Below, in pieces: positions 1-64,000 of a stretch of DNA of 64,000 bases; within the stretch, counting starts at the first letter, position 1; each line of letters begins with the position of its first letter. Origin of the DNA: Methanoculleus sp. (GTDB lineage: Archaea; Halobacteriota; Methanomicrobia; Methanomicrobiales; Methanoculleaceae). The position numbers were made by a program, and so were the translations under genes. A model generated the notes under the pieces. That model searched no databases. It had not been told where the DNA came from and saw nothing but the letters and a program-made list of their open reading frames with translations. Location of the stretch: contig JAHDQM010000005.1 in the NCBI GenBank assembly GCA_018433835.1, positions 1-64,000 of the forward strand, in the 5' to 3' direction.

Positions 1-1
1 A

Positions 2-601
2 GAACGGATCGAGGAGCAGACGGACGGCGTGATCAAGAAGGACTACTTCTACCCCGTGCCCTGCGTCGTCCCGATCTCCGAGCTCGTTGAGGCATACACG
101 GGCAAACCCCAGATTACGTTCACCACGCACCAGCACTGCGGTGCGGCGACCTACGTCTTCGTTACCGACGAGGGGATGGTCCCGGTCAACAAGATGATTG
201 ACGTCGACGCCTTCTTCGAGTCGATCGAGAAGATGACGACGAAACTCGGGAAAGGCGGGTCGCTCAACAAGTATATGACTCTTGTCGAGGGGGTCAAGGA
301 CCTCTACGGCTCCACGAGGAAGGCGGAGCAGAAGAATACCGGGAAGTTCGTGAAACTGATAGGAAAGGCCCTCGTGATGCAGAACTTCGAGGCCCTGCGC
401 GAGTTCCACTGGAACGCCCTTTTCATCGGCACGATGCACTTCATGGACAAATACAACTACGACCTCTCCCGGGTGCAGCGGTGCTGCATCCACTACGCAA
501 CACCGGACGGGCGCCTGATCCCGTTCTGCACCTACAACAGCGGCCCGGTCTACCGCGAGCAGGTCTGGAAAGCCTTCGCGCAGCAGCCGGGAGAGGAGTA
601 A
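2..601 (+). CDS. C-terminal part of a Tes-like radical SAM protein (probable tetraether lipid synthase), cut by the window edge
   Basis: The frame is open from base 2, so the start and the radical SAM CxxxCxxC region lie outside the window. The visible 199 residues contain a Cys/His-rich stretch (HQHCGAATYVF), and near the end a CCIHYATPDGRLIPFC segment followed by a Tyr-Arg rich tail. This pattern resembles the C-terminus of the MJ0619 family, which joins two archaeol lipid tails into a tetraether. The family call rests on remembered similarity, not on a search. The GTG at 29 is internal, not the start. Another large radical SAM protein of the same superfamily is the main alternative. Confidence 0.6.
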   Translation, partial: ERIEEQTDGVIKKDYFYPVPCVVPISELVEAYTGKPQITFTTHQHCGAATYVFVTDEGMVPVNKMIDVDAFFESIEKMTTKLGKGGSLNKYMTLVEGVKDLYGSTRKAEQKNTGKFVKLIGKALVMQNFEALREFHWNALFIGTMHFMDKYNYDLSRVQRCCIHYATPDGRLIPFCTYNSGPVYREQVWKAFAQQPGEE

Positions 602-1351
602 CCGCTCATCCTGCCCGGGGGGTGCTGGCCCGCCCCTCCCCGGATACTCTTTTGAGGCATGGTTCATCTGTTCGTTCTGGAAGATCGTAATCCAGGGGCA
701 CGGATTTCCACCGGGCTACGCACCTGGCGGTGCTCGAACTCCTGCCCTCCGGCCCAGTCGCTTATCGCCATGACTGCCCCCGTCCCTGGGGGCTGGGTGC
801 GATGGTCCGAAGGACCGGAGCTTGAGAAAACGCGAAGCGTTTTCGAGTCCGGAGCATGAGCACCGAAGGTTGCGTGTGAGGAGCGCCGCAGGCGCGGGCG
901 GGGTGGGGCTTTGGGGAGGGACTTACAGGCACCCACCTGCGGGGAGGGGGATTCTCCCCCTCCCCAGTCCCCACCCCCAAGGGCGATAACCACCACGGTC
1001 CACTAGATGGGGACATGCTTAATGAAGGACCTGATCCGGGCAATCCCTGCATCAAAAAGGACGATCCCGGGAGACAAACCGGATCCGGCACACCGGTCTC
1101 ATTGGAGGTTAGAAGGACGAGCCCGGAACGGGGCTTCAACAAGGTCCAATTCTCTGCGAACGCGCAAGAATGCTCTAACCATGTGGATCTTCGATCGCTG
1201 GGTGCCTTTAGGACGACCTCGCCGTGATTTGGTGCGAAGGAAGGACTCCCAGATCGACGCCCGGGGAGAATAGGACCGCTCCGCCATCCTGCAGCGGCGG
1301 TTTGCCGGGTCCCGGTCGAACGGAAATCTCCGGCCGTAGCCGTGGAGAGCA
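602..1351. other. 750-bp intergenic stretch without a credible gene
   Basis: The left half (731-1015) is a dispersed hairpin repeat listed separately. From 1016 to 1351 I recognise nothing. Open frames on both strands have arginine- and proline-rich compositions typical of antisense frames in GC-rich DNA, and none has a family signature or a clear ribosome binding site. Confidence 0.6.
731..1015. repeat. Dispersed triloop-hairpin repeat, copy A
   Basis: A string of short perfect inverted repeats with 3-nt loops: 804-816 (GGTCC-GAA-GGACC), 826-844 (8-bp stem, loop GAA) and 941-965 (11-bp G/C stem, loop TTC). It ends with GGCGATAA and the motif CCACGGTCCACTA (993-1005) followed by ATGGGG. The same ending recurs at 57101 and, in part, at 17852. 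The same 8-bp stem recurs at 58427 with the complementary loop TTC. The unit is intergenic and has no coding capacity of its own. Confidence 0.75.
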
Positions 1352-2293
1352 TCAGGGAAACGGCAGCTCGTACCCCTCGCCGTCCCGCAGGACGAGAGTC
1401 GCGATGGCGAGATCCTGGATGGCAAGCCCGGTGGAGTCGAATATCGTGATGGCGTCGGGTGACGACCGCCCCTTCTTCCCGGTGACGACCTCGCCGAGGG
1501 TTCCGGCAATCCGGCCGGGATTGTATTGTCCGGTGCTGATCGGGACGTTAATCTCGCCTGAATGGATTGACTGGCGGGGGTCGTCGACGAAGACCTCGGC
1601 CTTCAGCAGAAGTGCAGGGTCCAGTTCCTGTTTGCCGGGCGCATCCGCGCCGATAGCATTGATGTGCGTCCCTTCATGGACCCAGTCCGCCATCACGAAC
1701 GGTTTTGTCGACGGCGTCGTCGTGGTCAGCACGTCGCAGTCGCAGGCGCGCTCGATCGGGACGCTCCGGGCGTTGTAATCGGAGTAACGTGCCGCAAAAG
1801 CCTCTGCACTCTTCCCGGTCCTGCTCCAGACACGGATCTCCTCGATCGTGAGCGCGGCAGCCGTCGCCTCGACCTGCGCCTCCGCCTGCCGCCCGGCCCC
1901 TACGACACCGAGGGTGACGGACGACTGCCGGGGCGCGAGGTACCTCGCCGCCACGGCACCCGCTGCCCCGGTACGCATCGCGGTAAGTTCGGTGGCGTTG
2001 ATGATCGCCCGGGGCGTGCCGGTCTCCACGTCGATGATCACGGTGAGCGCCATGACGGTAGGAAGGCCTCTTGTGCGGTTATGCGGGTGAACGTTGACAA
2101 TTTTCACCCCGGCAATCCCGAGCGCCGGCAGGTATGCGGGCATCGTCCGGAAGTCCCCGCCCCCAGCGAACGTCACGTAGACCTTCGGCGGCATCTGGAC
2201 GCTACCTCCGCCGTGCTCGGCAAAGGCCGCCTCAATCGCCGAATTCACCTCGGCGTACGGCGGGTATCCGGAATGGACCGGGTAATACTTCAT
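1352..2293 (-). CDS. Ornithine cyclodeaminase/mu-crystallin family protein, probably archaeal alanine dehydrogenase
   Basis: The protein has 313 residues, the usual length for this family of NAD(P)-dependent amino acid dehydrogenases. A Rossmann glycine motif (GVVGAGRQ) lies at 129-136. The substrate-side motifs are FRTMPAY (about 48-54) and VKIVNVHPHN around Lys64. Characterised archaeal members interconvert alanine and pyruvate, and others deaminate ornithine; the sequence alone does not decide which. A GGTGATC purine-rich stretch precedes the ATG. It stands alone, separated from both neighbours by non-coding DNA. Confidence 0.85.
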   Translation of the reverse strand: MKYYPVHSGYPPYAEVNSAIEAAFAEHGGGSVQMPPKVYVTFAGGGDFRTMPAYLPALGIAGVKIVNVHPHNRTRGLPTVMALTVIIDVETGTPRAIINATELTAMRTGAAGAVAARYLAPRQSSVTLGVVGAGRQAEAQVEATAAALTIEEIRVWSRTGKSAEAFAARYSDYNARSVPIERACDCDVLTTTTPSTKPFVMADWVHEGTHINAIGADAPGKQELDPALLLKAEVFVDDPRQSIHSGEINVPISTGQYNPGRIAGTLGEVVTGKKGRSSPDAITIFDSTGLAIQDLAIATLVLRDGEGYELPFP

Positions 2294-2585
2294 CAGGCGA
2301 TCACCTCATGACGGCGGGATGGCCCTGCCGGGAGTCCTCGAAGGAGGAACACCGGTCGTGCCCCCGGTGCTGTGTGGAGATGCATGGATTATCTCCTGCA
2401 GGCGGGAATATCAACTGTTGGATGGGAAGGAGATTGGCGGGAAACGCCTCCCCCTGCTCATCGGCCGGGCCGTTGCCGGGAAGGCTTCACGGCAGAAAAA
2501 CACGTTTGGGACCTGCCGCAAGCCCCCCCACACTCTGCTCAACCGGCTCGCCGGGAGAACGGGGACATTGAGGCCGCCTTTTCTC

Positions 2586-3257
2586 TCAGGCGGGCTCGTC
2601 CTGCATGCCCCGTATCGAGAGCCTGATCAGGCCGAGGTTGGCATCCGACTTTGCGAGTATGCAGAGGGAGAGATCTCCGTAGGGCGCGATGATGAGCTTG
2701 CCTGCCGGGGTCTCGAGGATCATCTGGGAGAGATCCCCCATCTCCATATCGGCGGTGATATGGGTGCCGGCGCGGAGCAGGTCTTCAGCGACCGCAGCCA
2801 CATGTTCAAAGTCCGCGGAACCCAGCGATTGAAGGGCAAACCCCTCATGGAAGACCGAAACTGCAATGACACCCGGTTGCCGCGCGATCTGGTCGAGGCA
2901 GTCCGTATCCGCCGACCCGACCGGGGCGGCCGGCTTTATGGCGCCTTCACTGACCCGGCACCCCGTCTCGCAAGAGACCTCCAGGGCCGCCTCGGTCTCT
3001 TCGGCAGTGTACGCGATAAGTTCGTAATTGAGCGACGGTTGACCGAGCAGGTGCCTGTAGGCCTCGTCTCCGCTGAGCAGCATGCCTTTGCCGGTGTCCT
3101 CGATAGCGGCTGCGTACGGGTTTCCGTTCTGAACCAGGACAAAACCTGTCCCTTCGGGCTCGTCGATACGCACTGCCCCTGTGAAGTGAGGGCTGATCGA
3201 AGCAAGGGCCGAAAGGGGCCCCTGCAGTCGTCCGAGTGAGACGCCGTCGGGTAGCAT
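2586..3257 (-). CDS. Two-domain regulatory protein: DUF2226-like N-terminus, Roadblock/LC7-like C-terminus
   Basis: From the ATG at 3257 the product has 223 residues. The N-terminus (MLPDG ... FTG) parallels the protein at 8471-9109 (MQLPRG ... FTG), which is why this start was preferred over an upstream in-frame ATG at 3275. The C-terminal 100 or so residues have Roadblock/LC7 features: a DCLDQIARQPGVIAVSVF helix-strand start, then EMGDLSQMILETPAGKLIIAP. These closely parallel the neighbouring Roadblock protein. It is the last gene of the hydrogenase block and follows the single-domain Roadblock gene within 4 nt, so it is probably cotranscribed. Such proteins usually scaffold or regulate a partner. 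The partner is not known; the MinD ATPase upstream is a candidate. Confidence 0.7.
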   Translation of the reverse strand: MLPDGVSLGRLQGPLSALASISPHFTGAVRIDEPEGTGFVLVQNGNPYAAAIEDTGKGMLLSGDEAYRHLLGQPSLNYELIAYTAEETEAALEVSCETGCRVSEGAIKPAAPVGSADTDCLDQIARQPGVIAVSVFHEGFALQSLGSADFEHVAAVAEDLLRAGTHITADMEMGDLSQMILETPAGKLIIAPYGDLSLCILAKSDANLGLIRLSIRGMQDEPA

Positions 3258-3261
3258 CTTC

Positions 3262-3615
3262 TCACAGAGCAGCAATTATTCGATCCTTGTTCTTCTTCAG
3301 CTCGTATCGGATTCGCCCGACGTTGACGTTCGCGTTCGCCACGATGGCGATCAACTCGTCCTCCGAGAGTGGGGAGAGCAGGATAGGCCCGTTCTCCAGT
3401 TCAATGAGCATCTGGGACATCTCTCCTTTCCCGAGCTCGTTGCTCATTGCCTCAGACGTACCCATCCCTGTCGATGCCATGGCGCCCAGGGCCTCGACGT
3501 CCACGTCCCCGGCAACGACGCTCTCGATCACAAAGCCGTCCCGTCCCGCCACGACTGCGGCGGTAACCCCGTCAAGTTTCAGGAATTCTCCCAGGATCTG
3601 TTTTAACATCTGCAT
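3262..3615 (-). CDS. Roadblock/LC7 domain protein
   Basis: The 117 residues form one Roadblock/LC7 domain: an N-terminal helix (MLKQILGEFLKLDGV), strands AAVVAGRDGFVIES, a central Gly/Met-rich helix, then MLIELENGPILLSPL and the final helix. Archaeal and bacterial members dimerise and bind MglA-like GTPases or other NTPases. No MglA-like GTPase is visible here, but a MinD ATPase is in the same block. It begins 5 nt after the hydrogenase large subunit stop, consistent with one transcript. Confidence 0.85.
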   Translation of the reverse strand: MQMLKQILGEFLKLDGVTAAVVAGRDGFVIESVVAGDVDVEALGAMASTGMGTSEAMSNELGKGEMSQMLIELENGPILLSPLSEDELIAIVANANVNVGRIRYELKKNKDRIIAAL

Positions 3616-3619
3616 CGCC

Positions 3620-4987
3620 TCATGTTCTTCTGATGCACTCGATTTTCAGAGGCATCTTCCCGATCGCGTGCGTTGCGCATGAGATGCAGGGGTCATACGC
3701 CCTGATGATCATCTCGATGCGGTTTGCCGCCCCTTCGGTCAATGCTCCGTTTTCCACCACCCGGCGTGCCATATCCTCCACACCCCGGTCCATCGCGTAG
3801 TTGTTCTGGCAGGTCGCCACGATAAGGTTGCACCGCTCGATGATTCCGGCTTCATTGACGGTATAGTCGTGGATCAGGGTCCCCCGGGGTGCCTCGACGA
3901 TCCCGACGCCCCGCCGGTTCACGACCGTCCCTGCCGGCGTCCTGATGTCCGAGGCGGTGATGCCGGGGTCAGAAAGCAGCTCGACGGCCCGCTCGCACGA
4001 GGCAATGAACTCGATGTAGCGCGCCAGATGGTAAGCGAGTGCAGCCTGGGTGACGGTGCCGAACCGCTCGCGGTACTCTGCGAGAGCAGCGTCCGCATGT
4101 TCCGTGCCCATCTTCTCCACGATGTTGAGCCGGGCGAGCGGCCCGACCCGGTAATAGTCTCCGCCTTTGAACCGGGCGAACTTCAGATACGACCAGTCCT
4201 CCGAGTACTCCTCGATGGAGTTCGTGTAATCCGGGCCTGAGATCGAACCAATTCTACCTCCGTCCGGGCCGAGCATCGTAGCAGGGCCTTCGCAGGTCGA
4301 GTAGACTCCGTTATTGGCCATGCCCAGGAACCCGGTCTTCACAGCCCCGATCTCCATGTCGACGCCGTCGAGAAGGCCGCGTGCGATCTCCCACCCCTCA
4401 CGGGCGATTCCGAGCGCCTCATTCGCCATAGTAGTCAGTTCAGCCCTCTTTCCTTCCGTGAGCGGTGTCGACATCCCGCCGGGGAGCGCGTTTGCCGGAT
4501 GGATGGGTTTGCCGCCGACCGCCTCCGTCAGGCGCTGACCGAACTTACGGGCCGCGATCGCCTTCTTCGCAAGCTCGGGCGAGTGGCGGGCAAGCCCGAT
4601 GACGTTACGTGTCTCCGCCGGTGCATCGTGGCCCAGGATGAAGTCGGGGGCCGCGAGCATGAAGAAGTGGAGGGCGTGGGAATGGACGAACTGGCCGACG
4701 TTGAGGAGCTCCCGGAGTTTCTTTCCGGTCGCGGGCGGTTCGACGCCGAAGATCTGGTCGGTCGCCTTTGCCGCCGCCAGGTGGTGCGCCGAGGGGCATA
4801 TCCCGCAGATGCGGGGCGTGATCCGGGGTGCCTCCTCGATTGCAGCGCCGATGAGGAACTTCTCAAACCCTCTGAGTTCCACGACCTGGAAGTGGGCCGA
4901 GTCGACTTCTCCCTGATCGTTGAGGTAGATCCTGACGCCGGCGTGCCCCTCGATCCGGGTTACCGGGCTGATTGTGATCTCTTTCAT
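3620..4987 (-). CDS. NiFe hydrogenase large subunit, group 3 (Mvh/Frh-like)
   Basis: The 455-residue subunit carries both nickel-binding motifs: L1 RICGIC at 59-64 (Cys61, Cys64) and L2 DPCISCATH at 432-440 (Cys434, Cys437). The 15 residues after His440 would be removed by a maturation endopeptidase such as the one at 9210-9686. The N-terminus (ISPVTRIEGH) and overall layout resemble MvhA, the catalytic subunit of the F420-non-reducing hydrogenase that feeds heterodisulfide reductase. No MvhD-like or FrhB-like gene is adjacent, so its electron acceptor is not evident. The ATG overlaps the small-subunit stop by 4 nt (ATGA), indicating translational coupling. Confidence 0.93.
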   Translation of the reverse strand: MKEITISPVTRIEGHAGVRIYLNDQGEVDSAHFQVVELRGFEKFLIGAAIEEAPRITPRICGICPSAHHLAAAKATDQIFGVEPPATGKKLRELLNVGQFVHSHALHFFMLAAPDFILGHDAPAETRNVIGLARHSPELAKKAIAARKFGQRLTEAVGGKPIHPANALPGGMSTPLTEGKRAELTTMANEALGIAREGWEIARGLLDGVDMEIGAVKTGFLGMANNGVYSTCEGPATMLGPDGGRIGSISGPDYTNSIEEYSEDWSYLKFARFKGGDYYRVGPLARLNIVEKMGTEHADAALAEYRERFGTVTQAALAYHLARYIEFIASCERAVELLSDPGITASDIRTPAGTVVNRRGVGIVEAPRGTLIHDYTVNEAGIIERCNLIVATCQNNYAMDRGVEDMARRVVENGALTEGAANRIEMIIRAYDPCISCATHAIGKMPLKIECIRRT

Positions 4988-5904
4988 CTGCTCCTCTCCT
5001 TTACCAGATCCCGGATCTTTGAGTTCTCCTTGTCCTCCATGATCAGGCTCCCGATGGTGAAGGCATACATGGTGTGCGCGACGTCGTAGAGCTCCTTCTC
5101 CACCTCTTTTTCAGGCTTATCGGTGAGATCCGAAATTCTGCGCACCATCATGCCGTAGATGTCCCGGCAGGGCTCGCGGAGGATATCGAGCGACGGGCCG
5201 TTGCATCCGTGGCACGGGATGTTGTTTTTGGGGCACGACGCGGCGCATCTCCCGAAGGTGACGCTCCCGAGACAGAGGTAGCCCTGCCCGAGCAGGCAGT
5301 GCTCACGGTCGGGAACACCCTCGTGCCGCCGCTTGAGGGTCCAGTTCTCGACCTGTCCCATTTTCCTGTCGCACTCTGCACAGACGGATTTACGTGAGAG
5401 TTCGAGGGTATCCCCTGCGATCATTGCCGGGATGATCTTCTTCAAGAACGCCTCTTTGGGCGGGCAGCCCGTGACGTAGTAATCGACCTTCACGAGGTCG
5501 CCCACTGCGAACGCCCGGTAGAGGAACGGCGGCACATCCGTCGGGATAACCCCGTCGGGCTTTGTCGTCTCCACTTCCCGGTAGACACAGGAGAAGAGGT
5601 CTTCGCTTGAGTTCAGCATCGAAAGACCCGATACGCCCCCGTAGCAGGCACAGGTCCCAAGGGCAACGAGCGTCTTTGACCGCTTCCGGATCTTCTCGAG
5701 TCGTTCGTGGTTCTCCTCGTTTCGGACTGCCCCGGTCACGAACGCGATATCGATACCCTCGGGAGGCTCCTTGACGTCCATGACAACCGGAGAGTAGACG
5801 ATGTCCGCCTCCGCGACGACGTCAAGGAGCATCTCGTGGAGATCGAGCACTGCAATCGTGCATCCCGAACATCCTGCCAGTTCCTCAATAGCGATCTTCA
5901 TCAT
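4984..5904 (-). CDS. NiFe hydrogenase small subunit, group 3
   Basis: The 306-residue protein begins with the proximal-cluster motif CSGC (Cys12, Cys15), followed by GTCACYGG near residue 95 and YVTGCPP near 155. The C-terminal half adds many cysteines (CAEC, CLLGQGYLCLG, CAASCPKNNIPCHGC), enough for two further 4Fe-4S clusters as in Mvh/Frh-type small subunits. No twin-arginine signal is present, so the enzyme is cytoplasmic. An ATG one codon downstream is an equally possible start. It lies 6 nt after the V4R-like gene and overlaps the large subunit by 4 nt. Confidence 0.92.
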   Translation of the reverse strand: MMKIAIEELAGCSGCTIAVLDLHEMLLDVVAEADIVYSPVVMDVKEPPEGIDIAFVTGAVRNEENHERLEKIRKRSKTLVALGTCACYGGVSGLSMLNSSEDLFSCVYREVETTKPDGVIPTDVPPFLYRAFAVGDLVKVDYYVTGCPPKEAFLKKIIPAMIAGDTLELSRKSVCAECDRKMGQVENWTLKRRHEGVPDREHCLLGQGYLCLGSVTFGRCAASCPKNNIPCHGCNGPSLDILREPCRDIYGMMVRRISDLTDKPEKEVEKELYDVAHTMYAFTIGSLIMEDKENSKIRDLVKERSR

Positions 5905-5910
5905 TCCGCC

Positions 5911-6477
5911 TCATTTCAGAACCAGTTTCTTCAGGCAGGCGTTCGGGCCGGTGTGGACGATCTCCAGTTTGGCTTTCCTGCCGGTGATCTCTTCGATCGC
6001 GCCGACGACGTAGCCGAAGAGCGTCTGGCAGAGCGGGCCGCCCTGGTCGAGACCGTTGCGCCGGAGCGTCTGGCGGACGATGCAGTCGTGGAAGACGAGG
6101 TAGATGAAGGTCTCTCCGTTCTCTTCGATGATGAACGTCTCCTTATCCTCGGGTTTCCAGACTTCAAAGGAGTACTGGCCGCGAAGCAGGTCGGAGAGTT
6201 CGTGAAGCGCCCCCTCCACGTCTTCGCGCTTCTGGAAATACTTGGCGACTTCGTGGCCGAACTTCTTCCCGGCGCGGTAGGTGACCGCGTTTGCCCCCCT
6301 GCCTGCAATCTCCTCGAGCGACCTGATCACGAGGCCGTTGAGTTTCATCACGCCGTGGAGCGTCTGCTCCATCTCTTTTGGTCTGGGCGAGCATTCGAGG
6401 GGGATCTCCTCGGAGCGATAGACGAGATCGGAGTGGAACGCCTCGTGCAATTCATCGATGTATCCCGCACTCATCAT
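5911..6477 (-). CDS. V4R-like (hydrocarbon-binding fold) protein in the hydrogenase operon
   Basis: The 188-residue protein has no catalytic motif I recognise. The C-terminal pattern, FGYVVGAIEEITGRKAKLE followed by HTGPNACLKKLVL, looks like the end of V4R domains, which bind small hydrophobic ligands or metal through Cys/His residues and often act as sensors. The central region has HDCIVRQTL with an isolated Cys. Its ATG overlaps the ferredoxin stop (ATGA at 6474-6477) and it precedes the small subunit by 6 nt. A role in sensing or assembly of this hydrogenase is an inference from position. Confidence 0.55.
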   Translation of the reverse strand: MMSAGYIDELHEAFHSDLVYRSEEIPLECSPRPKEMEQTLHGVMKLNGLVIRSLEEIAGRGANAVTYRAGKKFGHEVAKYFQKREDVEGALHELSDLLRGQYSFEVWKPEDKETFIIEENGETFIYLVFHDCIVRQTLRRNGLDQGGPLCQTLFGYVVGAIEEITGRKAKLEIVHTGPNACLKKLVLK

Positions 6478-6716
6478 ACCACCTTCCTGAGCATTTCACA
6501 GACCTTGATGTCGATATAGTGCCTCCGGGCAGCGTAGATGCCACGGTGCTCAAGCGCCTGGGCCGGGCAGATCTCATGACAGGACAGGCATCCCATGCAG
6601 TTATTCGGCCTGACCGCGACACTCACGTTGTCCTGGAGTTCGTACACGTGCATCGGACAGTCTTTGACGCAAAGACCGCACCCGACGCACGCGTCCTTAT
6701 CCACATGTATTTCCAT
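6474..6716 (-). CDS. 2[4Fe-4S] ferredoxin, first gene of the hydrogenase operon
   Basis: From the ATG at 6716 the product has 80 residues with two cluster motifs, CVGCGLCVKDCP and CMGCLSCHEICP. An in-frame GTG at 6743 would add nine residues, but the ATG has a GAGGG ribosome binding site and fits the TATA box at 6759-6766, which predicts a start site near 6737. It probably carries electrons to or from the hydrogenase encoded just downstream. Its C-terminal extension (about 20 residues, basic) is longer than in simple ferredoxins. Confidence 0.88.
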   Translation of the reverse strand: MEIHVDKDACVGCGLCVKDCPMHVYELQDNVSVAVRPNNCMGCLSCHEICPAQALEHRGIYAARRHYIDIKVCEMLRKVV

Positions 6717-6743
6717 TACGAGCCCTCTGAATGTGATTAACAC

Positions 6744-7093
6744 TTCCTGCTATTAAAAATATATAGTTTGTTCGCTACAAGGCTCTCTCTCGTAGAAGGC
6801 AATTCTGGATTTTATGCGATTTTATTGCACTTGAGGGCTTTATGGGGGTTTTCAGGGTCCGAATAGAAAATAACCCCGCTCGTGCACTGAAGCTGGATTC
6901 GGGTCGGGGAGATAAACCGGTCCGAATGCTCTCAATTCCCGACGCACAAACCGGCAGGGGATAGCCGGCACCGATGTGTTCGACCCTGCGCCTGCAGCAT
7001 TCTATCTGCGGCAGCCCATGCGCCGGGATGCCGCGTGAAGATCAAAAAGAGAAGTGCGGTAACGAGCGTGATAGGGCCTTCAGGCCTCAAACA
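6744..7093 (-). promoter_or_regulatory. 350-bp gap with the TATA box (6759-6766) of the hydrogenase operon
   Basis: On the minus strand the sequence CTATATAT sits 43-50 nt upstream of the ferredoxin ATG, which places transcription start near 6737. The remainder, up to the minD stop at 7094, is AT-richer than its surroundings. It has no open frame or RNA I could recognise. Confidence 0.65.
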
Positions 7094-7882
7094 TCACGCC
7101 TTTGCCCGGAAGAGAGCGCGGGCAAGCCGATCGACAAACCCTTCCCGGGGAGCCTGCGTCTCCTCCTCGACATACTCGATGCCGGCTACATCGGCGGAGA
7201 TGCGCTTAAAGGCCCTGGATGCCCTGGATGTCGGGTACTTCACCACGATCGGCGTTCTTCCGGCCGATGCGCGCCGGATGTTGGGATCTTCCGGTATGAC
7301 CCCGAGCACCCGGACCCCGAGAAGTTTCTCCATCTGTGCCCGGTTAAACTCATCCTCACTTCCGCCGACCCGGTTGATGATCGCCCCTTCGATGTGTCCG
7401 CCGACTGTCTCGGTCAGGATCTTTGTCTTCAAGGAGTCGACGATCGAGGAGATTTCGGGGTTTACGACAAGGATCACCCCGTCGGCGATAGTCAGCGGAA
7501 TGACACCGTCCCTGCTGATTCCCGCAGGAGCATCAAGGACCAGGATGTCGAACTCGCTCACAAGGTCCGCCATGATATCCTTGAGCCGATCCGGGTTCGA
7601 CTGCTGAAAGCCCTGCAGGGAGAGCCCGCACGGGACAACCTTCACGCCGAACGGTCCATCGTAAATGGCGTCCCTGACGCGGGCTTTGCCTGCCAGCACC
7701 TCGTGCAGGGTCACCGGCAGGTTTTCAAGCCCGAGAATAAGCCCGAGATTCGCCATTCCGACATCGGCATCCAGAATGCACGTCTTCTTCCCGTATTGAG
7801 CAAGCATCGGCCCCAGATTTGCCGTGACCGTTGTTTTGCCGGTACCGCCTTTGCCGGATGCAATCGTATATACTTTTACCAT
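7094..7882 (-). CDS. MinD/ParA-family P-loop ATPase
   Basis: The 262 residues include the deviant Walker A GKGGTGKTT (10-18), the switch motif DADVGMANL (about 38-46) and DAPAGISRD (about 115). The protein ends in a short basic amphipathic tail (DRLARALFRA), as in MinD proteins that touch the membrane. Archaeal MinD homologues position other proteins or load metal clusters. Here the gene lies between Roadblock/DUF2226 genes and the hydrogenase operon, so it may be the NTPase partner of the Roadblock proteins. That link is inferred from context only. Confidence 0.88.
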   Translation of the reverse strand: MVKVYTIASGKGGTGKTTVTANLGPMLAQYGKKTCILDADVGMANLGLILGLENLPVTLHEVLAGKARVRDAIYDGPFGVKVVPCGLSLQGFQQSNPDRLKDIMADLVSEFDILVLDAPAGISRDGVIPLTIADGVILVVNPEISSIVDSLKTKILTETVGGHIEGAIINRVGGSEDEFNRAQMEKLLGVRVLGVIPEDPNIRRASAGRTPIVVKYPTSRASRAFKRISADVAGIEYVEEETQAPREGFVDRLARALFRAKA

Positions 7883-7913
7883 GTAATCACTCGCTGTTTT
7901 GCTCTCTCCGGAC

Positions 7914-8447
7914 TTACACCCAGTGCTGCAGGGTGTCCCGGATATCCTGTTCGAGTGCGCTCATCTGTTCGGCAGAGAGGTGCTCCGAAGGGTGGGCGAT
8001 ACCGACCACCGTCTCCCCGCGGTAGGGAATACCGATGAGTTCAGCACCGGTCTCGTCATGCAGTCTTCCCTGCGTGTAGAGGTAACTGTACCGCGCGGCC
8101 TCGTCCTCGCCACCCGGCTTCGTCGAGCCGATCAGGAGGCCGTCCGTGGTCGCCAGCGTGAAGGCTGCAAGACTATATTTCTCGCTGATTGCGCCGAGCG
8201 TTTCCTCCAGGCTACCCATATTCCGGGGATCGATCTTAGCGGGAGACATCGCGGGCTCGACGGGGGCCGGTTGCGTAACGACTCCCGGTTCTTCTCTGGT
8301 CCTCGCAGCGTGAGGGGCTTTTGCGGGCTGCTGCCCGGCGAGTGCCTCGCAGATCTTCGAAAGGAAGTACAAAACACCGGCAAAGCCGGCTATCACCGTC
8401 ACTGTGATGATAACGAGGAATACCTGGATGATGCCTGTCGAGTCCAT
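7914..8447 (-). CDS. Membrane-anchored Roadblock-like protein
   Basis: From the ATG at 8447 (177 residues) the protein starts with one hydrophobic segment (residues 6-30). A Pro/Ala-rich linker follows to about residue 75, then a compact alpha/beta domain (MGSLEETLGAISEKYSLAAF ... VVGIAHP ... LEQDIRDTL) that resembles Roadblock/LC7. Longer upstream frames lack sense, and the preceding gene stops 24 nt before this ATG. The likely role is to tether the Roadblock/MinD assembly to the membrane, which is an inference. Confidence 0.7.
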   Translation of the reverse strand: MDSTGIIQVFLVIITVTVIAGFAGVLYFLSKICEALAGQQPAKAPHAARTREEPGVVTQPAPVEPAMSPAKIDPRNMGSLEETLGAISEKYSLAAFTLATTDGLLIGSTKPGGEDEAARYSYLYTQGRLHDETGAELIGIPYRGETVVGIAHPSEHLSAEQMSALEQDIRDTLQHWV

Positions 8448-8470
8448 TCTGTCATCAGCTCCTGCATGTT

Positions 8471-9109
8471 TTACGTGTCTTTGTCCTGGATGAGATGATC
8501 GAGATGAATTTTCCGGAGCATATCCTTGCAATTTACCCTGAAACTGCTGACGAGTTGCTCAACGTCCATCTCCTCCATGTTCTGGACGAGTGTGTCAACG
8601 TCGTCGTTCTCGGACTGAGACGCCTCGGCCGTCTCATGCATAGGTTTCACTCCCGGCATAGGAATGCGATGCACTTCTGCGGGCGATTCCGGAGAATGTT
8701 TCGGCAGGGATGCCCCACCGGCCTTCTTCGGCCCGGCGGACGGCTTCGTTCTTCCCGAAACGGCCTTGCCCGACGACGGTCTTCCCCGTCTTCCTGTATC
8801 GGGTTCTCCGGTTGCAAACGGACGGTTGAATTCCAGGGCGAGTTTGACCTGCTCAGGCGTCAGAAGGTTCAATTCTGCCGCCACCTCGGTCTCGTCACCC
8901 TCCAGTATCGCATCCGGTACGTGCTGCCCTTTCCTGTCCCCATATTCGGCAAGCATCACCAGACCTTCGTTCAGCACCAGGGTAGCACTCTCGCTGCCAA
9001 GGATGATCGTGCAGATCCCGGTAAACTGTGTTGAGCTCATCTCCTCTATCAGGGCACGGGATGTCGTGGACTTGAGAAGACGATGGAACCGACCGCGCGG
9101 CAGTTGCAT
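8471..9109 (-). CDS. DUF2226-like protein with a disordered middle
   Basis: The 212-residue product has an N-terminal domain (MQLPRG, FTGICTIIL, LVLNEGLVMLAEY) of the DUF2226/PATAN type. A low-complexity Lys/Pro/Gly/Ser linker spans about 105-150. An acidic C-terminus (DDVDTLVQNMEEMDVEQLV) is followed by a short basic helix. Its N-terminus matches the one at 2586-3257, so the two are paralogues flanking the block. It is the first gene of a three-gene run (this, membrane Roadblock, MinD) behind the TATA box at 9151-9158. Confidence 0.6.
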   Translation of the reverse strand: MQLPRGRFHRLLKSTTSRALIEEMSSTQFTGICTIILGSESATLVLNEGLVMLAEYGDRKGQHVPDAILEGDETEVAAELNLLTPEQVKLALEFNRPFATGEPDTGRRGRPSSGKAVSGRTKPSAGPKKAGGASLPKHSPESPAEVHRIPMPGVKPMHETAEASQSENDDVDTLVQNMEEMDVEQLVSSFRVNCKDMLRKIHLDHLIQDKDT

Positions 9110-9150
9110 TCAGACATCTTTAGTTCAGTAGTATGAAATAAACCTTGCCA

Positions 9151-9158
9151 TTTATATC
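9151..9158 (-). promoter_or_regulatory. TATA box for the DUF2226/Roadblock/MinD run
   Basis: The minus strand reads AAGATATAAATGG here, 42-49 nt upstream of the ATG at 9109. This predicts transcription from about 9130 with a short leader. Confidence 0.6.
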
Positions 9159-9209
9159 TTCAGAAAGGAGCCCGATATGAATAGATTGGGGTGCTCTAAC
9201 TGCGTACCA

Positions 9210-9686
9210 CTAAAAATCGTCCCCGGACACCCCGGCCCACTTCTGCAGGATCTCGAGGATCATCTGCCCGGCAACCTGGACCCCCTCTTCTACTGCCGGG
9301 TCTATCTCCTGGCTGAACGCCCGGATCTCGCCCACTTCGATTCCGATTGTCACGATCTCTGCGACATAGCCAAGTTCGCGGGCTATCGCCACCACCTCCC
9401 CGATCCCTATATCGTGGAATGCATATGCCGGAAGGTCCCAGGAGGGCGGTGTCTCAAACGTGAGGACGTCGCCGATACGCTCGCCGATACCCACCATCGC
9501 ATCGACTATCGCCACCTTCTCATATCCCTCCATCAGCGGGATCAGGCCAAAGCCCCCGGTGCCGCCATCGATCACGTCGACGCCGGCGAACCTCCCTTCG
9601 AAGAGGCGCATCGCCATAATCCCCGCCCCGTCGTTTCCCATGAGAGGGTTCCCGCACCCGATGATACAGACCCGGTTCTTCTGCAT
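9210..9686 (-). CDS. NiFe hydrogenase maturation endopeptidase (HycI/FrcD family)
   Basis: The 158-residue protein begins with the family motif GCGNPLMGNDGAG (residues 10-22, Asp19 expected to bind nickel). It has the second acidic site in IVDAMVGIG and a histidine in AYAFHDIG. These proteases cut the C-terminal tail of the large subunit after nickel insertion. The large subunit at 3620-4987 has a matching 15-residue tail, so it is a likely substrate. The gene lies just upstream of the regulatory run, on the same strand. Confidence 0.93.
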   Translation of the reverse strand: MQKNRVCIIGCGNPLMGNDGAGIMAMRLFEGRFAGVDVIDGGTGGFGLIPLMEGYEKVAIVDAMVGIGERIGDVLTFETPPSWDLPAYAFHDIGIGEVVAIARELGYVAEIVTIGIEVGEIRAFSQEIDPAVEEGVQVAGQMILEILQKWAGVSGDDF

Positions 9687-9778
9687 GATCTTCTTCCCTA
9701 CCGATTATATGCGGCAAGGTACAAAATGATACTGAAAACCCTTTGACCGCGAACTGTTAGTCCCGGGAGCGGGACGTG

Positions 9779-10579
9779 ATGCGCATGATCCGTATCGTAT
9801 CAAAACCGACCGATACGCCGGACGACAACTCGACCGGCGCTGTTATACGGGAGCTGGAGAGAGCCGGTGCCCCATACGGTATCCTCGACCTCGGTGCAGT
9901 CGACCCTCTCGACTCCGGGTTTGAGAACGAACTCGTATGGGTCTGTGGAATTCGGCAGGACGGGCATCAGTTCGAGACCCTGAACGTGCTCTCGCTCCAG
10001 AACCGGGTGATCAATACACCCGCGAGCATCGTTGCCTGTGCATCCAAAGTGATGACGTCCGCCCTCCTTCTGCACAACGGAGTGCGGACACCGGAAACGG
10101 CCTACATGCGATCGGAGGCGCGGGCGCGGGACTTCCTTCTGCGGCACGAAAAAGTCGTTTATAAGCCGCTCTACGGGTACGACGGGAACGGTATCAGGCT
10201 CGTGACGAAGCCGGACGAGCTCGGGCCGGGACCCTGGTACCTGCAGGAGTACGTGCCAAACGACCGGGACTTCCGTGTCTTCGTCCTCGGCGGGGAGGCC
10301 GTCGGCGCGATAGCCCGGGTGTCCGATAGCCTGATGCACAATATTCACCAGGGCGGGATCGGCATGCCGGTCCCGATCGACGAGGAGATGCGTGCCATCG
10401 CCGAGGCTTCGGCGTCGGCGATCGGGATCGACTACTGCGGCGTCGATCTCCTCCTGGACCGGGAAGGCTACACGGTTCTCGAGGTGAACGGGACGCCGAA
10501 CTGGCACTGCATGGCGGCACCCATCCCGAAGCTGCTCGCTCTATACCTCATCGAGAGTGAGCGCGGGATGCGTGCCTGA
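9779..10579 (+). CDS. RimK-type ATP-grasp ligase
   Basis: The product has 266 residues from the ATG at 9779, which has GGGAG nine bases upstream; GTG 9776 and ATG 9785 are alternatives. ATP-grasp features are VVYKPLYGYDGNGI (nucleotide-binding loop), YLQEYVP, DFRVFVLGG and the magnesium site DLLLDREGYTVLEVNGTPNW. Methanogen relatives include MptN and CofF, which add glutamate to tetrahydromethanopterin or coenzyme F420, and RimK itself. The sequence does not settle which. It is divergent from the hydrogenase protease and monocistronic. Confidence 0.85.
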   Translation: MRMIRIVSKPTDTPDDNSTGAVIRELERAGAPYGILDLGAVDPLDSGFENELVWVCGIRQDGHQFETLNVLSLQNRVINTPASIVACASKVMTSALLLHNGVRTPETAYMRSEARARDFLLRHEKVVYKPLYGYDGNGIRLVTKPDELGPGPWYLQEYVPNDRDFRVFVLGGEAVGAIARVSDSLMHNIHQGGIGMPVPIDEEMRAIAEASASAIGIDYCGVDLLLDREGYTVLEVNGTPNWHCMAAPIPKLLALYLIESERGMRA

Positions 10580-10634
10580 GGAGAGGAGGGGAGCGGAGGC
10601 CTTCAGGGCCCCGGCACCGCCCTGGAGGGCGATC

Positions 10635-10919
10635 TCACTGGAGATACTCGATCTCTTTTAATGTCTTCTCTGCAAGTTCTTTCATCCGGGCGGAGATCCG
10701 GCCCGATGACGAGAACTCCACATCCTTCATGGCGTTCGCAAGTTCCGTTCCGAGCACGAATATTGCATATTTATGTTCCATTTTGCTCTTATGCACCTGA
10801 GAAGGGTCTATCTTCAACGCATAATACTGCGAGAATTTCAACTCCGGGTTCTGCAACTCAAAAAAGTCTTTAATCTCAGTAAGAATCCCATGTAAGGCTA
10901 TTAACTCTTCCTTGTGCAT
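10635..10919 (-). CDS. UPF0058 family protein
   Basis: From the ATG at 10919 (94 residues) the protein starts MHKEELIALHGILTEIKDFFE, the typical start of UPF0058, a small, mostly helical archaeal family of unknown function. An in-frame ATG 17 codons upstream lies inside the promoter and adds a low-complexity hydrophobic run, so it was rejected. The gene sits directly downstream of dnaG but has its own strong TATA box. Confidence 0.85.
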   Translation of the reverse strand: MHKEELIALHGILTEIKDFFELQNPELKFSQYYALKIDPSQVHKSKMEHKYAIFVLGTELANAMKDVEFSSSGRISARMKELAEKTLKEIEYLQ

Positions 10920-10949
10920 ATTCTCTCCCAGAGATAAAAATAGTGGATA

Positions 10950-10964
10950 TAAATATATATAAAT
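10950..10964 (-). promoter_or_regulatory. TATA box of the UPF0058 gene
   Basis: The minus strand carries a very AT-rich TTTATATATATTTAT run 31-45 nt before the ATG at 10919. It lies in the short gap after the dnaG stop. Confidence 0.65.
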
Positions 10965-10982
10965 TTGCACCCGGGATAGCCG

Positions 10983-12209
10983 TTATCCTATCTTTATAAG
11001 CCTGATGGACAGCGGGCGCTTTATAATACCTTTAAAGTCCCGGGCAGCTACGAACTCGAGGTCTCTTCCGCCGAGCTGATCGAGGAGTTTCTGGTCGATG
11101 ATGCGATCGACGACGAGCCCTTCGACATCGCCGTTCAGGTTCTGGAGTGCGCCCTCGACATCGGTAGCGTTCGATTCCAGGAGGACCGTGTAGTCCGGGG
11201 ACAGGAACCGCGCAATTTTTTTGTCCCGGACGTCGGCCATGTGCTCGCCGAGCGTCGAGGGCGGCTTCCGGCTCTCCTCCCTCTCGTTTCTCTGCTGTGG
11301 CGACGGCCGCTCATCTTCAACGGCAGGTACCCGTACCTCGACGGAGCCGGCGTACACAGGCAACCGCTCCCCTCCCTCCTCGTCGGGGACCGGGGCGGTG
11401 ATCACCTCCGCGGGCACTTTGTTCCGGAGCGCCTTGACGATCTCCTTGCGGCTCATCTCCTCGACGCTCTTTCCTCGCGGGCTGTATGCCACGAAGTCGA
11501 TCTCGGCGACCTGGAGGAGCTCGCGGAGGATCAGTTCCCCGCCCCGGTCCCCGTCGAGCAGGGTCGTCGCGGTCTTCTGCGAACAGAGGTCGATGATGAT
11601 GCGCGGGACGTTGGTTCCCTCGACCGCAACCGCGTTCTTGATCCCGTAGCGCAGCAGGTTGATGACGTCGGCCCGCCCTTCGACGATGATGATGGCGTCG
11701 GAGGCCATGACGTTCGGGCCCGCATGCACCTTTTCTTCGCCGAGGTACTCGAGTTTCTCTATCCTGATGACTTCCCTGACCTCGTCGAGCAGGTCGTCGC
11801 TGTTGATGGCGCCTTCGTCGAAGTCTTCGAGGAGGAGTTCTTTTGCGCGCTCGACGATCTTGCGCCGCTTGGTCACCCTGATGTCCTCGATGCGGTCGAC
11901 CCTCACGCGGGCCGTGCACGGCCCGACCCGGTCGATCGTCTCAAGCGACGATGCAAGGAGCGCGGTCTCCGCCCGGTCCAGTGATGATGAGATGAGTATT
12001 TCGCCTTTGGTCTCTCCCCGCTTCGTGGTTATCTGAACGTCTATCCTGCCGACGCGACCTGTTCTCTGTAAATCGCGCAGGTCGAGGTCTTCGCCGAGTA
12101 AACCCTCGGTCTGGCCGAATATGGCACCCACTACGTCGGGTTTATCGACCACCCCCTCGATCTGCAGAGTAAGATGAATGAGATACTTGGTAGTTTCTGG
12201 TGAATACAT
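10983..12209 (-). CDS. dnaG: Archaeal DnaG-like protein (Toprim domain)
   Basis: The 408 residues match the usual length of archaeal DnaG. The Toprim core has IIIVEGRADV (Glu177) and DGDRGG (219-224). The N-terminal third (YLIHLTLQIEGVVDKPDVVGAIFGQTEGL) is characteristic of the archaeal form, which associates with the exosome and can make RNA primers. A Glu/Arg/Pro-rich linker at about 290-320 precedes a conserved C-terminal segment. A TATA box lies at 12287-12297, giving a leader of roughly 55 nt. Confidence 0.95.
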   Translation of the reverse strand: MYSPETTKYLIHLTLQIEGVVDKPDVVGAIFGQTEGLLGEDLDLRDLQRTGRVGRIDVQITTKRGETKGEILISSSLDRAETALLASSLETIDRVGPCTARVRVDRIEDIRVTKRRKIVERAKELLLEDFDEGAINSDDLLDEVREVIRIEKLEYLGEEKVHAGPNVMASDAIIIVEGRADVINLLRYGIKNAVAVEGTNVPRIIIDLCSQKTATTLLDGDRGGELILRELLQVAEIDFVAYSPRGKSVEEMSRKEIVKALRNKVPAEVITAPVPDEEGGERLPVYAGSVEVRVPAVEDERPSPQQRNEREESRKPPSTLGEHMADVRDKKIARFLSPDYTVLLESNATDVEGALQNLNGDVEGLVVDRIIDQKLLDQLGGRDLEFVAARDFKGIIKRPLSIRLIKIG

Positions 12210-12286
12210 GGAGTCTTGCCTCCTTCAGTGTAAATCTGATCGCCGTATGCCGCGCAGGCTTTCATGCGCGCGGGCATAGGGTCAAC

Positions 12287-12297
12287 TATATATCTAG
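12287..12297 (-). promoter_or_regulatory. TATA box of dnaG
   Basis: The minus strand reads CTAGATATATAG here, about 80 nt before the dnaG ATG. Confidence 0.55.
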
Positions 12298-12358
12298 GGT
12301 GCAATTACTTAAATCAGATGGCGATCCGAACGCAAGATTTTTTAAAAGTAAAATCCAA

Positions 12359-12385
12359 AAATGCGGCCCTACAGGGGTCGCATTT
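12359..12385 (-). terminator. Triloop hairpin, probable terminator after the DUF167 gene
   Basis: A 12-bp stem (two G-T pairs) closes a three-base ACA loop: AAATGCGGCCCT-ACA-GGGGTCGCATTT. On the minus strand it is followed by a T-rich tract running to about 12330, which fits an archaeal terminator for the gene ending at 12465. The three-base loop recalls the dispersed hairpin repeats elsewhere in the window. Confidence 0.5.
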
Positions 12386-12464
12386 GAATTTATCTTACAG
12401 TATAGTTCTTCCGTGATAAAAGCCGTTTCATCCCGGTGAGCTCGCCTCTTTCGTCCTCACCTGT

Positions 12465-12782
12465 TCAGGCACCGGCGGCATTCAGGGATGCAACAATCGA
12501 TGATTTCGATAAGCCGGCGATCGCCACGGTCTTTGATGAAGACGTGTGCCCGGCGACGATGCTCACGTCGGCGCGGGGTATGCCGAACGTCTCCGCGAGG
12601 AGGTCGATGATGGCGCGGTTCGCCTTCCCGCCGACGGCAGGGGCTGCCACCTGGCATCGAATACTCTTCCGCCACTCGTTGTAGCCGGCCGGAAACAAGG
12701 ACTGCTTTGCACCTGCCGTAACGTCGAGCACTATGATCACTCCGTGTGCGGATTCGACGACGGCATCGGCATAGGGCTCCAT
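12465..12782 (-). CDS. DUF167/YggU (UPF0235) family protein
   Basis: From the ATG at 12782 the product has 105 residues with the family signature: VTAGAKQSLFPAGYNEWRKSIRCQVAAPAVGGKANRA continuing to VSIVAGHTSSSKTVAI (given in parts: AGAKQ, APAVGGKANRAI, GHTSSSKTV). These are small single-domain proteins of unknown biochemical role. An upstream in-frame ATG at 12818 would add 12 residues that the family lacks. Confidence 0.9.
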   Translation of the reverse strand: MEPYADAVVESAHGVIIVLDVTAGAKQSLFPAGYNEWRKSIRCQVAAPAVGGKANRAIIDLLAETFGIPRADVSIVAGHTSSSKTVAIAGLSKSSIVASLNAAGA

Positions 12783-12978
12783 AAGAAAAAGACCTCTTGA
12801 AGGGATGTCGCCCGGCACTAACGATCGATGCTCACAGGCGGCTTGTGCCGGTCCTCACCCGATCGAACCCATGTGCCAGGCGTGCCTGTCGCGCACCTGG
12901 GTTGTCCCGCAGATCATGTCCAGGCGTTTCGCCAGGTGATCACCCGGGGACCTAAAGATGCGCTTTATCGGCCCTGTA

Positions 12979-14241
12979 TTATTTATTTTGCGAGGATAAA
13001 TATCCTTGCCCGGGATGCCACGCCGCACACGCCTCCCGCAAGTCGCCGTGAGCGTAGGCCCGCACTCCCCCGACGACCACCTCTTCCGGGAAGACCGCAT
13101 CGAGCCCCTCGAACGGCGACCAGCCGCACTTTGCGTGGAGGCACGAGGCGTCGATGCGGGTGATTTCGTCCGGGTAGAGGGCGAAGTCCGCCCGGTCGCC
13201 CGGCTCAAACCCTGCGCGCGGGACGCCGAGGATGGCGGCAGGCCTCCACGACGTCTTCTCGATCACCGAGGCGAGGGTGATCCGCTTTTTCCTGACCGCT
13301 GCCATCAAAAGCGGCACCATCGTCTCGACCCCGGGGATACCGGAGGGAGCGGTCTCGAACGGCACGGCTTTCTCGCTGAGCGTGTGCGGTGCATGGTCGG
13401 AGGCGATAACGTCGATCGCCTCCCAGCAGGACCACAGATCGCGCCGGGTCTCTTCGTCCCTGAGCGGGGGGTTCACCCGGGCCCGGGTGTCGTCCGCATC
13501 GAACATCCCGTGCGAGAGGAAGAGGTGGTGCGGCGTCACCTCCACCGTGCCGCGTGCGGCCCCGATCGAGGCGGCGGTGCTGAGGTGACAGAAGTGGAGC
13601 CCCATGTCGGTCGGGGCGAGGGCACAGACCTCCCGCACGGCGCGCGCCTCTCCGGCACCGGATCGTGCGCTGTCGTGTTCGGCGAGCGTTGCCGGCGCCT
13701 GGCCCGAGACCTCCTCCGCGTGGACCGTGACGAGTCCCCCAAGGGCGTGGATGCGGGAAAACAACCCTTTGAGGGTCTCCGCATCAAGCCCCTCGCCGTA
13801 GCTCGACGGTGCTGCGAAGGTCTCTCCGAACGCCATCGCACCGGCATCCCGCATCCCGGCAAGATCGGCGTCCGGAAGAACGCCTGCGTTCACCGCAAAC
13901 CCACATACGGCCTGCTCTTCGGCCTCGCGGATACGTGCCCGGAGGAGCTCGGGCGTGGTGATCGGGGGGACGGTGTTCGGTTGGTCGACGACGACAGTCA
14001 CCCCGCCGGCGACCGCGCTCATCGTGCCCGTGTGCCAGTCCTCCTTCTCCGCCTGCACTCCTCCCCGCATGTGAACGTGCATATCGACTGCTCCCGGAAG
14101 GCAGGTATATCCTCTACAGTCGATCGTCTCTCCAGCACGCACCGGTGCGCCGACGTGCCGGACGATACCCCCGGTGACGACGATATCTGCGCGCCGCCCC
14201 GTCGGGAGCGTCACGTTCCGGAGCACCAGATCGGCAGTCAT
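12979..14241 (-). CDS. pyrC: Dihydroorotase
   Basis: The 420-residue amidohydrolase closes and opens the dihydroorotate ring in pyrimidine synthesis. Metal-binding histidines are in DMHVHMRGG (His55, His57). Further motifs are VTVHAEE, LHFCHLSTA, VTPHHLF and the catalytic Asp in IASDHAPHT. The start is set by a 4-nt ATGA overlap with the preceding gene at 14238-14241, although the frame stays open far upstream inside that gene. An ATG three codons earlier is possible. Confidence 0.95.
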   Translation of the reverse strand: MTADLVLRNVTLPTGRRADIVVTGGIVRHVGAPVRAGETIDCRGYTCLPGAVDMHVHMRGGVQAEKEDWHTGTMSAVAGGVTVVVDQPNTVPPITTPELLRARIREAEEQAVCGFAVNAGVLPDADLAGMRDAGAMAFGETFAAPSSYGEGLDAETLKGLFSRIHALGGLVTVHAEEVSGQAPATLAEHDSARSGAGEARAVREVCALAPTDMGLHFCHLSTAASIGAARGTVEVTPHHLFLSHGMFDADDTRARVNPPLRDEETRRDLWSCWEAIDVIASDHAPHTLSEKAVPFETAPSGIPGVETMVPLLMAAVRKKRITLASVIEKTSWRPAAILGVPRAGFEPGDRADFALYPDEITRIDASCLHAKCGWSPFEGLDAVFPEEVVVGGVRAYAHGDLREACAAWHPGQGYLSSQNK

Positions 14242-15152
14242 CCGCAGCATGTCTCCAGGTCGTCCCGGGTCGCGTAGTACACCTTGACCATGTAGGCGGG
14301 GCGGTAACGTGTCTTTGATTCGCGGAGCCCGGGCACGCCCATGTCGCACTCCCTGTTGACGTAGCGGTAGCGATCCCGGAGCCCCGCCGCCGTCTCGGTC
14401 GTGATCACCTTGTAAATGCCCGGGTAGGTCTCGGGGAGCGCCTTCTCGAAGTGGACGACCGCCATATCCTCGTTGACCCTGCCGACAATCGATATCGCCC
14501 CGATGGTTCCGCCGATTCTGACAATCCAGCCCTCGAGGCCGATAGCGAAGAAGTGATTCACCGCAAAGAGGATGGCTTCTTTTTCGGCGGCGAGGATTGG
14601 CTCGGAGTCGCAGTCCCGCCACTCGCACCAGACGACCAGGAACTCCCAGACCTCGTCGATGTTGCTTTTCGTGATCTCCTCGACCGTATACGCATACTCC
14701 CGCCCAAACCGGTTAACCTGGCGCCTGATGGTGGCGTAACTTTTTCCGGCAAGGTCGGCGAGGGCTTCGGTCCGGTAGATGTAATCGAAGAAGTCCCGGT
14801 TTTCGCGCAGGGGAAGCGCCGGGTAGAGTTCCCGGATCAACGCTTCATTTGCCGGGTCGAGGACCCACAGGGGCGCATCACCGCCCTCCCTCGCTGCGAG
14901 GTCGATGACGTCCCCGATCAGGTCCGGATTTTTTGGGCCGATCGGCATGCGGAACGACGTGACATCGTTGATGGTGCTTGAGAGGACGATTGACCCTTCG
15001 ACGTTTGCAAAGCGGTAATTCGCGTAGTGGTTCCAGCAGACCATGTTCGCGAACGTGTTGTCGCTGTGCACCTGGGGGAACTGCAGGTAGTGCTCCCGGA
15101 AAAGGTCGCGATCGTCCAGGCTCACGGGTTTGAAGTCGGTAAATTCCAGCAT
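14238..15152 (-). CDS. DUF2156-family protein (GNAT-like fold)
   Basis: The 304 residues are typical of DUF2156, a double-GNAT family related to the lysyl-transfer domain of MprF. Visible features are HSDNTFANMVCWNHYANYRF near the N-terminus, and in the second half YRYVNRECDMGVPGLRESKTRYRPAY, the most conserved segment. Members are thought to transfer an acyl or aminoacyl group; the substrate is unknown. It is translationally coupled to pyrC and follows the GNAT gene by 3 nt, so the three genes form a probable operon. Confidence 0.85.
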   Translation of the reverse strand: MLEFTDFKPVSLDDRDLFREHYLQFPQVHSDNTFANMVCWNHYANYRFANVEGSIVLSSTINDVTSFRMPIGPKNPDLIGDVIDLAAREGGDAPLWVLDPANEALIRELYPALPLRENRDFFDYIYRTEALADLAGKSYATIRRQVNRFGREYAYTVEEITKSNIDEVWEFLVVWCEWRDCDSEPILAAEKEAILFAVNHFFAIGLEGWIVRIGGTIGAISIVGRVNEDMAVVHFEKALPETYPGIYKVITTETAAGLRDRYRYVNRECDMGVPGLRESKTRYRPAYMVKVYYATRDDLETCCG

Positions 15153-15155
15153 GCC

Positions 15156-15587
15156 TCACCAATCTTTCGGATACCATCGCATGGGTATGTGTCCCTCCAT
15201 TCTCCGGAACCCAAGCGCGGTATAGAATGTTTCTGTCCCGGGTTCGGCGACAAGGGCGACCCAGGTGACACCTGCAGAGCTACAGTAATCCAGCAGCGTT
15301 GATAAGATCATCGTTCCGACGCCCCGGCCCCGGTAGCCGGGGAGGACGACCAGGTCCTGGACGTAGCCGTCCGAGACCCCGTCCGAGATTACTCTGCCCA
15401 TGCCGACCGCTCTGCCCGTTGCAGGGTCGACGGCGACGGCAAAGGCGAAACTCCCCGCGATGAGGGCGGCAAGATCGGCAGGGTCCCATTCTTCTTTCCA
15501 CCAGCCGCCAGCCCGGTAGAGGCCGGCGATCGTCTCCACGTCCCAGACGTCCACCAGGCGCACCTCGATGTCTGCCTCCTCCGTCAT
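15156..15587 (-). CDS. GNAT-family N-acetyltransferase
   Basis: The acetyl-CoA site is visible as VQDLVVLPGYRGRGVGTMIL (motif A, R/Q-x-x-G-x-G/A), with motif B FYTALGFRRMEG near the end. From the ATG at 15587 it has 143 residues. GAGAGG lies nine bases upstream of that ATG, and a TATA box at about 15625-15632 predicts transcription from about 15603. In-frame ATG 15605 and GTG 15617 are alternatives. The acceptor is unknown. Confidence 0.9.
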   Translation of the reverse strand: MTEEADIEVRLVDVWDVETIAGLYRAGGWWKEEWDPADLAALIAGSFAFAVAVDPATGRAVGMGRVISDGVSDGYVQDLVVLPGYRGRGVGTMILSTLLDYCSSAGVTWVALVAEPGTETFYTALGFRRMEGHIPMRWYPKDW

Positions 15588-15678
15588 CGTAGACTGCCTC
15601 TCCATAAGACTGCTCACGGTGTTATCGTATATGACAGGCGTGGGTCACCCGGGGCTGCACAAAAAGTGGTGTCGCCTG

Positions 15679-16674
15679 CTAGCAGACTCGCGGGACCGGG
15701 TCGCCAATCGGCGGTTCGATGAACCGTTCTCCACCGATGGCGGTCCGCATGACCACATGGGAGCCTTCGACGACTTCGCCGACGATCGCCGCATCCCGCC
15801 CGTAGGGATGCGAGCGGAGCGCCGCGAGGACGGCCCGGGCATCAGTGGGTGCGACCCCCATGATGACTTTGCCCTCGTTCGCCACCTCGAGGGGGTCGAG
15901 GCCGAGCATGCCGGCGGCGCTCCGGACGCTCGTCCGGAAGGGGAGGGCCTCTTCCTCGATGACGACCCCGACACCGCTCTTTCTCGCCATCTCGTTGATG
16001 GCGTTCGCAAACCCGCCCCTCGTCGGGTCTTTCATGGCGTGGATATCCCCGGCGTTGAGCGCCCGCTCGACGAGCGGCCAGAGGGGGGCGACGTCGGAAC
16101 GGATCTGGCCGCCGAAGTCGAATCCCTCCCGGTGGGCCATGATGGCGATGCCGTGGTCGCCGATGGTGCCGCTGACGATGATTTTGTCGCCGGTTAAAAG
16201 ACCGTTGTCCCGCACCACCCGCTCGGCGATGCCGATGCCGGCGGTGTTGACGACGATGGTATCGAGCGCGCTCCGCTCGAGAACCTTGGTGTCTCCCGTG
16301 ACGAGGTTTGCCCCGCACTCGCCGAGTGCGGCGTCCATCGATGCGACGATCCGCTCGAGGTCGGCGACCTCGAAGCCTTCGGGGATGACCATGCCGCACG
16401 AGAGCGCGATCGGCCGTCCGCCCATCATCGCAAGGTCGTTGATGGTCCCGCAGACGGCAATACGCCCGATGTCCCCGCCGGGGAAGAAGATCGGCGATAC
16501 CACGTGGTTATCGGTCGTAAAGACGATGTTCTGGCCGTTGAGCGGGATGACCGCGCCGTCGTCCAGCGACTCGAGCCCTATCCCGCCGGCGTTGTTGTGC
16601 TTGAGATTGGTGATGACGCGCAGGAGCTCGCCCATCACTTCGCCGCCGGCACCGTGCATGAGGTTGACTTTCAT
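15679..16674 (-). CDS. hypE: Hydrogenase maturation factor HypE
   Basis: The 331-residue protein ends in PRVC, the C-terminal cysteine that receives the carbamoyl group from HypF and is dehydrated to the thiocyanate that becomes the cyanide ligand of the NiFe site. ATP-binding features of the PurM-like fold are GAGGEVMGE, DDGAVIPL, GTINDLAMMGGRP and KDPTRGGFA. The start at 16674 makes an ATGA overlap with hypA; a longer open frame reads into hypA antiparallel sense and was dismissed. Confidence 0.97.
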   Translation of the reverse strand: MKVNLMHGAGGEVMGELLRVITNLKHNNAGGIGLESLDDGAVIPLNGQNIVFTTDNHVVSPIFFPGGDIGRIAVCGTINDLAMMGGRPIALSCGMVIPEGFEVADLERIVASMDAALGECGANLVTGDTKVLERSALDTIVVNTAGIGIAERVVRDNGLLTGDKIIVSGTIGDHGIAIMAHREGFDFGGQIRSDVAPLWPLVERALNAGDIHAMKDPTRGGFANAINEMARKSGVGVVIEEEALPFRTSVRSAAGMLGLDPLEVANEGKVIMGVAPTDARAVLAALRSHPYGRDAAIVGEVVEGSHVVMRTAIGGERFIEPPIGDPVPRVC

Positions 16675-17012
16675 TCTTCGTCCACTTCTATCTCGATATT
16701 GGTGACTACGATCTCCATTCCTGCAACGATCTCCGGGAGTTTTCCACACCGAGGACAGACAAACCGCTCGTCTCCCTCGTAGCCGCAGGAGCAGCGGGTG
16801 CGCGCCTCGATATCCCGGCACGAGAGCCGGGTTTCCGGAAAGAGCGGGTCGTCCTCGATGATGACGTTGAAGAGGAACTCCACCTGCTCGGGGTTCACCA
16901 TCGCCATCTTGCCGACATCCACACAGACGGACTTCACCTCTTTTGCGCTGTTCTCGAGCGCCGCCCGGCGTGCAGTCGTGTAGATGTCGTAGGCGATGCT
17001 GTACTCGTGCAT
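16671..17012 (-). CDS. hypA: Hydrogenase nickel incorporation protein HypA
   Basis: The 113 residues start MHEYSIAYDIY (His2 and Glu3 bind nickel). They carry a zinc site CSCGYEGDERFVCPRC at about 73-88. HypA delivers nickel to the hydrogenase large subunit. It overlaps hypC by one base (TAATG) and hypE by four, giving the order hypC-hypA-hypE in one transcript. Confidence 0.97.
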   Translation of the reverse strand: MHEYSIAYDIYTTARRAALENSAKEVKSVCVDVGKMAMVNPEQVEFLFNVIIEDDPLFPETRLSCRDIEARTRCSCGYEGDERFVCPRCGKLPEIVAGMEIVVTNIEIEVDEE

Positions 17013-17236
17013 TACTCCTCCATCGCAGCGTAGACCTGCCTGAAGACCTCCCGGGTTTCAAGCCCCTCCTCTCTGCTGAGGCGCTGGATGGCGAACCCGA
17101 CGTGGACGAGCACGAACTCTCCGACTTTGACGTCGACGAGGTCGAGCCTGACCTCCTGCTGCAGGTCCCCGAAATCGACGACGCCGATGTTGCCCTCCTT
17201 TATCTCGAGTACCTCAGCGGGCATTGCAATACACAT
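17012..17236 (-). CDS. hypC: Hydrogenase assembly chaperone HypC
   Basis: The 74 residues begin MCIAMPAEV, with the invariant Cys2 exposed after methionine removal. They contain the conserved VGEFVLVHVGFAIQRLS segment. HypC carries the Fe(CN)2CO unit with HypD and docks on the large-subunit precursor. hypD, hypB and hypF are not in the window. Confidence 0.97.
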   Translation of the reverse strand: MCIAMPAEVLEIKEGNIGVVDFGDLQQEVRLDLVDVKVGEFVLVHVGFAIQRLSREEGLETREVFRQVYAAMEE

Positions 17237-17912
17237 GACTTCTCTTCCTCTCTCCTGTTGTTTTTTGTCCGAATGTCAAAAAAGGTTGACCATGCTGCAC
17301 GGAGGAACCCGGGAACAGCCGTTGTGGCCGTCGTGTCCCCCCGGACCCTCGTATTCTGGTATTACTACTCAGTCTGGATGCGTAAAAAAGATATGTTCGT
17401 CTCCGGTTCCGGTCCCGGGAGGGGCGTAATTTAATAGAATGGGGGGTGTGGTTCGTGCCTGATCCGAAAGATCCGCCCATTGCACTCCCGGGCACGGATT
17501 TCGAGGGGACATCGCCACGCACTGCCCCAGCCCCGCGGGGCGGGGAACGACTGCCGGGAGCGTAGCGGACGGCAGGAGTTTGAGCACCGCAGGTGCGTTT
17601 GAGGAGGCCGGAGGCCGGGCGGGGTGGGGGTTATAGACCGGTAACGCCTCACGAGACAGGGGAGGGGGGATGCTCCCCCCTCCCCGTCAGCCCCTCCTCG
17701 CACCTTCGGTGCTCGAACTCCGCTCCTCGAAACCCTGCGGGTTTCTCGAACTCCGTCCTTTCAGGACGTCGTTCTGCGGAGCGTCGTTCCCCCAATGGCG
17801 ATAAGCGACTGGCCGAAAGGCAGGAGCTCGAGCACCGTAGGTGCGCAGTCCCCACGGTCCACTGTACCGGGATAGTAGAGGAAAAGCAGATCCTGTTTAC
17901 CGCTGTACCTTC
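17237..17912. other. 676-bp intergenic stretch upstream of hypC
   Basis: The part nearest hypC (17237-17460) should hold the hypCAE promoter, but no TATA box stands out at the expected distance. The rest is mostly the hairpin repeat at 17520-17880. I see no credible gene on either strand. Confidence 0.5.
17520..17880. repeat. Dispersed triloop-hairpin repeat, copy B
   Basis: Many short stems with three-base loops are joined by TCGAACTC-like linkers. Examples are GCACC-GCA-GGTGC near 17585, a 12-bp G/C stem with loop TGC at 17659-17685, GCACC-TTC-GGTGC near 17701, GAAACCC-TGC-GGGTTTC near 17728, GTCCT-TTC-AGGAC near 17756 and GCACC-GTA-GGTGC near 17831. The motif CCACGGTCCACT at 17852-17863 matches copies A and C. 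Stem sequences differ but the loop length and linkers are kept. Confidence 0.75.
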
Positions 17913-18536
17913 CTACTCCTCCCGCCGAAACACCCCCTCCACCTCGGCCCGGGGGAGGTCCCTGCCCCTGACCCGCATCTGCCAGCGGTGCGTCCGGACC
18001 GAGACCGGGACGAGCGGTGCGAAGAGTTCCGCCGTCTCGGCTTCGGTGAAGTAGTGGGTGACGATCCCCTCACCCCTCCGGAAGGTCTGCGGTTCCGTCT
18101 CCGCTCCCTTCCCTGAGCGCATATCCTCGACGGAGAACCCCCGGAAGAATGCCGCCCCGCCTGGCCTGAGCACCCGGCAGACCTCGGATGCCACGGCCTT
18201 CCGGCCCGACAGGGGGAGGTGGCCGGCGACGTGGACCAGGAAGACCGCATCGAACGCTCCTCGGGAGAACGGCAGGCGTCGGGCATCGGCAACGGCGAAA
18301 TAGGCCGCCGCCGTCCCCGGGTGCCGCCGGGCGAGGGTGACGGCGCGGGGAGAGATGTCGACCGCGGTCACGCGCGAGAAGCGCCGGACGAGTGCTCCGA
18401 GGGTCTTGCCGTTCCCGCAGCCGATCTCAAGGACGGCGGCGCCGGCAGGGAGGTCCGGGAGCGGCGCCGGCGCTCCGCCCCAGAGATTCCCCCGCCTCCG
18501 GTAGTCCTCATCCCAGGCGGATGAATAGAAAGTCAC
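17913..18536 (-). CDS. SAM-dependent methyltransferase (class I)
   Basis: The 207-residue protein has motif I VLEIGCGNGKTLG (about 35-47), the acidic residue in VTAVDISP, the DARRLPF adenine-site motif and the LRPGGAAFF strand. These are hallmarks of small-molecule class I methyltransferases of the Methyltransf_11/25 type. A TATA-like TAATTAT at 18562-18571 suggests transcription starts almost at the ATG. The substrate is unknown. Confidence 0.88.
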   Translation of the reverse strand: MTFYSSAWDEDYRRRGNLWGGAPAPLPDLPAGAAVLEIGCGNGKTLGALVRRFSRVTAVDISPRAVTLARRHPGTAAAYFAVADARRLPFSRGAFDAVFLVHVAGHLPLSGRKAVASEVCRVLRPGGAAFFRGFSVEDMRSGKGAETEPQTFRRGEGIVTHYFTEAETAELFAPLVPVSVRTHRWQMRVRGRDLPRAEVEGVFRREE

Positions 18537-18746
18537 TGATCAGAGGTCGGCGCTGCCGGAGGATAATTATTCGTGCCGCCCGATCTTACGCACCGCAGGA
18601 AGAGGTGCGATGCCGGCCGATAGTTGCCCGACTGCCCTGCATCTCCGCTTTCACGGATTGGAACACGGATCCGTCCCGCGAAAAATCCCGGATCGCCGTA
18701 CGTTCCGGCAAAAATATTTATTCGGCGGTATTGAGTGATCATTACA

Positions 18747-19937
18747 GTGGATCTTGCCGATGCTGTTGCAATGATACTTGCCCTGGTGGTATTCGCAGGT
18801 CTCGTAGTGGGTCCTATAGTGACACAGGCCTCGCCGGATGTCGACGACCCGGCCACGAATCAGCCCGAAATCCTGCAGTCGACCACCCCCCGGAATCTCT
18901 CCACCGTCGTCATAGAAATCAAGGACCGGCTCTCCACCGGTCGTCCGCTCAATACGACCACCACACCCGTTCCGGAAGCGGCGGCCGAACCGGTCGTCCC
19001 CGACGGGAGTGAGACAGCACAGTCGGATGAGAACATGACCCTGACCGCACCGGACTACGACGACGATGAACTGTCCGCCCTGATTGAGACCAGCAGCGTT
19101 TCACTCATGCTGCTTGCAATGCAGAACGCTTACGCCCTCTACACCTGGGACGAAGCATCAGCGGCAAAAAGCGCCGCGACGCTCCAGGGGCACTCACAGG
19201 ACCTCTTAAACGATCTGGCCGGATTGAACATCCCTGATGAACAGGAAGACGTGAAGACCGCATTCACCCTCGCTCTTGAGTCCTACGTGACGGCTGGCGA
19301 GACCGTGCAGGAAGATGCCTCCCTCAACAGATCGCAGATAAATACAGCCCTCCTGGAACTCCGACGAGGATCGAAGTATCTCCGCGAGGCGTTCGAAAAC
19401 CTCGACCACCCGACACCATACGTGCCGCAGGAGATCACGGCGGTCAACCTTTCCGTATCCCGCTCGTATGTCGATTCCACGACCGGGGAGGAACTGATGC
19501 TCCTGCAACGGTACGTTTATGATGACCTGAATCACGCAAACGACATATCGCTTATCCTGAAGTCGGCACGGGAGATCCACACGTACTACCAGGACGGGCA
19601 GGCGGTTGTGGCCGAACCAGGGAGAGCATTCCTGCTCGTCGAGGTGAAAGTCACCAACCTGGGTCATAAAGGAGACAGCAGGGTGTATACCATCCGGACC
19701 CCCGAAGTCAGTGCGTTCACCCTTGACTATCACGGCACCGCCTATACCCCGATACAACTGCCATCCAGGACATCGCTCGGCGAATCGTACTGTGCGACGA
19801 CGCTGGAGAGGTACGGCAACAAAGACGGGTACATCATCTTCGACGTCCCGGAAGCACTGGCCCTCAGCGACTGCACTGTAGAGGTGAACCTCGGCAGCGG
19901 CATCTCCCCCGTATGGATGCTCGGAAGAGCGCTTTGA
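18747..19937 (+). CDS. Secreted or membrane-anchored protein, tandem paralogue 1, function unknown
   Basis: The protein has about 396 residues. The N-terminus is one hydrophobic segment (MILALVVFAGLVVGPIV), read as a signal or anchor. A Thr/Pro-rich stretch follows, then a helical middle (NAYALYTWDEASAAKSAATL ... LLELRRGSKYLREAFENL in parts). The C-terminal beta-rich domain has LVEVKVTNLGHKGDSRV and TPEVSAFTLDYHGTAYTPI, similar to DUF4352-type domains. GTG 18747 is chosen because a TATA box at 18712-18721 predicts a start near 18743. GTG 18735 and ATG 18771 are alternatives. The next gene encodes a paralogue. Confidence 0.65.
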   Translation: MDLADAVAMILALVVFAGLVVGPIVTQASPDVDDPATNQPEILQSTTPRNLSTVVIEIKDRLSTGRPLNTTTTPVPEAAAEPVVPDGSETAQSDENMTLTAPDYDDDELSALIETSSVSLMLLAMQNAYALYTWDEASAAKSAATLQGHSQDLLNDLAGLNIPDEQEDVKTAFTLALESYVTAGETVQEDASLNRSQINTALLELRRGSKYLREAFENLDHPTPYVPQEITAVNLSVSRSYVDSTTGEELMLLQRYVYDDLNHANDISLILKSAREIHTYYQDGQAVVAEPGRAFLLVEVKVTNLGHKGDSRVYTIRTPEVSAFTLDYHGTAYTPIQLPSRTSLGESYCATTLERYGNKDGYIIFDVPEALALSDCTVEVNLGSGISPVWMLGRAL

Positions 19938-19999
19938 GCGGTGGACGCAATCTATCGTAACGAATATCTGTTCGGTACCAAATAGTGGTAACATCAACC

Positions 20000-21094
20000 A
20001 TGAGACGCTCTCACGCAGCGATACCGCTGATAGCCGGGTGCATCGGGGCAGCCATACTCGTCTTTATGCTCTCCCCATCGGTCTGCGGGGCGGTCTTCCC
20101 CAATCCGTCGGTAACCGGATCCAGCCCGGGTGAAACCCCGGAGACGGGCGAAGTCTCCGGGACGGGAGCGGGAAATGTCTCGGCCCTCATTTCCGGACAG
20201 GCAACCGGCGACGCAGAACTAACATCGCTGATCGCCGGCAACAGCGTCCCGCTCCTGGAGCTCTCCGTGGAGCAGATACATTACCTCTATACTAAAGACA
20301 ACGCCCCGCTCCGCATCCGGGCATCCGAGACCTGCTCTCTCGCAGAACGTCTACGTGCTGAAGTTCTTGCCCTCGAAATATCTCCAGAGAATGAATCCGC
20401 ACGTTCGCACTTCATCGCCGCGCTCGACGAGTTCGCCGCAGCCGGAACCCTCTTCAGCAGGGGAGTCCCCACGGACCAGAACGTGGCGGACGACGCACTG
20501 GAACACCTTGCTCTCGGGACTGAATACCTCTCCGACGCCCTGCAGGACTGCAGTCGCCCTTCGAACGGCAGTCAGGATACCATGACGGTTTCAGCAAACC
20601 CCGCCGAGAAGGAGGTACCCGAACTCCCCGACGCCTTGCAACCCGGTGAACGGTTCTGTTACGACGATACCCGCGGTGAGAACACCGTCTCGCTGATCAT
20701 CGATCGGGCAACGTGGCTGCACGCGTTCCGGACCACCGGCACGAAGCCGGTGCAGTATACTGCAGGGTCCGGGATGTCCTACCTTCTGGTCGTGGTGAAG
20801 GCGACGCACCTCGGGCACAAGGGAGACGGCGTGAACAGTCGTCTCCAGACCCCTGGAGTGAGTGCCTTCACCCTCCATTACTCAGGAGAGACCTATCGCC
20901 CTCTGGCATCGCCCGGGCAGACCGACCGGGGCGGGTCGTACTCCGGGGTGGCCCTCAACCGGCACGAGTCCGTGGAAGGATACCTCTTCTTCGAGGTGCC
21001 CGAGAGTCTTGACCTGTCCCATGCGTATATCCAGGCAAACATCGGCAAAAACAACCCGGTCTGGCTGCTTAACGGATCGGACTCACAGCGGTAG
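20000..21094 (+). CDS. Secreted protein, tandem paralogue 2, function unknown
   Basis: The 364-residue protein starts MRRSHAAIPLIAGCIGAAIL, a standard signal peptide with a basic start. It shares the layout of the gene before it: a low-complexity Gly/Thr/Pro region, a helical middle (VEQIHYLYTKDNAPLRIRAS), and a C-terminal domain with LLVVVKATHLGHKGDGV and TPGVSAFTLHYSGETYRP. The GHKGD and VSAFTL-Y segments are nearly identical in both. The pair probably arose by duplication. A GTG at 19985 in frame was rejected because the ATG sits directly before the basic signal-peptide start. Confidence 0.7.
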   Translation: MRRSHAAIPLIAGCIGAAILVFMLSPSVCGAVFPNPSVTGSSPGETPETGEVSGTGAGNVSALISGQATGDAELTSLIAGNSVPLLELSVEQIHYLYTKDNAPLRIRASETCSLAERLRAEVLALEISPENESARSHFIAALDEFAAAGTLFSRGVPTDQNVADDALEHLALGTEYLSDALQDCSRPSNGSQDTMTVSANPAEKEVPELPDALQPGERFCYDDTRGENTVSLIIDRATWLHAFRTTGTKPVQYTAGSGMSYLLVVVKATHLGHKGDGVNSRLQTPGVSAFTLHYSGETYRPLASPGQTDRGGSYSGVALNRHESVEGYLFFEVPESLDLSHAYIQANIGKNNPVWLLNGSDSQR

Positions 21095-21128
21095 GCCCGG
21101 GGTCTTGCCGGACCTCCCACATGGGTGT

Positions 21129-21623
21129 TCACCCTTCCCGTGACGGTCCACGCAGGTCCTTTTGCCGTACGAACCGGAGCGACGCCGAGTTCATGCAGTA
21201 GCGCTTGCGGGTCGGCGGCGGCCCGTCGTCGAAGACGTGACCCAGGTGGGCGTCGCACCGCCTGCAAAGCACCTCGATCCGGCTCATGAAGAACCGGTTG
21301 TCGAGATCCGTCCTGATGTTTAAGTCCGACACAGGTTCCCAGAAACTCGGCCAGCCCGTCCCCGACTCAAACTTCGTCTTCGAGGAGAAGAGGTGGTTGC
21401 CGCAACAGACGCAGACGTACAGGCCGTCCTCCTTGCAGTCCCAGTACTTCCCGGTGAAAGCCGGCTCCGTGCCTTCCTTCCGGGCGACGGAGAACTGCTC
21501 CGGCGTCAGCTGGCGCCGCCACTCATCGTCCGATTTGACGACCCTCTCAACTTCCTCCACCTCTCCCGTTACGGCGTTGAGGACCTTCACGGTCCCGACG
21601 GTTTCTACGCCCTCTGCCCCCAT
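21129..21623 (-). CDS. msrB: Peptide methionine-(R)-S-oxide reductase
   Basis: The 164-residue protein has the MsrB zinc cysteines (CVCC around 71-74 and CRRC around 120-123), the substrate motifs GTGWPSFW and AHLGHVFDDGP, and the catalytic cysteine in RYCMNSASL. It repairs oxidised methionine. A N-terminal extension of about 25 residues precedes the usual start of the domain. GGGAGGGG before the ATG and the TATA box at 21665-21674 support this start; a longer open frame runs on upstream without family similarity. Confidence 0.94.
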   Translation of the reverse strand: MGAEGVETVGTVKVLNAVTGEVEEVERVVKSDDEWRRQLTPEQFSVARKEGTEPAFTGKYWDCKEDGLYVCVCCGNHLFSSKTKFESGTGWPSFWEPVSDLNIRTDLDNRFFMSRIEVLCRRCDAHLGHVFDDGPPPTRKRYCMNSASLRFVRQKDLRGPSREG

Positions 21624-21664
21624 CAGCACCCCTCCCGGTTCCGGCCGGCTCCTTATCCGGAGAG

Positions 21665-21674
21665 CATATAAATC
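21665..21674 (-). promoter_or_regulatory. TATA box of msrB
   Basis: The minus strand reads CGATTTATATGC, 42-51 nt before the msrB ATG. Confidence 0.6.
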
Positions 21675-21750
21675 GTTCCCCGGGTCCTGCCCGGGCGGCG
21701 GGTCGGCAGTCGCGGACACGTCGTACCTGCCTGATGCGCTTTCGTATCCG

Positions 21751-21758
21751 TTATATAT
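21751..21758 (+). promoter_or_regulatory. TATA box of the lipoprotein gene at 21780
   Basis: TTATATAT is centred 25 nt upstream of the ATG, so transcription should start at or beside the ATG (leaderless mRNA). Confidence 0.6.
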
Positions 21759-21779
21759 CCCTCCGGTCGATGAACCATC

Positions 21780-22247
21780 ATGCAGGATGTCTCTCTCCCG
21801 GGAAAGAGCCTTGTGCTCCTTCTGCTCCTCGGCTGCCTCGTCGGCGCTGTTGCCACGGCAGGCTGCACGGGGACCTCCACGGTGCCGGAAGCGCCGACCC
21901 CGACGCCCGAGGCGACACCGGCTGCTCACACCACCTACTCGCCCGCCGGGCCGCAGCCGTCGTTTTCGACCAGCGTTACCGCGGCGGAGAAGCATTTGCG
22001 CACCGACGGTTCCTGTTACTGGATCGTGACGGGGACGGTGACCAATACCGGCGATGCGCCCGCAAGAAACGTCGTCATCCGGTTCATGCTGGTCGATGAC
22101 GAAAGCAATATGATTCGGGCGACCGAAACCATTCTCGCTCCCCGGTTCCAGGCGGGCGAGACGAAGATGTTCACCATCGATCCGTTCCCCGGCGACTGCG
22201 GCCGGCAGTACCACGCCGAGATCGCCGTCACGCACGACATCCCGTAA
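21780..22247 (+). CDS. Lipoprotein with a FxLYD-like domain
   Basis: The 155-residue product has a lipoprotein signal (KSLVLLLLLGCLVGAVATAGC, cleavage before the Cys of TAGC at about 28), a Thr/Pro-rich spacer to about residue 55, and a beta-sandwich domain: WIVTGTVTNTGDAPARNVVI and FQAGETKMFTI. This pattern is typical of FxLYD domains, common on archaeal cell-surface lipoproteins. Function is unknown. Confidence 0.8.
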   Translation: MQDVSLPGKSLVLLLLLGCLVGAVATAGCTGTSTVPEAPTPTPEATPAAHTTYSPAGPQPSFSTSVTAAEKHLRTDGSCYWIVTGTVTNTGDAPARNVVIRFMLVDDESNMIRATETILAPRFQAGETKMFTIDPFPGDCGRQYHAEIAVTHDIP

Positions 22248-22305
22248 GGCTGCGGGTGAGCGTATCCGGATACGGACTCACGAACATTACAAGCGAGGAA
22301 GAAAT

Positions 22306-22974
22306 ATGAAGATACTTGGGATTAACGGAAGCCCCCGCGGTTCCCGGAGCCAGACGCTCCGGCTTGTCCAGGCAGTCCTCGACGGGGCGGAGAGTGCCGG
22401 GGCCGATGTGGAGCTCGTGGATGTCTGCAAACTCCGGATCGAGTACTGCAACGGGTGCCTGGTCTGTTGCGAACGTGGAGAGTGCGTCAAGAAAGACGAC
22501 TTTGCAGGGCTGTTCGAGAAGATGCTTTCAAGCGACGGGTTCGTCTTCGGATCGCCCAACTACATCGACTCCGTCACTGCCCAGACAAAAACCCTGCTCG
22601 ACCGGATGGCGGATGCCATCCACTGCCAGATGTTCATCGGGAAGTACGGGTGCGCCGTCTCCACGGCGGGCGGGTCCGGAGCGGACGATATCGTGGCGTA
22701 TCTCAATGGGGTCCTCCAGACCCTGGGCGCGAACACCGTGGGCGGTGTCGGCGTGGTCCTCGGGGGAGACCCGGAGACGATCGTGCCTGCGGAAGGAAGG
22801 GCCTACGAACTCGGGAGAATTCTCGCAAAGGCCATCGAGAACAGGGAGACATACCCGGAGCAGGAGAAGTTCCACGCCGCGATGCTCGAGCGAATGCGGG
22901 CGCTGATCACGGCGAACAAGGACCGCTGGCACCACGAGTACGACTACTGGCAGGCGGTCGGGCGGATGCCCTAG
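22306..22974 (+). CDS. Iron-sulfur flavoprotein (ISF) family NAD(P)H/FMN reductase
   Basis: The 222-residue flavodoxin-fold protein has the FMN phosphate loop GINGSPRGSRSQT (4-16) and the compact ISF cysteine motif CNGCLVCCERGEC (48-60), which holds a 4Fe-4S cluster. The FMN-side motif is GSPNYIDSVTAQTKTLLDR. ISF proteins pass electrons from ferredoxin to oxygen or peroxide in methanogens. GAGGAAG precedes the ATG. Its TAG stop shares the palindrome CTAG with the stop of the convergent gene. Confidence 0.92.
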   Translation: MKILGINGSPRGSRSQTLRLVQAVLDGAESAGADVELVDVCKLRIEYCNGCLVCCERGECVKKDDFAGLFEKMLSSDGFVFGSPNYIDSVTAQTKTLLDRMADAIHCQMFIGKYGCAVSTAGGSGADDIVAYLNGVLQTLGANTVGGVGVVLGGDPETIVPAEGRAYELGRILAKAIENRETYPEQEKFHAAMLERMRALITANKDRWHHEYDYWQAVGRMP

Positions 22975-25900
22975 GCCGTCCCGTTTCCTTTCGCGCGGAT
23001 CTCGTGAATGATCCGTTGCAGCCCTTCTCGAGCCTCCGGCCGCACCGCCCCGATCGCCAGGTTGAGTTCGAGAATCACCGCATCGCCCATATCGACCAGG
23101 GCGCGTTCGGCCCGCTTTCTGACCACGAGTGCATCGTCCTGGAGCGCCCGGATGAGGGGGGCGACGGCTTCCCGGCCTCCTATCCGGGCTATCGCCCTGA
23201 CGGCATTTACTCGCACCTCGATCGACGGGTCGGAGAGCGCCTCTGCAAGTACCGGCAGAGCATCGGCGCCGACCTGCTCCACCTCCGCCCACCTGTCCAG
23301 GGCTGTGAGATAGAGGGCCTGTTCTTCGCCGGTTTCCGGCTTCCAGCCGCCCGCTTCCAGCGCTTCGGCGACCCCCGCACGGAACGTTGTGTCCCCGGAG
23401 CGGAGCGCGCCGATCAGGTGGCGCCGTATGGTGTCCCCGGGGTCCTTCAGGGCCTCGAGTGCGGCATATCGGACCCGGTCGTCCACGTCGCCCAGGGCCA
23501 GGATTAACGGTTCGATGGCACGAAGATCCTCGATATATCCGAGCGACCGGGCAGCGGCAATCTGCACCGCCTCGTCCCTGTCCCGCAATGCCAGGGCCAG
23601 GGGTTCTATCACCCGGCTGCTCCCCATATAGCCCAGCGCCTCTGCAACGGCTGCCCGGACCCCGCTGTCGGGTTCCCTGCGCAGGGATCCGCTCAGAGCG
23701 TCGATAGCCCGTGCGTCTCCGATATTGCCCAGGTTTCGGGCTGCCGCGAGCCGGACAAACCGGTCAGTGTCGTTCAGGGCATCCATGAGCGGTTCGACTG
23801 CCGCCTCCTGCATCTCGCCGAGGACCCCGGCGGCGGCGAGCTGCATCTCCGGGTCCTCGTCCTTGAGCACCCTGAGCAGCCCTTCGGCGGCAGGCCGCCC
23901 CATCGCGATAAGCCGGGTGGCAGCAGACGCCTGCACCTCCACCGACCTGTCATTGAGCGCAGTGATGAGCGTGTCGATCTCCTCCCGGTCGGACTGTTCA
24001 AAGGCATTCCTGTTCACCTGCCCGGCGGAACTCTTCGTGGAGATTTCCTTACCCTCCTGTGCCTTATTACCGAAGGTGCTCTGCCACATGTTCGCCGCGC
24101 GCCGTCTCATGAGCGTGGTAGCCGCTTTTTCCCGGACCTCCAGATCCTCGTCGCTCAGGGCATATGCCAGTGCCTCGTCCGCTTTCCCCGGCTCAATCCC
24201 TCCGAGTGCATCGATTGCTGCGAGGCGCCCTTCTTTCCCTCCCCCCTGCAACACTGCCGCGAGCGGTTCGACTGCAGGGTTCCCGAATCCCCCGAGGGTC
24301 CTGGCGGCAACCACGCCGACCTCCCGGGCAGGGTCCTCGAGATGCCTGATGAGGAGCGGTATCGACCGGGGGTTCCCGATGATCCCGAGCGCCCTCGCCG
24401 CCGTCAACCGAACTACCGGCACCGGGTCGTCCAGTGCCGCTTCCAGCGGCTCAAGCGCATCAGGGCCTAACGCCGCAACAGCCGCGGCTGCAACCGACCG
24501 GACTCCGGTGTACGCGTCGCCGAACAGGCGTATGAGCGGGTCGATCGCACGCGCATCCCCGATCCGTCCGAGCGCGGCGGCAGCGGCACTGCGGACATCC
24601 TGCCCGGCATCACCGGTGAGCAGGATCAGCGCATCGACGCCCCTTGCATCCCCGATCTCACCGATTCCCTCGGCGGCGGCGATACGGACCCCTTCGTGCG
24701 GGTCGGAGAGTACCATGATGAGGAACTCGACTGCCGGACTCCCCAAGCTCTGTAACGCTGCAACCGCTGCAGCCCGGATCTCCTCGTCGTCACTCTGCAG
24801 GGCGTTGAGGTACCGCTCGATTGCTGCCTTCTCAGGGGCCTGCCCGGGGGAGTCCGGAGGTGCGGCGGGGATATCCGGCTCCGGAAGGACCATCCGGTCC
24901 TGCTTTGCGCGGGCAGGAGCCTCTTCTTTTACACGCTCCCCCTCATCGCTTGCCTGCTCATCGTCACCGGCCGGAACGAGCTGGTCCAGCGAAACCGGTA
25001 CCCTCGGTGCGGGCGGGCTCGTTACCCCGGTCCATGTCTCTTCGGCCTTTCCGTCTTCCTCCAGGAGTTCCTCGAGGTCACCGGCATCGGCAGGATGCCG
25101 GGCGGGGGGTTCCGGCACGGCGGCCTTTTCGCCGATGACGGGTTGCACCGCTTCCGTCCGCGCCGGCGGCGGGGGTTCGCGGCGGGGGGGCTGGTTGATC
25201 GGCCGGGCTGTCGGCCCGAAGTGCCCCTCGATCCGCTTCCGGGCGGCAAGCCCCTCTCTGAGTTCCCGGTCGTAATCGGAAGAGGGCGCCTGTACCGGCC
25301 TCACCCGGGAGTTCTCCTCGTGTCGCGACCTGATGTACTCCAGCGCAATCTCCGCCTGTTCGCGGAGGCCGGGGCTGTCTGATCGTGCTGCTGCGTGCAG
25401 GGCGTCGAGTGCAGGCCGCCCCAGTTGCCGCAGGGCTTCGCTCGCACCGGTGCGGACCCCCGAGTAATCGACCTCCAGGGCCCGGATGAGCGGCGAGATG
25501 GCCGGTCTCCCCATCCGGACAAGCTCGTTCCACTGCTCTTTTGCGATCAGGTATCCCGCTCTCTCGAGATCGCTCTGCGGAATCCAGTCCAGCCGGTCGA
25601 GCGCCCAGGCCGCTTCCATCCGCACCGGATGGCAGGGGTCGTTGAGCGCTCCGGCCAGCGCTGGTTTCGCCCGGTCGCTGCCCATCTCCCCCAGCGCCTC
25701 GGCGGCACGTACGCGGACGTCCGCCTGCGGGTCCTCTACCGCCCTGATGAGTGCCGGGATAGCCCGTGCGTCACGAATCTTCCCGAGCGTTCGTGCCGAC
25801 TCGCTCCGTATCCGTGGCTCCTTACTGCCAAGGGCCTTGAGGAGGGCCGGGACGGCTGCCCCCTGGAGTTTTGCAAGTTCCGCCCAGTCTTCCAGGAGGA

Positions 25901-26438
25901 AGTAAAACCACACCTTCTCCGTCAGGTCGTCGGGCGCCCAGTGCAGTGCAGAGAGCGCGCCGGCAGCCTCTCTCCGGACCGAACGATCTCTGTCGCGGAG
26001 CGCTTCGACGAGGAGGGGGATTGCCTTCCTGCCCATGGCCCGGAGCGCAATCACGGCGGCACTCCGGATCGCCGGCTGTTCATGGTGCAGTGCGGAGAGC
26101 AGCGCTTCAAAGATCGATTCGTCCGTCCCGGCGATTGCGCGGGCCATGGATGCCTGAAGGGCAGGGCTTGCCCGGTTGATCAGGGCGAGAAGCAGGGGGA
26201 CGGATGAAACGCCGGCGGAAGCAAGGGCTTCCGCCATCCGGAGCCGTGATGCGGGCCCGGCATTCTCCAGCGCACCGAGGAGTTCCGGGACGGCGGAGAC
26301 CCCGAGAGCAGAGAGCGTTCGCGCGGCATCGGCGCGGCGACCGGGTTCTTCTCCGTCCAGGGCGTCGATCAGGCCGGGATAGTCTTTCGTCTGCCACAAT
26401 CCTTCGATATTCGTCCGGAGTTTATCAAAGAATGCCAT
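22971..26438 (-). CDS. Very large HEAT/PBS-lyase-repeat protein
   Basis: The 1155-residue protein is built almost entirely of 31-residue HEAT-like repeats of the type AVRALGEIGDARAIDPLIRAL. There is a N-terminal array (about 30-390), a Pro/Glu-rich linker of about 150 residues, a middle array, a short polar insert (about 835-870), then a C-terminal array. Such scaffolds bind proteins or, in the PBS-lyase subgroup, tetrapyrroles. No enzymatic motif is visible. The ATG at 26438 (MAFFDKLRTNIEGLW) follows a TATA box at 26498-26508; an upstream in-frame ATG lies too close to that box. Confidence 0.9.
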   Translation of the reverse strand: MAFFDKLRTNIEGLWQTKDYPGLIDALDGEEPGRRADAARTLSALGVSAVPELLGALENAGPASRLRMAEALASAGVSSVPLLLALINRASPALQASMARAIAGTDESIFEALLSALHHEQPAIRSAAVIALRAMGRKAIPLLVEALRDRDRSVRREAAGALSALHWAPDDLTEKVWFYFLLEDWAELAKLQGAAVPALLKALGSKEPRIRSESARTLGKIRDARAIPALIRAVEDPQADVRVRAAEALGEMGSDRAKPALAGALNDPCHPVRMEAAWALDRLDWIPQSDLERAGYLIAKEQWNELVRMGRPAISPLIRALEVDYSGVRTGASEALRQLGRPALDALHAAARSDSPGLREQAEIALEYIRSRHEENSRVRPVQAPSSDYDRELREGLAARKRIEGHFGPTARPINQPPRREPPPPARTEAVQPVIGEKAAVPEPPARHPADAGDLEELLEEDGKAEETWTGVTSPPAPRVPVSLDQLVPAGDDEQASDEGERVKEEAPARAKQDRMVLPEPDIPAAPPDSPGQAPEKAAIERYLNALQSDDEEIRAAAVAALQSLGSPAVEFLIMVLSDPHEGVRIAAAEGIGEIGDARGVDALILLTGDAGQDVRSAAAAALGRIGDARAIDPLIRLFGDAYTGVRSVAAAAVAALGPDALEPLEAALDDPVPVVRLTAARALGIIGNPRSIPLLIRHLEDPAREVGVVAARTLGGFGNPAVEPLAAVLQGGGKEGRLAAIDALGGIEPGKADEALAYALSDEDLEVREKAATTLMRRRAANMWQSTFGNKAQEGKEISTKSSAGQVNRNAFEQSDREEIDTLITALNDRSVEVQASAATRLIAMGRPAAEGLLRVLKDEDPEMQLAAAGVLGEMQEAAVEPLMDALNDTDRFVRLAAARNLGNIGDARAIDALSGSLRREPDSGVRAAVAEALGYMGSSRVIEPLALALRDRDEAVQIAAARSLGYIEDLRAIEPLILALGDVDDRVRYAALEALKDPGDTIRRHLIGALRSGDTTFRAGVAEALEAGGWKPETGEEQALYLTALDRWAEVEQVGADALPVLAEALSDPSIEVRVNAVRAIARIGGREAVAPLIRALQDDALVVRKRAERALVDMGDAVILELNLAIGAVRPEAREGLQRIIHEIRAKGNGTA

Positions 26439-26655
26439 GTCCCTTATCCATCGAACACGTATCCGGGGTGCTGCTTGACCGGATCTCTGTTTATTTAGAT
26501 TATATTCTCTATTCGTAACCAATAAATCTTCCATTTCGTGTCTTGAGGTGCGCCGCAGTCACAAACGCGATCTGTCCGCCCGGTTCGCGATTTCTCTCAG
26601 CCAGGCCCGGCAGATGCGAATCTTTATCGGTGCAGGACCGGTATACGGAGACCCT

Positions 26656-27708
26656 ATGGTTAAGCTTGATATCACCAGGCTGCCGGGCATCGTGAAGGAA
26701 CTCGCGCCGGATATGGAGGAACTCGTCTCCCGGATATACTCCTGGTATGTCGAACCCGGGCACCTGGTCTTCCCCGACGCGATGGAAGAGTGGGTGCGGG
26801 AGAAGTACGGCGATATCGAGACGCAGCAGATCGTCAGGGTGACCAATAACCAGACAGGCGAGGGCACGCTCTTCAACTCGGTCAGGGCACGCCGTCCGGT
26901 GCTGACGCCCCGCGCCGAGGAGACACGGGACCTGCGGACGCTTGCCGGGGAGGGACCGTTCGCAAACCCCCTCGAGGAGACGCCGGCCGACACGTTCGGG
27001 AGGATCGACGGCGACTACTGGATTACGGCGAGCAACATCGCCAAGTACGATTACCTCCATGCCGTCATCATCGCGAAGAACACGGACCCCTACGTCACCG
27101 CAGAGCCGCAGATCGCCGATATGATCAGCGTGGCCATCCGCTGGTGCCAGGATGCGCACCGCAGAGACCCCCGGGCGGTCTATCCCTTCATAATCTGGAA
27201 CTTCCTCTGGCGTGCGGGGGCAAGCATCGTGCACAACCATGCCCAGGTGCTGCTCACCCACCTTCCCTATGCCGCCCAGGGACGGATTGAGAGGACCAGG
27301 GAGGAGTACCGGTGCCGTTACGGGAGCGAATACTACGACGATCTCTTTTTAGCCCATACCGTCATCGGCCTCGGGCTCGTCTACAAAAATGCCCGGGTCA
27401 TGGCGCACCTCACCCCGAGAAAAGAGCACGAAGTCGCGATTATCACGGAGTCGCCGCACGATCTCGCCCCGGCACTCGCAAAAGTGCTCGAGTGTTACCG
27501 AAACATCGGGGTGCAGAGTTATAACGCGGCGGTGTACATGCCTCAGCTCGGGGAAGAGGGTCATTACGCCGCGTGGGTGGTGGACCGGGGCGACCTCCAT
27601 TCCCGGACCTCGGATATCGGGGGAATGGAACTCTACGCAGGGACACCCGTTGTCTCATCGGACCCGTTCTGCCTGATGGAGCACCTTGCAGCCGTCATGC
27701 TGCCCTGA
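26656..27708 (+). CDS. Galactose-1-phosphate uridylyltransferase-like protein (HIT superfamily)
   Basis: From the ATG at 26656 the protein has 350 residues. The catalytic HIT-type motif is VHNHAQVLL (HxHxQ as in GalT). Further features are FIIWNFLWRAGASI before it and LTPRKEHEVAI after it. The C-terminal SYNAAVYMPQ resembles the second GalT half. The family transfers nucleotidyl groups between sugar phosphates. A TATA box at 26620-26629 argues against the upstream in-frame ATGs. A related hexose-1-phosphate adenylyltransferase is possible. Confidence 0.75.
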   Translation: MVKLDITRLPGIVKELAPDMEELVSRIYSWYVEPGHLVFPDAMEEWVREKYGDIETQQIVRVTNNQTGEGTLFNSVRARRPVLTPRAEETRDLRTLAGEGPFANPLEETPADTFGRIDGDYWITASNIAKYDYLHAVIIAKNTDPYVTAEPQIADMISVAIRWCQDAHRRDPRAVYPFIIWNFLWRAGASIVHNHAQVLLTHLPYAAQGRIERTREEYRCRYGSEYYDDLFLAHTVIGLGLVYKNARVMAHLTPRKEHEVAIITESPHDLAPALAKVLECYRNIGVQSYNAAVYMPQLGEEGHYAAWVVDRGDLHSRTSDIGGMELYAGTPVVSSDPFCLMEHLAAVMLP

Positions 27709-27716
27709 ATGGGCGG

Positions 27717-28871
27717 TCAGCAGAGGATTATGTCGTTGTTCGCGGGTTTCCGGTACACGCCTTCCATCCGCTTCGCAACGCGGCTCCACGGGAACTCCTT
27801 CTTCACTTTGTCAAGCCCCTCCCGGCCCATGGCGAACGACCTCTCGGGGGAATCCGCCACCCGGGAGAGCCCTTCGGCAATCGAGTCCGGGTGCGGCTGC
27901 ACCTTGACCCCGTCGGTCCCGTGCTCGATGTTTTCGGAGAGCCCGCCGACGTCGGAAGCGACCACGCACCGGCCAGCGCTCCACGCCTCGAGGAGCACAA
28001 GCCCGAACGGCTCGTTCCTGCTCGGGATGGCGACGATATCGCTTGCATTGAGGAGTGTGACGTAGTCCGTATCGGTCAGCCGCCCGAGGAAACGGACGGG
28101 AAGCGACCGGGCCCTGGTCTCGAGGCCCGGGCGCATCTGCCCGTCGCCGATGAAGGCGAACTGGCCGTCGGGGTGCTTCCGGAGGAGGTTGGGGGCTGCA
28201 TCCACCAGCATGTCGGGCCCTTTCTGCCATGCGAGCCGCCCGACAAAGAGTACCAGCGGGGAGTCCGGGTCAAAGCCGTAACGCCGTTTCACCGCCTCCG
28301 GATCGACGTCCGCCTGGTAGTGGGCGGGCACGATGCCGTTCGGGACGGCATCGATCTTCCAGTCCGGGATGTCGTAGAGGCTCATGGCCTCCCGCCTGAG
28401 GGTCGAGGAGACTGCTGTTATGCGTTTGGCAATCGATGCGCCGGAACGCTCGATCTTCGAGATCTCCGTAAACGGCCATCCGGTGCTGAAGGCGTTCCCG
28501 TTCCTCCCGAACTCCGTCGAATGGTAGGTGAAGATGGTCTCCCGCTCCCGGAGCCGGCGGAGCGCGTCGACCACGTGCCAGTCGTGGAAGTGCAGGAGGT
28601 CGAACGATGGTGCGTCAAACTCGTCGAAGCGGTCGAGCATTCCCCTGCTCATGTCGGAGCAGTACCGGACGATGTCCTGTCCCGTCGGCTGGCAGTAGTG
28701 ATATCGGACGTTGTTGATCTCGGCGTCTCTCCCCTCTCCCCGGGTGAAAAAGTGCACCTCATGATGCCGTGCCAGCGTCTCGGCGAGGTTTGTTGCCGCA
28801 TTTGCGAGCCCGCCGACCCGCTCCGCATACAGCGATTCCCAGCAGAAAAATGCTATCTTCAGACTTTCCAT
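27717..28871 (-). CDS. GT4-family glycosyltransferase (glycogen-synthase-like)
   Basis: The 384-residue GT-B enzyme has the acceptor-side start FFCWESLYAERVGGLA, the donor motif FVGRLAWQKGPDML and the family signature SRNEPFGLVLLEAWSAG (E-x7-E). It probably uses a nucleotide sugar to extend a polysaccharide or glycolipid. It is convergent with the GalT-like gene, 8 bp apart, which suggests related sugar-nucleotide work but not co-transcription. The ATG at 28871 has GGAG eight bases upstream; ATG 28883 is the alternative. Confidence 0.88.
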   Translation of the reverse strand: MESLKIAFFCWESLYAERVGGLANAATNLAETLARHHEVHFFTRGEGRDAEINNVRYHYCQPTGQDIVRYCSDMSRGMLDRFDEFDAPSFDLLHFHDWHVVDALRRLRERETIFTYHSTEFGRNGNAFSTGWPFTEISKIERSGASIAKRITAVSSTLRREAMSLYDIPDWKIDAVPNGIVPAHYQADVDPEAVKRRYGFDPDSPLVLFVGRLAWQKGPDMLVDAAPNLLRKHPDGQFAFIGDGQMRPGLETRARSLPVRFLGRLTDTDYVTLLNASDIVAIPSRNEPFGLVLLEAWSAGRCVVASDVGGLSENIEHGTDGVKVQPHPDSIAEGLSRVADSPERSFAMGREGLDKVKKEFPWSRVAKRMEGVYRKPANNDIILC

Positions 28872-29139
28872 AGTATTCTCCATGATACGTTGCCCGGGCT
28901 CCGCCGATTCGTGCATGAAGCCCCGTTGCAGACCCGGACGATTGAGATCGCAGTCCCTCCCGCACCGGCCGACATATGCCTCTGCAGGCGTCCCGGTTGA
29001 TAGAAGATCGGGTCAACCGGCCTGCAGCCGTCGCGCTTCATACTCCCTGAAAGATGATATACCTTTCCAGGATTCTCCACAAAATGTCTGAAATGAGGTT
29101 TTTTCCGTAATCATTCGGAGAAATGCGGCAGGCGCCCGG

Positions 29140-29634
29140 TCAGGGGGAGGAGCGCATCTCTTTGAGGCGCCGCTCAAGGCTGGTTCCGTGCGAACCCATC
29201 CAATAGAGTTTCCGGCACACGGGGCACCACGAGAACTCCTTGCCCCTGGTCGACCGCGGGGCGTAATGCGTCTCCCGGATCTCCCGTGCGGTGGCCGGCC
29301 GGAGGCGTGTGTTGCAGAGCGAACAGCGGCTCATCCGGATCTCGGGCTCAATGAGCCCGAGGTCGGCAACCTGCCGGATCTGGGCCATGATACCTTCGGA
29401 CGCGATGTAGACCGCCTGCACCCCGCCCCGCCGTGCGAGTTCACGGTCCCTGGTCAGGAGGAGCCGTTCGTCCCGGACGGCGATCTCGAGGAGGAGCGTA
29501 TCTTCCCGGGAGCTCCCCGGGGAGAGGCTGTTTGCGCTCATGGTGTCGTAGCCCATGAACCGGAGGTAGCGGGTGAGCGTCCCGAGCATCCTGTCGGTAA
29601 GGAACCTCCGGCGTTCACCCGATCTCCGAGACAT
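29140..29634 (-). CDS. Mut7-C RNase domain protein
   Basis: The 164-residue product contains the PIN-like part FLTDRMLGTLTRYLRFMGYD (in parts LTDRML, LRFMGYD), the acidic TRDRELARR, and the C-terminal zinc ribbon CSLCNTRL ... CPVCRKLYW. This arrangement is typical of Mut7-C (DUF82) proteins, predicted RNases. The start at 29634 overlaps the amrS stop by 20 nt; other in-frame starts lie further inside amrS. Confidence 0.85.
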   Translation of the reverse strand: MSRRSGERRRFLTDRMLGTLTRYLRFMGYDTMSANSLSPGSSREDTLLLEIAVRDERLLLTRDRELARRGGVQAVYIASEGIMAQIRQVADLGLIEPEIRMSRCSLCNTRLRPATAREIRETHYAPRSTRGKEFSWCPVCRKLYWMGSHGTSLERRLKEMRSSP

Positions 29635-30628
29635 ATTCGATGCGCCCGCCGCATTCCGTACAGGCATGGTCGTCAAGCCCCGTTATCCTGACCGCGTACC
29701 CCGACCGCTCGATAACGGGGCTGCCGCAAGCGGGACAGTAGGTGTTCTCGTAGCGGTGGCCTCCGACGTTGCCGAGATACGGGTAGTTGATCCCGAGTTC
29801 TTTTGCACGCTCGTAGATCTTCTCCAGGGCCCTGACCTCGGTCGGCCTCGTCTCCCGCATCTTGTAGTCGGGGTGGAACCGGGTGAAGTGCATCGGGGTG
29901 TCGGGGCCGAGGTTCTCGAGCACCCACCGTATGAGCGTCTCCATCTCTTCCAGCGAGTCGTTCTGCCCCGGGATGACCAGCGTGACCGTCTCGACGTGCA
30001 TCCCGAGTTCCTTTGCAAGCGCCGTCGCGTCGAGGACCGGCTGCAGCCGCCCCCCGCAGACCTTCCGGTAAAAGGTGTCGGAGAACGATTTGATGTCGAC
30101 GCGGAAGGCGTTGAGCATCCCCGCGATCTCGCGCAGCCCCTCTTCCGTGATGTAGCCGTTCGTGACGTAGACGGTTCCGAGACCTTTTTCGCGCGCCAGC
30201 GTCCCCATCGCAAGCGGGTACTCGTGCCAGATGGCGGGCTCGTTATACGTCCAGGCGATGCTTGCGGAACCGGACTGAATCGCTCGTTCTACGCCCTGCT
30301 CCGGGCTGATATCCCTGAACGACTCCATCTCCAGCGTCTGCTGGGAGATGTGCCAGTTCTGGCAGTGCTCGCAGTGGAAGTTGCATCCGATGGTCCCGAG
30401 CGAGTAGGAGAGCGTTCCGGGCAGGAAATGGAAGAGCGGTTTCTTTTCGATGGGATCGACCGCCTCGGCGATGACCTTGCCGAATGTGGCGGCATACAGC
30501 GTGCCGCCGCGGTTGATGCGGACGCCGCAGACTCCCTGTCTGCCCTCCCGTATGGTGCACCGGTGAGCGCAGAGCGAGCAGCGGACGGTATCGTCCTCCA
30601 TTTTCTGGTAGAGTCGCGCCTCGTGCAT
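29615..30628 (-). CDS. amrS: AmmeMemoRadiSam system radical SAM enzyme AmrS
   Basis: The 337-residue protein has an extra N-terminal cysteine set (CSLCAHRCTIREGRQGVCGVR in parts CSLCAHRC and GVCGVR), the radical SAM motif GCNFHCEHCQNW and the segments WTYNEPAIW and YVTNGYITEEGL. It also has a C-terminal zinc ribbon (CPACG ... CTECGG). AmrS belongs to a widely conserved trio with AmmeMemo-type proteins; its reaction is unknown. The other two members are not in this window. Confidence 0.9.
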   Translation of the reverse strand: MHEARLYQKMEDDTVRCSLCAHRCTIREGRQGVCGVRINRGGTLYAATFGKVIAEAVDPIEKKPLFHFLPGTLSYSLGTIGCNFHCEHCQNWHISQQTLEMESFRDISPEQGVERAIQSGSASIAWTYNEPAIWHEYPLAMGTLAREKGLGTVYVTNGYITEEGLREIAGMLNAFRVDIKSFSDTFYRKVCGGRLQPVLDATALAKELGMHVETVTLVIPGQNDSLEEMETLIRWVLENLGPDTPMHFTRFHPDYKMRETRPTEVRALEKIYERAKELGINYPYLGNVGGHRYENTYCPACGSPVIERSGYAVRITGLDDHACTECGGRIEYVSEIG

Positions 30629-30680
30629 ATGATCACCGGGTGATGGGAACCATGATATTTATCACTGTGGTGCGGGCGGG

Positions 30681-30830
30681 CTACCGCTCACTCCGCTTCT
30701 CGTCTTCTTCATCGTACTCGACGACCAGCGCTCCGCGATACCCGCAGCGCTTGCACCGGTAGACACAGCCGGTACAGCCGCCGGTAATCGCCCAGACCTC
30801 CGTGGAACCGCATACAGGGCAGTGCAGCAT
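30681..30830 (-). CDS. Small zinc-ribbon protein (49 residues)
   Basis: This short frame starts MLHCPVCGS and has a second knuckle CVYRCKRCGYRG, then an acidic tail (EYDEEDEKRSER). The CPVC...CKRC spacing of about 20 residues is a textbook zinc ribbon. An additional CTGC lies between. It is divergent from the UMP kinase gene and lies between it and amrS. Many methanogens have such tiny proteins; the role is unknown. Confidence 0.7.
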   Translation of the reverse strand: MLHCPVCGSTEVWAITGGCTGCVYRCKRCGYRGALVVEYDEEDEKRSER

Positions 30831-30877
30831 CTTCACAACAGGTATATGAGTGATATTGGGGATAATAGTAGGGTGGA

Positions 30878-31582
30878 ATGAAGAAGATCGTAATCTCCCT
30901 GGGCGGTTCGGTTCTGGTCCCTTCGCTTGAATCGAACAATATAAGCCGATATGTCTCTGTTCTGAAAAAGATTGCCGGAGAGTTTCGGATTTTCATCGTC
31001 GTCGGCGGCGGCGGGGAGGCACGCCGGTACATCCGGGTTGCTCGCGACCTCGGTGCCGGTGAGGCGGCGGCGGACGAACTCGGTATCATGGTGACACGGC
31101 TGAACGCGCGTCTGCTCATCGCCGGACTCGGGGATGCGGCCTACCCGCGCGTTGCGGAGAACTACACGGAGGCACGGGAGTTTGCAGAGACCGGAAAGAT
31201 CGTCGTCATGGGCGGCATCACCCCGGCGCAGACGACCGATGCGGTATCTGCGGTCCTTGCCGAGAGCGTCGGTGCCGACCTCCTCATCAACGCCACGTCG
31301 GTCAACGGGATCTACAGCGCCGACCCGAAGAAGGATGCCGGTGCGGTGAAGCACGAGCGCCTCACGCCGCAGGAGCTCCTCGATATCATCACCGGGAGCA
31401 GGATGAATGCGGGCGCCAACACCGTGCTCGACATTGTGGCCGGGAAGGTCATCGAACGGTCCGGCATCCCGCTTCTGGTGCTTGACGGTCGCGACCCGGA
31501 GAACCTCTACCGGGCGATCATGGAGGGGACCTACGCCGGCACCGTCGTGAGCAAAGAGTCTTCGAACCCCCTGCTGCCCTGA
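30878..31582 (+). CDS. pyrH: UMP kinase
   Basis: The 234-residue amino-acid-kinase-fold enzyme begins MKKIVISLGGSVLVP and carries VVGGGGEARRYI, MGGITPAQTTDAV, LLINATSVNGIYSADP and the C-terminal GTYAGTVV. This is the archaeal form (about 225 residues). It phosphorylates UMP to UDP. GGGTGG lies just before the ATG. Together with pyrC it is one of two pyrimidine genes here, though they are not linked. Confidence 0.95.
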   Translation: MKKIVISLGGSVLVPSLESNNISRYVSVLKKIAGEFRIFIVVGGGGEARRYIRVARDLGAGEAAADELGIMVTRLNARLLIAGLGDAAYPRVAENYTEAREFAETGKIVVMGGITPAQTTDAVSAVLAESVGADLLINATSVNGIYSADPKKDAGAVKHERLTPQELLDIITGSRMNAGANTVLDIVAGKVIERSGIPLLVLDGRDPENLYRAIMEGTYAGTVVSKESSNPLLP

Positions 31583-31637
31583 ACCTCTCCTCTATCGGCA
31601 ACTATTTTTGCCCGGCTTTCTAACGTATGGTGGTACG

Positions 31638-31712
31638 GGGGCAGTAGGGTAGCCTGGTCCATCCTAGAGCGTTTGGGACGCTTTGACGGCAGTTCGAATC
31701 TGCCCTGCCCCA
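31638..31712 (+). tRNA. tRNA-Pro (anticodon TGG)
   Basis: The 75-nt RNA folds into a cloverleaf. The acceptor is GGGGCAG/CTGCCCC with discriminator A. The anticodon stem GAGCG/CGCTT has loop TTTGGGA, giving TGG at positions 34-36. The T arm is GGCAG-TTCGAAT-CTGCC. CCA is not encoded and no intron is visible. It ends 6 nt before the nth start codon, so the two may share a transcript. Confidence 0.96.
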
Positions 31713-31718
31713 TCAGTT

Positions 31719-32375
31719 ATGAACCGCGAGGCCGCCTGCGAGGTTTACCGCCGTCTTCTTGCGCAGTATCCCGTCGTCGACGACAGGCGCCACTTTATCG
31801 ACTTCGACAACCCATATGAAGCGCTGATCCTCACCATCCTCTCCGCGCAGACGACGGACCGCGCCGTCAACGCCGTCCGCGACACCCTCTTCTCCCGCTA
31901 CCCGACGCCGGAGGCGCTCGCCCGCGCGGAGCCCGAGGAGGTGGAGCCGCTCATCAGAACCATCGGCTTTCACCACACGAAGGCCCGCTACATCGTCGAG
32001 ACGGCTAGAGTTCTCGTCTCCGACTTCGGCGGCGAGGTCCCGCGGACGATGGAGGAACTGCGGTCGTTCCCCGGGGTGGGGAGAAAGACCGCGAACATCG
32101 TCCTCTCCCACGCGTTCGACATCAACGTCGGCATCGCCGTCGACACCCATGTCCGCCGGGTCTCAGAGAGGCTGGGGTTCACCGACAGCACCAACCCCGA
32201 CATCATCGAGCGCGATCTCTTAGCCCTCTTCCCGGAGGAGGCCTGGCGGGACGTCAACTACCTCCTGATCCGCCACGGGCGCGCGATCTGCACGGCGCAG
32301 AACCCGAAGCACGAACGGTGTATCGTCGCGGACCTCTGCCGGTACTACCGGGAGCTGCAGGCCGGGGAGAAATAA
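31719..32375 (+). CDS. nth: Endonuclease III with an unusual cluster ligand
   Basis: The 218-residue DNA glycosylase/AP lyase has the helix-hairpin-helix LRSFPGVGRKTANIVL with the catalytic lysine, and the catalytic aspartate in GIAVDTHVRRVSERLG. It removes oxidised pyrimidines. The C-terminal cluster site reads C-x6-H-x2-C-x5-C (codon CAC at the second position) instead of the usual four cysteines. The ATG at 31719 follows the tRNA directly; an in-frame ATG inside the tRNA gene was rejected. Confidence 0.95.
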   Translation: MNREAACEVYRRLLAQYPVVDDRRHFIDFDNPYEALILTILSAQTTDRAVNAVRDTLFSRYPTPEALARAEPEEVEPLIRTIGFHHTKARYIVETARVLVSDFGGEVPRTMEELRSFPGVGRKTANIVLSHAFDINVGIAVDTHVRRVSERLGFTDSTNPDIIERDLLALFPEEAWRDVNYLLIRHGRAICTAQNPKHERCIVADLCRYYRELQAGEK

Positions 32376-32449
32376 TTCTGCTCATCCAGTGAGCCCGGGA
32401 GCCCGTTATCGCCTCGGATCGATGCAAGGCGGATCCCGCAGCGAATGAA

Positions 32450-32459
32450 AATCTTTATC
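32450..32459 (+). promoter_or_regulatory. TATA box of the exonuclease gene
   Basis: AATCTTTATC lies 33-42 nt before the ATG at 32492; the same AATCTTTATC motif serves the GalT-like gene at 26620. Confidence 0.5.
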
Positions 32460-32491
32460 CGCCTATCTGCAGTCCTTCCTTTGAGAGGACG

Positions 32492-33121
32492 ATGTATCGG
32501 CAAAGAAACCAGTGCAGGGCCGATGAGGCGGCGCGGCCCGATCAGGAGACGTACCTGTTCTTCGATACGGAGACCGCCGGCCTCCCCTGTTACCGGAATG
32601 CTCCGGCACACGATACGCGAGCCTGGCCGCGGTTGGTGCAGATCGCGTGGCTTCTCTGCGACAGTGGGGGGTATGTCGTCCGGCAGGCCTGTTTCATCGT
32701 CCGTCCGGAAGGGTTTACGATCCCACCGGAAGCTGTGAGAGTTCACAGTATCACCACCGAAACGGCGATCCGCACCGGTGTCTCTCTCAAGACGGCACTC
32801 GACGCGTTTGGTCAAGAGGTGGCACGGAGCGACACTGTCGTGGCACATAACGTAGCATTCGACGGTGCAGTGATCGCTGCCGAGTGCGCGAGGAGCGGGA
32901 TGGAGAACCCGCTTTCCGGCATACTTTCGATCTGCACGATGGAAGCGTCGGTCAGGGTGTGTGGGATCCGGCGTCCGGGAGGGCTGAAGTGGCCAACGTT
33001 GATGGAACTGCATCGGACGCTTTTTGGGTCGTTGTATTCCGGCGCGCACGATGCCGGGAACGACGCCGCCGCATGTGCCCGTTGTTTCTTTGAGTTAAAG
33101 CGCCTGGGTGTTGTTAGGTAG
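32492..33121 (+). CDS. DEDDh (DnaQ-like) 3'-5' exonuclease next to the CRISPR array
   Basis: The 209-residue protein has the three exonuclease motifs of the DEDDh family: YLFFDTETAGL (Exo I), VVAHNVAFDGAVI (Exo II) and SGAHDAGNDAAACA (Exo III, with the His). Relatives proofread DNA, trim RNA or trim CRISPR prespacers. The gene ends 110 bp before the oldest end of the array and runs on the opposite strand to the cas genes. A CRISPR role is possible from position, but unproven. Confidence 0.85.
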   Translation: MYRQRNQCRADEAARPDQETYLFFDTETAGLPCYRNAPAHDTRAWPRLVQIAWLLCDSGGYVVRQACFIVRPEGFTIPPEAVRVHSITTETAIRTGVSLKTALDAFGQEVARSDTVVAHNVAFDGAVIAAECARSGMENPLSGILSICTMEASVRVCGIRRPGGLKWPTLMELHRTLFGSLYSGAHDAGNDAAACARCFFELKRLGVVR

Positions 33122-33230
33122 CGTCAGTCCGGATGTGGTGTCGATGTACACGTTTACGGGATTCACCATGGTACGTCCACCTGTGCTGGAGGACGCAAGA
33201 AAATGGACGGCAGATGGAAAAAAGAGATCC

Positions 33231-36200
33231 AATTCATCTCCAAATACATGGGGGACGCCAGTGGAAACCGATCGCCTGCGACGTAGAAACTGGTTCATCC
33301 CCACGTACATGGGGAACGCGACCGCGGCCATCAGGATCCCCTCCCGGCGAACGGTTCATCCCCACGTACATGGGGAACGCACCTCGGCGACCGGGAGCGA
33401 CACCGAGAAGACCGGTTCATCCCCACGTACATGGGGAACGCGTATTTGTTGATTCCGCCATCGGCAGACGGGGCGGTTCATCCCCACGTACATGGGGAAC
33501 GCGAATAGGCACAGATGGTAGAGGAGGGAGAGATCGGTTCATCCCCACGTACATGGGGAACGCTTCGATTAGATTTCCGAAGATTTTCCGGATTTCGGTT
33601 CATCCCCACGTACATGGGGAACGCATTTACTGATGATGATATATTTTACATTCCTCCGGTTCATCCCCACGTACATGGGGAACGCGTTCCTCGATACTGG
33701 AAAAGACCGTTTTAACGCGGTTCATCCCCACGTACATGGGGAACGCAAATTCTTGCTGGATTTTGACTTTGATTTGTTCGGTTCATCCCCACGTACATGG
33801 GGAACGCCGGGCTGCCTGGCAGAACCTGGAGCGGCCGGCCGGTTCATCCCCACGTACATGGGGAACGCCTGAACCGGCTGGAGACTCAGGAACTCAACGC
33901 CGGTTCATCCCCACGTACATGGGGAACGCCCATGTTTTTCACCTCACATCTCAGTTTTTCTCGGTTCATCCCCACGTACATGGGGAACGCGGATGCTGCA
34001 GTTCATCGACCCGGCTACCGGCCGGTTCATCCCCACGTACATGGGGAACGCCTGTTCGCCAGCGACGAGGATCGGAAGGCAATCGGTTCATCCCCACGTA
34101 CATGGGGAACGCGAGGTATGCTCGATGGAGACGTTCGGTCCGATCGGTTCATCCCCACGTACATGGGGAACGCGGTGATGGCGAAAAACTCCCGATACGT
34201 CATTTCGGTTCATCCCCACGTACATGGGGAACGCGAAGTTGCCCCCGGCAATAGCCCAATTGATAACGGTTCATCCCCACGTACATGGGGAACGCCCATT
34301 ACGCGGACTCCACCGGAACCCGTTTCTCGGTTCATCCCCACGTACATGGGGAACGCCTATGTCAAACTGCACCCGCCCCATGGCCTGTCGGTTCATCCCC
34401 ACGTACATGGGGAACGCGCTTGCCCTCGACCATCTTCTGGCTGAAGGTCGGTTCATCCCCACGTACATGGGGAACGCGGCTGCTCTTTCACTGGCTCCTG
34501 GGGGGAGGCCGGTTCATCCCCACGTACATGGGGAACGCAACCCGAGCGACTCGTAGTTCCCCAAGTTGATCGGTTCATCCCCACGTACATGGGGAACGCG
34601 GATCGTCGCTCGCAAGGAGTTGACTACCGGTCGGTTCATCCCCACGTACATGGGGAACGCACCTGCCGCAAGGCCTCGTAGACGTTGTCGGCCGGTTCAT
34701 CCCCACGTACATGGGGAACGCTGCAGCAGGCGCAGGTCCCCTTCCTCCTCGACCGGTTCATCCCCACGTACATGGGGAACGCCGGAACACGCTGGGCTGC
34801 CATTCAGGCATTCGCGGTTCATCCCCACGTACATGGGGAACGCCTCGATACGCAATCGTGGAACCAGCAGATGTTCGGTTCATCCCCACGTACATGGGGA
34901 ACGCAAGGCCTGGGGATCGAGTGGCCCGACCTCGACCGGTTCATCCCCACGTACATGGGGAACGCGGGAGGACCCAGTCTCCGCCGGCATTCCGGACCGG
35001 TTCATCCCCACGTACATGGGGAACGCCTCCGGATCGTCGATCGAGTAGTTCTTGGTATCGGTTCATCCCCACGTACATGGGGAACGCGCATTTTTGGGCG
35101 TATTGCTCCCACCTGGTGGCGGTTCATCCCCACGTACATGGGGAACGCGTCTCGATCTCGTCTTCGATCGTCTCGGTCGACGGTTCATCCCCACGTACAT
35201 GGGGAACGCGCCGCAAGTTAGGCATGGATCCGCTCTTGTGACGGTTCATCCCCACGTACATGGGGAACGCTTGGTTCCGATTTTCCGGAACCAGAACTCT
35301 TTCGGTTCATCCCCACGTACATGGGGAACGCTCCACCTCATCAGCCCCGGGACCAACTAGGGCCGGTTCATCCCCACGTACATGGGGAACGCAATCTCTG
35401 CGATTGCCTTAAAAATTGGGTAAACGGTTCATCCCCACGTACATGGGGAACGCCCCCGCCGGATCGTGCTCCCACACTGGGGGCACGGTTCATCCCCACG
35501 TACATGGGGAACGCGCAGCCGCCTCCTCTGTCCTCAACTGGACATACGGTTCATCCCCACGTACATGGGGAACGCACCCCCGTGAAGAGCATCACCAAAC
35601 ACACGACCGGTTCATCCCCACGTACATGGGGAACGCGATGATGCCAGGGATCGCGAAGCAGGATGAAACGGTTCATCCCCACGTACATGGGGAACGCGTC
35701 ACAATTAACGCTATCAGGGAGGCAGTATCGGGTTCATCCCCACGTACATGGGGAACGCGCAGCCGTTAGACTCGGGAGATGTTCGGTTGCAGGTTCATCC
35801 CCACGTACATGGGGAACGCCGACCTGCCCGGCCTGTCATGTGACGGTGTACCGGTTCATCCCCACGTACATGGGGAACGCACGATCAAAGTGGTGATGTC
35901 GGCCACGTTCCCCGGTTCATCCCCACGTACATGGGGAACGCCGTTTCGGTGTCCGCGAGTCATCAGGGACTGGCGGTTCATCCCCACGTACATGGGGAAC
36001 GCTAGGTCGGAACCTCAGCACTCACGGAACTGTCCGGTTCATCCCCACGTACATGGGGAACGCCTGCGCTTCTGCGCGTTGGAGAGTTCCGGGCTCGGTT
36101 CATCCCCACGTACATGGGGAACGCTCGAGGGGGCCTCGCCTTACGTCGCCGTGGTGCGGTTCATCCCCACGTACATGGGGAACGCGCGGCGTCGCCCTGT

Positions 36201-39200
36201 GCGTCGGTCGTGGCGGCCGGTTCATCCCCACGTACATGGGGAACGCTGCAAGCAGGTCGTCGGGGCCGGGACATCTGCCCGGTTCATCCCCACGTACATG
36301 GGGAACGCGTCGCGCATTATAGCGACATACATCGAATTTACGGTTCATCCCCACGTACATGGGGAACGCCGTCGGAATTTCTACCCAATAATCGCCAGCG
36401 CCGGTTCATCCCCACGTACATGGGGAACGCTTGACGAATTTTCCCTTAATTCTCTGGAAAACCGGTTCATCCCCACGTACATGGGGAACGCCAGGTTTCG
36501 CTTAGGTCATCCCGTGACCCTGACGGTTCATCCCCACGTACATGGGGAACGCAAGGCTTTTCCATCGCGGGATTCGCTTTTCGCCGGTTCATCCCCACGT
36601 ACATGGGGAACGCTTCAACGGAATTAAAAACGCCGCGCCAAGTGCCGGTTCATCCCCACGTACATGGGGAACGCACTATCGACGGCGCTTTGCCGGTCGA
36701 TTGAATCGGTTCATCCCCACGTACATGGGGAACGCCTCCTATTTTTGCTTCTCTCTAATCCAGGAGACGGTTCATCCCCACGTACATGGGGAACGCTTGA
36801 GAATTATCACTATCTGTTAACAGATGTTCGGTTCATCCCCACGTACATGGGGAACGCATTTAATCACTCACTCCTAAATCCCATTTTTCCGGTTCATCCC
36901 CACGTACATGGGGAACGCAACATTGCCGCACGAGTAGCAGAGCAACCCGACGGTTCATCCCCACGTACATGGGGAACGCCGTTTAACTTGATGGATTTAT
37001 CTATTGCCTGCCGGTTCATCCCCACGTACATGGGGAACGCCAAAAACCTATAACCGTAAAAAAAGTTACCAACGGTTCATCCCCACGTACATGGGGAACG
37101 CTATTCCAGTCACTAGATTTATGGAGGTAGTGACGGTTCATCCCCACGTACATGGGGAACGCTGAGGTTGTCAATGAATCTCTCCCCAGTGGCACGGTTC
37201 ATCCCCACGTACATGGGGAACGCCCACCGAAAATTGCAAGCGGAATGATGATTTTCGGTTCATCCCCACGTACATGGGGAACGCGATATTTTCTACGATT
37301 CGCAACGCTATACCGACGGTTCATCCCCACGTACATGGGGAACGCTATTAAATCTCCTGATATATGCTCTATTAGGTCGGTTCATCCCCACGTACATGGG
37401 GAACGCTTCCGTTATCATTATGACCGAATCCCTAATGTCGGTTCATCCCCACGTACATGGGGAACGCCGACAAATCGTAATATAGATACAATTCTCTTCC
37501 GGTTCATCCCCACGTACATGGGGAACGCGATCGCCCACGCCCGCAAAGAGGCCCGGGAGACGGTTCATCCCCACGTACATGGGGAACGCCTCGGGAGGCT
37601 CGGGAGGCTCGGGAGGGCGATCGGTTCATCCCCACGTACATGGGGAACGCATCGATGATCTCGGCCTCGGCGTCTTCGATCGCGGTTCATCCCCACGTAC
37701 ATGGGGAACGCATGAAGATCCGATCCTGCGATCCCTGCTTGATCGGTTCATCCCCACGTACATGGGGAACGCTTAAAATCCCCTCCTCTGCTCCTCGGCT
37801 CGCTCGGTTCATCCCCACGTACATGGGGAACGCATACAAAGATGCGGGAGGTTGGTAACACGAATCGGTTCATCCCCACGTACATGGGGAACGCGTTCGC
37901 AGTGCCGCCGATCTGGAATCTCGTGCAGGTTCATCCCCACGTACATGGGGAACGCTTGATACCAGTTGCGTTTGTTTTCGCATGCCACGGTTCATCCCCA
38001 CGTACATGGGGAACGCGGCATAATGTTTTGTCGCATTTTGGATACATTCGGTTCATCCCCACGTACATGGGGAACGCATTCTGTTTTAAACCGAAAATAA
38101 TTAAAAATACGGTTCATCCCCACGTACATGGGGAACGCTTCTGAAAGTCCGGCATTGTATTGTGCCGCAACGGTTCATCCCCACGTACATGGGGAACGCC
38201 CCACGACTGTTTTGATGGGGGCGGGGGCGTCCGGTTCATCCCCACGTACATGGGGAACGCGCTCCGTCCCGGGTCTGGTGCACGGTGTCGACCGGTTCAT
38301 CCCCACGTACATGGGGAACGCATATCGGTATAAGAAAAATCGGAAAGTGTCCCCGGTTCATCCCCACGTACATGGGGAACGCAAGGACGCCGAAGTTTCC
38401 CCGATTTCCAGCGACGGTTCATCCCCACGTACATGGGGAACGCTTTCTGTATGTTGAGGGCATAATGTTTTGTCGCGGTTCATCCCCACGTACATGGGGA
38501 ACGCTGCATCGGTCACCGCGGCAATAATTTTATTGTCGGTTCATCCCCACGTACATGGGGAACGCTTGAACATTCGCGCCAATTACGTAATGATGTTCGG
38601 TTCATCCCCACGTACATGGGGAACGCGGACGGTCTTTTATACCAACAAGTTTGTTGACCGGTTCATCCCCACGTACATGGGGAACGCGTTTTGAAATTAA
38701 TGCATATGAAACAAACTCCCGGTTCATCCCCACGTACATGGGGAACGCGAATAGGTGACGAAAGGTTGCCGTCATTATCGCGGTTCATCCCCACGTACAT
38801 GGGGAACGCTCTGATACCACAACACGATAATAAAATGTTTTCGGTTCATCCCCACGTACATGGGGAACGCGTAATGTCGGCCGCCGATGCCACGGAAATG
38901 GTCGGTTCATCCCCACGTACATGGGGAACGCCTCTTCTCTTTTCACAAATAAATTTGATGATTCGGTTCATCCCCACGTACATGGGGAACGCTCCATTGT
39001 TTATAGTTCCGTCAATAGCATTATCGGTTCATCCCCACGTACATGGGGAACGCCTTTGAACTCCAGCAGGCACTTTTGCATGTGGCGGTTCATCCCCACG
39101 TACATGGGGAACGCATCGATATAAACCTAAAACGGCGTGTAGAGTTCGGTTCATCCCCACGTACATGGGGAACGCTTGCCGCGCGTGCCGTCTTTGCGGA

Positions 39201-42200
39201 TCTTGCGCGGTTCATCCCCACGTACATGGGGAACGCTACCGGGAGCGCACGAGCATGATCCTGGAGATCGGTTCATCCCCACGTACATGGGGAACGCAGC
39301 GCCGACCAGGAGACGGATTTTGAGGAGGTCGGTTCATCCCCACGTACATGGGGAACGCTTTGTGCTGCATGTCGCTGTAACTCCTATGATCGGTTCATCC
39401 CCACGTACATGGGGAACGCACCATCACCGTTGCGGTCGCGGCAGCGACCATCGGTTCATCCCCACGTACATGGGGAACGCCTTCGTGGCGACCGTTGCGG
39501 CGAATGCGGATGCGGTTCATCCCCACGTACATGGGGAACGCGGTGTCGCGGGTGCGGCGTCATTTTTCGCCGCCGGTTCATCCCCACGTACATGGGGAAC
39601 GCCGGAGGACTCGACCGCCCGCCTGCACCTGTGCCGGTTCATCCCCACGTACATGGGGAACGCTTTTCCTGCGCTTGTTTCACCGACCATGTGATCGGTT
39701 CATCCCCACGTACATGGGGAACGCGTGCTGCAGGATCGGCGGGAATTTGACCTCGACGGTTCATCCCCACGTACATGGGGAACGCGCCCTTGTCCCCGCC
39801 ACCCCACCGGCGGAACGCGGTTCATCCCCACGTACATGGGGAACGCGGTCGGGTTGTAGCGCCAGTCGGGGTAGTAGGCGGTTCATCCCCACGTACATGG
39901 GGAACGCCTCGTCGCGGTCAGCGGGCTGCCGGATATGATCGGTTCATCCCCACGTACATGGGGAACGCTCAGCGAGAGCGGAGAAGGCCTTCGCGAGTTC
40001 CGGTTCATCCCCACGTACATGGGGAACGCGCAGGTCTCTCCACCGGTGACGCTATGACGCTCGGTTCATCCCCACGTACATGGGGAACGCGCGCCGAGTT
40101 TCGCGAGATACTCGGCCTCAGTCGGTTCATCCCCACGTACATGGGGAACGCGCATTCGGGTTCTGCACTTTTGTCTGGAAAGTCGGTTCATCCCCACGTA
40201 CATGGGGAACGCTGACCGGGATCGTGCCCTTGTCATCGGTCTTTGCGGTTCATCCCCACGTACATGGGGAACGCCCGTTGGCGTCACAGATCAGCGACGT
40301 GGCGAGCGGTTCATCCCCACGTACATGGGGAACGCCTCGACCACCTGCGCCTCGCCCGGTGCAGCTCCGGTTCATCCCCACGTACATGGGGAACGCCCGA
40401 ACTCGTTGTCGGTCGCGCCCTTCGCGAACGGTTCATCCCCACGTACATGGGGAACGCCCGGCCGGGACCGTGAGCCCGAACTCGTCGTACGGTTCATCCC
40501 CACGTACATGGGGAACGCGGCGAAAGGGTGGAGAGGTCGATGATCTCGACCGGTTCATCCCCACGTACATGGGGAACGCTTTGCCGCCGCGTTCGATGCT
40601 GCCGATCTCCACGGTTCATCCCCACGTACATGGGGAACGCCAGTTCACGGAGTGAGCCACCGACACCGCCCTCGGTTCATCCCCACGTACATGGGGAACG
40701 CATGTTCTCGAGGAGGGTGCGGAGCGGAGTAGTCGGTTCATCCCCACGTACATGGGGAACGCTCAACACCCGTAACACCCGTAACGGCGTAACACGGTTC
40801 ATCCCCACGTACATGGGGAACGCTCCGGGTGGGAGACGTTGCCCGGTGGATCCCCCGGTTCATCCCCACGTACATGGGGAACGCATGCTCCGGGTCTTGA
40901 TCCGCTTCTGTCGTTCCGGTTCATCCCCACGTACATGGGGAACGCGGGCTCTACCCGCTCGTCTAATGCGAGTCGTGCGGTTCATCCCCACGTACATGGG
41001 GAACGCTCCGGGTGGATACCATCCACGCGAGCAAAGGCCGGTTCATCCCCACGTACATGGGGAACGCGCCGCCACGAGTGCGAAGGGGCGAAGATCCCCC
41101 GGTTCATCCCCACGTACATGGGGAACGCGCGTGCACCACAGAGACGTAGCGGCGCTCGGCCGGTTCATCCCCACGTACATGGGGAACGCTGTCGGTACTG
41201 GAGGGCCGGCAGCCCGGAACGCGGTTCATCCCCACGTACATGGGGAACGCGCCGGGAGTATCGGCGGCGGCGGAGGGCAGAGGCGGTTCATCCCCACGTA
41301 CATGGGGAACGCTTAACGATTCTTCCCACCTTAACAAACTGAGTCGGTTCATCCCCACGTACATGGGGAACGCCGGACGGCCTCGAATATGGCACCGATC
41401 GCGCTCGGTTCATCCCCACGTACATGGGGAACGCGCGTACGGGAACCCTCGTTTCAGCGTGACGATCGGTTCATCCCCACGTACATGGGGAACGCGCAGG
41501 CGGGCTGATGCTCAAGACCGCGACGGACGGTTCATCCCCACGTACATGGGGAACGCTGTCTTGTCGAGCGTATAGGGGGTGCCGATGAGCGGTTCATCCC
41601 CACGTACATGGGGAACGCCGGCGCTCACTCTGCCTGATGAGGCGGCCGGCCGGTTCATCCCCACGTACATGGGGAACGCCGAAAGGAAGTGACTGAGTTC
41701 AACCGCGACGCCGGTTCATCCCCACGTACATGGGGAACGCCAGGAGTTCGTAGTGGTCGAGGACCGCGACGACGGTTCATCCCCACGTACATGGGGAACG
41801 CACTCCCGCCCTGACCGCCAGATCATAGATCACCGGTTCATCCCCACGTACATGGGGAACGCTTGCTAGCCGTAACACCCGTAACACTCCCTCTCGGTTC
41901 ATCCCCACGTACATGGGGAACGCGGGGGGGGCGGCCCAGTCCCTGTGGTCCCACCGCGGTTCATCCCCACGTACATGGGGAACGCCGGCATCCGAGTCTG
42001 CCGAAGCGATGCGGTATCGGTTCATCCCCACGTACATGGGGAACGCACCCCATACAGAAGAATGTTCGCAACTGGATGCGGTTCATCCCCACGTACATGG
42101 GGAACGCCGAAAAACCCGTCGCCGCTAAAGGAATTTCTACGGTTCATCCCCACGTACATGGGGAACGCCGGCATTTTCGGTTACCAGTCTATCCAGACTT

Positions 42201-42412
42201 CGGTTCATCCCCACGTACATGGGGAACGCTATCAATCTTATTTATCGGAAGATAAAAATGCCGGTTCATCCCCACGTACATGGGGAACGCTTTCAACATC
42301 TTTTCAAAAGTGCGTATATACGCGGTTCATCCCCACGTACATGGGGAACGCATTCATAACATCTTCTCCGGTTTTGGCTGTTTCGGTTCATCCCCACGTA
42401 CATGGGGAACGC
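33231..42412 (-). CRISPR. Type I-E CRISPR array: 150 intact repeats plus one decayed end repeat
   Basis: On the plus strand the 28-nt core begins GGTTCATCCCCAC and ends ATGGGGAACGC. I traced its start at 33292, 33353 and onward to 42385: 149 steps, of which 143 are 61 bp, five are 62 (starts at 36281, 40247, 41285, 41591, 41958) and one is 60 (34450). The base before the core is C in all but four cases. A decayed copy with 6 of 28 mismatches lies at 33231-33258, exactly 61 bp before the first intact one. Transcription runs on the minus strand, where repeats start GCGTTCCCC and end GATGAACCG with a CCCCA/TGGGG stem. The leader is therefore at the cas2 side and the oldest spacers are near 33 kb. 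Confidence 0.98.
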
Positions 42413-42520
42413 TCATCCTTTTTTATTCCAGAAAGGTGGAATTTTACTTCCACCTATTCAAACACAGGATCGGAAGGTCGGTGTGAGGTATCAGGGAACC
42501 GCTGAAAGCCATCATCTGCC
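42413..42520 (-). promoter_or_regulatory. CRISPR leader between cas2 and the newest repeat
   Basis: The 108 bp hold an A-rich tract directly before the first repeat (GGAATAAAAAAGGATGA on the minus strand). An 8-bp inverted repeat AGGTGGAA/TTCCACCT lies at 42434-42455. A weak TATA-like TTTGAATAGG at about 42456-42465 would place transcription start at the hairpin. Confidence 0.7.
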
Positions 42521-43772
<1,252 letters not shown>

Positions 43773-43781
43773 ACGTCCTCC

Positions 43782-44468
43782 CTACCGCATTGCCGGCCGC
43801 ACCATTATCAGCCCGCAGCCAAACCCTTTCGCAGGTCCTATCCCGCCAAAGAGAGCGGCTTTGAACCTATCCGGATCGACAACCGTGAGGATGCCCGTAT
43901 AGTCGATTGTGCTGAGGCTGATCTCGTGCCGCCCTTTGCGCTTCCGGAACCGCCGCTGGATATAGCCGTCTGCGCGGACGTCACCCGCTGCCACCGAAAA
44001 ACCGTTCGCCTCGCCCTTCATCGCAAGCCATGCAAACCCTGCCTGCTGGACGATCTCCGGCTCCGGTGGCCATTCTTCCCTGGGCACGCCCTGCTGTTTC
44101 AGCCGGGTCTTCGCCTCCATCACTACGTCGTGGCGGTGGTGCTTTCCCTTCTCGTCGCACTTCGTCCGGATTGGATTGGCACAGAGCACGAACGCAAGCT
44201 GTTGCCCGGAGCGAAGGGCAGGATCATAGGGCTTCGTCTCGATCGTCCACATCCCGCCCCGGTTCACCGGCTCACGCTGGCAGACCGAGTAGATCGTGGG
44301 CAGCCCTTCGGCCTCCTCCACCCGGTAGAGAAAGTCCCGCTCCCGATCGGGGCTATCGGTGAAGAGGTCCCAGACCATATGGTGCGCCTGGTACTCGCTT
44401 CCCATCACCTGCCAGAACTCACGTTTCCCGGCCGCATCGGGCCGGAGCCGTATCCTGCTCAGGTACAT
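43782..44468 (-). CDS. cas6e: CRISPR RNA endoribonuclease Cas6e
   Basis: From the ATG at 44468 the protein has 228 residues. The catalytic region is SEYQAHHMVWDLF (Tyr26, His29/His30) and the C-terminal glycine-rich loop is GIGPAKGFGCGLIMV, which grips the repeat hairpin. It cuts below the repeat stem, leaving an 8-nt 5' handle, and stays on the crRNA as a Cascade subunit. The start overlaps the cas5e end by 10 nt; a longer frame reading into cas5e was rejected. Confidence 0.95.
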   Translation of the reverse strand: MYLSRIRLRPDAAGKREFWQVMGSEYQAHHMVWDLFTDSPDRERDFLYRVEEAEGLPTIYSVCQREPVNRGGMWTIETKPYDPALRSGQQLAFVLCANPIRTKCDEKGKHHRHDVVMEAKTRLKQQGVPREEWPPEPEIVQQAGFAWLAMKGEANGFSVAAGDVRADGYIQRRFRKRKGRHEISLSTIDYTGILTVVDPDRFKAALFGGIGPAKGFGCGLIMVRPAMR

Positions 44469-45208
44469 GGCGATCCACTCCCGGACATAACGCCGTAATG
44501 CTCGGCCCGGCTCCCGAACTGCCACCGCTTCCGGCTCAACGGGTTATCGTACCGGAGAGTCGTCTGGATCGCCGGGATCCCGACGTCCTGATCGCCTTCC
44601 CAGAAGACCCGCAGGTCGCCGTGGTGAAGCAGGCCCCGTAGCAGGTCGTCATCGGGGAACCGCACCGCCGAGAGCGCGGCCGCAAGATTCTCTCCGGCAA
44701 CGACCTGTGCGTGTACCGGGAGAGCGAGCGGGCAGGATTTCCTGCCGAGATACAGGACGAACACCGGGCGATTCAGAGCGTTTGCCAGATCTTCCAGCGA
44801 GTAGGGGGCCGACCCGGACCCCTGCCAGATGCAGACCGTCGACACGGCATCGCACCGGTAATCCCGGGTGGAGAGCACCGTCGAGAGATTCTCGCGGGGT
44901 ATCGCCAGTTCCTCTCTCCGGGTTGCAAACGAGTGCTTCTTTCTTCCCCTCCCTGCAGGCGGAATCTGGGACGTGTGATAGTCCCGTAGCAGCACCCCGG
45001 GCGCATCTACCCGAATCGCCATCTGATAGGCGTTGGAGAGCGCGGAGAGCCGCTCCTCCTCGTCACGGCGGATCCCGAGCGCCGCCGCGAGCAGCCCGAA
45101 GATAGCGGATCGGGACGGGTGATCGGAGGTCGGGCGGGACTCCCCGACGGCGATATCGCCCCACGATGCCATCATGCCATACAGGCGAAAGGTGAGGAAC
45201 TCATGCAT
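44459..45208 (-). CDS. cas5e: Cascade subunit Cas5e
   Basis: The 249-residue RAMP protein starts MHEFLTFRLYGMMASWGDIAVGESR (in parts FLTFRLYGMMASWG), the conserved Cas5e opening, with RPTSDHPSRSAIFGLLAAALG following. It caps the 5' handle of the crRNA. It overlaps cas7e by 8 nt and cas6e by 10 nt. Confidence 0.95.
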   Translation of the reverse strand: MHEFLTFRLYGMMASWGDIAVGESRPTSDHPSRSAIFGLLAAALGIRRDEEERLSALSNAYQMAIRVDAPGVLLRDYHTSQIPPAGRGRKKHSFATRREELAIPRENLSTVLSTRDYRCDAVSTVCIWQGSGSAPYSLEDLANALNRPVFVLYLGRKSCPLALPVHAQVVAGENLAAALSAVRFPDDDLLRGLLHHGDLRVFWEGDQDVGIPAIQTTLRYDNPLSRKRWQFGSRAEHYGVMSGSGSPCT

Positions 45209-46304
45209 GTTGACCCGCCACGAAATTCAGGACCTCTTGCAGCGTTCCTTCGCCGGCGTAAGCGTTCATCTCACAACAGGCGTCACTGCAGTTCCCGTAT
45301 ACGGCATCCATCTTGTCGTGGGTCTCCTTCAGCGCTCTGATAGCGCTCCCGAGCAGGTCGTTGTCCTGCAACGGTTTCAGGTATGCAACCGAGAGCGAGC
45401 GGGGCTGCTGGCATCCCTTCTCTGCGAGCAGGTATGATGCGTACGCCCGTGACGCAAAGCTGTTCTGCTTGCCGGTCGGCGCAACTTTTGCTGCCGCTTC
45501 GACAAGGGCACGGAGGGCAGCCCCGGTGAGCGCTTCGTCGTTGCCCAGGTTCTTGTGCAGCAGATCGCGGTTGACGCAGACATAGAGGTAAAAGAGTCCG
45601 GATGCGAACTCCGTCTCCCCGAGGTGTCCGGCACCCATATCCTCATCGCCCAGGTTGAGGTCATCGACTGCCGTGAAGTAGTCGTCTTCGACTGCGACCG
45701 AATGCACGGTGACCGCGTGGGAGACCTGCACCGCCGCCTCTGTGTTGTAGATTGGAGAAGCTGCCAGCATACGGCCGAACATCGCGATATCTGCCGCAGT
45801 ATGCCGCTCCATTAGGAGCATTTTGTCGTTGTCGTCGGGGTCGGTCCCGGTGGCTGCCTGTTTTGCGATCAGTGCGTCGATAGCAGCGATCTCCTCGGGG
45901 CTGAAGTGGGCGAGCTGTTCGATCTCGAGGGCTCCCTCACCGGCTTTCAGTTTCCCAAAGCCGCTGGCGATCTCCGCGGCCCACTTCCGGGCTTTATCCT
46001 CGGCGACAGGCTTGAATGCGACAGGTGCGTCCCGGTTGCCCTGAAGGATCTCCGCAAGGCTGACGCCCGACGTCAGGGACCGGTAAATCAGTGTCCCCAT
46101 CTCCTTTGTCCTGATGCCGAGGTGCCCCGCGAGTGTGTTGGCAAAGATATCCGACGTCCTCCAGGCCCTCTTCAGGCTCTGCGACGAGACGCGCAGGCGC
46201 TGGACGCCGCCCATCATGGCAGTCTTGGGTCTGCCGAGGTCGTCACGGTTCAGGTTCGACGGCGGATACGATACGAGCATGTGTAATTGAATAAATTCAC
46301 TCAT
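45201..46304 (-). CDS. cas7e: Cascade backbone subunit Cas7e
   Basis: The 367-residue protein begins MSEFIQLHMLVSYPPSNLNRDD (in parts LHMLVSYPPSNLNRD), followed by GGVQRLRVSSQSLKRAWR, both strong Cas7e hallmarks. Six copies wrap the guide in E. coli Cascade and kink it so that every sixth base is flipped out. A GGAGG ribosome binding site precedes the ATG. Confidence 0.96.
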   Translation of the reverse strand: MSEFIQLHMLVSYPPSNLNRDDLGRPKTAMMGGVQRLRVSSQSLKRAWRTSDIFANTLAGHLGIRTKEMGTLIYRSLTSGVSLAEILQGNRDAPVAFKPVAEDKARKWAAEIASGFGKLKAGEGALEIEQLAHFSPEEIAAIDALIAKQAATGTDPDDNDKMLLMERHTAADIAMFGRMLAASPIYNTEAAVQVSHAVTVHSVAVEDDYFTAVDDLNLGDEDMGAGHLGETEFASGLFYLYVCVNRDLLHKNLGNDEALTGAALRALVEAAAKVAPTGKQNSFASRAYASYLLAEKGCQQPRSLSVAYLKPLQDNDLLGSAIRALKETHDKMDAVYGNCSDACCEMNAYAGEGTLQEVLNFVAGQHA

Positions 46305-46321
46305 GTTAATTCCTCCACTAA

Positions 46322-46828
46322 TTACGCTTCATTCGGGGCTTTGTCATAGTAGTCAAACGCCCAGGTGTTCTTCGTCCTCTCATTCCACCAGTAGACTCCG
46401 TCTGCAAGGCTTGCAATGTTCACGGAGCCATCAAGCAGCCGGATTATCCGGATCACCGCACCGTACAGGTCGTCGCGGTCCTCGATCTTGAGCAGTCGCC
46501 GGAAGCGCAGCCCGCTCACCCGGGCACGGTCACTGCCGTTCTTCGGTGTCGCCATCTGCTGGGCGAGCCGGAGCGAATAGTCGTTCTTCTTGACGTGCGA
46601 AAGAATCCCGGCCACCGCTGCAAGTTTTTCAGCATCCACTGGGGCAATTCCGGAGAGGTTCTGGCGCAGCTGGTGGAACGCCGGGACAAACGCGACCTCC
46701 TGGCTGCTCCGGCAACGCCGGAGCGCCGCCCGATCTCCACGGGCATGATCCAGACCCGCCCACCAGTCGATCAGGACCGATCTGGTGTCTGGATTGTTCA
46801 TGAACGAAATATAATTCATCTGTTTCAT
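46322..46828 (-). CDS. cse2: Cascade small subunit Cse2 (Cas11e)
   Basis: The 168-residue helical protein contains DWWAGLDHARGDRAALRRCRS near the start (in parts WWAGLDHARGDRAALRR) and RFRRLLKIEDRDDLYGAVIR in the second half, typical of Cse2. It stabilises the R-loop. It starts 6 nt after the cas8e stop with AGGTGA as binding site. Confidence 0.93.
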   Translation of the reverse strand: MKQMNYISFMNNPDTRSVLIDWWAGLDHARGDRAALRRCRSSQEVAFVPAFHQLRQNLSGIAPVDAEKLAAVAGILSHVKKNDYSLRLAQQMATPKNGSDRARVSGLRFRRLLKIEDRDDLYGAVIRIIRLLDGSVNIASLADGVYWWNERTKNTWAFDYYDKAPNEA

Positions 46829-46834
46829 GGGTAT

Positions 46835-48460
46835 TCACCTTGTACTTACCGAGCGCTTTCGGGTTCCCCTGGGCTTTGCATCGCCATCGTCAGGACCTCT
46901 GGGGAGGTCGAGCGCATCGCGGATCTTCTTGTTTCTCGGTGAGGTGTAGTTCCTGAGCATGCGCTGGGACAGGGCTATCCTTCGCGGGTCCGCGACACCG
47001 ATGAGATCGGCCTGGGAATAGACCTTGAAAAGTTCCTCGGCCTCACGGGAGAGGCTCGAAAGCCACTGCAGTTTCAGGGCGGTTGTATCCTCACCCCTCT
47101 CCATCGCCTCCCGCAGTGCCTCCAGCACAGCGTAGAACTCACTCTCCGTGTCTTGCCAAAACCGGGAATCGACCTCGGGGATATTCCCGCCTGCGTCCTT
47201 TCGGTCCCCGAAGAGTGCTTTTCGGATGCAACTGCGGGTGCTCACTGCGACGAGATCAGCGGTCTTGAGAAGTGCCGTCACGACCCCTTCGTACTGCTCA
47301 CGAACCGCCTCGCCGACATGGAGCAGCGGCATCGTGCTCTCGTTCCAGCAGATTACCTTCATGTTGTCCGTCTTGTACCCGAACGCCCAGAGTGGGGCCG
47401 AATAGCCCAGGTAGTCGGTCAGATTGCGCTGCCGCTCGTTCCGGAAGACCTGAACCGCCAGTGCCGGCTGTGTGCGGCTTTCAGTATCATTCTGCACAAG
47501 CCCGAGCCAGTTCCGGTACGCTATCCCGTCCGCCTGCCCGTGCTTCGGGAGAGGTTCTTCGGCGTTCTTCGGCTGATAATACGGCGTGAGCGGGTGTTTC
47601 CAGGCCCCTTTGTAGTTCACCCCGCCATCCTTCGTGGAGTACTTGGAGACAAGAGTCTCCGAAGCACAACCGCAGATATCGCACCTTCCCGACTCTGGGT
47701 GATCTAGGTCGACCCGGATCCTGCGGGGCATGGAAAAGAAGATCTGTGCCGGGTGCACGTCGGTAGGAGCCGTAACCTCGTTTCTGGTGCTTGTGCGGGT
47801 AGGCCCCATCCAGGGGAACCGATCGGGGTCTGCGGTTTTTGCTGCGTTGCCGAGGATCTCGAATTGATCCCGGGGAAGGACGTTCAGCCAGACGGTCTCC
47901 CACAGGGTTGTGCCCATGACCAGTGTGGTCAGCGGCCCTCCGCCCCGGAGCGATGTCCGATGCCCCCGGCCGCCGGACGGAGCGTTTGTCTGGAGCGTAA
48001 AGAGAGCCATTGCGCAGCATGACCGGCAGATATGGTTGACCGTCCCTCGCTTCAGAAAATGGTCGGTGTTCAGTTTCAGCGTCTGTTCTCCGGGCATCTC
48101 CATGAGCATCCGGTCTACGGAGCTCTCGACGCCCTCGTTGAGGTCATAATCCTGCATAAACCGCGGCCCTTCGCCATCGAAGTTGAAAGCATGGGCATAC
48201 GGTGCAAAAGCATTTTTCAACTCGTGGGGAGGTGGTGGAGTCTTAAACTTCCTCCTCCAGTCCCGGTTGTCACCGGGGGGGATTGCCGTCTGCACAAGGC
48301 CGATGAGGAACTGGACAAGCGCCCCGTTGAAATCGGGTCGGGGAGCATCCAGCCGGATCACGGGCTCGGTTCCCCCGGTAATCTCCCAGGGGGCGATGGT
48401 TTCCCGTGTTCCGTCCCTTCGCACGACGGATATCCATGGATCATCGATGAGATTGACCAT
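46835..48460 (-). CDS. cas8e: Cascade large subunit Cas8e (Cse1)
   Basis: The 541-residue protein starts MVNLIDDPWISVVRRDG and has the family segments FLIGLVQTAI, FMQDYDL, NTDHFLKR and a CDICGC metal-site-like knot near residue 260. It reads the PAM and recruits Cas3. It is the first gene of the seven-gene Cascade/adaptation operon. AGGTGA precedes the ATG. Its promoter at 48577-48583 is the apparent target of the mini-CRISPR guide. Confidence 0.95.
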   Translation of the reverse strand: MVNLIDDPWISVVRRDGTRETIAPWEITGGTEPVIRLDAPRPDFNGALVQFLIGLVQTAIPPGDNRDWRRKFKTPPPPHELKNAFAPYAHAFNFDGEGPRFMQDYDLNEGVESSVDRMLMEMPGEQTLKLNTDHFLKRGTVNHICRSCCAMALFTLQTNAPSGGRGHRTSLRGGGPLTTLVMGTTLWETVWLNVLPRDQFEILGNAAKTADPDRFPWMGPTRTSTRNEVTAPTDVHPAQIFFSMPRRIRVDLDHPESGRCDICGCASETLVSKYSTKDGGVNYKGAWKHPLTPYYQPKNAEEPLPKHGQADGIAYRNWLGLVQNDTESRTQPALAVQVFRNERQRNLTDYLGYSAPLWAFGYKTDNMKVICWNESTMPLLHVGEAVREQYEGVVTALLKTADLVAVSTRSCIRKALFGDRKDAGGNIPEVDSRFWQDTESEFYAVLEALREAMERGEDTTALKLQWLSSLSREAEELFKVYSQADLIGVADPRRIALSQRMLRNYTSPRNKKIRDALDLPRGPDDGDAKPRGTRKRSVSTR

Positions 48461-48497
48461 GTCTGTTCACCTGCATTGCCTGACCGCTCTGCACCAG

Positions 48498-48518
48498 TCA
48501 ACAGGGTGATCCTCTCAT
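48498..48518 (-). other. Six-codon mini-ORF in the cas8e leader
   Basis: Within the predicted 95-nt leader the minus strand reads ATG-AGA-GGA-TCA-CCC-TGT-TGA. It has no clear ribosome binding site. It is listed because RNA toxins of the CreT type contain a mini-ORF with rare AGA codons; here there is only one AGA, so the likeness is weak. Confidence 0.15.
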
Positions 48519-48544
48519 GTGCGACCGGAACGAAACGAGTACGA

Positions 48545-48584
48545 CAATGTTCAAGGCATTATTCTTTGTAGGATACCTTATACT
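48545..48584 (-). promoter_or_regulatory. cas8e promoter and apparent target site of the mini-CRISPR guide
   Basis: The minus strand reads AAGTATAAGG (48584 to 48575), an archaeal TATA box about 117-123 nt before the cas8e ATG, with start of transcription near 48555. The last AAG of TATAAG (48579-48577) is also a perfect type I-E PAM. Immediately after it, from 48576, the sequence GTATCCTACAAAGAA matches the guide GTATCGTACAATGAA of the mini-CRISPR at 51648 in 13 of 15 positions, with differences only at 6 and 12. A Cascade footprint here would cover the TATA box and the start site. Confidence 0.8.
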
Positions 48585-48671
48585 TTTCCCTCGGGACGTT
48601 CTAATTCACTCGTTAGGTATCAAAGAAGAGGATATGGCTTGAAGAAGAAATCAGGTCCATATTAAGGAACA

Positions 48672-51383
48672 TTATGGCCTCCCATCCCGGATCTGCAGGC
48701 CGATCTTCGGATCGTAGGTGACGATCACCTCGTTCTCCTTTTGATTCTGTGCGCGCCCCTCCCAAAACCCATCTGCGGTGAGGGTCAGAGAGATAAGGAT
48801 GCTTCCTTCCCCCCTGCCGGGCAGGAGCGGTTTTATACGCGCGACCTCACGCTCTTCAGCTCCGGAATAATGTGCAGGGCCTGCTATCCAGGACTCCCGG
48901 ACCGAGACCTGACTTCTTCTCCAGGCATCCTCTCCCCCCTCGCTCCACGGTCGGAGTTCGGCTCCGTCCCAGCGGGCCAGCACAACGGTGACGCTCGCTT
49001 CGCCGAGCCTGGTCGGTGTCCGGCTATCGTCCTCCCACTGGCCGTGCAGGTCCGCATACCCTGCTTGCGGCCGCAGCGCGTTTATCTGCGCCAGTGCTGC
49101 GTGCCCCCTGTCTTTTCCGTCTGCCTGTATCTCCCAGACCTTGAGGGTCTCGGGAACGGATGCCTGTGCCCTATCGCCAAAGACGCCTTCGATCAAAAAC
49201 CGGGCGTCATGGGGCATCGCGATTTGTCCCCGGGCTGCAAGCAGGCGCGCGGTGAGCCAGAGCTGCCCGTGTTTCTCGTATACTCGTCCTGCTCTGGGGA
49301 AGACGCTCGTAAACCAATCTCGTGCTGGAATTTCAACCGGAGGAGGAGAGAGGACCAGCAGGGTGGGCGTTGCAGCTGACCCACTCCTCCTCTCCCGGTG
49401 CCGGTGCAGTCTCCCGGCCCGCTGGATGATCAGGTCGATGGGTGCGAGGTCCGTAACCATCGCATCAAAATCGATATCCAGCGACTGCTCGACAACCTGC
49501 GTTGCTATCAGTATCTTCCCGCTGCGGTCGGTATCCGTACTCTGCTTCCCGAACCATGCCAGCACATCATCCTCAATTCTCTGACGGTCCCCAACAGTGA
49601 ACCTGGCGTGAAAGAGCTTGACGTGTTCGTCACCCCACCGTGCGGCGAGGCGCTTGTATGCCTCGATTGCGTCGATGACGGTATTCCGGATCCAGCAGGC
49701 GCACCGGCCTTCCCGAATAGCGCGCTCAAGGTAGGATTCTACATCGGCTTCACTGCTGGTGAGTTCAACCGTAACAGTCCTCCGGGAAAGGGAATCTGCC
49801 TGCATCGGCATCTCTTCCACGCCCCGGGGAGATACTATGGTCATCAGGGGAGGGTCGGCCTCGTGTATCGGCGTTGCCGAGACCCGGAGGCCTGAGCAAT
49901 AAGCGGAAACGAACCGCTCCCGGAGTTTGATAGGAAGCGTCGCCGAGAGCAGGATTGCACTGCCGCCAAAAGCCGCGTGGAACTGTAGCAGCCGTTCAAG
50001 AAGACCATTCATATACTCGTCGTAGGCATGCACCTCGTCCACAACGAGCACATGCCGGGCGAGGCCGAGCAGGCGGAGCGACTGGTGGTGGAGCGGCAGC
50101 ACGGACATGAGTGCCTGATCTATGGTGCCGACGCCGACATCGGCGAGGAGGGCTTTTTTTCGGTTATCCGAGAGCCAGGCTGCACACTCGGCTGATCCCG
50201 CATCTTCCTCAGGAGGGAAGATCTTTCTGTCGGTTTGCGGGCCGATTGACTGGCGCCAGAGGTTGGAAAGGCTCCTCGCGCTGTGGGCGAGCAGAAGCGA
50301 GGGGTGTTCACCATCCCGGAAAAACTGCCGGTATTTTTCTCCGAACCGCCTGTACATGCCGTTTGCGGTTGCCATCGTCGGTAGCCCCATGAAGATGCCT
50401 TCGGCAGACCCCCGTTCCATGAGGCGGTGCGTCAGCGCGAGTGCAGCCTCTGTCTTTCCGCTCCCGGTGACGTCCTCAACGATGAAGAGGTAGGGGCCGT
50501 CGGTGAGTTCGTAGTCGGCGACGGCTTCCTGCAGAGGTGTCGGGACCGCGTTTTCCGGAAGAAGGGACGTTATCCCCGGGAAGGTGGCGACGGCGGACGG
50601 CAAGACACCTGCCCTGGCAACCGCCTCTTTCGCCCTCGGGACGGCGTAGCGCTGCCAGTACTCCTCAAGGGGCACCATGTCCTGGTGATACCGGAAGATA
50701 TCGGCGTCCGAGCCGATCCAGTCGCTCACAACAGCCAGTCCGGCGATCAGCCAGGATACACGGGTGAAGGACTCATGCAGATCCGTTGAAAACCTGACCG
50801 GCTCTTCCGGATCTTCTGAAAGAAACAGATCCGAGCAGGCCCGGGCGAACTCGCATGCAGCCTCCCGGTCCATCGGGCCGAAGAGATCAGGGAGTGTGCC
50901 GCTGTCGGTGACGGGCTTCCCGTGATGGCCTGTCACCGCCCGTATCCAGGGGAGGAAGAGATCCTCCAGATCACACGAATCCTCGTCGGGGTCTGTTCCG
51001 AACCAGTTCTCGTCCAGCACCAGCGGCCACACTTCTCGTACGAAGACAAGCATGCCCATCGTTGTATGGTGGTGGCTGTATGGCATACTGCAGGCAGTGC
51101 CCCGGAGGCGCGACTGGAGGGTGGCGTTGATGCCCTGAAAGCGTTCGGAAAATTTACCGATATCGTGGACGGCAAGGAGGAACGTGATGAGCGAGCGGAT
51201 GTACTCGTCCCGGAGAGGGACCGCTCCGACAGTCTTCCGGAACAGCTGGGGGTCTTTGAGCAACTCGTTACCGACCGCTGCGACATCCAAGCAGTGATAG
51301 ACGAGCAGGTGCCATGCAAGGCCGTCCCCTGTATCGTACTTCCCCCAGTAGCGGTAGATGATATCGGTTTTGGGCGGATCCAT
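48672..51383 (-). CDS. cas3: CRISPR nuclease-helicase Cas3 (type I-E)
   Basis: The 903-residue protein has a N-terminal HD nuclease domain (His25/His30, HD at 73-74 in AVHDIGKF, HHHTT at 104-108, GHHGK at 152-156). A superfamily 2 helicase follows, with Walker A TGSGKT 306-311, DEVH 449-452, SATLP and QRAGRLHRH, plus a C-terminal accessory domain. It degrades DNA exposed by Cascade. It is not fused to another Cas protein. The gap of 211 bp to cas8e holds a separate promoter, so cas3 and Cascade can be expressed independently. Confidence 0.97.
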   Translation of the reverse strand: MDPPKTDIIYRYWGKYDTGDGLAWHLLVYHCLDVAAVGNELLKDPQLFRKTVGAVPLRDEYIRSLITFLLAVHDIGKFSERFQGINATLQSRLRGTACSMPYSHHHTTMGMLVFVREVWPLVLDENWFGTDPDEDSCDLEDLFLPWIRAVTGHHGKPVTDSGTLPDLFGPMDREAACEFARACSDLFLSEDPEEPVRFSTDLHESFTRVSWLIAGLAVVSDWIGSDADIFRYHQDMVPLEEYWQRYAVPRAKEAVARAGVLPSAVATFPGITSLLPENAVPTPLQEAVADYELTDGPYLFIVEDVTGSGKTEAALALTHRLMERGSAEGIFMGLPTMATANGMYRRFGEKYRQFFRDGEHPSLLLAHSARSLSNLWRQSIGPQTDRKIFPPEEDAGSAECAAWLSDNRKKALLADVGVGTIDQALMSVLPLHHQSLRLLGLARHVLVVDEVHAYDEYMNGLLERLLQFHAAFGGSAILLSATLPIKLRERFVSAYCSGLRVSATPIHEADPPLMTIVSPRGVEEMPMQADSLSRRTVTVELTSSEADVESYLERAIREGRCACWIRNTVIDAIEAYKRLAARWGDEHVKLFHARFTVGDRQRIEDDVLAWFGKQSTDTDRSGKILIATQVVEQSLDIDFDAMVTDLAPIDLIIQRAGRLHRHRERRSGSAATPTLLVLSPPPVEIPARDWFTSVFPRAGRVYEKHGQLWLTARLLAARGQIAMPHDARFLIEGVFGDRAQASVPETLKVWEIQADGKDRGHAALAQINALRPQAGYADLHGQWEDDSRTPTRLGEASVTVVLARWDGAELRPWSEGGEDAWRRSQVSVRESWIAGPAHYSGAEEREVARIKPLLPGRGEGSILISLTLTADGFWEGRAQNQKENEVIVTYDPKIGLQIRDGRP

Positions 51384-51588
51384 AGCAATAAACGTTCATA
51401 TCAAGGTTGGAGAAGATAGGTCTGCCGATTTGAAAAACCTCTTCAGCGGCCTATTTTTCCCGTAACAGTCAGTCGGACAGAGGATACGGAGTCCTGCTCG
51501 CCCAAGTATACCCTCTAGGATTGTAACTGCGGCTATCTTTTCTTGGGATTATCCGGTCAGAAAGAGAAGGAGAACCTGTCGCCGGTGC

Positions 51589-51677
51589 GGACTATCCCCA
51601 CATGATGGGGAACCTGAAAAGCCAGACGGCTGTTTCATTGTACGATACAGGTTCATCCCCACATGAATGGGGAACAA
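51589..51677 (-). CRISPR. Orphan mini-CRISPR: two decayed repeats and one guide
   Basis: The repeat-like elements start at 51589 and 51650, exactly 61 bp apart, the period of the main array. The upstream element in transcription (51650-51677) matches 23 of 28 core bases, and all changes lie outside the CCCCA/TGGGG stem and the 5'-handle ATGAACC. The second (51589-51615) has lost one loop base and differs at its far end, but keeps the stem, so Cas6e could still recognise both. The guide runs from 51648 down to 51616 (33 nt) and starts GTATCGTACAATGAA on the minus strand. Its final repeat base is T instead of G. Confidence 0.85.
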
Positions 51678-51699
51678 CTACGATATCATTCGTTTTTCC

Positions 51700-51709
51700 A
51701 ATATATAAT
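51700..51709 (-). promoter_or_regulatory. TATA box of the mini-CRISPR
   Basis: The minus strand reads CGATTATATATTGG, with the TATA centre about 26 nt upstream of 51679. Transcription would therefore start at the edge of the first decayed repeat, as expected for a stand-alone crRNA-like RNA. Confidence 0.7.
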
Positions 51710-51841
51710 CGACCTAGTTCCACCAACCGCATAAAATAAGGGTTGAACGCCGGACGATTCCGGAAAATAAGGCGCTCTGCGGGCCGGGACGCCCAACCCA
51801 CTCTCATTCAATTCAGGACGGCTATAGTCGGCTCCGTCCTC

Positions 51842-53026
51842 TCAAAACACCCCGCCGACCAGAGCCCGTGCAATAAAATAACAGCCTCCGGCCACGACCG
51901 CCGCCGCCGGGATGGTCAGGACCCACGCGATGAGGATCTCGCGGACCACTCCCCACTTGACCGCCGAGTAGCCGCGCGTTGCGCCGACGCCCATGATCGC
52001 GCCGGTCGTCGCGTGGGTCGTCGAAACCGGGACGCCGAAGGCGGTCATCAGCGAAAGGACGCTTCCCGCGGCGGTCGATGCGGCAAACCCCTGGTAGGGC
52101 CGGATCCTGGTGATCCGGTTCGCCATCTTGTCGATGACGCGCCATCCCCCTAAGAGCGTTCCGAGCGATATAGCGAGCGAGGATGCGAAGATGACCCATA
52201 GCGGGACGGAAAACTCTGTAATAAGCCCGCCGGCAAGGAGCATGGCGGTGATGATGCCCATCGCATTCTGGGCATCGTTGCTGCCGTGGCCGATAGCCTG
52301 AAACGATCCCGAAAAGATCTGGAGGTTTTTAAAGATGCGGGACAGGCGCCGCGGAGGATGGTCGCGGAAGATGTAGGTGACGAGGGTGCCGAGGGCAAAA
52401 GCGGATAGAAATCCGAGTGTGGGGGAGATGACGATGAAGATCAGAACTGCGAGAATTCCGCCGATCTTCAAAAACCCGGTTGCAATGGCGAGCGGGATGA
52501 CCGCCGTCACCCCGATGAGCCCGCCGAGGAGGAGGGTCCACGGTTTAAAGTCGCCCCTCCGGTGTGCAAGTGCGCTCGTGACGGCCGCACCGAGGAGCGC
52601 GCCCACGAGCCCGTAGAAGACGGTCTGCCCGACGAGTGCAAGCGACGGCCAGAGTACCGCCCCCGTTCCGGCGGCTGCAATGCCGGCACCGAGAAGCCCC
52701 CCGATCAGGGCATGGCTGCTCGAAACCGGGATCCCGAGGAATGATGTTGCGAGGACCCAGAGCACCGCGCCGGCCATGGCTATGAGAATCAGCGTCGGTG
52801 TAAGGAATGAAGGGTCGACGATCCCCCTCCCGATGGTTGCCGCAATTGCCGTGGTGAAGAGGAGAGGACCGAGGAGGTTGAAGACCCCTGCGAGGAGGAC
52901 CGCCTGCAGGGGCGTTAAGGCCTTGGTCGCGATGATGGTGGCGATCGAGTTTGCGGCATCGTTCAGGCCGTTTGCAAAATTAAAGAGGAGGGCGAGAAGA
53001 ATGCCGAGGATGATGATCGGGTCCAT
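51842..53026 (-). CDS. Inorganic phosphate transporter, PiT family
   Basis: From the ATG at 53026 the protein has 394 residues with about ten membrane segments. The two PiT signature repeats are FNFANGLNDAANSIAT near the N-terminus and GHGSNDAQNAMG in the second half; GIPVSSSHALIGG and GVPVSTTHATTG are the paired helix motifs. It imports phosphate with sodium or protons. It follows the DUF47 gene by 5 nt. Confidence 0.94.
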   Translation of the reverse strand: MDPIIILGILLALLFNFANGLNDAANSIATIIATKALTPLQAVLLAGVFNLLGPLLFTTAIAATIGRGIVDPSFLTPTLILIAMAGAVLWVLATSFLGIPVSSSHALIGGLLGAGIAAAGTGAVLWPSLALVGQTVFYGLVGALLGAAVTSALAHRRGDFKPWTLLLGGLIGVTAVIPLAIATGFLKIGGILAVLIFIVISPTLGFLSAFALGTLVTYIFRDHPPRRLSRIFKNLQIFSGSFQAIGHGSNDAQNAMGIITAMLLAGGLITEFSVPLWVIFASSLAISLGTLLGGWRVIDKMANRITRIRPYQGFAASTAAGSVLSLMTAFGVPVSTTHATTGAIMGVGATRGYSAVKWGVVREILIAWVLTIPAAAVVAGGCYFIARALVGGVF

Positions 53027-53031
53027 AGCGG

Positions 53032-53661
53032 TCAGGAGTGTCTGATGGCTATGTCGCTTAAGACGTTTGCGACGTCCTCGCACTTATCGGTCGCCATCTC
53101 AAGGTTCCCATAAATGTCCTTGAGTTTGATGATGGTGATCGCATCTTCCGTCTTGAAGAGGTCCATGATGGCATGACCGAGGACATTGTCCGCGACGTTT
53201 TCCAGGCGGTTCACCTCGATGCACCGTTCCTCGATCAGGCTCGGATTCTTGATCGACCGGATGCCGTTTACGGCCTTCTCGATCTCGACAACGCTCAACT
53301 GGATCAGCTTTGCAAGTTCGATCATCTGATCGTCGGTCTCGGTGATGCCGTAACTGTACATCTGCTGCGCAGTGCCGTCGATGTAGTCGAGAATGTCGTC
53401 AAGTGCCGATGCAAGGCGGGAGATCTCTTCCGGCTCGAGCGGCGTGATGAAGGTCCGGTTCAGCTGCTCGTAGATCTCGTGTGTGATCTCGTCTCCCCGG
53501 TGCTCGATCTGCTTCATCCGGTGACACTGTTCTTTCACGTTCTCGAAGTTCTCGATGAACTCTACGAGCAGATCGGCTGCGGAAATGACCGTCTGGGCCA
53601 TCCTGTCGAAGAGATCGAAAAATACCTTATCCTGAGGGACCACCCACTCCTTAATGCCCAC
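53032..53661 (-). CDS. DUF47 (PhoU-like) partner of the phosphate transporter
   Basis: The 209-residue, all-helical protein has the PhoU-like pattern MKQIEHRGDEITHEIYEQLNRTFITPLEPEEI (in parts QIEHRGDEITHEI, TFITPLEPEEI) and a second copy near RLENVADNVLGHAI. DUF47 proteins are almost always encoded beside PiT transporters and regulate them. It starts with GTG; a TATA box at 53693-53700 implies a very short leader. Confidence 0.92.
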   Translation of the reverse strand: MGIKEWVVPQDKVFFDLFDRMAQTVISAADLLVEFIENFENVKEQCHRMKQIEHRGDEITHEIYEQLNRTFITPLEPEEISRLASALDDILDYIDGTAQQMYSYGITETDDQMIELAKLIQLSVVEIEKAVNGIRSIKNPSLIEERCIEVNRLENVADNVLGHAIMDLFKTEDAITIIKLKDIYGNLEMATDKCEDVANVLSDIAIRHS

Positions 53662-53692
53662 AATAATCGTTATGAAGTTTTTTCGTCAGGGG

Positions 53693-53700
53693 CTATATAG
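53693..53700 (-). promoter_or_regulatory. TATA box of the DUF47-PiT operon
   Basis: CTATATAG lies 32-39 nt before the GTG at 53661, predicting transcription from about 53671. Confidence 0.6.
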
Positions 53701-53858
53701 CGATCGATTGTATCGCCCGGGTGGGCGGCAGTATACGATGAAACGGGACTGATGGGGAAGCGAAGCCCTTTGGCGGGCGCATCGGTCGCTCTTCTGGAGC
53801 GATCCGCCCAAATGCCCGGATTTACCGCAGGCTGTTCCCCCGCCGCGCCCGCCCGCTC

Positions 53859-54167
53859 TCACTCCGGGGCCTTCGCGAGGGTGTTGCGGATGAAGTCGAG
53901 GTCGGCTTCCTTCACCGCGACCTCATAAAGCATCGTCCCGAGACCTGAGCAGCGTTTCATGCACGGCAGCAGGACCTTCTGCCGCCTGACCTGGAGTCCG
54001 ACGAGCATGGGAAACTTCAGGAGCACCCGGACGTCCTTGAACACGAAGTCCGGCGGCATCTCATAGTACTCCCTGCAGTGCTTTCGGACGTATTCGTTTG
54101 CCTCATCGGGCGTTACGTTTATAAGAAGTACTTTTCCGCCGAGGTTGTTCACGCAGCGTGATGGCAC
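53859..54167 (-). CDS. Small conserved methanogen protein, possibly DUF1894
   Basis: The product has 102 residues from the GTG at 54167. The opening CVNNLGGKVLLINVTPDEANEYV and a CMKRCSGLGTMLYEV motif look conserved, and I associate them with the methanogen-specific family DUF1894. That assignment is tentative. A TATA box near 54195 predicts transcription from about 54169, so a leaderless GTG start is likely; GTG 54152 is the alternative. Function is unknown. Confidence 0.6.
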   Translation of the reverse strand: MPSRCVNNLGGKVLLINVTPDEANEYVRKHCREYYEMPPDFVFKDVRVLLKFPMLVGLQVRRQKVLLPCMKRCSGLGTMLYEVAVKEADLDFIRNTLAKAPE

Positions 54168-54312
54168 CAAAGGTTGTTCTTAATTATACGAATAAATACT
54201 TTGCGTCAACTGTTCGCCGTCCCGGTCCTGCGGGGGCGTTCCGGAACCCGCATTTCCGGCGGCATTTTTTCACCGGTTTACTTAATGTCTGCAGCAACCA
54301 ACTATTCTTTAA

Positions 54313-56952
54313 GTGATACGCGAACCGGCAGTTAAAAAATTCCTCTACTGGTGCGACCAGTGCAACGTCCCCCTCATCGGGCGCACCTGCGCCTGCAAGG
54401 CGAGAGTCAGGGAGATCCCCCTGCTGCAGCCGCACGACGTCCGGCCGGCACTCGCGGCGGATATGGCCCTCATCCGGCGCCTTCTTGCCGAACGGTTCGG
54501 CGACGTCCCCCTGCCCCGCGTCGTGCTCTTGAACAAGACCGGCGGTGTCGACCGGGCCGACCTCGTGATCGCACACGGCGACCGGTTCGGCTGGCTCTCG
54601 TTCGACCCCATCACCCGGAAGTTCAGCCTCGATATCGCCCCCGAAGCGCTCCCGCATGTCCTGCCCCATGCAACCCGGGGAATCGTCGACCTCGAGACCG
54701 AGCCCGCCGTGAGCGCCCATAAGGGCCGTATCGGCGGGAAACGGTTCCCCCTGAAGAATCCCGTGCCCGACGGGACGGTCATTGTATCCTACAAAAACCG
54801 GTTCGGCACCGGCGTCGTCAAGGAGGGGCAGATTCGGGTGAAGGAACTCGCCCCCGTCGAGCCCCGCACCCGGCCCGACCCGGGCTGGGATACGGTGATC
54901 GAGAAGAACCGCTACCACTTAAAGAACCTTGAGAGAAACGCGATCCGCACCATCAAAAAGCACATGAATGACCGGCCGTGCGCGAACGTCTCGTTTTCGG
55001 GCGGCAAGGACAGCACCGCCGTCCTCCACCTCGCCCGAAAAGCGGGGGTGGAGAAGGCGTTCTTCATCGACACCGGGATCGAGCTCCCCGAGACTGTGGA
55101 GTTCGTGGCGTCACAGGGGGTCGAGATCATCCGGAAGGGCGGCGACTTCTTCCAGGCGGTCGAGAAGGCCGGGCCGCCGGGGAAGGACCACCGCTGGTGC
55201 TGCAAGCTCTTAAAACTCCACCCCTTGAAGATTTACCTTGCCGGGACCGGTCCCTGCGTCACCATCCAGGGGAACCGCTGGTACGAGTCCTGGAACCGTG
55301 CCGACCTCGACGAGACGAGCCAGAACCCGGCAAACCCCCTGCAGCTGAACGTCTCGCCGATCCGGAACTGGCGGGCGCTCGAGGTCTACCTCTATCTCTG
55401 GTGGCGGAAGGCCCCCATGAATCCGCTCTACGAGAAGGGCCTTGAGCGGATAGGCTGCTACCTCTGCCCGGCGGTGCTCGAGAGCGAGTACGAAGGGCTC
55501 CGGGAGATGCACCCGGAACTGACGGATCGCTGGGACGAATTCCTTATTACGTGGGCGGAGAAGAATGGGCTGCCGGAAGCCTACCACCGGTGGGGACTCT
55601 GGCGGTGGCGGGCGCTGCCCCCGAAGATGCGCGAGGTCTGCAGGGAACGGGGCATCCCCTTGAACGAGGACTTTACCCTGAAGGCGGCCCCGGTCAGGGA
55701 AGTGGTGAAGATGGCAGGAATGAAGAGTATGGGTACCCGTGAGCCGGCACCGGCGGCGGAGAAAGAGTTTAACGCAGAGGATATCCGGAAAGACTTCCCG
55801 ATCCTCGGCGACATCATCTACCTGGACAACGCAGCGACGAGTTTCTCGCCGGAACCGGTGGTGGAGGCGCTCGTCGAGTTCGAGCACCGTTACCGGGCCA
55901 ACGTCGGCCGGGGCGTCCACCGCCTGACCCGGATCGCGACGCAGCGCTACTGGCATGCCCACGAGAAGGTGGCCCGGTTCATCAACGGCGAGGCGGGGGT
56001 GACGGTCTTTACGAAGAACGCCACCGACGCGATCAACATGGTCGCGCAGGGCCTCTCCTGGAAGCCGGGCGACCGCGTGGCGACCACCATCATCGAGCAC
56101 CACTCGAACCTCCTCCCCTGGAGAGCGCTTGCAAAGCAGGGCGTCGCGCTCGACGTGATCGGGATCGACGCCGACTACTCGCTCGACCTTGCCGCGCTCG
56201 AAGAGACCCTGGCCGGGGGCGGCGTCCGGCTCGTCGCCGTCACCCATGCCTCGAACGTCCTCGGCGTGACGACGCCTGTTAAAGAGATCGCGCGGCTATG
56301 CCGGGAGCACGGTGCGCTCCTCCTCGTGGACGGAGCACAATCCCTGCCGCACATGCCGGTCGACGTATCGAGTCTCGGTTGCGACTTCCTCTGCTTCGCG
56401 GGGCACAAGATGTTCGGGCCGACCGGGACCGGCGTCCTCTGGATGCGGGAGATGCTTATCGAGCCGCCGGTCCTCGGCGGCGGCATGGTCGCGAACGTGA
56501 CAGCGGAGGGATATGAGCCTGCGGAGGGCTACCAGCGCTACGAGGCCGGGACGCCGAACGTCGGCGGCGGTATCGCGCTCGGCGTTGCCATGGACTACCT
56601 CTCGGCGATCGGGATGGAGCGAATCCACCGGCACGAGGAGCGCCTGACCGCCCGGCTGGTCGATGGGCTCTCCGGAATCGAGGGGGTCACGGTCTACGCC
56701 GGGAGAAGGCCGGGAGCCCGGATCGGGGTAGTCTCGTTCACCATCGACAGCGTCCACCCGCAGGAGGCCGCACAGATGCTCGATGAAGATGCGGATATCC
56801 TGGTGCGGTCGGGGCACCACTGCTGCCAGCCGCTCATGGAGCACCTGAAACTCCCGGAAGGGACGGTGCGGGCGAGTATGGCGGCCTTCACGACGGAGCA
56901 GGAGATCGACCTCCTCGTTGCGGCCGTCGACGAGATCAGCCGGGGGCGGTGA
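54313..56952 (+). CDS. Fusion protein: PAPS-reductase-like ATP-pyrophosphatase plus SufS-type cysteine desulfurase
   Basis: The 879-residue protein has four parts. A zinc ribbon comes first (Cys14, Cys17, Cys26, Cys28). A PUA-like domain follows (about 65-185). Then comes an adenine-nucleotide alpha-hydrolase domain with PP-loop SGGKDS (229-234), WCCKLLK and CYLC cysteines. From about 486 there is a full PLP-dependent cysteine desulfurase with Lys699 (AGHKMFGPTG) and the catalytic Cys837 in RSGHHCCQP. The first three parts form a known archaeal PAPS-reductase-like architecture. Joining a desulfurase suggests direct sulfur hand-over, perhaps for tRNA thiolation or cofactor sulfuration. No frameshift is visible between the parts. 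The start is GTG. Confidence 0.88.
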   Translation: MIREPAVKKFLYWCDQCNVPLIGRTCACKARVREIPLLQPHDVRPALAADMALIRRLLAERFGDVPLPRVVLLNKTGGVDRADLVIAHGDRFGWLSFDPITRKFSLDIAPEALPHVLPHATRGIVDLETEPAVSAHKGRIGGKRFPLKNPVPDGTVIVSYKNRFGTGVVKEGQIRVKELAPVEPRTRPDPGWDTVIEKNRYHLKNLERNAIRTIKKHMNDRPCANVSFSGGKDSTAVLHLARKAGVEKAFFIDTGIELPETVEFVASQGVEIIRKGGDFFQAVEKAGPPGKDHRWCCKLLKLHPLKIYLAGTGPCVTIQGNRWYESWNRADLDETSQNPANPLQLNVSPIRNWRALEVYLYLWWRKAPMNPLYEKGLERIGCYLCPAVLESEYEGLREMHPELTDRWDEFLITWAEKNGLPEAYHRWGLWRWRALPPKMREVCRERGIPLNEDFTLKAAPVREVVKMAGMKSMGTREPAPAAEKEFNAEDIRKDFPILGDIIYLDNAATSFSPEPVVEALVEFEHRYRANVGRGVHRLTRIATQRYWHAHEKVARFINGEAGVTVFTKNATDAINMVAQGLSWKPGDRVATTIIEHHSNLLPWRALAKQGVALDVIGIDADYSLDLAALEETLAGGGVRLVAVTHASNVLGVTTPVKEIARLCREHGALLLVDGAQSLPHMPVDVSSLGCDFLCFAGHKMFGPTGTGVLWMREMLIEPPVLGGGMVANVTAEGYEPAEGYQRYEAGTPNVGGGIALGVAMDYLSAIGMERIHRHEERLTARLVDGLSGIEGVTVYAGRRPGARIGVVSFTIDSVHPQEAAQMLDEDADILVRSGHHCCQPLMEHLKLPEGTVRASMAAFTTEQEIDLLVAAVDEISRGR

Positions 56953-57297
56953 GGGGTTGCCCGCGGGATCGGTAGAGTCGTTTCCTCAATCTTCTACCCT
57001 GTCCGGCCTTCGAGGGAGTATCGCCGTAGGGGGAAGGGGCTGACGGGGAGGGGGGAGCATCCCCCCTCCCCTGTCCCCACCCCCCTGTGTGGCGATACTC
57101 CCACGGTCCACTACATGGGGCAAGTTTGGAAAAATCAGGTCTGAAACACTACCTTATCGGTGGTAGAAGACCATCTGGACTGGACACGGCTGGGCATTCC
57201 CTCTCCTGCCACGATCAAAAACAGGGTCGCAACGGGGTCACCTCCGATAACCCCTCGAATTCATTTCTGTCCTGAGGGAGCGCCCGCTAACCCAGCC
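56953..57297. other. 345-bp convergent intergenic stretch
   Basis: It contains the hairpin repeat copy C (57018-57117) and otherwise nothing I recognise. The two flanking genes converge here, so it should hold two terminators. A T-rich terminator tract is not obvious, so the G/C hairpin of the repeat may play that part. Confidence 0.5.
57018..57117. repeat. Dispersed triloop-hairpin repeat, copy C
   Basis: An outer inverted pair, GAGTATCGCC (57016-57025) and GGCGATACTC (57091-57100), encloses a 12-bp G/C hairpin with loop GCA (57045-57071). The motif CCACGGTCCACTA (57101-57113) and ATGGGG follow, as in copy A. The inner stem equals that of copy B (17659-17685), with the loop as its reverse complement, so the two are inverted relative to each other. 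Confidence 0.75.
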
Positions 57298-58029
57298 CTA
57301 CGTGCCCATTCCCACAATCCTCTCCGGGTGCGCATACACCGCCATCTCCGGTGTTCCGGCAGACCCGACGATGCAGAGCCCGGTCTCCTCCGCGATTTCA
57401 ACGGCGAGGGCGGTCGGGGGTCCGGTGGAGGCCAGCACCGGGATGTTCGCCACCAGGCACTTCCGGACCATCTCGGAGGTGACCGGGCCGGTGCCGACGG
57501 CAACCGTCCGGGAGAAGTCGAGGTCGTTCCGCAGTCCCCGGCCGATCACCCGGTCGAGGGCGTTGTGCCGGTCGATATCCTCGGAGCAGGCAACGATGCG
57601 GCCTCCCTTGGCAAGAGCGACCGCATCGAGCGGACCGGGCGCTCTGAGAGCGGCGACGGCGGCCTCAAGCTCCGGGACGGTAACCGCGAGGTCGGAGTCT
57701 ATTATGGGCAGTTTCTGTGTGTCGATATAGGAGACGGCCCCCCCGCACCCGGAGAGGATGGTCTTCTTCACGCTGACCCTCTTGAAGATGTTCTTTGTGA
57801 GGACGCTTATCCGGTTCTCCTCGATCCTGACCGACTCGATCTCGTCGGCGCCCCGGGTGATCTCTTCGGTGTAGAGGTAGCCGGTGATGAAATCCTCGAA
57901 TCCCCCGGGGCTCAGGATCACGGTCGTCAGGTGCCGGCCGTTGACGAAGATCGCCACCGGCGTCTCCTCGGCGGCATCGAGGGCGACCTGCCCGCCGCCG
58001 ATACGGATACAGGCAATTCTCTTGAACAT
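57298..58029 (-). CDS. fdhD: Formate dehydrogenase accessory sulfurtransferase FdhD
   Basis: From the ATG at 58029 (243 residues; AGGAG five bases upstream) the protein shows the FdhD pattern: ETPVAIFVNGRHLTTVILSPGGFEDFITGYLYTE (in parts VNGRHLTTVI, FITGYLYTE), LSGCGG, ALAKGGRIVACSEDIDRHNALDRVIG and ASTGPPTALAVEIAEETG. FdhD brings sulfur to the molybdenum or tungsten cofactor of formate dehydrogenase. The usual CxxC is replaced by a single Cys in SGCGG. It lies on the same strand just downstream of fdhAB. Confidence 0.93.
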   Translation of the reverse strand: MFKRIACIRIGGGQVALDAAEETPVAIFVNGRHLTTVILSPGGFEDFITGYLYTEEITRGADEIESVRIEENRISVLTKNIFKRVSVKKTILSGCGGAVSYIDTQKLPIIDSDLAVTVPELEAAVAALRAPGPLDAVALAKGGRIVACSEDIDRHNALDRVIGRGLRNDLDFSRTVAVGTGPVTSEMVRKCLVANIPVLASTGPPTALAVEIAEETGLCIVGSAGTPEMAVYAHPERIVGMGT

Positions 58030-58352
58030 AACTCCTCGCTTCACGTATGACATGCCTCCGCCGGAGTGGTCCGGCGGCGGGATCGATCCTCTGTAGATCA
58101 TGCACGGGAGAGGACTAATACCATGCCGGTGACCGCCCCCGGTCTTCCGCTCAGACACACTGCCGGACGAACTCCATGTAAAAACGTTGAATGGAAGCAC
58201 AGAAAGGATTTTTACGGCTGCCCGGCAGCGGAAGAGAGGTTTGGGGGCTCTCCCGCCGCCGGGTATTGCCAGGCACACACTTTTGCGCCCCGGCACGGGC
58301 GCAGGTGAGGTTTTTTCTGGAACTCAAGATGGTTGTTCAGTGGTCGTTACAC

Positions 58353-58480
58353 GCCCGGCCGGATCGGCCGGGCGCAACGTTGTGTGTTCGGGTTTCTCGA
58401 ACTCGGCGCCTTCGGGACGTCGCTGCTCGAAAACGCTTCGCGTTTTCTCAAGCTCCGGACGTTCCGTCCGTCGCTTACTC
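58353..58480. repeat. Dispersed triloop-hairpin repeat, partial copy D
   Basis: Three perfect stems follow each other: 58353-58373 (9 bp, loop GAT), 58427-58445 (8 bp, loop TTC, the same stem as at 826-844) and 58454-58466 (GGACG-TTC-CGTCC). TCGAACTC-like linkers join them. The unit begins 5 nt inside or beside the fdhB stop and may end the fdhAB transcript. The rest of the gap to fdhD (58030-58352) has no recognisable feature. Confidence 0.7.
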
Positions 58481-59713
58481 GAACACGTTGAAGATCTGGT
58501 CGCTGCCGGTCGCGGAGAGCCGCTCCCGTTCCGCCTTCTCCTCGACGAGCGCGAGGATCGGGAGGTCCATGTTCACACCCGGGGTGTGGCCGAACATCCT
58601 CTCCATATCCGTCTGCAGGGAGTGCATGTAGAGCGAGTTCGCGATCTCCATCGGACAGTTCTCCTCGCACTGACCGCAGTTGACACAGGAGTCGGAGATA
58701 TGCGCGAACCTGATCAGGTGGAACATGAACGGCACAGGAAGCTCGCCCGGCGGCACCAGGTAGGTCTTCTTCGTGCTGCAGTCGACGCAGTAGCAGATCG
58801 GGCAGTTCTCGATGCAGGCGTAGCACTTGATGCACCGGGACGTGTCCTCCATGATCTTCTCTAAGCGTTCTTTGCCCTCGCCGAGCCCCTCGAAGTAGCG
58901 CGCCCGCCACTTGTCGCCGAGCTTCAGCATCGCGTTCTCGACCTTGCCGCGGATCTCTATACCCTTCGGGTTCGCGGGTTCGGTGGCGACGGCCCCGGCC
59001 TTCACGGCCGCATCGAGGAGGTTTGCACCCTTCTCGGAGCAGACCTCGACGAAGGTGGCCTTGCCGGCCTTATCGCCGATGACACCCCAGTTGCCGCAGG
59101 CAAGGTCCGCCTGACGCGGGACTTTCATCTTGCACCGGCGGCAGTTGCTGCGGCGGCCGAACCCTTCGTCCTCGAGCTCGTCCATCGAGATGCCCTTGTG
59201 CTGACCGTCCTTCGTGACGATGATGAACTGGCCCTTGTCGATCTCTTCCTTGACGACCGAATCGGGGTCGACCCCGAACTTCTCGCGGATCATCTTCCGG
59301 GCGGAGACCGGGCTGACGGATCCGCCGCAGTTGACGCCGATCAGGAGGAGATTGTCCAGGTTGACCTGGTTGCGCTTCGCGAGCTCGTACAGGCCCATCG
59401 CATCGCAACCCTTCACCGTCACCCCGATGCGCATATCCCCGGCGCCATCGAGGTACTTCTTGACCAGTTTCGAGATCAGGAGCGTTCCGCAGTGGAGCGA
59501 GCCTGCCGTCTGTCCGATCTCGGCGGGGTCGGTGATGATCGTGGGGACCGCATCGTAGAGGTCCACGCCCTTCTTCACCGCCAGCACGGCGTCGACGATT
59601 TTGTTCTCCAGGGCAAACTTGAGAAGCCCGGTCACCGCGCCGCCGCATTCCGCGACCTTCGCGATATCGGGGCTCGTCGTCCAGGCGTATACCATATCTC
59701 CCTTTGCTGCCAT
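58475..59713 (-). CDS. fdhB: F420-dependent formate dehydrogenase, beta subunit
   Basis: The 412-residue protein belongs to the FrhB/FdhB family that binds FAD and coenzyme F420. The N-terminal part has YAWTTSPDIAKVAECGGAVTGLL (in parts CGGAVTGLL). The middle has VKGCDAMGLYELAKRNQV and CRRCKMKVPRQADLACGNWG. The C-terminal third holds two 4Fe-4S motifs, CIKCYACIENCPICYC and CVNCGQCEENCP. It passes electrons from formate to F420. It starts one base after the fdhA stop region. Confidence 0.96.
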   Translation of the reverse strand: MAAKGDMVYAWTTSPDIAKVAECGGAVTGLLKFALENKIVDAVLAVKKGVDLYDAVPTIITDPAEIGQTAGSLHCGTLLISKLVKKYLDGAGDMRIGVTVKGCDAMGLYELAKRNQVNLDNLLLIGVNCGGSVSPVSARKMIREKFGVDPDSVVKEEIDKGQFIIVTKDGQHKGISMDELEDEGFGRRSNCRRCKMKVPRQADLACGNWGVIGDKAGKATFVEVCSEKGANLLDAAVKAGAVATEPANPKGIEIRGKVENAMLKLGDKWRARYFEGLGEGKERLEKIMEDTSRCIKCYACIENCPICYCVDCSTKKTYLVPPGELPVPFMFHLIRFAHISDSCVNCGQCEENCPMEIANSLYMHSLQTDMERMFGHTPGVNMDLPILALVEEKAERERLSATGSDQIFNVFE

Positions 59714-59714
59714 C

Positions 59715-61781
59715 TTACTGCACCCCCGTGATCTTCTCGACCTTCACAGCACTGTGCTTCAACTCCGGCATCTTGGAGAGCGGGTCGAGAGCGGTGTTCG
59801 TCAGCTTGTTTGCAGCCGCGTCCCCGAAGTGCATCGTCATCATCAGCACGCCGGGTGCGACCTGGTCGGTCACCTTCGCGAGGGTCTCGACCTCGCCGCG
59901 CCTGCTGGTGAGTTTGATCTTCTCCCCGTTCCGGATATTCATCCGTGCCGCATCATCGGTGTTGATCTGGACGAACCCTGCGGGCACCTCGTGGTGGAGG
60001 AGTTTCGCCCGGTCGGTCTGGGTCCGGGTGTGGTAGTGGAAGAGCAGACGTCCGGTCATCAGGGTGAACGGATACTCGGCGTCGGCGACCTCCGCGGGCG
60101 GCCGGTGCTCGAGACCGAAGAAGTGGCCGAGGCCGTCGGCGGACGAGAACTTCTCGCGGTGCAGGATCGGGGTTCCCGGGTGGTCCTCAGCGGGGCAGGG
60201 CCAGTGTACCGACTCCGGCTTCTCCATCCTCGCGTAGCTGATGCCGGACATCGACGGAGTAACCCGCCGCACGTCGTTCCAGATATCCTCAGGCGAGTTG
60301 AAGTCGAATCCCGCAAGGCCGAGTTTGTGGGCCAGGTCGACGAAGATCTGCCAGTCTTCCCTCGCATCGCCGGGGGTCTCCACGGCCTTCCTTATACGGT
60401 TGATGCGCCGCTCGCCGCTGGTGAACGTCCCGTCCTTCTCGGCGAAGGATGCTCCGGGCAGGATCACGTCGGCGTACTTCGCCGTCTCGGTCATGAAGAT
60501 GTCCTGAACGACGAGGAAGTCGAGTTTCTCGAGCGACCGCATGACGTGGTTTGAGTCGGGGTAGGAGACGACCGGGTTCAGCGCGAAGATGTACATCGCC
60601 CTGATCGGGTCGCCGCACTGGGTGATCTGCTCGGTCAGGGTCACGCCGTACTCTTTCTCAAGCCCGGTGACGCCCCAGAGTTCCTCCATGCGCTTGCGGG
60701 TGGCGTCGTCCTCGCACTTCTGGTATCCGGAGAAGACGTTCGGGTAGGCACCCATGTCGCAGGCGCCCTGGACATTGTTCTGGCCACGGAGCGGGTTGAC
60801 GCCGGTTCCGGGTCTGCCCACATTGCCGGTGAGCATCGAGAGGTTCCCGAGCGACCGGACGTTGTCCGTGCCGGTCGTGAGCTCCGTGATGCCGAGGCAG
60901 TAAATGACCACCGCGTTCTTGGCGCCGGCATAGATGCGCGCGATCTCCTTGACCCTCTCGGTGGGAACGCCGGTGATCGACTCGACGTCCGCGTAGTTCT
61001 CGACGGTCTTCTTCAGGTCCTCGAATCCAGTCGTCCGCTTCTCGATGAACTCCGCATCATGGAGGTTCTCCTGGATGATCCAGTACATGATCGAGTTGAT
61101 CAGGGCAATGTTCGTCGAGGGGTTGTAGCGGACGTACTCATCGGCCAGGCGCGCCGTGGGCGTGTAGCGCGGGTCGCAGACGATGATCTTCTTGCCCGCC
61201 TTCTTTGCCTGGACAAGCCGGCGCCCGGCGAGCGGGTGCGCCTCGATGGGGTTCGACCCGATCAGGAAGATGACGTCGGCATTCAGGACGTCCTCGAAGG
61301 GGTTCGTTGCGGCACCGGAGCCGAACGAGAGCGAGAGCCCCGCAACGGACGGTCCGTGACAGATACGCGCGCAGTTGTCGATGTTGTTGGTCTTAAAGGC
61401 CACCCGCGCGAGTTTCTGCATGATGTAGCACTCCTCGTTCGGGGTCCGGCATGAGACCTGGAAGCCGAGGGACTTCGGCCCGTACTTCTCGTAAGTTTCC
61501 TTGAACTTCGAGGCGATAAGGTCGTACGCCTCATCCCAGGTCGCTTCCTCGAACTTGCCGTTCTTCTTGATAAGGGGCTTTGTCAGCCGGTCGGGGCTCT
61601 GCACGAACTCCCAGCAGGTGGCGCCCTTGGGGCAGAGCTTTCCCTCGTTCACCGGGCTCCTCTTCAGGGGTTCTACCCCTACGAGTTTGCCATCGTTCAC
61701 CACGAGGTTGAGCCCGCACCCTACGCCGCAGTACGGACAGGTCGTTGGAACGTAGCGTAGCTTTCCATTGGTTTCTGTCAT
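59715..61781 (-). CDS. fdhA: F420-dependent formate dehydrogenase, catalytic alpha subunit
   Basis: The 688-residue molybdopterin enzyme starts with a 4Fe-4S motif (Cys15, Cys18, Cys22, Cys50 in CPYCGVGCGLN and KLCPKG). It has the active site NCARICHGPSVAG with Cys141 where some enzymes use selenocysteine, followed by His142. Cofactor-binding segments are GSNPIEAHP, PGTGVNPLRGQNNVQGACDMG (in parts GQNNVQGACDMG) and TGRLLFHYHTRTQTDR. It oxidises formate to carbon dioxide. No signal peptide is present, so the enzyme is cytoplasmic. A TATA box is at 61871-61880. Confidence 0.97.
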   Translation of the reverse strand: MTETNGKLRYVPTTCPYCGVGCGLNLVVNDGKLVGVEPLKRSPVNEGKLCPKGATCWEFVQSPDRLTKPLIKKNGKFEEATWDEAYDLIASKFKETYEKYGPKSLGFQVSCRTPNEECYIMQKLARVAFKTNNIDNCARICHGPSVAGLSLSFGSGAATNPFEDVLNADVIFLIGSNPIEAHPLAGRRLVQAKKAGKKIIVCDPRYTPTARLADEYVRYNPSTNIALINSIMYWIIQENLHDAEFIEKRTTGFEDLKKTVENYADVESITGVPTERVKEIARIYAGAKNAVVIYCLGITELTTGTDNVRSLGNLSMLTGNVGRPGTGVNPLRGQNNVQGACDMGAYPNVFSGYQKCEDDATRKRMEELWGVTGLEKEYGVTLTEQITQCGDPIRAMYIFALNPVVSYPDSNHVMRSLEKLDFLVVQDIFMTETAKYADVILPGASFAEKDGTFTSGERRINRIRKAVETPGDAREDWQIFVDLAHKLGLAGFDFNSPEDIWNDVRRVTPSMSGISYARMEKPESVHWPCPAEDHPGTPILHREKFSSADGLGHFFGLEHRPPAEVADAEYPFTLMTGRLLFHYHTRTQTDRAKLLHHEVPAGFVQINTDDAARMNIRNGEKIKLTSRRGEVETLAKVTDQVAPGVLMMTMHFGDAAANKLTNTALDPLSKMPELKHSAVKVEKITGVQ

Positions 61782-62099
61782 TCACATTCTCCCGATTGTT
61801 GCATTCAACGTCGGTTGCCAAGCATGTCAGGAAGGGCGGACATGCTCACAACAGTTTTACTCGACTCGGTAGTATATAAATTTAAACTTATCATTTTAAC
61901 AACCGCCGTTATGTTACGTGGTATAATTGATCTTTATAAATCCACATCCCGCGCATGCCGAGTAATCGCCATGGTATCTGCTCTTATGCGATTATACAAC
62001 ATAAAATTGGTAATATGCCGCATTTGCCCTGATTGAGTAAATTAAATCTATTTTACTTGGCCAAAATATTTACAACTAACCTTGATCAAATACTCTTCC
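61782..62099. promoter_or_regulatory. AT-rich 318-bp divergent control region of fdhA and fmdE
   Basis: For fdhA the minus strand has TTTATATACT at 61871-61880, predicting transcription from about 61850. An 8-bp inverted repeat AGCATGTC/GACATGCT (61821-61828 and 61839-61846) lies right at that start and could be an operator. For fmdE an AAATATTTAC near 62064-62073 predicts a start at about 62095. An ATCTTTATAAATCC stretch near 61930 looks like a further TATA box without an obvious gene. Confidence 0.6.
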
Positions 62100-62741
62100 G
62101 TGCAACCGAGACTGAATCACACCTGGGATGACATCGAGGCCCGGCTCAAGTCCAAAGGCTCCGCTCCGGAATTAATCGACTATTTCCGGAGATGTATCGA
62201 CTTTCACACCTTCGCGGCCCCCGGGCTCCTGGTCGGGGTCTTCATGGTGGATTATGCACTGGAACTCCTGACCCCTCCCGATGGTGAGAAGATCTACGCC
62301 GTCTGCGAGACCACGAAGTGCCTGCCCGACGCCCTGCAGGTGGTCGCTCACTGCACGACCGGCAACCACCGCCTCCGGGTGATCCCGATCGGGAAGTTCG
62401 CCATCACCATGAACGGCCCGGCCGAAGCCCCGTACGTGAACGGGATCCGGGTCTTCGTCGACGGCGAGAAGATCGGGCGATATCCGACGTTCGCCCTGTG
62501 GTACACCAAGGACCCGCTCTTCGACCCGAGAACCCGGGGCATCGCGCTGATCGACGAGATCATCGATGCAGGGCGCGATATCCTCTCGTACGAGAGGGTG
62601 CGGGTAAAGGTGCCCCAGAAATGGCCCTGGAGATCCGCAATCTGTTCCATCTGCGGCGAGATGGTTCCCGACAACATGCTCGTCGACGGGGCCTGCGCGG
62701 ACTGCCGGTCACAGTCCTACTACGAGAAGACGGCGTACTGA
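62100..62741 (+). CDS. fmdE: FmdE-family protein (formylmethanofuran dehydrogenase subunit E-like)
   Basis: From the GTG at 62100 it has 213 residues. The N-terminal domain has the FmdE pattern HTFAAPGLLVGVFMVDYALELL (in parts FHTFAAPGLLVG) and CETTKCLPDALQVVAHCTTGNHRL (in parts CLPDALQVV). A C-terminal zinc finger reads CSICGEMVPDNMLVDGACADC, split as CSIC and CADC. FmdE copurifies with formylmethanofuran dehydrogenase; its role is not settled. A TTG at 62082 is also in frame but lies before the predicted transcription start. Confidence 0.88.
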   Translation: MQPRLNHTWDDIEARLKSKGSAPELIDYFRRCIDFHTFAAPGLLVGVFMVDYALELLTPPDGEKIYAVCETTKCLPDALQVVAHCTTGNHRLRVIPIGKFAITMNGPAEAPYVNGIRVFVDGEKIGRYPTFALWYTKDPLFDPRTRGIALIDEIIDAGRDILSYERVRVKVPQKWPWRSAICSICGEMVPDNMLVDGACADCRSQSYYEKTAY

Positions 62742-62751
62742 GGAGATCTCC

Positions 62752-62774
62752 CTCTCCCCCCGGAGGGGGGAGGG
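62752..62774. repeat. G/C-rich triloop hairpin between fmdE and the next gene
   Basis: A 10-bp stem (one G-T pair) closes a GGA loop. The stem resembles those at 941-965, 17659-17685 and 57045-57071, but no other part of the dispersed repeat is present. It may act as a terminator or processing site. Confidence 0.5.
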
Positions 62775-62804
62775 CGTATGTCCCGTCAACACAGAAGGCA
62801 CTGC

Positions 62805-63626
62805 ATGGAACTCTTCCCTATCGGGCTTGTGCACTCGAGCATCCGCTCCCGCAGCGATATGCCGATCCAGGGCGTCGATGCCGAGATCGAGGTCTTTCCT
62901 GACTACGCCGGGGCGCTCCTCGGCGTCGAGGAGAACTCGCACCTGATCCTCGTCTGCTGGATGCACGAGGCTGACCGGGAAGTCCTGAAAGCGGTGGCTC
63001 GGAAGGTCTCGGGCGACCTCCCGGAGAAGGGCGTATTCTCCCTGCGCTCTCCGGTGAGGCCGAACCCCCTTTCCGTCTCGGTGGTGCGGCTGCGCGGCGT
63101 GCGGGACGGGCGGTTTCTCGCGCTCGCGAACGTGGACCTGATCGACGGGACACCGGTGATCGACCTCAAGCCCTACCAGACCGGATGGGACTGCGTCTTC
63201 TCCGCGACCGGCCACGACCGGACGGAAAAGATCCGGAAGATGAGCCCCGGCGAATACCGGGCGAGTCTCATCCGCGAAGCCGTGAACTATCACGGGGAAT
63301 TCTGTCCGGGCGTGGCGGTCGCGGTGCGGATCGCGGAGGCGGCGACGCGCGTCCTTGAGCGCGACCTCTCGGTGCCGCAGGTCTCGGTCGCGCTCGGCGC
63401 CGACCCCTGCATCGCCGACGCACTCATCGGGATCACCGGCGCGCGCCCGGGAAACCGCCGGCTGCGATGCCGGGGGGGGACACGCTACGTCTTTGCCGGC
63501 CCGGGAGTGGAGGCGGTCTTCTGTCTCCGGATCGTCCCGGAGAGCGCCGATGCGATCCTTGCGTCCGGCGAGGCGTCGCTCTTCGACTATAAGGCCCGCT
63601 CCCGGCCGCGATCGATAGAGAAATGA
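62805..63626 (+). CDS. Fusion protein: TrmO (TsaA/YaeB) methyltransferase domain plus FmdE-like domain
   Basis: From the ATG at 62805 the protein has 273 residues. Residues 1-140 form a TrmO domain: MELFPIGLVHSSIRSR, FSLRSPVRPNPLSVSVVRL and DLIDGTPVIDLKPYQ. In bacteria this domain methylates t6A37 of tRNA-Thr using SAM. The second part (about 155-270) is FmdE-like: YHGEFCPGVAVAVRIAEAA, LGADPCIADALIGITGARPG and FDYKARS. ATG 62778 would add nine residues. It follows fmdE and overlaps no gene; moeA begins right after it. Confidence 0.85.
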   Translation: MELFPIGLVHSSIRSRSDMPIQGVDAEIEVFPDYAGALLGVEENSHLILVCWMHEADREVLKAVARKVSGDLPEKGVFSLRSPVRPNPLSVSVVRLRGVRDGRFLALANVDLIDGTPVIDLKPYQTGWDCVFSATGHDRTEKIRKMSPGEYRASLIREAVNYHGEFCPGVAVAVRIAEAATRVLERDLSVPQVSVALGADPCIADALIGITGARPGNRRLRCRGGTRYVFAGPGVEAVFCLRIVPESADAILASGEASLFDYKARSRPRSIEK

Positions 63627-63646
63627 TTTCCTCCGGAGTCAAGAGT

Positions 63647-64000
63647 ATGTCACGCCGGTACCTGAATCTGACCCCGCTCCCTGAAGCGCTCGCGGCCATG
63701 CGGCAGGCGTTTCCCCCCGGGGACCATGTCGAGACCGTGCCGCTGCGCCAGGCTGTCGGCAGGGTGACGGCCGAGCCTCTGTATGCAGAGTATTCTGTCC
63801 CCCCGGCCGATATCGCGAAGTTCGACGGCTACGCAGTGAAGAGCAGCGAGACACTCGGGGCGCAGGACCAGCGGCCGCTGCCTCTTGCCGAGTACGCCCG
63901 CGTCAACACCGGCGAGGTGCTCCCTCCACCGTTCGACGCCGTCGTCATGATCGAGGACACCTGGGACGACGGCGGCATACCCCGGATCCGGAAGTCCGCC
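63647..64000 (+). CDS. moeA: Molybdopterin molybdenumtransferase MoeA, N-terminal part, cut by the window edge
   Basis: The 118 visible residues start MSRRYLNLTPLPEAL and show the MoeA N-terminal signature VPLRQAVGRVTAEPLYAEYSVPPADIAKFDGYAV (in parts AVGRVTAEPLYA, SVPPADIAKFDGYAV) and NTGEVLPPPFDAVVMIED. MoeA inserts molybdenum or tungsten into molybdopterin, as needed by the formate and formylmethanofuran dehydrogenases. GGAG nine bases upstream favours ATG 63647; ATG 63623 overlaps the preceding stop (ATGA). Confidence 0.93.
   Translation, partial: MSRRYLNLTPLPEALAAMRQAFPPGDHVETVPLRQAVGRVTAEPLYAEYSVPPADIAKFDGYAVKSSETLGAQDQRPLPLAEYARVNTGEVLPPPFDAVVMIEDTWDDGGIPRIRKSA

Follow-up and report, generated by a model that had tools for sequence, protein, structure and literature searches.

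The type I-E CRISPR-Cas locus of this Methanoculleus sp. raises the question of whether the single guide of a miniature CRISPR directs Cascade to the promoter of Cascade's own operon, or whether the resemblance between guide and promoter has another origin, such as a protein-binding site, a decayed self-targeting spacer, the silencing of a neighbouring toxin, or chance. The locus was analysed within a stretch of 64,000 nucleotides, referred to here as the window, and compared with its counterparts in related genomes.

All type I-E cas genes and the array, located with profile models and a repeat search, lie on the minus strand of the window. The cas3 gene (48672..51383), in which the cas3 core and HD domain models exceed their cut-offs, stands upstream of cas8e (Cse1/CasA; 46835..48460; TIGR02547, 3.7e-94). 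The latter leads the Cascade operon and is followed by cse2 (46322..46828; TIGR02548), cas7e (45201..46304; TIGR01869), cas5e (44459..45208; TIGR01868), cas6e (43782..44525; TIGR01907), cas1e (42861..43772; TIGR03638) and cas2e (42521..42880; TIGR01873). The main array (33291..42412) comprises 150 repeats and 149 spacers; by eye, its last good repeat is followed by a degenerate terminal repeat at 33236-33262. With cas3, cas8e, cse2, cas7, cas5, cas6e, cas1, cas2 and I-E repeats all present, the type I-E set is complete. Between cas3 and cas8e lie 211 bp, inside which a BRE/TATA-like sequence, GAAAAGTATAAG (48577..48588, minus strand), forms the predicted core of the cas8e promoter.

For comparison, homologues of cas8e were sought across the class and found in 42 of 232 genomes. 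From these, 40 loci including that of the window were taken, one per genome, excluding G132 and G206, which held fragments alone, and two more fragments of G023. The closest cas8e genes (84-90%) belong to loci L021, L010 and L022, and all three of these orthologous loci carry a mini-CRISPR upstream of cas3.

In the window, the mini-CRISPR lies outside the main array, upstream of cas3 and before a phosphate/sulfate permease-like gene (model matches below the curated cut-offs), which is the kind of location reported for CreR elements. The whole element occupies 51677-51587 on the minus strand and consists of two repeats and one spacer. Repeat 1 (51649..51677) folds into a hairpin (-13.6 kcal/mol, z -3.3) and ends in the 5' handle ATGAACCT, nearly identical to the main-array handle ATGAACCG. 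The spacer follows (51616..51648), 33 nt long within a range of 32-33 nt that is the same as in the array, and its putative regulatory guide begins directly 3' of this handle with the seed region GTATCGTACAATGAA (51648-51634). Repeat 2 (51587..51615) retains a hairpin (-10.2 kcal/mol, z -1.6) and has a degenerate handle, ATAGTCCG. Hairpins were obtained from all five mini-CRISPR repeat sequences folded, with z below -2 in just three of them; in repeat 1 of L010, a C-G pair of the stem is replaced by U-A and the hairpin is retained. In an alignment of the four loci, the handle of repeat 1 is mostly conserved and that of repeat 2 varies, as would be expected if the 5' handle came from repeat 1 only. 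Furthermore, a TATA-like sequence, ATTATATATT (51700..51709, minus strand), is found about 23-32 nt ahead of repeat 1. Since ATATA occurs at the same aligned spot in each of the four loci and extends to TATATA in three, a dedicated promoter for the mini-CRISPR is probable.

The initial annotation had described a match of 13 in 15 bases between guide and cas8e promoter, with mismatches at positions 6 and 12 only, and this match was re-found at 48576-48562 on the minus strand. Guide positions 1-15 and the promoter copy GTATCCTACAAAGAA (48562..48576) are identical at every position except these two, so that the 13 positions expected to pair in Cascade (1-5, 7-11 and 13-15) all agree. The proposed PAM, AAG, could likewise be placed within the TATA box: it occupies 48579-48577, immediately before the promoter copy, and forms the end of the TATA-like GTATAAG, itself preceded by GGAAAA as judged by eye. 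Over the rest of the protospacer (48544..48561), identity is at chance level (6/17 at positions 16-32). The claim that the match decays past position 15 held for the window; in its relative L010, the match continues to position 21, save 18.

Uniqueness was assessed first within the window, where the 15-mer with up to two mismatches was found twice, at the guide itself and at the promoter (mean over 100 shuffles, 0.00). Across the 63 contigs of the genome (2.94 Mb), AAGGTATCNTACAANGAA was found once, at the cas8e promoter; the 13-base pattern GTATCNTACAANGAA twice, once in the promoter and once in the mini-CRISPR; and the combination of seed and AAG, AAGGTATCNTACAA, once, again at the promoter. 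The genome-wide count proposed by the annotation therefore came out in favour of its claim, and no equal or better match turned up elsewhere. With a looser query, an 18-mer with three mismatches, eight places were retrieved, including promoter and mini-CRISPR, against ten for the reversed control. The nearest other site, GAGGTATCTTACAAAGCA at C4:3600-3617 (G000; L110 1501-1518), contains the full seed, agrees at 12 of 13 positions and carries the PAM GAG. E. coli-like PAMs comprise AAG, ATG, AGG and GAG; by our own arithmetic, about 0.2 sites of 12/13 beside such a PAM are expected per genome. The site falls just within the start of a long ORF that, by eye, resembles a membrane protein and adjoins a pilin-like ORF. 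It is possibly a side target of the guide, or a product of chance.

The existence of such a site, where an unrelated ORF begins, might lend some colour to the view that the promoter match is itself fortuitous, and this view was examined with two controls. In the first, 200,000 random guides of similar composition were scored over 260 nt upstream of cas8e; one reached the window's 13/13 beside any PAM and none beside AAG. In the second, 1,542 array spacers from 31 loci were used without regard to PAM, one of which was dropped because its start was like that of a mini-CRISPR guide, leaving 1,541. None of these scored above 11/13 against the region upstream of the window's cas8e, and among the window's own 149 array spacers the best, a single spacer with PAM GTC, also reached 11/13. 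Array spacers of ten other loci scored between 11 and 13 of 13 when compared with the sequence upstream of cas8e in the same locus, including one 13/13 match in L064 with PAM GGG. Because ordinary array spacers can reach such values, a match score carries little weight by itself, apart from PAM, phase and conservation. The relatives make the case stronger than a bare match.

In all four loci, the guide is partly complementary to the locus's own cas8e promoter, seed first, as in reported CreR elements; AAG stands beside the target, which begins at -114 to -116 relative to the cas8e start codon. The BRE/TATA-like core reads GAAAAATATAAG in two of the orthologues and GGAAGGTATAAG in one. Conservation of AAG is not independent evidence, since TATAAG would be conserved as promoter anyway. 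Beside AAG, each guide agrees with its own promoter at 13 of 13 positions in the window, 12 in L021, 12 in L010 and 11 in L022. Random guides beside AAG attained the observed score at frequencies of 5e-6 for L021, 0 for L010 and 2.7e-4 for L022, and, regardless of PAM, the true guide's score was equalled by 0/1,541 array spacers in L021 (12), 1/1,541 in L010 (12) and 6/1,541 in L022 (11). Locus L022 is the poorest fit of the four (11/13; p ~3e-4 beside AAG), and by random guides with any PAM its p value is 0.011.

The guides begin with GTATC in the window and L021, ACATT in L010 and ATATC in L022, and the promoters vary in parallel. Positions 1, 2 and 5 have changed jointly in guide and promoter, with no uncoupled change within positions 1-5; uncoupled mismatches occur at position 9 (L022), position 10 (L010) and position 15 (L021 and L022). 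When the four loci are pooled, 48 of 52 Cascade-paired positions are identical, compared with one of eight at positions 6 and 12 and 22 of 68 at positions 16-32. Among the 24 possible permutations of guides over promoters, the true pairing scores 48 and is tied solely by the exchange of the two loci that share their first 16 guide bases; the next-best permutation scores 44. This pattern of matches is what would be expected under selection for pairing in Cascade. The four loci are related, and the number of independent changes among them is small. With the fit beside AAG repeated in three relatives, two of which have different guides, the covariation rules out a chance match for practical purposes, and we regard that explanation as vanishingly unlikely.

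The same alignment bears on two further readings. According to one of them, GTATCNTACAANGAA is the operator of a protein regulator, placed before both cas8e and cas3 and unrelated to crRNA pairing. Its exact occurrence twice in the genome, both times in cas-linked intergenic regions, would suit such an operator, and joint variation of positions 1, 2 and 5 in both copies argues against it. An operator would also leave several details of register unaccounted for: in all four loci the match begins at the first base past the 8-nt crRNA handle, AAG precedes the promoter copy only, with CCT or CCG before the other copy, and the window's mismatches sit on the very bases that Cascade does not read. 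We consider an operator very unlikely. The other reading holds that a spacer was once acquired by accident from the host promoter and is now a decayed, functionless self-targeting relic. The self-match is indeed partial, the spacer has the 32-33 nt length of array spacers, and canonical arrays lie upstream of cas3 in L024, L067, L068, L076 and L077. Yet decay should strike the seed as readily as the remainder, and the paired positions are preserved (48/52 versus 22/68 at positions 16-32) with compensatory changes. A functionless relic is accordingly improbable to much the same degree, and may describe the origin of the element rather than its present state.

On that origin, the five loci just named carry ordinary arrays with a degenerate last repeat, upstream of cas3 and near the place of the mini-CRISPR. 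Because ordinary arrays occupy this similar place, the comparison suggests that the mini-CRISPR is a remnant of a second array. The wider distribution of the element was surveyed by a repeat search at a setting stricter than four substitutions, a level at which noise prevailed, and each row of the output was assessed manually. Beyond the close clade, a fitting mini-CRISPR was found in one of 36 loci (L050); of the 36 contigs, 11 either lack the start of cas3 or begin no more than 430 nt upstream of the gene. When the mini-CRISPR region served as a DNA query against 35 genomes of the genus, most of it aligned in G000, G030 and G003 only; this search missed the copy in G023, and the other matches inspected were ordinary-array repeats.

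Locus L050 (G214) belongs to another family of the order. Its two-repeat mini-CRISPR, at about 4853-4940 (minus strand), lies upstream of cas3 on the opposite strand. Between its guide and the opposite strand of the sequence upstream of cas8e, 12 of 13 paired positions agree, with PAM ATG (p ~3e-4, any PAM), and within positions 1-18 the mismatches are at 8, 12 and 18 only. The sequence is unrelated to that of the window and the geometry is alike on the other strand, which again speaks against an operator. Among 108 genomes of that family, the mini-CRISPR region matched four, namely G214 itself and three that by their place are ordinary-array matches. Because conservation was not found in these 108 genomes, L050 is suggestive only, as a candidate second, independent-looking CreR-like case.

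The use of AAG by the system was approached through protospacers. A search with 46 of the 149 window spacers against the 232 genomes matched four genomes, the window's own array among them. Subsequently, 1,542 spacers of 31 loci were compared, at a threshold of at least 24/32, with three matched stretches that had been picked since window spacers match there. The 12 protospacer matches carried the PAMs AAG (4), CGG (3), AGG (2), ATT (1), ACG (1) and GGC (1); NGG thus accounts for five of 12. A single spacer that matches on two contigs gave two of the CGG rows, and the sole perfect match has AGG. Since AAG is found on 4/12 matches, its place among the PAMs used by the window's type I-E system is supported, in line with the initial annotation. 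Locus L108 (a 5.2 kb contig of G017) is matched by eight window spacers at 25/32 or better, on one strand only and in one case perfectly with AGG; by eye its ORFs resemble phage head genes. The viral contigs contained no exact match to the handle-plus-guide pattern. On viral contig L084, a lone type I-E-like repeat at 4968-4993 recalls RNA anti-CRISPRs.

The cas8e promoter is the best guide site anywhere in the window. Upstream of cas3, the window's guide reaches at best 9/13 (PAM ACC), and over the four loci each locus's own guide reaches 8 to 10 of 13 beside the neighbours ACC, GAA, GGT and CAA, which was judged to be chance. A second guide, following repeat 2, was also considered and had no above-chance target upstream of cas8e or cas3 (best 10/13, PAM AGA, in L010). 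These comparisons bear on the proposal that the guide silences an adjoining toxin, as in CreTA, with the likeness to the cas8e promoter incidental. The build of the mini-CRISPR, with its degenerate repeats, is indeed like that of CreTA. In CreTA the guide targets an adjacent toxin promoter; between mini-CRISPR and cas3 no above-chance site was found; the three intergenic ORFs of at least 25 aa all cross repeats, as judged by eye, and the best site in the window is that of cas8e. The probability left to a toxin-silencing element is practically negligible.

The reading preferred here is that the mini-CRISPR is very probably a CreR-type element, with guide-loaded Cascade as repressor of the cas8e operon. 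A short transcript would arise from the mini-CRISPR's own archaeal promoter, as the TATA-like box before repeat 1 suggests, and Cas6e would presumably cleave both repeat hairpins, yielding one crRNA to be loaded into Cascade. This complex would then read AAG in the cas8e TATA box and base-pair with the promoter through guide positions 1-5, 7-11 and 13-15, with bases 6 and 12 expected to stay out of pairing. Comparable rules are reported for CreA, where positions 1-5 and 7-11 of the guide are required, positions 6 and 12 tolerate any change, and the PAM lies within the complement of the promoter BRE (PMC8501985). Promoter-bound Cascade would be predicted to obstruct TBP/TFB or polymerase, thereby reducing cas8e-cse2-cas7-cas5-cas6(-cas1-cas2). 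As the region upstream of cas3 holds no above-chance guide site, repression would fall on Cascade and the genes downstream of it. Cas3 recruitment is described as coming after R-loop locking, once the R-loop has extended to the PAM-distal end (PMC9718816). By analogy with E. coli Cascade, the R-loop should stay unlocked and Cas3 should not cleave, because pairing stops near position 15; a match ending there should allow binding without cutting. Repression would be lifted when free Cascade is scarce, when the 149 ordinary spacers compete for it, or when an anti-CRISPR inactivates it.

A broader evolutionary picture can be offered as a possibility, though as a whole we incline somewhat against it. 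Guide and cas8e promoter would evolve together as lock and key, diverging from one species to another, as the three coupled seed changes in four genomes would indicate; with the PAM in the TATA box, loss of the PAM would harm the promoter; and methanogens would have evolved this design on two or more occasions and with opposite orientations, a second array formerly upstream of cas3 being a possible source. If the lock-and-key reading is true, a foreign mini-CRISPR would be unable to repress a cas operon after its transfer. The covariation record indicates that guide positions 1-5, 7-11 and 13-15 are under selection, and not 6 and 12. It gives in-genome support to the Cascade pairing rule and yields exact, testable mutations. 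In addition, the arrangement suggests that large arrays, here of 149 spacers, may adjust the level of cas expression by competing for Cascade.

Several known systems offer points of comparison. Cas9 autorepression acts through long tracrRNA, and haloarchaeal CreTA systems are of type I-B. Shmakov et al. 2023 (NAR 51:8150) reportedly described regulatory mini-arrays whose spacers show partial complementarity to promoters of cas genes, of cas8 especially, and these resemble the present one in that the spacer partly matches a cas8 promoter. With Cas9 autorepression and its relief by anti-CRISPRs, as mentioned in a review (PMC13131331), the proposed mechanism shares an effector that lowers its own expression and a release by anti-CRISPRs; Cas9, in contrast, is of type II, employs a different RNA and involves no mini-CRISPR. 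CreA of CreTA (PMC8501985, PMC9458426) is similar in its degenerate two-repeat mini-CRISPR, in pairing through positions 1-5 and 7-11 with 6 and 12 free, and in a PAM within the archaeal promoter core (BRE). The targets differ, as the window's guide, from a type I-E system, is directed at the cas8e promoter whereas CreA addresses a toxin promoter.

The closest counterpart is CreR, a cas-regulating RNA derived from mini-CRISPRs according to Liu et al. 2023 (Cell Host Microbe 31:1481), as cited in three reviews (PMC13131331, PMC12737573, PMC12948488), two of which describe CreR autorepression for types I-B, I-E and V-A and its release by anti-CRISPRs (PMC13131331, PMC12737573). The likeness consists in a crRNA-like element that belongs to a cas locus and is partly complementary to the promoter of cas genes, and in type I-E being among the reported types; Cascade as repressor, released by competing crRNA or an anti-CRISPR, would be a further shared feature. 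The literature search, whose reach ended before the locus tables of Liu 2023 and Shmakov 2023, returned no earlier report for Methanoculleus or its group. Against the CreR elements so described, the window's system stands apart as an archaeal type I-E system with its PAM in a TATA-like box and with covariation of guide and promoter across four genomes. The evolutionary evidence for a CreR-type element in the window is unusually clean. The principle of autorepression is already published, and the placement of the window's mini-CRISPR as a further, predicted archaeal type I-E member of the CreR type, accompanied by comparative evidence, is well supported.
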